In this document: one piece after another, positions 1 through 21,820 of the stretch
How the letters are laid out: every line of letters begins with the position of its first letter
Numbering within the stretch: position 1 is the first letter of the stretch
DNA from: a virus
DNA: 21,820 nt
Reading direction: 5' to 3' (one strand)
Virus record (IMG/VR): IMGVR_UViG_3300030520_000675
Coordinates: 1 to 21,820 of that record
The notes under the pieces: model-generated
Seen by the model: only the letters and a program-made list of their open reading frames with translations
Told to the model about the DNA's origin: nothing
The model's database searches: none
Translations under genes and position numbers: made by a program

Positions 1-2827
1 CTTTGGACGCACCGCCGAGGCCTTTCATCTGGCCCTCCAACTCGTGCATCTCGGCGGCGTTCATCGGGATGTACTTTTCGCCGGGCTCGTCCTCTTCGAG
101 GGCCTTGTGAAGCTGCGCGCCTTTGCTCGAGGTCAACTCCTGGCCGTGTTCAAGCTCCTGCATGAAGGCGGAGTCGGCGTCGGCTGCGCTGCCATGCTCG
201 GCTTTCATCGCCTGACTGAGGATCTGTGGACGGACGAAGACCGTTCCCGGCGCGACCTTGTGTTCGTTGATCGCATGCTCGACCTCCTTGCCGGTGAGAA
301 GCTGTTTGCCGTCCACGGTGCGGTGAGCCTTGTCGTAGAGGCGATCGAGCGTCTTCGTGACGGCTTTGCGCATCCGAGGGGCTTTGATCGAGTCTTTGGC
401 GAGAGCCTCGAACGAGGCGTCCACGTTGCCGCTCTGGGCGTTCAGGAACCGGCTCGGCCACACCTTCGTCACCGGTACGTCGAAGTGACCGAGCTGGTCC
501 TTGTCGGCCACGCCTGAGACCGCGTGGTCGGCGACGTAGGCGGCGGGTTTGCGGTAGCCGAACTCGTCATGGGCCGCCTGCGCCTCCTTGGCGAACTCAT
601 GCACCATCTTCTGCGTGTAGGCGACGGCCTGCGTGGTCGAGACGCCGCCTTTCGGACCGCCGTAGTCGGTGCCGTCCTCCTTGTGAGGCTTCATCAATCC
701 GCTGAGCGCCGAGAGCAGTCCCTTCTGCTGGACTTCGATCTTGTGCGCAGCGTCGAGGTAGCTTTTCTCGGTCGCGGGATCTCGCGTCTGGTAGGCGACC
801 TTCGCCTGTTGGCGAAGCTCTTTGATCTGCGTCTCTCGGTCCAGTGAGACATCCAGCGCTTCTTTGCGGGAATAGGCCTTGTCGCGTTTGGGAAGGAACT
901 GGAGTGCCTGATCCGGGATGCGCTCCTCGGGCAGCAGGATCGCGTCGCGCCCTTCGCGCTCGAGGCGAGGGTTGATCGCGCCGACGACACTGGCTCCATA
1001 GCGGTTGCGCTCCGAGGTGCCTACGCGCTCGGCCTGTTTGTCAAACTCTTCGACCGCCTTCCAGACGTGTTCGTCATGGAAGATCTCGGGGTGTTTGGTG
1101 ATCCATTCGGCGGCTTTCTTCGCCGTCACCTCGTCGTGATCGGGGATGTCCCCTTTCTCGGTGGGTTTGAAGTTCTGGAGGATCTCTTTGACGTGAGCCA
1201 TCCCCGTGGCCTCGTCGTGGGAGACGCCGTAGTGGGTGAGGATGTACATCGCGTCCGCGGCGTTTTCGGGCGAGTGGTCGACGAGCTTGGACTTGCGTAG
1301 CTCCTTGATCACCGGCAGCATCGACTTGTCCCCGGCGATCTCGCCTTCGCGCTTGCCACGGTCGATCTCCCGCGCCGCCACATGCCGTCCACGGTTTTTC
1401 TCGATCAGCGCTCCGAGATGCTGGAAGAGGTAAGGATCGTCGTTGCGGGTGGAGTCGGTGACGAGTTTCGTCGTGTCGCCGGGGATGCGCTTCTCGGCGT
1501 CTTCGCGTTTGACGTGGATGCGCTTGCTCGCCCCGCGTCCCTCGATCCTCGGACCGGCGCGTTTCGTGTGGACGGGACCCGTCTCGCCGAAGGTCTTCTC
1601 ACGTGCGTCGACCCGCGCCTGGCGCTTGCTGATCCGTCTGTCCCCGGCGTAGTTGCGGAGCTTCGACCGGACATCTCCCACGGCTCTGGAGTCCTTGAGA
1701 TCCCTGCCGAGATGGGGGATGCCGACCTCGGGCAGAAGGCCGGTTTCCTTCTCGGTCGTTTCTTCGACCTCTTTCTGGTTGCCCGAGGCCAGTTTCTTCC
1801 CGAGATCGAAGGTGCCTTTGCCGATTTCCTCAGCGGTCGCTCCGAGCGGTGCGGCACTCCCCTGCTCTATGGAGTCCACACCGGCCTTGGTGAGCGCCAG
1901 CGGCGCCGTGAAGGCTCCTAGCGCGCCTTTGAGCGTCGCTCCACCCACCTCCCCCGGATGCTCGACCGTGGCCTTGGCCGTTCCCTCGAGGAATGCCCTT
2001 GCACGCTGGCCTGGGTCGATGCCGTGGACTTCGACGGGCGGAAGAACCCCTGCGCCGAGGATCGCGCTTTTCGCCGGGTGGTGAATCGCCTCATGCTCAG
2101 CTTTCTTGGCGACGACCTTCCTGCCTGCGGGAGTCTTCAGGTCTTTGGCAGCTTTGACCCCACTCGCGGGCGCAGACTTGATCTTCGCCGGAGCCGCCTT
2201 GACCTCGGCGAGTTTCTTCGCGGGCGCAGCTTTGAGTGCGTGTACGGCCTCTGAGGCGATCTCTTTGACGCTCAGGGCGTTCCCGGCGTTGGCCGTGGCT
2301 TTGGCGGCTACTTTCTCCGGGACCGTGGCGACCTCGTCCACGCCTACAGGTGAGACGATCGTCGCAGCGGCGGCACGCTCGTTCCCCGTTCCCGTGGGCG
2401 TCGCGAGTTCCCGCGTCGAACCGGTGCGTCCGATGCCTTCTTCGACGCCCTTGCGGAGCGTGTCGAGTTCGTCCTTGGCGAAGTTCCTGGCGGGTGCAGC
2501 GGTGCGATCCTGCTGCTCGAGCGCATGGACGACCTTCGTCACGGCCGAGGGGACGCTGATCCCGAGTCCCTTCGGTTTGAAGGTCTGACGACGGCTTACG
2601 TCACTGCCCGTGGTCGGGTGTTCGGCCTCGGAGCGATCCGTCTGCGCGACGATGGTCTTGACGCGGGCGATGGAGCGATGGGCTTCTGCTGCGGCGGCGG
2701 GGGCTTCGGGACCATGAGCGGTGACCGTCCCGTCGTCCTTGACCGTGACCACGGTCTTCGGCTTCGGCTGGACCTTGGTCTTGCCTCCCTGATAGCCCGT
2801 GCTGAATTTCTGAACGTCGGTCGGCAC
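1..2827 (-). CDS. Very large internal (ejection-type) virion protein, partial, C-terminus outside window
   Basis: The reading frame starts with GTG and stays open for 942 codons to the window edge. Its start overlaps the TAG stop of the previous gene by one base (TAGTG). The sequence is rich in Lys, Ala, Glu and His. Residues about 199-242 are a Lys/Ala/Pro-rich stretch with repeats such as KAAPAKK and KAAPAKI, like a flexible basic linker. The rest looks mostly alpha-helical and charged, and the last visible segment contains GTVFVRPQ and KYIPMNAAEM. I see no signal peptide, membrane helix or catalytic motif. As the last and largest of a run of Ala/Gln-rich genes after the tail genes, it sits where T7 gp16 or P22 gp16 type ejection proteins lie. 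That role is inferred from position and composition only. A giant multi-domain phage protein carrying an enzyme further downstream is equally possible. The gene is certain; its function is not. Confidence 0.8.
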   Translation of the reverse strand, partial: MPTDVQKFSTGYQGGKTKVQPKPKTVVTVKDDGTVTAHGPEAPAAAAEAHRSIARVKTIVAQTDRSEAEHPTTGSDVSRRQTFKPKGLGISVPSAVTKVVHALEQQDRTAAPARNFAKDELDTLRKGVEEGIGRTGSTRELATPTGTGNERAAAATIVSPVGVDEVATVPEKVAAKATANAGNALSVKEIASEAVHALKAAPAKKLAEVKAAPAKIKSAPASGVKAAKDLKTPAGRKVVAKKAEHEAIHHPAKSAILGAGVLPPVEVHGIDPGQRARAFLEGTAKATVEHPGEVGGATLKGALGAFTAPLALTKAGVDSIEQGSAAPLGATAEEIGKGTFDLGKKLASGNQKEVEETTEKETGLLPEVGIPHLGRDLKDSRAVGDVRSKLRNYAGDRRISKRQARVDAREKTFGETGPVHTKRAGPRIEGRGASKRIHVKREDAEKRIPGDTTKLVTDSTRNDDPYLFQHLGALIEKNRGRHVAAREIDRGKREGEIAGDKSMLPVIKELRKSKLVDHSPENAADAMYILTHYGVSHDEATGMAHVKEILQNFKPTEKGDIPDHDEVTAKKAAEWITKHPEIFHDEHVWKAVEEFDKQAERVGTSERNRYGASVVGAINPRLEREGRDAILLPEERIPDQALQFLPKRDKAYSRKEALDVSLDRETQIKELRQQAKVAYQTRDPATEKSYLDAAHKIEVQQKGLLSALSGLMKPHKEDGTDYGGPKGGVSTTQAVAYTQKMVHEFAKEAQAAHDEFGYRKPAAYVADHAVSGVADKDQLGHFDVPVTKVWPSRFLNAQSGNVDASFEALAKDSIKAPRMRKAVTKTLDRLYDKAHRTVDGKQLLTGKEVEHAINEHKVAPGTVFVRPQILSQAMKAEHGSAADADSAFMQELEHGQELTSSKGAQLHKALEEDEPGEKYIPMNAAEMHELEGQMKGLGGASK

Positions 2828-4104
2828 TAAAGACCGCCCGCGAGGCCGGTCGCGGCGTTCGTGACCCCGACCGACTGCCAGAGTTTGTTGACCGCCCATT
2901 TGGCGACAGGAGCTTCGACGCCACGCTTCGCAAGGGCTTCTTCCAGGATCGCCCGCTGTTCTTCAGGCGTATGCGACTGGAATTCCTTCGAGCCTTTGAA
3001 GAGCGCGTAGGTGCTGTGGGCACTGGACAGTGCGCCTTTGGCTTCTTCGCGTTTTTCCCGTTTTTCCTGCGGGGAGCCTTTGACTTCTTCCTGTTTTTCG
3101 CGTCTGCCTTCGGCCACCTGCGCAGGAGTACGACCGCCGTGTTCGCGTTCGTATTTGGCCGTCCGTGCAGTCGCGTTCGCTTCTTTGGTGCTGTTGACCG
3201 TTTCCTGCGTTTCGTTGCCGAGCTTCACGCCTTCGTTGGCCTGCGCCTGCGCGTTTTCTTCGCGGGTGAGGCGGTTGGCTTTGTTTTCGGCCTGACGTTC
3301 TGCCTGGAGTTCGCGGTTCTTCAGCGCGTTCGCCTGCGCCGCCTGCTGGCCTTCGACTTCGAGCGCCTGTTTGTCGAGAAGCTGCTTGCGGGCCGATTCG
3401 CGCTCTTCGGCCAGTTTCCCGACGTAATCCTGACCCTTGAGTTTCTGGGCTTTGACGAGGTCCTGTCGGATCGCTTTGCGTCCGGCGATGTCTTCGCCCA
3501 CGACTTCGTGTCCGCGCTCTCGCGTGGCGATGCCGAGACGGTTGGTGAGGGCTGCCTGGTTGTATGCCGAGCCGAGGGCCGGGGCATTGAGGGCTACGGC
3601 CTCCTGAGCGCCTACGTTAGCTCCTGCCGCTGCCGCCTGCCCCGTAGCTCCGACCTGACCGACCTGAGCGGCCGTCTGGGCGTTTGCGGCCTGCTGCTGG
3701 GCAAGATAGGCGGCGTTCTGGTTGTTGGCCTGTGCGAGCTGGCCCGTCAGGGAGGTGGCGAACTGGTTGGCACCTGAGAGTTCGGACTGAGCGGCGGAGG
3801 CCTGATTGGCGGCTAGCTGCTGGTACCAGGCGTTGTCCTGTTTCTGACCCGCACGTGAGGAGGCGAGTTCCGACCTGATCCCGCCGATCGCCGGATTGCT
3901 TTCGGCGCTGGCGTAGGCGTGAGCCTGGTGGCGTGCCTGTTTGCCCGTAGGCGCTTCGACGAAGCGTTCCTGCGCTTTGGTGCGCTGTTCTTCGCGGTGG
4001 GCGACTTTGTTTTCGTGGCGCTGCTGTAGACGGGCGCGCACCTTCTGCCCTGCGTTGTTGCCGTTGCCCGGCCGATTCCCGTTGTTGCCGTTGTTCAGAG
4101 CCAT
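2827..4104 (-). CDS. Ala/Gln-rich helical protein, probable internal virion protein (425 aa)
   Basis: I do not recognise a named family. The N-terminus (1-20) is an Asn/Gly-rich linker, followed by a basic helix (21-60). Residues 95-175 are very rich in Ala and Gln, and 205-355 form a long charged helical stretch with many Lys, Glu, Arg and Gln, likely coiled coil. The C-terminal 70 residues look like a small folded helical domain ending in a Gly/Ala-rich tail. The ATG overlaps the preceding TAA stop by one base (TAATG), and the next gene begins at its own stop. Low complexity, lack of a membrane segment and position between a small Ala/Gln-rich protein and a giant protein resemble the internal core/ejection proteins of short-tailed phages. 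That assignment is inference. Confidence 0.8.
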   Translation of the reverse strand: MALNNGNNGNRPGNGNNAGQKVRARLQQRHENKVAHREEQRTKAQERFVEAPTGKQARHQAHAYASAESNPAIGGIRSELASSRAGQKQDNAWYQQLAANQASAAQSELSGANQFATSLTGQLAQANNQNAAYLAQQQAANAQTAAQVGQVGATGQAAAAGANVGAQEAVALNAPALGSAYNQAALTNRLGIATRERGHEVVGEDIAGRKAIRQDLVKAQKLKGQDYVGKLAEERESARKQLLDKQALEVEGQQAAQANALKNRELQAERQAENKANRLTREENAQAQANEGVKLGNETQETVNSTKEANATARTAKYEREHGGRTPAQVAEGRREKQEEVKGSPQEKREKREEAKGALSSAHSTYALFKGSKEFQSHTPEEQRAILEEALAKRGVEAPVAKWAVNKLWQSVGVTNAATGLAGGL

Positions 4105-4757
4105 TACTTCTTGCCGCCCTTCTTCTTGACGACGACCTTCTTGGTGACGTAGTTGTTCGTCGTGTTGCCGACAGGTACTTCAGGGTTGTTCGCTTCTGCC
4201 GCGCGGTTGACGGCGCCTTCTTGTGCTTCCTGCACGGCTTCACGGTCAGCCTGTTGTGCGGCCTGTTCTTCGGCCAGCCACCCGGCTTTCGCACGTTCGT
4301 CTTCGCTCACGATCCCCTGGTGTGCCTGGTTGGTCTGACCGGCCTCGATGCCGTGGGCATTGGCCGTCTGGCCGGAGTAACCCGCGAGACCTGCGGTGGT
4401 GGTGATCCCGGCTTCGTTTGATTCGTGACGGTGCTGGAGGATCGCGGCCTGCGAGAAGGGATTGGTTTTGTAGTCGTCATAGCCTTCGTCGATCCCGAAT
4501 TCCTGCATCCCGAGCGCCCTGTTGGCCGCGATCTGATCGACGCTGTTCTTCTCGGTGGCTCCCGCCTCCGCGACTTTGGCTTCGGCGATCGAGTCCCAAG
4601 GGAGTGGTGCCGCTCCAGGCGCCTGCTGACCGGCCTGCGCGATATTCGCCTGCGCAGCCTCACGGTTGGCATTGATCGCGTTGCGGTTCGGCTGCGCGAT
4701 CGTGCGCTGGGGCGCATAGCTTTTCAGCCCACTTCCTGGTTTACCCGCAGTCGCCAT
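4104..4757 (-). CDS. Ala/Gln-rich virion protein with NPFSQAA...YSG motif (217 aa)
   Basis: This protein has an Ala/Gln/Asn-rich first half. A more ordered segment at about 84-135 contains MQEFGIDEGY, NPFSQAAIL and GLAGYSGQTANA. From memory, patterns of this kind (N-P-[FY]-S-x-A-A-x-L followed by a Tyr-Ser-Gly) recur in structural-region proteins of phages of Gram-positive bacteria, function unknown. The C-terminus has a short Val/Thr strand and a strongly basic end (KKVVVKKKGGKK). The ATG follows the previous TAG directly with no gap, and its own TAA overlaps the next ATG. By place and composition it is the smallest of a probable set of three internal proteins, analogous in order to T7 gp14-15-16. 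I infer this from position and composition and see no catalytic residue. Confidence 0.8.
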   Translation of the reverse strand: MATAGKPGSGLKSYAPQRTIAQPNRNAINANREAAQANIAQAGQQAPGAAPLPWDSIAEAKVAEAGATEKNSVDQIAANRALGMQEFGIDEGYDDYKTNPFSQAAILQHRHESNEAGITTTAGLAGYSGQTANAHGIEAGQTNQAHQGIVSEDERAKAGWLAEEQAAQQADREAVQEAQEGAVNRAAEANNPEVPVGNTTNNYVTKKVVVKKKGGKK

Positions 4758-5087
4758 CTAGAGCTGCTTCGAGGTTTTCCAGGCCGGAGTGGTCGTCGGC
4801 TGTTTGAGCGTGGTGGACCTGGCGGTCCCGATCCCGACGTTCAGTCTGTTCTGGGCTTGGCCGAGAGCTTTGCTGCGGTCGGCGCGGGCGTTCAGGGGAT
4901 TCTCGGCTTTCGCCCCACCCGCGCCGTAGACCTTCAGCCGCCATTCCGGCCCGAAGGCTTTGGCGAGGAGGTTGCGCTGGGATTTGACCTGCTGGGCTTT
5001 ACCTTGGGTGAGAGCGCCGTTGTCGACCTTGTTCGTGAGCTGCTTGCCGAGTGAGGCGATCACCCCGTTGTCGATGCCTTTTGCCAT
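4758..5087 (-). CDS. Small basic protein of unknown function (109 aa)
   Basis: No family is recognised. The protein is basic, with Lys, Gln, Asn and Ala prominent, no Cys and no membrane helix. It contains the short ordered-looking segment FGPEWRLKVYG at about 45-55, and the rest looks helical or loose. It begins MAKG, as do two tiny proteins at the other end of the window, though similarity ends there. The start is well supported: a strong Shine-Dalgarno (AGGAGGT) lies four bases before the ATG, overlapping the stop of the fibre-like gene before it. The next gene follows its TAG without a gap. Its position between tail and internal-protein genes suggests a virion component, but that is a guess. 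Confidence 0.75.
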   Translation of the reverse strand: MAKGIDNGVIASLGKQLTNKVDNGALTQGKAQQVKSQRNLLAKAFGPEWRLKVYGAGGAKAENPLNARADRSKALGQAQNRLNVGIGTARSTTLKQPTTTPAWKTSKQL

Positions 5088-5090
5088 TGG

Positions 5091-5097
5091 ACCTCCT
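5091..5097 (-). promoter_or_regulatory. Strong Shine-Dalgarno for the 109-aa gene
   Basis: The minus strand reads AGGAGGT followed by CCA and ATG. This near-perfect anti-16S match overlaps the TAG stop of the upstream fibre-like gene. It fixes the start of the 109-aa gene and suggests independent, strong initiation there, unlike the overlap-coupled genes around it. Confidence 0.7.
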
Positions 5098-5542
5098 AGG
5101 TCTGTCGGATGATGAAGTCGAAATTGGCGTTGTGAAGGGTGAAGGGGATCGAGAAGGTCTGGATCGTGAAGACCTTTTTGTTGGGGGCGGTCGAGTTGGC
5201 AACGGTCGCTTCCTGGCCGGAGATCACCGCAGGGACGCAGACGGCGAGGGTCGAGAGTTCGGCGTTCAGGGTCACGGTGTAGGTGCCGGTGGCCGTCCTG
5301 GTCGCGGTGAACCCGAGTCCCGCTTCCGGCGTCCCCGAAGAATTGACGTAGCCCACGATCTCCTTCTTGGCTTCGGCGGCCGTGACCTTCTTCTTCAGTT
5401 CCGCCAGTTCGGCGGTCGAGGAGAAGGTCTGGTAGGCGTCTTCGAAGTTCCGTTCGATCGCATCGAAGGTTTCCTGCTGGGCCTTCTGGTCGAAGCTTTC
5501 TTTCGGCGCCAGCCTGATGTTTCTGAACGGAGGGGTCGCCAT
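5096..5542 (-). CDS. Small tail-fibre-like protein (148 aa)
   Basis: Residues about 15-62 are helical with a coiled-coil look (FDAIERNFEDAY, then LAELKKKVTAAEAKK). The second half is beta-rich and contains GLGFTATRTATGTYTVTLNA, the kind of Gly/Thr-rich segment seen in C-terminal domains of many phage fibres and tail-associated proteins. A helical stalk plus small beta head suggests a short trimeric fibre or an accessory attached to the tail tip. The ATG shares its A with the TGA of the long tail gene (TGATG), so it is probably translated by coupling to it. I infer the role from fold pattern and place, without an identified homologue. A head or nozzle accessory protein is the main alternative. 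Confidence 0.75.
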   Translation of the reverse strand: MATPPFRNIRLAPKESFDQKAQQETFDAIERNFEDAYQTFSSTAELAELKKKVTAAEAKKEIVGYVNSSGTPEAGLGFTATRTATGTYTVTLNAELSTLAVCVPAVISGQEATVANSTAPNKKVFTIQTFSIPFTLHNANFDFIIRQT

Positions 5543-7656
5543 CAGGAGGGATCGGACTGAGAGCCCGAGGTAGCGGTGGTCCTGAGGTACCTGACGAATT
5601 TCTGGACGGAGGCTTTCCCCGTTCCCGAGAAGCGATGCGAGAACAGAGTCCCTTTGTCGGAGATGTTGTTCTGCTTCTGCGTCGTTTCTTCGCCCATCGT
5701 GAAGACTTTCCGAGCTTCGATCGGCTTGAAGTCCTTGGAGGTCGCGACGTCGATCGTCCCCGCAGCCCAGAGCTTCGACTTCACAAGCTCCTTCTCGTCC
5801 TCACTGCCGAGGTCGTAGAGACCGCTCTGCCACGCCCAGCCGGGGAAGGTGGCTTGTTCTTCGGCCTTGGGTCCATTCCAGAAGACGGTTTTCGTCTGGG
5901 AGCAGAAAAGGCGAGGACGGACGCCGGAAGACTGTTCAGCGCTCAGGTAGTAGATCTTCACCTGCATGGCGTCGACCTGCGCTTCGGCGGCACTCAGTGG
6001 AGTGGGACGCAGTTCGACGGCCACCGCGACCCCGAACCCCGTCGCGTTGATGTCGGAGGGTGCCCAGGTGTTTCCCCAGAGGTCTTCGGAGCCCCCGTAC
6101 ACCGACGTTCCGGCTCCGATCCAGAATGCACCCCGCGATTTGTCTTCGGTTTCCTTGACGACCCCGGCCTTGACTGCACGGACATGCGATTCCGTGACGC
6201 CGTCGCCCTCCCTGATGACACTGAGTTCGATCCCGACGATCGTCGCTCCGGTCGGTATGGAGAAGCCGAAGTTGGTGGCCTTGAGGTAATGGGTCGTGAC
6301 TCCACTTTTCCCCGACGCCACGGAGGCCGAGGCGTGCTGACCATCCGGTGCGCCCTCCGCCTTCGACGGTTCGCTCCAGGCCTTCGTCCCGACGCCGCTG
6401 TTGTCTTCGACGGTGGCGGCATAGTCCGCGGCCGATTCCGCACCACCACCCGTCAGCCCCGTCCAGATCGCCATCGAGACCGAGGGCATCTTCCAGCACG
6501 TCCACGTTTCGACGTCGATGTCGTAGATGAACATGAATTCGTAGCGCTTGCAGTAGATCCGTCTGCCGAGGACGCAGATCCCGACTGCGGGCCAGCGGAA
6601 GGATTCGGTTTCGCCGTTGAGGAATTCGGCCATCGGCCCTTCGAAGGGAACGGTCTCCTCGAGAGGCTTCAGTTGAGGGGAGATCTTGGTCGGCTGCGAA
6701 CCCGTGGACTGGTAGATCCCGTCCGTCGTGCAGAAGAAAACTCCATCTTGAGACGCCCAGCAGATCCGGTCCGAGGTCTCCTTCAGCTTTTCGGTGAGGA
6801 CCTGCTTGATGTGGGAGCCTTGACCGAGGGTGACTTCCCGGAAGCTGAAGACCGCCTGACCGTGTTCGTTGGATTCGGGCGGGGAGACGACGAAGAACTT
6901 CGTTTCCTTGAAGACGTAGAGCTGTGCCGCGTAGACGCAGAGGCCGGTGATTTCCTCGCCGTCGCCCGCTCCGAGGATCAGGTTCTCGGTGGGGTCGAAC
7001 CTGATGGCTTCCACGGTCGCGGGCATCGGACGTGAGATCCAGACCTCGGATGCACTCGAAGCGGCTCCGTTGGGACCGCCGGTCGCACCGCAGTTGGCGA
7101 CGACCAGGACGTTATTGGCGTCGGGCCAGCCGACCATGTGACGACCTCTCGGGTATTCCTTCCCCGTTTCGAGCGTCCGTTCGCCGGTTTCCGCGTTGAC
7201 GTTTTCGATCGTGCAGGTCGGTTCGGTGAAGGTCGTCCCGTCGAACTCGATCACCTTCTGAGCCGCCACGTTCGTCCGCAGGTAGGTGAACGTCCCCGAG
7301 GGAGTTCCGATGCTCGCGAAGGTCGACGGAGCTTCGGTGGAGTTCACCGCATTCGTCGTGACCTCAGTGCCTTCCTTGTTGATCGCCACCACTTTCGCTT
7401 CTGAGCCGCTCACCCGTTTGATCGCCAGCAGCCGAAGTGCGGAGTGGGGATAGAGACCCTTGTATTCGCCTGAAGCAGCCGAGGCGTTGAGTTTCTGGAA
7501 GCCGTCTCTCGAACGGAAGTTCCCTACGGAGCCGTCACGCTCGATGTCATGCTCGTAGATGGAAGCGTTGGCTCCCACCTCGTCGAGAGCCTGGTCGAGT
7601 CGGAGTCCTCCGAATTCTCCGAACCCCACGGCCTTTTGTTCGGTGGTGGCAGCCAT
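5542..7656 (-). CDS. Tail nozzle-type protein of a short-tailed phage, beta-rich with an inserted domain (704 aa)
   Basis: This is the long beta-rich protein that follows the adaptor, the place of T7 gp12 or P22 gp10, which form the tube below the portal. Residues 10-20 read GFGEFGGLRLD. Residues about 215-400 alternate short strands with Trp, Tyr and Cys in propeller-like fashion (ICWASQDGVFFCTTDGIY, then GRRIYCKRYEFMFIYDIDVE). The end (about 575-695) resumes the same style. Between them, residues about 408-573 are a separate Gly/Thr-rich beta domain (NFGFSIPTGATIVGIELSV, YGGSEDLWGNTW). The start chosen is the ATG overlapping the TGA of the adaptor gene (TGATG). An upstream in-frame ATG at 7776 would add 40 residues lying wholly inside the adaptor gene and lacking the character of the rest. 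It probably meets the adaptor ring and closes the tail channel. I am confident it is a tail protein and fairly confident of the nozzle role. Confidence 0.85.
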   Translation of the reverse strand: MAATTEQKAVGFGEFGGLRLDQALDEVGANASIYEHDIERDGSVGNFRSRDGFQKLNASAASGEYKGLYPHSALRLLAIKRVSGSEAKVVAINKEGTEVTTNAVNSTEAPSTFASIGTPSGTFTYLRTNVAAQKVIEFDGTTFTEPTCTIENVNAETGERTLETGKEYPRGRHMVGWPDANNVLVVANCGATGGPNGAASSASEVWISRPMPATVEAIRFDPTENLILGAGDGEEITGLCVYAAQLYVFKETKFFVVSPPESNEHGQAVFSFREVTLGQGSHIKQVLTEKLKETSDRICWASQDGVFFCTTDGIYQSTGSQPTKISPQLKPLEETVPFEGPMAEFLNGETESFRWPAVGICVLGRRIYCKRYEFMFIYDIDVETWTCWKMPSVSMAIWTGLTGGGAESAADYAATVEDNSGVGTKAWSEPSKAEGAPDGQHASASVASGKSGVTTHYLKATNFGFSIPTGATIVGIELSVIREGDGVTESHVRAVKAGVVKETEDKSRGAFWIGAGTSVYGGSEDLWGNTWAPSDINATGFGVAVAVELRPTPLSAAEAQVDAMQVKIYYLSAEQSSGVRPRLFCSQTKTVFWNGPKAEEQATFPGWAWQSGLYDLGSEDEKELVKSKLWAAGTIDVATSKDFKPIEARKVFTMGEETTQKQNNISDKGTLFSHRFSGTGKASVQKFVRYLRTTATSGSQSDPS

Positions 7657-8336
7657 CAGCCCTGCAAGTTGCCCATTCCGTACGAGAAGCTTCCGCGGGT
7701 GCGGATGATCTTCTTGTTCCGATCGTGGTTGGTCGACAGGAGAGCCTTTTCCATCTGCCCCATTCGTTTTTTCCATTTGACTTCTTGGAGTTCGGCGGCG
7801 CTGAAGGCATCTCGGCTGATATACGCTTCGATGACGGTCCCCATGACGATGAGCGACTGGAATCGAGCGGGGATCACGGGTTTGCTGGCCGCTTCCGTCA
7901 GTTCTTCCGGGAAGATCGCGTAGCGCACCCGGAAGGTTTCGGAAGGCGCCGTGGGATAGACGCAGATCGTCCCCGAGCCTTCCTGGTACCAGTATTCGCC
8001 GATCTGATTCCCGGTTGGTTCGAGCGTCGGGTTCCAGCGGATCAACTGCCTGCGATCGACCGGACGGAGGTCCACGCGGTTGTTCACCGAGACCACACTG
8101 AGGATGTGCCCGAGGTTTTCGAAGTCGAAGGGGAGTTTGCCTTCGTATTCGGCTTCGAGGAACGGCCAGTCTTTCGCCAGGGTGATTTCCTGGTAGGCCT
8201 CATTCATCCAGGTGACGAGCTGCGCTTCCTTTTCGGTGTCTCCTTGGAAGTCGTCGAAGCCTCTGAAGAAGACTTCCTTCATCAGTTCTTCGCGGGTCTT
8301 GCCCGTGGGTGCTTCGGGTTCAACGATCACAGGCAT
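7656..8336 (-). CDS. Head-to-tail adaptor protein, T7 gp11 / P22 gp4-like (226 aa)
   Basis: The protein has the usual size and layout of podovirus adaptors. An N-terminal helical region contains VTWMNEAYQEITLAKDWPFL (about 41-60), the characteristic run in which a helix with an acidic-aromatic face is followed by W-P-F-L. A beta-rich middle follows (about 62-140; IGEYWYQEGSGTICVYPTAP), and then long C-terminal helices (about 150-215) with a basic face. In known phages twelve copies dock under the portal and carry the nozzle. Its place directly before the nozzle gene, whose ATG overlaps its TGA, supports this. Its own ATG follows the TAG of the CBM-like gene without a gap. The family assignment rests on these recognisable patterns and on order. 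Confidence 0.82.
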   Translation of the reverse strand: MPVIVEPEAPTGKTREELMKEVFFRGFDDFQGDTEKEAQLVTWMNEAYQEITLAKDWPFLEAEYEGKLPFDFENLGHILSVVSVNNRVDLRPVDRRQLIRWNPTLEPTGNQIGEYWYQEGSGTICVYPTAPSETFRVRYAIFPEELTEAASKPVIPARFQSLIVMGTVIEAYISRDAFSAAELQEVKWKKRMGQMEKALLSTNHDRNKKIIRTRGSFSYGMGNLQG

Positions 8337-8924
8337 CTAGATCACCATCGATAGGAGTGGTTGGGCAGCGGTCACTTCGACGGCTTTGGAGACCGAGGCG
8401 TTCGCGGCCCCTTCCCACGAGCAGGTGTAGCCGGAGAGCGTCGTGCCACCGTCGAAGTAGGTGAGCGTTTCGCTTCCTTCCTCCACCAGGATCGAGTCGA
8501 CGTAGAAGGTCGCGGTCGAGGCGACGGCCACTTCGAAGATCAGGCCGAAGGCACCGGCCGTGGGCTTCGTGGTCAGCGTGTAGGAGAACCGCTGCCACGC
8601 TCCGTTGCCGACGATCGAGCTGGGGAAGTGGTTTTCGAGGAAGCCCGCGAAGCCGGCCGTGTATTCCTGGAGGATCGGGTTGACCGTCGTCCCGGTCGGG
8701 ATCTTGATCCAGGTGCTGACCGTGAAGGTCTTCGAGCCGGTGACGCTCTGGGAGATTTCGCCTGCCGCCCCGCTGTTGACGACGTTCCCGAGGACGACTT
8801 TCAGCGCATGGGTGCCGTCGTGGACTTCGGTCGTCTGGATCGTGACCGTCGAGGTGCCGGCGGTTTCCCAGACCAGCGATCCCTCGAAGTTCGGGAATTC
8901 GCTGAGGTTCCTGCGTTCGGCCAT
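8337..8924 (-). CDS. Carbohydrate-binding (CBM4/9-like jelly roll) virion protein (195 aa)
   Basis: Residues about 10-150 have the pattern of the CBM_4_9 type jelly roll: an early strand pair with HDGTHALKVVLG, then TFTVSTWIKIPTGTTV, WQRFSYTLT, LIFEVAVASTATFYVDSILVEEG and a closing Tyr-Phe-Asp-Gly. The phrase in which YVDSILVEEG is followed by YFDGGT is typical of phage tail proteins bearing this module. No catalytic residues are visible. It lies six bases after the glycosidase-like gene and abuts the adaptor gene, so it probably works with the enzyme in holding cell-surface glycan. A GCGGG-ATAAG-CCCGC mini-hairpin spans the junction before its ATG and could limit initiation. A decoration role on capsid or tail is possible as well. 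Confidence 0.78.
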   Translation of the reverse strand: MAERRNLSEFPNFEGSLVWETAGTSTVTIQTTEVHDGTHALKVVLGNVVNSGAAGEISQSVTGSKTFTVSTWIKIPTGTTVNPILQEYTAGFAGFLENHFPSSIVGNGAWQRFSYTLTTKPTAGAFGLIFEVAVASTATFYVDSILVEEGSETLTYFDGGTTLSGYTCSWEGAANASVSKAVEVTAAQPLLSMVI

Positions 8925-8930
8925 GCGGGC

Positions 8931-9875
8931 TTATCCCGCCAGTGCTTCTTCGAGCGCCTTCGGCCAGTCCTGCGAGCCGTAGCCTTCGTGCTCGGTGAAG
9001 AAGCGCACATTGCCGATCGACGGCGTCTTGAGGACCTCCGCGAGGGCCGCCGAGACGCTGGCGGTTCCTGGGACGTGCACCAGGTAGAGCTTGCCCGCAG
9101 CGGTCTGCCGCGCCATGACCCCGAGCGCGGATTCGATGTAGGTCTGCGGCTGCACCGTCGCGCCACCCGGCCAGACGTAGAAGAACTCGTCGTAGCCGCC
9201 GTCGTAGTAGGCGAACTGCTTCTCCACCCAGCCGTCCGTTTCGAGGTCATATTGCCCGACGCAGCCGCTCATGTTCGGGATCGCCAGCAGCCCCGCCGCA
9301 CGGATCATCGGACCGGCGACGGCGTTGAAGGCTTCCATCCCGGCGTTCCAGGTCGAGGCCGAGGAGGTCTGCCCGGAGGAGACGTTCATGTCGTCGAGGA
9401 AGATGCCCTCGGTGCCGACCTTCTTCGCAGCCGAGATCGCCGCTTCGGCCCACGCCTTCGCGTAGCCGGTGGTGCCGGGAAGGCAGACGTAGCCGCCCTC
9501 GTCGGAGTCGACCTCGGTCGTGGCCGCCTTCAGGGCCTTGGCCTGCTTCAGGGTGAGCCCGGAGTTGTAGTTGCCGTAGGTGTCCGGTTCCTGGGCGCGG
9601 GAGCAGTTCTGGTAGACGAGGACGCGGGAGCCGAGCTCGTGGGCGGCTTCGATCAGGTCGGTGCGCCAGCGCTGGACGACCACGATGTCATCGGGCCTCG
9701 TCAGCGGGGAGACGGTCGTGGCGATGGCGATGCGGAAGGTGCCGAGGTGTTCCTTCGAGGGTGTCGGTTCGGCCTCGAGCTTGAGGGCCGCGATTTCAGC
9801 CCGCAGCTTCGAGTCTGCACGACGCTTTTCCTCTTCTTCGAGACGCTTGAGGACGGATGCGACGGTGGCTGCCAT
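8931..9875 (-). CDS. Putative glycoside hydrolase-like protein, GHL15-type, tail-associated (314 aa)
   Basis: Residues 7-35 form a short charged coiled coil, likely a trimerisation or attachment segment. From about 44 the protein follows a TIM-barrel-like series of strands. These are the early strand RIAIATTVS, RVLVYQNCS, the run GIFLDDMN at 157-164 with two acidic residues at a strand end (D161, D162), LAIPNMSG, and DGWVEKQFAYYDG with E218. This matches the GHL15 family of putative glycosidases that are frequent as minor tail proteins in actinobacterial phages. D161/D162 and E218 are candidate catalytic acids by analogy, not proven. The ATG overlaps the TGA of the fibre gene (TGATG), and the CBM-like gene follows. 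The likely role is local degradation or recognition of host surface glycan during adsorption. Two sampled lines here are about 68-70% GC, higher than several neighbours. Confidence 0.8.
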   Translation of the reverse strand: MAATVASVLKRLEEEEKRRADSKLRAEIAALKLEAEPTPSKEHLGTFRIAIATTVSPLTRPDDIVVVQRWRTDLIEAAHELGSRVLVYQNCSRAQEPDTYGNYNSGLTLKQAKALKAATTEVDSDEGGYVCLPGTTGYAKAWAEAAISAAKKVGTEGIFLDDMNVSSGQTSSASTWNAGMEAFNAVAGPMIRAAGLLAIPNMSGCVGQYDLETDGWVEKQFAYYDGGYDEFFYVWPGGATVQPQTYIESALGVMARQTAAGKLYLVHVPGTASVSAALAEVLKTPSIGNVRFFTEHEGYGSQDWPKALEEALAG

Positions 9876-11014
9876 CAGTGGTGGCTTTCGAAGATCAGGG
9901 TCACGGAGAGTCCTTTCGGAGTTCCTTCGATGGTTTCGACGGCCAGGGCGAAGAGATCGCCGTTGGCGACGGAGACGGTTCCCGTGGAGCTTGCGACGGT
10001 CGTGGTCGCGGAGAGTTCTTTGAATCCCGTGACCGCGGTGCCGTTCTGTTTGATCGAGAATTTGGCTTTCGTGCCGGAGGCGATCTTGTATTTCGCTTCG
10101 ACCAGCGTGAGCGTCTCGCCGGTTGCCACTCCCTGCCAGAATTCGCCGAGCGTTTCGGCCTTCGCTTCAGTTCCGGCAGGCATCGAGAAGGTGCGCGATT
10201 CCTTCTCGGCTCCCGTCAGCTTCGTCTGGACGGCGGTGGCGAGCTTGCCTTCGGAGACGGCGTTCGCAGCAAGCTTCCCTTCGGTCACCGCCAGCGCGCC
10301 CAGCTTCGCTTCGGTCACAGACCCCGTCGCGAGTTTTTCGGCCGTGACGGCTTCGGCTTTGATCTTCGCCGCTTCCACGGCGTTCGTCGCGAGCTTGGTA
10401 GCCGAGACCGCTCCTTCGGCGAGCTTCGATTCGGTGACGTTCCCCGCCTTGATCGCAGCGGCTTCGACAACTTCGGCGCCGAACATCGCAGCCGTCAGAG
10501 AGCCGTTGGTGATGATCGCCGCGAGATTCGCGGCCGTGAGAAGCCCTCTGCCGTACGCGCTGGTCGTCAGGGCAGAGATGGAGGTGAGACCGCTGTTGAG
10601 CGGCTGAGACGCGGCCTGGGCGGCTGCTGCAGCGCCTGAGGTATCGGCCCCGACATTGGAGGCGGTGAGGGTGACGACGCCGGTCTGACCGTTGACCGAT
10701 TCGACCGCACTTCCACCACCCCCGCCTTCGGCACCCGGCGCTCCTTCCCACTGGAGTTCGACGCCGGTTCCTTCGGCGCCTTTGAACGTGTACTTCCCCA
10801 CGGCCACCCAAGGCGTCCCACCGAGGTTCGTCTTCACCCGTCCCTGTTCGTCGGCGATCAGGGGTTGGGCGCGTTCTTCGCCTCCGGTTTCAGCGGTGAA
10901 GATCGGTGCTTTTTCGGAGGTCCCGCGTTTGTAGAGGAAGACTTCGAGATCGCGGCGGAGCGTCGGAGGAACGCTGTTACGAAAGAAGACTTCGGTAACG
11001 GGCACTCTCGCCAT
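9875..11014 (-). CDS. Repeat-containing tail fibre protein (379 aa)
   Basis: The N-terminal 95 residues look like a compact beta attachment domain (LEVFLYKRGT, WVAVGKYTF). A Gly hinge at 97-101 is followed by SVNGQTGVVTLTASNVGAD (106-124), a phrase widely found in phage fibres. An Ala-rich helical section comes next, and then eight exact-length ten-residue repeats at 181-260. The C-terminal 110 residues are a beta-rich domain (TLTLVEAKYKIASG, VSVANGDLFALAVE) that resembles fibre heads. This is the standard design of a trimeric receptor-binding fibre. Its position between the head genes and the adaptor is unusual, since T7-like phages carry fibre genes after the internal proteins. The ATG overlaps the preceding TGA. 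The glycosidase-like and CBM-like genes follow, together forming a host-contact cassette. Confidence 0.82.
   Translation of the reverse strand: MARVPVTEVFFRNSVPPTLRRDLEVFLYKRGTSEKAPIFTAETGGEERAQPLIADEQGRVKTNLGGTPWVAVGKYTFKGAEGTGVELQWEGAPGAEGGGGGSAVESVNGQTGVVTLTASNVGADTSGAAAAAQAASQPLNSGLTSISALTTSAYGRGLLTAANLAAIITNGSLTAAMFGAEVVEAAAIKAGNVTESKLAEGAVSATKLATNAVEAAKIKAEAVTAEKLATGSVTEAKLGALAVTEGKLAANAVSEGKLATAVQTKLTGAEKESRTFSMPAGTEAKAETLGEFWQGVATGETLTLVEAKYKIASGTKAKFSIKQNGTAVTGFKELSATTTVASSTGTVSVANGDLFALAVETIEGTPKGLSVTLIFESHH
10235..10474 (-). repeat. Eight tandem 10-residue (30-bp) coding repeats in the tail fibre
   Basis: Residues 181-260 split without gaps into eight decapeptides such as GNVTESKLAE, GAVSATKLAT, NAVEAAKIKA, EAVTAEKLAT and NAVSEGKLAT. 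The consensus is x-A/S-V-T/S/E-E/A-x-K-L/I-A/K-A/T, and a weaker ninth unit (GSLTAAMFGA) precedes them. The DNA copies have diverged at synonymous sites, so the repeat is under protein-level constraint and is not a fresh duplication. Confidence 0.85.
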
Positions 11015-11526
11015 CAGCTATTAACGCCTTTGGCCGATTCCTTCAGCAGCTTCTCGTCGCCCTTGACGCGCTTGGCAGAGCGGTAGGCGAGCGCGAATTC
11101 GTCGGATAGCTGCTCCATCTTCAGATCCGCGGCCGCTTCCGCCGCGCGCTCCTGCTTCTCACGCTCCTTGAACAGGGCCTCCAACCGTCCCTCTTTCCAG
11201 AGGTCCGCCTTTTTCATGTCCTCCGCCACCTTCATTTCAGGCGGTCGGTACTCCAGATTCGGCCCTACGATCGGGAGATAGGCTTCGTATTCGTTCTCGT
11301 GTTCGGCCGTGCGGATGATGTGCCAGCGGTTCTCCTTCATGCCGTGCCGTGGCATGTCGGGAGGGATGCTTTCGATGAAGCGCACGATCAGCCGAGGGTC
11401 GAGGTCCTTGAGGACCTTCTCGAGGGCCTGACCCTGGGCGTCGTGCGCGGAGAATTCAGCCTGGAGCTTCTCGTGGATCTTGTTCCACTGCGCGTATTTG
11501 GACTCGACGACGAGAAGTTCGGACAT
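11014..11526 (-). CDS. Conserved-looking helical protein of unknown function (170 aa)
   Basis: An N-terminal helix (1-45) leads to a small mixed domain containing RWHIIRTAEHENEYEAYLPI at about 67-86 and YRPPEM. A long charged helix follows (about 98-165, KKADLWKEGRLEALF...), rich in Lys, Glu and Ala. From memory, similar proteins with a Trp-His-Ile motif and a final D-L-W plus coiled-coil helix lie after the capsid gene in actinobacterial phages, with no assigned function. It has no membrane helix or catalytic motif. Both junctions are TGATG overlaps, tying it to the decoration gene before it and the fibre gene after it. It may act in assembly or attach fibres to the head-tail junction, but no sequence evidence decides between these. 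Confidence 0.78.
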   Translation of the reverse strand: MSELLVVESKYAQWNKIHEKLQAEFSAHDAQGQALEKVLKDLDPRLIVRFIESIPPDMPRHGMKENRWHIIRTAEHENEYEAYLPIVGPNLEYRPPEMKVAEDMKKADLWKEGRLEALFKEREKQERAAEAAADLKMEQLSDEFALAYRSAKRVKGDEKLLKESAKGVNS

Positions 11527-11867
11527 CAGACGTACGTCACCTGGATTTCGAATTTGACTCCGGTGGTGGCGACGCCCGCGGCGAGCTGTGCGGAGGTTTT
11601 GCCGTTCAGGAGCTTCAGTTTGATCCCGGTGCCGCCACCCGTGACTTCGCAGGAGCCGGCGACGACAGGGGTTGCTTCGACGCCGTTGCCTTCGACGATC
11701 GTCGGGATCGCTTTGAAGATCCTGCGACCGGTGCCGCAGAGTTCCCTCTCGGTGATCGCTTCGCCGCCCGTGGTGTAGGTGCCGGTGAGCGTGACCGTGA
11801 CGGTCTTCTGCTTGTGGTTGCCCGGGACTGCGCCCTTGCCGCGGGCGAATACGAACGTTGATGCCAT
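11526..11867 (-). CDS. Small beta-rich protein, probable capsid decoration protein (113 aa)
   Basis: The protein is almost entirely predicted beta strand and Gly/Thr/Val-rich (KTVTVTLTGTYTTGGEAI, GSCEVTGGGTGIKLKLLNG, VKFEIQVTYV), with two Cys and no membrane helix. Small beta-sandwich proteins encoded directly after the capsid gene are usually outer-surface decoration or head-stabilising proteins. Here this rests on place, size and strand pattern only. The start is supported by AGGAG nine bases upstream of the ATG. The gene is separated from the capsid gene by a 63-base gap holding a strong GC hairpin, consistent with high and separately set expression. The TGA overlaps the next ATG by one base. 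Confidence 0.78.
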   Translation of the reverse strand: MASTFVFARGKGAVPGNHKQKTVTVTLTGTYTTGGEAITERELCGTGRRIFKAIPTIVEGNGVEATPVVAGSCEVTGGGTGIKLKLLNGKTSAQLAAGVATTGVKFEIQVTYV

Positions 11868-11876
11868 GTCGATTTA

Positions 11877-11881
11877 CTCCT
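11877..11881 (-). promoter_or_regulatory. Shine-Dalgarno for the decoration gene
   Basis: AGGAG followed by TA and ATCGAC lies nine bases before the ATG at 11867. The same AGGAGTA string precedes the capsid gene, and the scaffold gene has AGGAGTAG. Recurrence in three adjacent head genes supports these as the true starts. Confidence 0.65.
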
Positions 11882-11893
11882 TCTCAGGGTTTG

Positions 11894-11919
11894 GCCCCCC
11901 GACCGGATTGCCGGGGGGC
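11894..11919 (-). terminator. GC-rich hairpin between capsid and decoration genes (attenuator or mRNA-stabilising element)
   Basis: Eight perfect base pairs (GCCCCCCG with CGGGGGGC) close a ten-base loop, 12 bases after the capsid stop. No run of T follows on the minus strand (the next bases are CAAACC), so it does not look like a classic intrinsic terminator. It is better read as a partial terminator, a 3' stabiliser of the capsid message, or a processing site. Because the hairpin is symmetric, it could act on either strand. The structure is plain; the function is inferred. Confidence 0.6.
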
Positions 11920-11930
11920 GTCTACCGCTC

Positions 11931-13151
11931 TTATTTCAGGGCGGTGAAGGCGCCGGACGTGTTCCGGCGCGTCATGCCGAGCTGGAGGCGATAGACGATC
12001 GCGCCCTTGACTCGCGTGGTGCCCTGCACGTACTGCACGGGGTTCACGTTGCCGTACTCCTGGTCGGCCCAGACGGGTCCACCCGGTTTACGGACGGCCA
12101 TCAGGTCTTTCTGGCGAAGGAACCAGAAGTTGTTCGCCAGAACGTCGGGATCTTTGATGACCTTGTTGACGCCCAGCAGGAGCTGGGACATGTTCCCACC
12201 CTGAAGCCCACCGTCGCCGCTGTAGCGGACCTGGTTCTGGAGTTCGAGGTAGTAGTTGCGGTACTGCTTGACTCCGGCCACGACCGTGTCGGCTTCGAAA
12301 GACGAGGCCTGCATGATCGCGTCCTGCCGTTCGAGCAACGCTTCGAGGTTGATCGATTCCGTGGTGCTGTCCACGTTCGATTTCCATTTCGTCACCGTGG
12401 CGGGGTTGACGTTCCCGAGTTTCGTGGTTTCCGAGACCATGAAGGGAAGGCCGTTCATCTCGTACGAGGTTTCCCCCGAGCGAGCGCCCTGGATGGACAG
12501 GAATTCCCCGGCGGCCGTGCTGACCGTGGCTCCGGAGATTTTGATTTTCGGTTCCGTCGCGGAAGGGATGACTTCCGTGATTTCCCGCGATTCGAACGCG
12601 TGTCCCTGCGCGACCGCTTCTCCGCCCATCACGATGAGGCCCGGGAAGATGAGTTCCCGGATGATGAGTTCGTTGGCGGCCGGTTTGAGTTTCAGCGTCA
12701 CGGTCGTGGTATTCGATTCGAATTCCGCGATCAGGGCGCCCGTGGTGGCGACGATCTGACGGGTCAACTGACGTTTCAGATCGTCGATGGCGTTTTCCAT
12801 CTCGAACGTCGAGGCTTTCGCCACGGCGAGGTCCGAACCCGAAGATTCGTCGATGACGGCAGACTCGAGTTCCACCTGATACCAGTGATGCGTATAGGTG
12901 TATTCGGCCTGTTTGACCTGCTGGATACCGGCAGCGTTGAGGCTGTTGGAGCCTTCTTTGCTGACGGCCGTGTAACCGCCGTTCCGCCCGGTGTGGATCG
13001 GGACGAGCGCGACGTTACCGACTTCTTTCTGAGGCTCGACTTTCTCGAAGAGTTCCAGAAGCGGATTGTTCTGGTAGAGCTGCTCTTCGATCGTGTCCGA
13101 GACCCAGACCTGCTTCAACGCGGCGATGAAACTGACGCCGGTCTGTGCCAT
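11931..13151 (-). CDS. Major capsid protein, HK97-fold (406 aa)
   Basis: This is the major building block of the head. Length (406) and order (portal, scaffold, then this gene) fit. The first 45 residues are helical (LKQVWVSDTIEEQLYQNNPLL), as in the N-arm. A segment with LVPIHTGRNGGYTAVSKEG (about 49-67) resembles the glycine-rich start of the extended loop. The body alternates helices and strands through PGLIVMGGEAVA and GARSGETSYEMNGLPFMV, and it ends in a beta-rich section (GAIVYRLQLGMT). No protease gene or long N-terminal propeptide is seen, so processing is not expected. The start is backed by AGGAG six bases upstream. I recognise it by position and general pattern; a profile search would be needed to name the exact capsid family. 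Confidence 0.85.
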   Translation of the reverse strand: MAQTGVSFIAALKQVWVSDTIEEQLYQNNPLLELFEKVEPQKEVGNVALVPIHTGRNGGYTAVSKEGSNSLNAAGIQQVKQAEYTYTHHWYQVELESAVIDESSGSDLAVAKASTFEMENAIDDLKRQLTRQIVATTGALIAEFESNTTTVTLKLKPAANELIIRELIFPGLIVMGGEAVAQGHAFESREITEVIPSATEPKIKISGATVSTAAGEFLSIQGARSGETSYEMNGLPFMVSETTKLGNVNPATVTKWKSNVDSTTESINLEALLERQDAIMQASSFEADTVVAGVKQYRNYYLELQNQVRYSGDGGLQGGNMSQLLLGVNKVIKDPDVLANNFWFLRQKDLMAVRKPGGPVWADQEYGNVNPVQYVQGTTRVKGAIVYRLQLGMTRRNTSGAFTALK

Positions 13152-13157
13152 GAGTTA

Positions 13158-13162
13158 CTCCT
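13158..13162 (-). promoter_or_regulatory. Shine-Dalgarno for the major capsid gene
   Basis: AGGAG, then TAACTC, then ATG. The six-base spacing is identical to that of the scaffold gene (AGGAG-TAGCTC-GTG). It lies in the 16-base gap after the scaffold stop and supports separate strong initiation on the capsid gene. Confidence 0.7.
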
Positions 13163-13167
13163 AGGGT

Positions 13168-14004
13168 TTACCGGGACGAGTTCGCCTCCTGTACTCCCAT
13201 GAGTGCAAGCGCGTCGCGTCCCTCTTTGGTGGACGTGTCGAAACGCTCAGATCCCGGTATTCCCTGAGTGGGTGCCCGTTGGCCCTGACGAGAGCCAATC
13301 CACTTTTCTCGCTGTTGATCGAGAAGCCTGTTCCAGGCTGCGACTCCGGCTTTGACATCCGGCTGTCCCAACTGGTCGGGGTTGTCGATCGCATGATCGA
13401 AGATGAACTTCGCGACCTCGTCGTCGGGTTCTTCGCCCAGCGAGGCTTTCAGTTCCTCTTCCATCCGCCCTCCTACTTCATCGGCGACGGCTTCAGCTTC
13501 CTGTGCCTGCGCCGTAGCCGCTTCCTGCTGACGCTGGGCGGCTTTTTCGGCTTCCCATTGGTCAACGCGTGGATCGCGGAAATCGAGGTCCTGGTCGAAC
13601 GACGGCTCGGCCTGTTCTTCGGCTTCCTGCTCGGCCATCTGGAGGTCGAATGCCTCCAGGGCGGCCTGCTGATCCACATTCAACAGTTGTAGGAGAGAAC
13701 GGCGGGTCTCAGCGTCGCCGTTTCGTATGCCTTCTACGATCTGGTTGAGCTGATCTCGGTCTCTGCGCGTCTCCCCGAACTCCTGCATCTTCCGGGTGTA
13801 GTCCCCGCGCATGTGGTCGTACTGTTCTTTCAACCACTGCGGGCTTGCTCCCGACTCAGGAATCGAGGAAGGATCGAACTCGGTGAACGAGTCCTCACCT
13901 GAACTCTGCTCGTCCGCTTGTTCCGGGGCTCCGGAGGCGTCGGCGTCGTTGTCCGGCTTGTCCACTTCGGGGGCCGCTGCTGCGTCATCGAACTCGTCAG
14001 ACAC
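13168..14004 (-). CDS. Scaffolding protein (278 aa)
   Basis: The protein is highly charged and helical, lying between portal and capsid genes, the normal place of a phage scaffold. Residues 1-52 are strongly acidic and disordered (DEFDDAAAAPEVDKPDNDAD). Residues about 58-210 form long Gln/Glu/Ala-rich helices, very likely coiled coil (LQMAEQEAEEQAEP, AAQRQQEAATAQAQEAEAVA). The C-terminal 50 residues, more basic (LLDQQREKWIGSRQGQR), are where scaffolds usually contact the coat. The GTG start is preceded by AGGAG at six bases. It would guide procapsid assembly and leave the head before packaging. No protease signature is present, so an uncleaved, P22- or T7-like scaffold is more likely than a protease fusion. 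Confidence 0.83.
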   Translation of the reverse strand: MSDEFDDAAAAPEVDKPDNDADASGAPEQADEQSSGEDSFTEFDPSSIPESGASPQWLKEQYDHMRGDYTRKMQEFGETRRDRDQLNQIVEGIRNGDAETRRSLLQLLNVDQQAALEAFDLQMAEQEAEEQAEPSFDQDLDFRDPRVDQWEAEKAAQRQQEAATAQAQEAEAVADEVGGRMEEELKASLGEEPDDEVAKFIFDHAIDNPDQLGQPDVKAGVAAWNRLLDQQREKWIGSRQGQRAPTQGIPGSERFDTSTKEGRDALALMGVQEANSSR

Positions 14005-14010
14005 GAGCTA

Positions 14011-14015
14011 CTCCT
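14011..14015 (-). promoter_or_regulatory. Shine-Dalgarno deciding a GTG start (scaffold)
   Basis: AGGAG six bases before GTG at 14004. With the matching spacing at the capsid gene, it supports GTG here; no ATG lies near the beginning of this frame. Confidence 0.65.
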
Positions 14016-14026
14016 TTTGTCTAGGG

Positions 14027-14044
14027 GGCGACTGGCCGGTCGCC
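14027..14044 (-). other. Stem-loop between portal and scaffold genes
   Basis: GGCGAC and GTCGCC pair as a perfect six-base stem around a six-base loop. It lies within the 71-base gap between the portal stop and the scaffold start, one of only two gaps over 50 bases in the window. There is no T run after it on the minus strand. It may protect or process the message ahead of scaffold and capsid; this is an inference from place. Confidence 0.45.
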
Positions 14045-14075
14045 TTGTCCTGGTTTGAAAGCTTTGGAAGAGAAC

Positions 14076-16286
14076 TCAGGAGGCCGCTGCGACCGAGTTC
14101 TGATCTTCTTCGCCGTTCACGTAGGGCTGTGACGGGAGAGATTTCGGTTCGGGGGTCTTGGCGGCGTTCGCCATCCCCTGCGTTTCCGCGGTGGTCGTCT
14201 GGAGTTCCGCCCGGCGCTGGGCTTCCTTGGACTGGATTCCGAGGAGCGCGCCGTAGTAGAGACCTGCGGCCTTTTTCGATTCTTCATCGAGTTCTTCGTA
14301 GTCGGAGGTCTTCATCCAGGACTCGAGGATCTGCTTGTGAAGGTCGGCGTTGTCGAATTTCCTCGGCATCCAACCGGGGACTGATTCGAGCTGGAAGGGT
14401 TTGCCCGTCTGGTAGTTGATGACCGGTTCTTCGGTGACGGGATCGAGAAGTGGTGCTTCTTCGTCGGGAAGCAGCGGGCGCGGAGGCACGTTCCAGAACG
14501 CACCCGACTTGATCAGGGCGATGATCCGGTAGGCCCTCACTTCGTCGCGTTCGTAGCTTTCGACCAGACGCTCAGGCTGGGCGGAGTTCAGCGCCGCGAT
14601 CACCACAGGCGGCGGGAAGTAGCCGGGGAACATGTTGTTGATCGAGACGATTTTGTTTTCGAGCGCCTGCCGCGTACGTCCTTCGAGGGAGCCGGGAAGC
14701 ACCTGAACGTCGGTCTGGCCTTTGATGTCAGCTCCCCGGAATTCCGAGAGGTCTTCCCAGCCGGCCGCGCCTTTGAACTTCAAGAGGCGTTCTTCGGAGT
14801 AGTAGCGCTGGACGAGCGTCAGGCAGTCCCGCATAAGTGCGGCGTGGACTTCGGCGAGGTCGGCGATGAAGTCCGCCCACGAGGCTTCGTTTCGTTCGAA
14901 GATCGCCTGGATCGCCTGCGCGCTGTGGAGACCGGCCGGGACTTCGTAGTCGAAGGAGATGCGTTCCAGCTCGGTCGAGGCGTTTTCCTGCTGGCGGTAG
15001 ACCTCGCCGGGGACTTCGTACTGCGCTTTCCATTTCGGTTCGGCGTTCGCCAGCATCGGGTCGTATTCGATGACCGTTCCCGGCTCGTCGGTGACCGGCG
15101 TCTCCTCGGACAAGGCTCCGATCGGGACCATGAGCTGCGGGTTCATCCCCATTTCGACGCCTTCTTCGGCCTTGTTCGCAGCCTGGTCGTAGGAGCGCAT
15201 CGGGTCGATCAGGGAGATGACGAGTCCCCTGTTGCGATCAGAGGCTGCATCCACTGCGTAGAAGAGGCGGTGAAGAGCGGGTTCATCGACGACGTTGCCT
15301 TCGTTGTCGACGCAGGGATAGGACTCTTCGGGGAAGATCACGCGCCCGTTGGCCATGATCAGCCGCCGTCCCATGGGCCATTTGGCGCAGGGCCGCTCCA
15401 GGTATTCGACGACCATCACCATTTCGGTCCCGGTGCGAAGTCTCTGAGGCTTGGGGACGGAGGCGGTTTCGGCGTCGGCCTTCAGCTTTTCCCCGTTGTC
15501 GATGAAGCCTTCTTCTTCTTCGACCAAGGACACCGGGCGTGCGGTCTCGACCGCCATCCAGCGCGACTCCTCGAACTCGACGCCCGGTTCCCAGAGAACC
15601 TCGAGACCGCCGTAGACGACGATCTTCACCTCGCCCTTCCCGATGTACTGCGGGTTGTCGGGATCTGGCTGCCCCGCGTAGGGCATCGAGCCGTCTTCGA
15701 GGACGAGGTCGGCTTCGGGATGGACGGAGACATCGACGTAGGGCCCGACGCTGGAATCCCAACGCGCCCCGATGAACCCTTCATCCGTCACGAGGCCGTT
15801 CCAGATCAGCCGTTTCGTGGCCCGTTTGATTTCCCACTTCTCGTAGCCCGCGTAGGCGACTTTTTCGGCCACCTGCGAGGCAAGGAACGCTTCCTCGCCT
15901 TCACCTGAAGGGATGATTTCGTAGCCGGGGATCTTGGCCGTCGAGGCCGCGATCTTGCGCTTGATGATCGGCCCGAGGAGATCGTGGGAGCGTCTGATCC
16001 GGTGATCGGGCATCGTGCCGCCGTTGGAGAGCGCGACGGTCGAGGTCTGGTTGAAGGAGACCTGATCCTCACCGATCCACCCGTAGTGGTTGCCGTTGGT
16101 GAAGGCGCTGGCGAGTTTCCGGCGCGGAGCTACCTGTTTGAGCCGTTCGCGTCCACGATCGACCCGTTTCTGAACGTCCTTCGGAGGCTTGATCGGAGGA
16201 CTGACCTTCTTGGTCGGTTCGGCTTCGGGATCGGAGGCGACAGGTTTCCCCATCGCCTTCGCCGCGATCTCGGTCAGCGATGCCAC
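14076..16286 (-). CDS. Portal protein (736 aa)
   Basis: The protein forms the ring at the head vertex through which DNA enters and leaves. Its large size is typical of short-tailed phages with P22-like portals. Recognisable parts include a basic N-terminus (about 35-60), RRSHDLLGPIIKRKIAA (98-114), LIWNGLVTDEGFIGARWD (160-177), PMGRRLIMANGRVIFPEE (304-321, the W-P-x-G-R-x-L run common in these portals) and RSYDQAANKAEEGVEMGMNP (364-383). A long helical crown-proximal section (about 430-500) includes VPAGLHSAQAIQAIFERNEA. The C-terminal 70 residues are Gln/Ala/Glu-rich, like a barrel or crown helix. Translation begins at GTG directly after the TAA of the membrane-protein gene, with GAGGG about eight bases upstream. 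It is followed by a gap with a hairpin and then scaffold and capsid. Confidence 0.87.
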   Translation of the reverse strand: MASLTEIAAKAMGKPVASDPEAEPTKKVSPPIKPPKDVQKRVDRGRERLKQVAPRRKLASAFTNGNHYGWIGEDQVSFNQTSTVALSNGGTMPDHRIRRSHDLLGPIIKRKIAASTAKIPGYEIIPSGEGEEAFLASQVAEKVAYAGYEKWEIKRATKRLIWNGLVTDEGFIGARWDSSVGPYVDVSVHPEADLVLEDGSMPYAGQPDPDNPQYIGKGEVKIVVYGGLEVLWEPGVEFEESRWMAVETARPVSLVEEEEGFIDNGEKLKADAETASVPKPQRLRTGTEMVMVVEYLERPCAKWPMGRRLIMANGRVIFPEESYPCVDNEGNVVDEPALHRLFYAVDAASDRNRGLVISLIDPMRSYDQAANKAEEGVEMGMNPQLMVPIGALSEETPVTDEPGTVIEYDPMLANAEPKWKAQYEVPGEVYRQQENASTELERISFDYEVPAGLHSAQAIQAIFERNEASWADFIADLAEVHAALMRDCLTLVQRYYSEERLLKFKGAAGWEDLSEFRGADIKGQTDVQVLPGSLEGRTRQALENKIVSINNMFPGYFPPPVVIAALNSAQPERLVESYERDEVRAYRIIALIKSGAFWNVPPRPLLPDEEAPLLDPVTEEPVINYQTGKPFQLESVPGWMPRKFDNADLHKQILESWMKTSDYEELDEESKKAAGLYYGALLGIQSKEAQRRAELQTTTAETQGMANAAKTPEPKSLPSQPYVNGEEDQNSVAAAS

Positions 16287-16499
16287 TTAGTTGTCCCTCG
16301 GGATCTGCCCACGGGATTCCATGAGCTTCTTGTACTGCTGGTCGGTGAAGACCCGCTCGGGTTTCGGGTGCTTGGGGGCTTCTTCCACGATCACGTTCTG
16401 CGGGCTCTGTAGCCGCCGTACGAGCTTCTCGCGCTCGCGCCAGTTGAAGTACGCCTGAGCGACGAGAGCGACGACGAGAAGGCAGCAGACGAAGATCAT
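16287..16499 (-). CDS. Small single-pass membrane protein before the portal gene (70 aa)
   Basis: Residues 1-17 form one hydrophobic helix (MIFVCCLLVVALVAQAY) followed by a basic, helical REREKLVRRLQSP and a Pro/Lys-rich tail. The topology suggests the N-terminus in the membrane and the tail in the cytoplasm. From memory, genes of this exact design (one helix, a charged helix, then a short LQ/IQ-x-P phrase) commonly precede portal genes in actinobacterial phages; the function is not known. It has only one helix and is not next to a lysin, so I do not call it a holin. The ATG overlaps the previous TGA (ATGA), and the portal GTG follows its TAA without a gap. Confidence 0.75.
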   Translation of the reverse strand: MIFVCCLLVVALVAQAYFNWREREKLVRRLQSPQNVIVEEAPKHPKPERVFTDQQYKKLMESRGQIPRDN

Positions 16500-16831
16500 G
16501 AGCCTTCCGCCGTGATGATCCGTCCACCCGAGTCGCGGAGGAAGTTGGCGTGATTACGGACCGCGGTCCCGGTCGAGACGACGACTCGTCCTTCCGAATC
16601 GAGCGGAAGGCCGAAGCGGACCTTTGACACCGTGGAACCGGCCGAGAGACAGACCTGTCCTTTGGTGGTCAGAGGCCAGCCGTTGGTCCTACGCGCGACA
16701 GTGCCCCCGACGACCGTGGCAAGACTGCCCGCTGACGTGCGTGCGAGTCCTTCTCGGCGCTTGCCTTCGCCACTCGGTTTGATGACCAGCTTCCCGCTGG
16801 ATCGCAGGAAGCCACCGGGGTCCTTCGACAC
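16496..16831 (-). CDS. Protein built of five ~22-residue beta repeats (111 aa)
   Basis: No known family is assigned. Nearly the whole chain consists of five units starting at residues 7, 28, 51, 74 and 96: GFLRSSGKLVI, GLARTSAGSLATV, GWPLTTKGQVCLS, GLPLDSEGRVVVS and NFLRDSGGRIIT. Each has an aromatic or Leu, a polar turn ending in Gly, and a Val/Ile strand. The pattern predicts repeated beta-hairpins, so it may form a solenoid, a small propeller or an oligomer-building ring. The GTG start lies just after the TGA of the SAP-like gene, and its TGA overlaps the next ATG. Lying between terminase and portal, it could be a head-vertex or surface protein, but nothing in the sequence shows that directly. 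Confidence 0.72.
   Translation of the reverse strand: MSKDPGGFLRSSGKLVIKPSGEGKRREGLARTSAGSLATVVGGTVARRTNGWPLTTKGQVCLSAGSTVSKVRFGLPLDSEGRVVVSTGTAVRNHANFLRDSGGRIITAEGS
16511..16813 (-). repeat. Five degenerate ~66-bp coding repeats
   Basis: Protein-level repeats with spacings of 21, 23, 23 and 22 residues fill this gene. The consensus is roughly G-L/F/W-P/L/A-L/R-x-S/T-x-G-x-V/L-V/A. The nucleotide copies are strongly diverged, so this is an old internal duplication kept by selection on the fold. Confidence 0.7.
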
Positions 16832-16834
16832 CGA

Positions 16835-17320
16835 TCAGCCCCGGATCTTCTCGATGATGTCTTTCTTCGTGCTGGCTCCGTGAAGCTCCACGCCGTTCTT
16901 CTTCGCGGTCGCCTTCAACTGCGCCACGGTGCGGTCCTCGTAGGAGCCTGAGCCGGTGTCGTCGTCATCGGCGTCTCCCGCGTTCGGGACGACGGTCGTC
17001 GGGACGGGAGCGTCCTTCGGCTCGCCGTGGATGTCGGTGAGCTGTTCGGGACGCTGGTCCGGGGCGGTGACCAACTGCGAGGAGGTCCGGTTGTCGGCTT
17101 CGTTCGAGGACTCGTAGTAGATCCGCGAGCCGTCGATGTCGGAGATGCCCAGACCGGCTTTGCCCTCGGCGTCGTAGGTCTCGTCGGCGCTCAGGGTCGT
17201 GGTGGTCGCTGGTTTGGTGGTCGGGTCGATGACGACGATCTGACCGCTCTGGACGGTGATGGAACGGACTGGACCGGGGAGCGTGTTGCCCTGACCGGGA
17301 TTCATTTCAAGTACGGGCAT
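16835..17320 (-). CDS. Protein with C-terminal SAP/Rho-N-like domain (161 aa)
   Basis: The first third is beta-like (VRSITVQSGQIVVIDP, residues 18-33). The middle (about 85-125) is Pro/Asp-rich and probably unstructured, with an acidic DADDDDTG. The last 35 residues (TVAQLKATAKKNGVELHGAS, then KKDIIEKIRG) have the helix-turn-helix pattern of SAP or Rho N-terminal domains, which often bind nucleic acid and occur in small phage structural-region proteins. I chose the ATG at 17320, which has a GGAGG-type site in good place and overlaps the preceding gene by 14 bases. The longer in-frame start at 17350 overlaps it by 44 bases and adds a ten-residue unlike stretch. It may be a head-completion or packaging-associated protein; I am unsure of this. 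Confidence 0.75.
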   Translation of the reverse strand: MPVLEMNPGQGNTLPGPVRSITVQSGQIVVIDPTTKPATTTTLSADETYDAEGKAGLGISDIDGSRIYYESSNEADNRTSSQLVTAPDQRPEQLTDIHGEPKDAPVPTTVVPNAGDADDDDTGSGSYEDRTVAQLKATAKKNGVELHGASTKKDIIEKIRG

Positions 17321-17744
17321 TGATGATCTCCTCCTTGGTTGGCTCGACAAGCTCCTCGGCCGCGGCGATGATCTCCGTGTCGGGAAGCTCGATGTCTGGG
17401 TAGAACTGGCTGATGACCGCGCTTGCGGCAGCCGCTCCTGCGTAGGCGAAGGCTGCGGCTTCTGCTCGGGCCTCGATCTTGGAGGTCTTCTTGTCGCCGA
17501 GCAGTTCGGCGTTCTCGTTGATCAGGGCGTCACGCTCGGCCTGAAGGACTTCGGCCTCGGCCAAGGTCAACATCCCGCACTCCTTCGCGGCACGTTCGAC
17601 GATGTCCCGCCGTAGGTAGACGTGAGGGTCGGGACCGTTCGCCTCGGCTCCGAAGTCGATGATGTCCCCGTCGGCGCGGCCGGAGATGATGCAGCTCTTC
17701 GGTAAGAACGGGAGTGGCTTGTGGACGATGCGGGGACGTGCCAT
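17307..17744 (-). CDS. Conserved-type unknown protein with CIISGR...DGDIIDFG motif (145 aa)
   Basis: The N-terminal half contains SCIISGRADGDIIDFG (17-32), HVYLRRDIVERAAKECGML (41-59) and then a coiled-coil-like segment (about 62-95). An Ala-rich hydrophobic stretch at about 97-112 (AAAFAYAGAAAASAVISQF) could be a weak membrane helix or simply a packed helix. From memory, proteins with a Cys-x-Ile-[ST]-Gly-Arg and D-G-D/E-[IV]-[IV]-D-F phrase are common beside the terminase or portal of actinobacterial phages, function unknown. The ATG overlaps the terminase TAA by one base (TAATG). No catalytic assignment can be made. Confidence 0.78.
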   Translation of the reverse strand: MARPRIVHKPLPFLPKSCIISGRADGDIIDFGAEANGPDPHVYLRRDIVERAAKECGMLTLAEAEVLQAERDALINENAELLGDKKTSKIEARAEAAAFAYAGAAAASAVISQFYPDIELPDTEIIAAAEELVEPTKEEIINART

Positions 17745-19318
17745 TACGAGAACTTCCCTCCTACTCCGTGGGCGATCTTTTTAGGTGATTTGAATTCAGG
17801 TGCCGTGCCGGGCGTCCAGCGTTTTTCTGAAGGTGCCTTGCGGTGTTTGCGGCGCTCCTTGGCGATCTGGTGGGTCATCGCGATGTAGCGCATCACGTCA
17901 CAGAAGTGGTCGTTCTTCTTGACCACACCGAACGAGCCGTCCTCTTTCGGGTTCAGGCGGTACTTGCCGATCTCTTTCAGCAGGTGGGTGCAGCGGGAGG
18001 AGATCTGGATCAACGGAGCAGAGTTGCCTTCGCCGTCCTTGTGATCCATCCGCCGGAGAACCTCGAAGACTCCGGCTTCGACTTCGTTCTGAGCCGGGAT
18101 CACCCTCATCCCTGCTTCCCTCCAGGCCATATCGATCCGTTTCCCGGTTGCCAATTCCCGGGTCCAGGCGGAGGGATCGATGATGCGGTACTTCGGCTCC
18201 TTCGGCAGGCCCCACTTTTCTCTTATGTCGAAGATCCGTTCGGCGCAGTTGGCGGGGATCGCTGAAGCTCCGGAGGCTTTGTACTCGTCGTAGATCAGCA
18301 TGCGCCCTTCCTGGTCGAAACCCGCGAAGAGGACGGCGGTGGTCTGCTGGCCCGGATCTATTCCGTCCACCTGCACGAGGGGGCTGATTCGATCGGTATC
18401 GATTTTGGATTCATCGACCACGTGGATCGCAGCCGAGAATTCCGGATAGACGAGCCCTTTGAAGTGGGTGTAGTTGCCCTCGGCGTATGAGGCTCTGACC
18501 GCCTCGGGGATTTTGGCGAGCGCACCTTCCAGCCCCTCTTTCGACAGATACGGGTTGTCGTAGATCGAGGAGCGCACGACGATCAGTCCGTTCGGGTAAT
18601 CCTCGGATTGCTGCTCCTCCCAGACCTGTGGAGCTTTTTCAGGTCCCTTTTTCTCCTCGAACTCGTCGTGCGTCCAGCCGAGGCCATGGATCGGTGAGTA
18701 GGCGAAAAGCTCTTCCCCGTTGACCTCGGCGAGCCGCATCGAGGTGTTCCAGCGGATTTCTTCGCCCTTGTCTCCTTTGGGTTCCTCGTCGTAGAGGACG
18801 ATCTGGCGGGTGACGCCGCCGAACTTGTTCACGTCCTGCTCGAGCGTGAGGAAGTCGATCATCCCCCCGTTGGCGAATTGGAGCTGGTGGTTTTTCTCGC
18901 CCCACGCCTTTTCCCACGAGCCTTGACGGAGTTGGGATTCCGGCACCCATTTGTGGAGCGTTTCGAGGACGGACATCAACGTCGCCCCGAAGTCCGGCAT
19001 GATCACCCGGGCCTTGACCGGCGCACTCCAGCGCTTGTAGGGCCTCAGGTGTGGAGGGATCATGTCGTCGTCGACCAACTGGATCACGAGGTACACGACT
19101 CCTGCCGTGGACTTCCCCGATCGAGTCCCACCCATGTAGACCTTCGTCTTGGCCTCTGAGGCCATGAAGGCGACCTGCTTGGCGTGGGGACGGAACTTCT
19201 GAAGAGGGTTCTCGTCGAGCGTCGACATGACCTCGGCGAGAAGTTTCTGGACCTCCGGGTCTCTGAGCTGTTCGGGGGTGGCCTCGATCTTCAGGCCGCC
19301 CGGAAGCGTGAGACTCAA
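17744..19318 (-). CDS. terL: Terminase large subunit (524 aa)
   Basis: This is the motor ATPase and nuclease that packages phage DNA through the portal. The Walker A motif is MGGTRSGKS at 62-70. The Walker B is IVLYDEE at 173-179, with the catalytic Glu at 178 or 179. The C-terminal nuclease shows the usual three acidic sites: VDGIDPG (D318/D321), RIIDPSAW (D381) and DHFCDVMRY (D470/D474). Length is normal. Translation from TTG at 19318 overlaps the stop of the hydrolase gene (TTGA). No strong ribosome site is seen, and ATG at residue 31 is a weaker alternative that would still keep all motifs. No small terminase subunit is recognised in the window; one of the tiny upstream genes, or a gene beyond 21820, could encode it. 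Confidence 0.95.
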   Translation of the reverse strand: MSLTLPGGLKIEATPEQLRDPEVQKLLAEVMSTLDENPLQKFRPHAKQVAFMASEAKTKVYMGGTRSGKSTAGVVYLVIQLVDDDMIPPHLRPYKRWSAPVKARVIMPDFGATLMSVLETLHKWVPESQLRQGSWEKAWGEKNHQLQFANGGMIDFLTLEQDVNKFGGVTRQIVLYDEEPKGDKGEEIRWNTSMRLAEVNGEELFAYSPIHGLGWTHDEFEEKKGPEKAPQVWEEQQSEDYPNGLIVVRSSIYDNPYLSKEGLEGALAKIPEAVRASYAEGNYTHFKGLVYPEFSAAIHVVDESKIDTDRISPLVQVDGIDPGQQTTAVLFAGFDQEGRMLIYDEYKASGASAIPANCAERIFDIREKWGLPKEPKYRIIDPSAWTRELATGKRIDMAWREAGMRVIPAQNEVEAGVFEVLRRMDHKDGEGNSAPLIQISSRCTHLLKEIGKYRLNPKEDGSFGVVKKNDHFCDVMRYIAMTHQIAKERRKHRKAPSEKRWTPGTAPEFKSPKKIAHGVGGKFS

Positions 19319-21189
19319 GCCGCGCCCACCGAGTATTTCTTTTCGAGTTCTTGAAGTTCCTGGTGAAGGGATGAGCTTTTCGAGGCGGCTTCTTCGGTCG
19401 GTTCGAACGCTTCGCTCACCGTTCGCAGTTTTCGTTTGTTTTGTTCGATCTGCTGGTGAGCGGTAAGGACATGTGCTCTGAATTTCGGACTCGCCTTGAC
19501 TTTCTTCGCGACGAGAGCGGGAGATTCACCGGAGGTCGCGGCGTAGGAAGTGATCGCTGCGGTCGGAACACCGGCGACGGAGGGTGCTGAACCGCTGACG
19601 CTCGCTCCTTCGACGTAGCTCGCGCCGGTGGAAGGAGAGCCTTCGTTCAGAAGTTGGACGTGGTTGTTCTCCGTGGACGAGCCGCCGTGATCGGTGCCGA
19701 ATGGCCGGTAGAGGCCGACCGAGTTGTATTCGGCTTCGGTGACCTGTTCGGCTCCCGCGATCGAAGGCGAGCCGACACCGATGTCTGCCGCTTCGCCTTT
19801 GGTGTGCGGGTCATCCGCAAAGCCACCGACAGAAACGGCCTGTGCGGGCGTCCTGTAGCCGCTGAGGACGTAGACAGGTTCATTGCGCTTGGCGCTGAGA
19901 AGCAGGAGACGAGCTGCGATCTCGGGCTCCTTGTTCACGTCGATCACGGAAGCGACGCCTGACGAGCCTTGGACTTCGCGGATCAGCGTTCCGCCGTTTG
20001 CCCCTTTGATCGTGATCGGGGCGGTCGAGTTGTCGTCCTTGAACCCCTTGGACCTGACGACTGCATGAAGGTCTTTCTGAACATGCTGGCCGAAGGCTTT
20101 GTAGGGAACGGCGACCCCGGCGCTTTCCTTCGGCTTCGCGACTTTCAGGCCGAGTTCCTTCGCGGTCTTACGTGCCGCCTTGAACTTCTGGACGGCCTTG
20201 GGATTCGACTTGCCTGGAGTGGCCGTGACGCCCGACTGGGCGATATCTCCGGTTCCCCACTCGCTCGGGCCCTCGATGTAGTTCCGGATTTCTTCTTCGG
20301 AAGCGCCCGACTTCGCGAGTGCCGGGATGCCTTGGATCGAGGATGCGGCCTGGTAACCGTATTCGCCACCGATCTTGCCTTCCATCCACTTGGCGGTGGC
20401 GTCGGCGGCTTTCTTCGGGGTCGTGTGGTTGAAATAGGGCGACTGGGAGAAGCTCGTCGGGTGAGCGGGATAGCCGACACCCAACTCGTTCTGTTCGCCT
20501 GCTTCGCCACCGACACCCGCCGCTGATGCTCCGCTCTCCTGACGCACCCATTCGCCTGCGAGTTTCGGCGGGATGCCGGAAGCCTTTGAGAGCTCGGCCG
20601 CGAATTCTTCCTGAGCCTTGTCGTGCAGGCCGGTGATCTGTGCGGGCTGATTCGTCCTGCGGACAAGTTTCTTCGCCTGCTTGAGATTCTGCCGCGCTTC
20701 GATCCGTTCAGGTTTCGTCCCTTTGACTTCAGGGGCTTTGCGCTGATGCGCCGCGACCTGGATCGGTTTGGCTCGAGGTGCTTCCGATCCCGGCGCTTTC
20801 CGTTTGTAGGCGGCGACGGTTACGGGTTTCGGGGTTGCCTTGCTCAGGAAGTCGGCCGAGACATGAAGCTCCCGTTTGGGAGCCGCCTCGATCGACCTGA
20901 CGACCTTCCTGACCCGCTGGACCCTCTGCTTGGCTACCTGGGCCTGCTGCTTGGCGGCTCTGGCTGCTTGTCGTTGTGCGGGTGAGGGTCCGAAGTTCTG
21001 GGTGGTGACCTGTCCGGTCGGGGCGATCGTGACGGTCGGGGCCGTCTGAGCAGTGACGACAGGAGCCGTGGAAGTTCCTCGGTTGCCACCACCGCCTTTC
21101 TGCGGCGTCGGGAGTTCGGCTTTCTTGGCACCGGGCTTGGCTACTGCCGGGAGACGATTGCCGGGGACTGGTCCGAACGTCTCCCTCAA
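19315..21189 (-). CDS. Two-domain peptidoglycan hydrolase: lysozyme-like plus M15-type peptidase (624 aa)
   Basis: Residues 1-190 are basic, Ala/Lys/Pro/Gln-rich and probably extended, with a duplicated 20-residue unit. Residues about 205-315 resemble a lytic transglycosylase/lysozyme fold: PPKLAGEWVRQESG gives a candidate catalytic Glu at 218, then ELGVGYPAH and a helical closing part. Residues about 420-515 look like a zinc DD-peptidase of the M15/hedgehog type: LSGYRTPAQ (442-450), then PHTKGEAADIG with H462 and D469, and ENNHVQL with H510 as the third likely ligand. The C-terminal 70 residues are helical. There is no signal peptide. Together the domains would cut both glycan strands and peptide stems, fitting a virion-borne entry enzyme or an endolysin. 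Large basic linkers and a place beside terL favour a virion enzyme. The start is TTG, one base after the previous stop; it could be a later codon. Confidence 0.82.
   Translation of the reverse strand: MRETFGPVPGNRLPAVAKPGAKKAELPTPQKGGGGNRGTSTAPVVTAQTAPTVTIAPTGQVTTQNFGPSPAQRQAARAAKQQAQVAKQRVQRVRKVVRSIEAAPKRELHVSADFLSKATPKPVTVAAYKRKAPGSEAPRAKPIQVAAHQRKAPEVKGTKPERIEARQNLKQAKKLVRRTNQPAQITGLHDKAQEEFAAELSKASGIPPKLAGEWVRQESGASAAGVGGEAGEQNELGVGYPAHPTSFSQSPYFNHTTPKKAADATAKWMEGKIGGEYGYQAASSIQGIPALAKSGASEEEIRNYIEGPSEWGTGDIAQSGVTATPGKSNPKAVQKFKAARKTAKELGLKVAKPKESAGVAVPYKAFGQHVQKDLHAVVRSKGFKDDNSTAPITIKGANGGTLIREVQGSSGVASVIDVNKEPEIAARLLLLSAKRNEPVYVLSGYRTPAQAVSVGGFADDPHTKGEAADIGVGSPSIAGAEQVTEAEYNSVGLYRPFGTDHGGSSTENNHVQLLNEGSPSTGASYVEGASVSGSAPSVAGVPTAAITSYAATSGESPALVAKKVKASPKFRAHVLTAHQQIEQNKRKLRTVSEAFEPTEEAASKSSSLHQELQELEKKYSVGAA
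20731..20829 (-). repeat. Duplicated 20-residue linker unit in the hydrolase
   Basis: KPVTVAAYKRKAP (121-133) and KPIQVAAHQRKAP (141-153) match at ten of 13 positions with a period of 20 residues, followed by a weaker KPERIEARQ. It lies in the basic N-terminal stalk, before the enzyme domains, so copy number may tune the reach of the stalk. Confidence 0.7.
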
Positions 21190-21190
21190 G

Positions 21191-21412
21191 TCAGTGCTTC
21201 CAGCTCTTCATCGCCTCGGCCAAGCGGGCGCGCTGACCGAGTTTGCCGCCTTTGCCCGCGGCTGCGGCCAGCGTCGAGGCAGGGATCTTCTGGCCCTGTG
21301 GAATCCCTAGCTGTGAATGCAGGGCGCCGGGCTTGATCTTGATCGAGCCTTTGCTACCGAGGTCGATCGTCTCTTTCTTCTTCAGCCGGTCGGCCGCCAT
21401 ACCTTTAGCCAT
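21191..21412 (-). CDS. Small basic conserved-type protein (73 aa)
   Basis: The protein is strongly basic and Ala/Gly/Lys-rich. A central phrase in which IKIKPGALHSQLGIPQGQKI leads into PASTLAAAAGKGGKLGQRAR resembles, from memory, small proteins of phages infecting Actinobacteria that carry a G-A-L-H-x-x-L-G-x-P-x-G-x-x-I-P run, with no known role. The N-terminus (MAKGMAADRLKKK) resembles that of the 47-aa protein nearby. The ATG has GGAG about nine bases upstream. The gene lies between the 60-aa gene and the hydrolase, whose TTG comes one base after its stop. DNA binding or a head-internal role would suit the charge but is speculation. Confidence 0.75.
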   Translation of the reverse strand: MAKGMAADRLKKKETIDLGSKGSIKIKPGALHSQLGIPQGQKIPASTLAAAAGKGGKLGQRARLAEAMKSWKH

Positions 21413-21417
21413 TCAGA

Positions 21418-21600
21418 TCAACTCCATTCGGAAGTCTTGGGTTGGACGACCGCGCTCTTGGCTTTGACGACCTGAGCGACAGTGATTGCTTTGTGTTCGA
21501 AGTTCAGAAGTTCTTTGGCCTTCTGTCCCGCTTTGCCCGGCAGCGTCGCGATTTCGTGAAGTTCTTCGGGCGTCGGGAACCAGGGTTCTTCAAAGCTCAT
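21418..21600 (-). CDS. Small protein of unknown function (60 aa)
   Basis: I do not recognise it. It starts MSFEEPWFPTPEELHEIATL, an amphipathic acidic helix led by Trp-Phe-Pro. A second helical part contains GKAGQKAKELL and AITVAQVVKAKSAVV, the last mildly hydrophobic but too short and charged for a clear membrane segment. The ATG overlaps the TGA of the 47-aa gene (ATGA), a good sign of real coupled translation. Its stop lies five bases before the next ATG. Confidence 0.68.
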   Translation of the reverse strand: MSFEEPWFPTPEELHEIATLPGKAGQKAKELLNFEHKAITVAQVVKAKSAVVQPKTSEWS

Positions 21601-21740
21601 TTCTTCTTGTCGTATTTCGCGCGCCAGGCGGGTGAGCCGAACTTCAGTTTTTCGCCCGGTTTCGTTTCTTCGGTTTCTTCTTCGGGTTCTTTCGTCCCCA
21701 TCTTCCGCATGATCATTTCTGCCGCTTGGCCTTTAGCCAC
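21597..21740 (-). CDS. Tiny charged protein, MAKG family (47 aa)
   Basis: The GTG-started frame encodes MAKGQAAEMIMRKMGTKEPE, then an acidic Glu/Thr run and a C-terminal KLKFGSPAWRAKYDKKK. It is supported by three things: overlap of its TGA with the ATG of the 60-aa gene (ATGA), eight-base overlap with the gene before it, and likeness of its first 13 residues to the 73-aa protein (MAKGMAADRLKKK). The function is unknown. An ATG at codon 9 is an alternative start but would discard the shared MAKG beginning. Confidence 0.62.
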   Translation of the reverse strand: MAKGQAAEMIMRKMGTKEPEEETEETKPGEKLKFGSPAWRAKYDKKK

Positions 21741-21820
21741 GAGATCTCACTTTCTTGCGGCCCTTGGCGATCACCTTCGCTTTGGCCGCGTCGTATTTCT
21801 TGAGGGGGTGTGGTGCGGGA
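21733..21820 (-). CDS. C-terminal end of a basic protein (partial, 5' part outside window)
   Basis: The last 28 codons of a frame that enters from beyond the right edge read PAPHPLKKYDAAKAKVIAKG followed by RKKVRSRG and TAA. The strongly basic Lys/Ala composition matches the small genes that follow, and the stop overlaps the next GTG start by eight bases (GTGGCTAA). The other two minus-strand frames here either stop (TGA near 21774) or read through into the middle of the next gene, so this is the best candidate. Nothing can be said about function. Confidence 0.5.
   Translation of the reverse strand, partial: PAPHPLKKYDAAKAKVIAKGRKKVRSRG

What the first reader, a model, noticed from the sequence alone, without database searches (positions are those of the whole stretch)
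16496..16831. A 111-aa protein that is almost wholly five ~22-residue beta repeats
Units at residues 7, 28, 51, 74 and 96 share an aromatic/Leu start, a polar turn with Gly and a Val/Ile strand (GFLRSSGKLVI, GLPLDSEGRVVVS, NFLRDSGGRIIT). A repeat protein this small between terminase and portal genes matches no structural role I can name. It could form a beta-solenoid, a five-bladed ring or a fold at the five-fold vertex, where five repeats would be a striking match. The repeats are seen directly; the role is open.
Basis: partly seen in the sequence, partly recalled or inferred. Interest (0 to 1): 0.68.

Follow-up and report, generated by a model that had tools for sequence, protein, structure and literature searches.

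The report
Small phage protein of repeated hairpins
A short-tailed phage carries, beside the gene for its DNA-entry portal, a tiny strongly basic protein built from five copies of a roughly 23-residue unit; it is real and conserved in close relatives, but its role is unproven and the idea that five repeats match the capsid's five-fold corner has no support.

Summary
The gene lies on the minus strand (16831 to 16496, GTG start). The repeats are real: self-comparison peaks at a 23-residue period, which no column shuffle reached (0 of 2000). Units 2-5 are clear; unit 1 is weaker and is recognised mainly by its likeness to unit 5. Three uncultivated phages encode homologues (74-85% identical) at the same place, between a Rho_N-domain protein and a 70-aa membrane-anchored protein that precedes the portal gene. 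Repeat positions are conserved and the gene is under purifying selection. All four copies are very basic (pI about 11.4). No Pfam, PHROG, NCBIfam or PDB family matches, and two AlphaFold2 runs gave no usable model (pLDDT 33-35). Relatives with 44-54% identical portals lack the gene and carry other proteins in that interval: two polysaccharide-lyase-like proteins in one, beta-rich or fibre-like ones in two others. My best reading is an accessory virion (head or neck surface) protein made of beta-hairpin repeats, occupying a swappable slot; probability about 0.45. DNA-binding or packaging help is the main rival. The published triple-beta-spiral rule was tested and is not met. The five-fold-vertex idea rests only on the number five. 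An unnamed orphan repeat family, mildly interesting.

The parts
16496..16831 (-). 111-aa five-repeat protein, GTG start, pI 11.4, net charge about +10
   Evidence: ORF; periodicity; homologues and dN/dS
16751..16813 (-). repeat unit 1 (residues 7-27), weakest unit, resembles unit 5
   Evidence: offsets 89 and 68; not significant alone against units 2-4
16682..16750 (-). repeat unit 2 (residues 28-50)
   Evidence: offset 23 diagonal
16613..16681 (-). repeat unit 3 (residues 51-73)
   Evidence: offset 23 diagonal
16547..16612 (-). repeat unit 4 (residues 74-95)
   Evidence: offset 23 diagonal; leave-one-out
16499..16546 (-). repeat unit 5 (residues 96-111), truncated after its second strand
   Evidence: 0 of 4000 shuffles score as well against a model of units 2-4
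16287..16499 (-). 70-aa protein with an N-terminal hydrophobic segment (putative membrane anchor), overlapping the repeat gene by ATGA; conserved directly upstream of portal in relatives
14076..16286 (-). portal protein, P22-like
   Evidence: phrog_156 E 3e-11, PF16510 E 3e-6
16835..17320 (-). protein with C-terminal Rho_N/SAP-like domain, immediately upstream of the repeat gene (start codon by comparison with homologues)
   Evidence: the homologue in L005 matches Rho_N at E 3e-7
17307..17744 (-). 145-aa conserved protein downstream of terminase
17744..19318 (-). terminase large subunit
   Evidence: phrog_2 E 1e-17

Best explanation
The gene encodes a small accessory virion protein, most likely placed on the outside of the head or at the neck, built from a chain of five beta-hairpins. 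Each unit has a hydrophobic strand start, a polar T/D-S turn, a conserved glycine, a basic or polar residue and a Val/Leu/Ile strand, followed by a basic or polar loop. It probably folds only as an oligomer or on its binding partner. It occupies an exchangeable slot of the packaging module, in which related phages carry polysaccharide-lyase-like, fibre-like or other beta-rich proteins, and its positive charge would help it bind an anionic surface such as cell-wall polymer. Shown: the gene, the repeats, conservation, basic charge, position, and the different contents of the slot in relatives. Inferred: beta-hairpin fold, presence in the virion, oligomer, and surface-binding role.
For: Periodic repeats conserved in four phages. 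Same position in all carriers, tightly packed in the structural operon. Purifying selection: dN below dS in every pair (dN/dS about 0.2-0.4) and changes concentrated in third positions. Hydrophobicity alternates with the polar turn and glycine at fixed unit positions: position +2 after the glycine is hydrophobic in every unit checked, positions -3 to +1 never. In relatives lacking it, the interval between terminase and portal holds two proteins matching the Polysacc_lyase family (E 2e-13 and 3e-6, L005) or a 130-aa protein of beta-rich appearance plus a protein with weak matches to fibre or baseplate families (L019, L020).
Against: No confident structure: pLDDT 33-35. No sequence match to any known virion protein. 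No proteomic evidence. The slot argument is by position only, on few genomes; the fibre-family matches of L019 and L020 are weak. Strongly basic charge fits DNA binding as well.
Confidence: 0.45

Rival explanations
1. It is a DNA-binding or packaging accessory protein (internal head protein or packaging helper) that uses its basic loops to bind the genome near the portal.
For: Net charge +9.5 to +10.5 and pI about 11.4 in all four homologues; it follows a Rho_N/SAP-like protein and lies in the terminase-portal interval.
Against: No DNA-binding family matches; more distant relatives with the same terminase and portal types do without it.
Confidence: 0.25
2. It is a non-virion morphogenesis factor, for example a helper of the small membrane-anchored protein or of portal assembly, made in the same operon.
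For: ATGA overlap with the membrane-anchored protein gene, which precedes portal in all relatives inspected.
Against: The membrane-anchored protein and portal persist in phages without the repeat gene.
Confidence: 0.17
3. It is the shaft of a trimeric triple-beta-spiral fibre.
For: Short hairpin-like repeats with a conserved glycine in the turn and hydrophobic residues on both sides; fibres of this class would not be expected to fold in a monomer prediction (own knowledge).
Against: The published positional rule (hydrophobic c, e, g, k, m; Pro/Gly at j, PMC3150272) is met at only 9-10 of 30 positions with the turn glycine as j; the best other register reaches 14-15 of 30.
Confidence: 0.05
4. 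A monomeric five-bladed ring or closed five-repeat barrel sits at the five-fold vertex.
For: Five units are present.
Against: Unit 5 is truncated and unit 1 divergent; about 23 residues is short for a propeller blade (own knowledge); no model or homologue supports it.
Confidence: 0.03

Closest known systems
Orthologues in IMGVR_UViG_3300044815_000084, IMGVR_UViG_3300049259_000187 and IMGVR_UViG_3300025903_000094
   Same: Same length, same repeats, same gene neighbours, 74-85% identical
   Different: None of them is named or characterised
Motif-bearing proteins in L030 (about 140 aa, downstream of a major head protein) and L029 (start of an ORF just after a terminase-like gene)
   Same: Contain NGLPFTADG-type units with a following hydrophobic strand, in head or packaging modules
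   Different: Found by searching for that motif, so the likeness is partly selected; no alignment over the whole protein; unit model scores are weak (E 0.11 and 0.39 in a small set)
Triple beta-spiral fibre shafts (adenovirus fibre, reovirus sigma1)
   Same: Short repeats, glycine turn, hydrophobic strands
   Different: Positional rule not met
PHROG families of unknown function hit by a synthetic repeat consensus (phrog_35225, phrog_22947, phrog_28956)
   Same: Short G-hydrophobic-turn-G repeats may recur in these families
   Different: The actual window protein and its homologues do not match them

Membership tests
Triple beta-spiral fibre repeat | hydrophobic residues at c, e, g, k, m and Pro/Gly at j of a 15-residue repeat | tested here: not met
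   9-10 of 30 with the turn Gly as j, best other register 14-15 of 30 for strictly hydrophobic residues; rule from PMC3150272
Triple beta-spiral fibre repeat | homotrimer | not testable with these tools
   no oligomer prediction available
Five-bladed beta-propeller or five-fold vertex protein | five equivalent blades closing into a ring | tested here: inconclusive
   unit 1 divergent, unit 5 truncated; models unusable
Beta-solenoid | regular coils of parallel strands in a predicted or solved structure | tested here: inconclusive
   pLDDT 33-35
Known phage head decoration or head fibre family | profile match to a curated family | tested here: not met
   no Pfam, PHROG, NCBIfam or PDB match of note
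Virion protein (any) | presence in purified particles | not testable with these tools
   needs mass spectrometry

The most novel reading that the evidence does not exclude
The roughly 23-residue hairpin unit defines an unrecognised minimal beta-repeat fold used by small head-module proteins of unrelated short-tailed phages (the window group, and possibly the phages behind L029 and L030), acting as an exchangeable capsid or neck surface adaptor.
Probability: 0.12. Interest if true: 0.55.

Novelty: new variant of a known kind. Interest (0 to 1): 0.3.

Why it matters
If it is a virion accessory, it would show that the interval between terminase and portal in these phages is a cargo slot for exchangeable surface proteins, and would give an unusually short repeat-built structural protein of tailed phages. 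If not, it is one of many unexplained small phage proteins, but with a clear conserved repeat that makes it an easy structural target.

Tried and rejected
Family searches of the protein: only sub-threshold matches, for example DUF6157 E 0.009 and SSB chains E 0.5, taken as chance. Profile of all units against PDB: one weak match, a 'minor structural protein' 9s9b_m, E 0.24, not pursued because no paper was held. tblastn of the protein and of the L006 homologue against named phages: nothing credible. Genome contigs: no homologue of the repeat protein or of the terminase. Synthetic consensus queries to reach a wider repeat family: two found nothing in viral contigs; among named phages one gave only weak tail-fibre matches and another none; a direct DNA motif scan found L029 and L030. 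Named phages with related major head proteins (Mx8, BUCT555, a Bradyrhizobium phage, a Ruegeria phage, RHph_I3_18, Jasmine) showed no repeat protein in the stretches fetched. Triple beta-spiral: rule tested, not met. Two AlphaFold2 jobs: unusable, so no fold search was run.

Full report
What is there. The window is a 21,820-base virus record from a short-tailed phage, read mostly on the minus strand: an M15-peptidase protein, terminase, a 145-aa protein, a Rho_N-domain protein, the 111-aa repeat protein, a 70-aa protein with an N-terminal hydrophobic segment, portal, a probable scaffold (by position), major head protein, then tail genes including a match to the SU10 adaptor family. The repeat gene runs from 16831 to 16496 on the minus strand.

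The repeats. The window protein aligned with itself has its strongest diagonal at offset 23 and further ones at 68, 89, 22 and 46, which are combinations of 22-23-residue steps. None of 1000 residue shuffles reached the top score. With a profile of four homologues none of 2000 column shuffles reached either the best diagonal or the best periodic comb. Each unit has a hydrophobic residue six positions before a turn glycine (one position later in unit 1), polar residues before the glycine, a polar or basic residue after it, and Val/Leu/Ile two positions after it in all units. Unit 5 is recognised by a model of units 2-4 better than any of 4000 shuffles; unit 1 is not (375 of 4000), but it resembles unit 5. 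The units share only 32-54% of nucleotides, so the duplication is old.

Homologues and selection. Three other viral contigs encode it: 85% (L002), 77% (L003) and 74% (L006) identical, each between the Rho_N-type protein and the 70-aa protein before portal. Pairwise dN is 0.07-0.26 against dS 0.30-1.22 and changes concentrate at third positions. So it is a real, selected gene. All copies are basic, pI 11.4-11.6 and charge +9.5 to +10.5.

What relatives do without it. Phages with portals 44-54% identical (L005, L019, L020) lack the repeat protein. In L005 the interval holds a 110-aa protein and two proteins matching Polysacc_lyase (E 2e-13 and 3e-6); in L019 and L020 it holds a 130-aa protein of beta-rich appearance and a protein with weak matches to baseplate and fibre families. 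A small membrane-anchored protein before portal persists in all. The named relatives Shocker and DS1 have no repeat protein there. This is why I read the interval as a slot for exchangeable accessory proteins; the step from position to function is inference.

Structure. AlphaFold2 with the four-sequence alignment gave mean pLDDT 33.5, and single-sequence 35.0 for the L006 homologue. Such values say nothing for or against a fold; the alignment is shallow and the protein may need an oligomer. I therefore ran no fold comparison.

Known motifs. The hairpin-like unit suggested the triple beta-spiral of viral fibre shafts. The published rule (PMC3150272) was applied to all five units: 9-10 of 30 positions fit with the turn glycine as j, and for strictly hydrophobic residues no other register exceeds 14-15. 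The feature is not met, so it is not filed there.

A possible wider family. A DNA scan for the motif N-G-L-P-F-T-x-D-G (with the x partly restricted) found two viral contigs. In L030 it lies in a protein of about 140 aa downstream of a major head protein, with further short G-R-hydrophobic stretches; in L029 it is at the start of an ORF directly after a terminase-like gene. Because the motif was used to find them, the likeness is partly selected; the unit model scores them weakly. A synthetic consensus also matched phrog_35225 and others of unknown function, but the window protein itself does not. I treat a wider family as a lead.

Verdict. A genuine, conserved, lineage-restricted repeat protein of unknown function. 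Most likely a small accessory protein of the virion surface or neck (0.45), otherwise a DNA-binding or packaging helper (0.25) or an assembly factor (0.17). The five-fold-vertex idea has no evidence beyond the number five.

Noticed in passing
L003:2096-4600 and L003:3766-4398: The terminase gene of one relative contains an intein-like insert near its nuclease region (weak Hint_2 match E 2e-4) and an HNH_3 endonuclease ORF (E 5e-16) nested in another frame, with the terminase frame open across it. Codon shuffles suggest the open frame is likely by chance (P about 0.8).
   Followed up: partly
window 16287-16499; L003:5789-6001; L005:5754-5960; L006:8333-8554: A 68-73-aa protein with an N-terminal hydrophobic segment directly precedes portal in these phages, with similar proteins in L019 and L020; the window copy has no Pfam match.
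   Followed up: no
L005:3562-5757: Two adjacent polysaccharide-lyase-like genes lie between terminase and portal in a relative.
   Followed up: partly
L039:326-3289: In phage ctMlz233 the interval between terminase and portal carries a PhoD-like phosphatase and two other proteins of unknown function.
   Followed up: no
window 8934-9875 and 8337-8924: A putative glycosyl hydrolase (GHL15, E 8e-5, below the curated cut-off) is followed by a carbohydrate-binding-domain protein (CBM_4_9, E 2e-7) in the tail region.
   Followed up: no
L030 about 7110-7532 and L029:1-165: Small proteins with NGLPFTADG-type units occur in head or packaging modules of other phages.
   Followed up: partly
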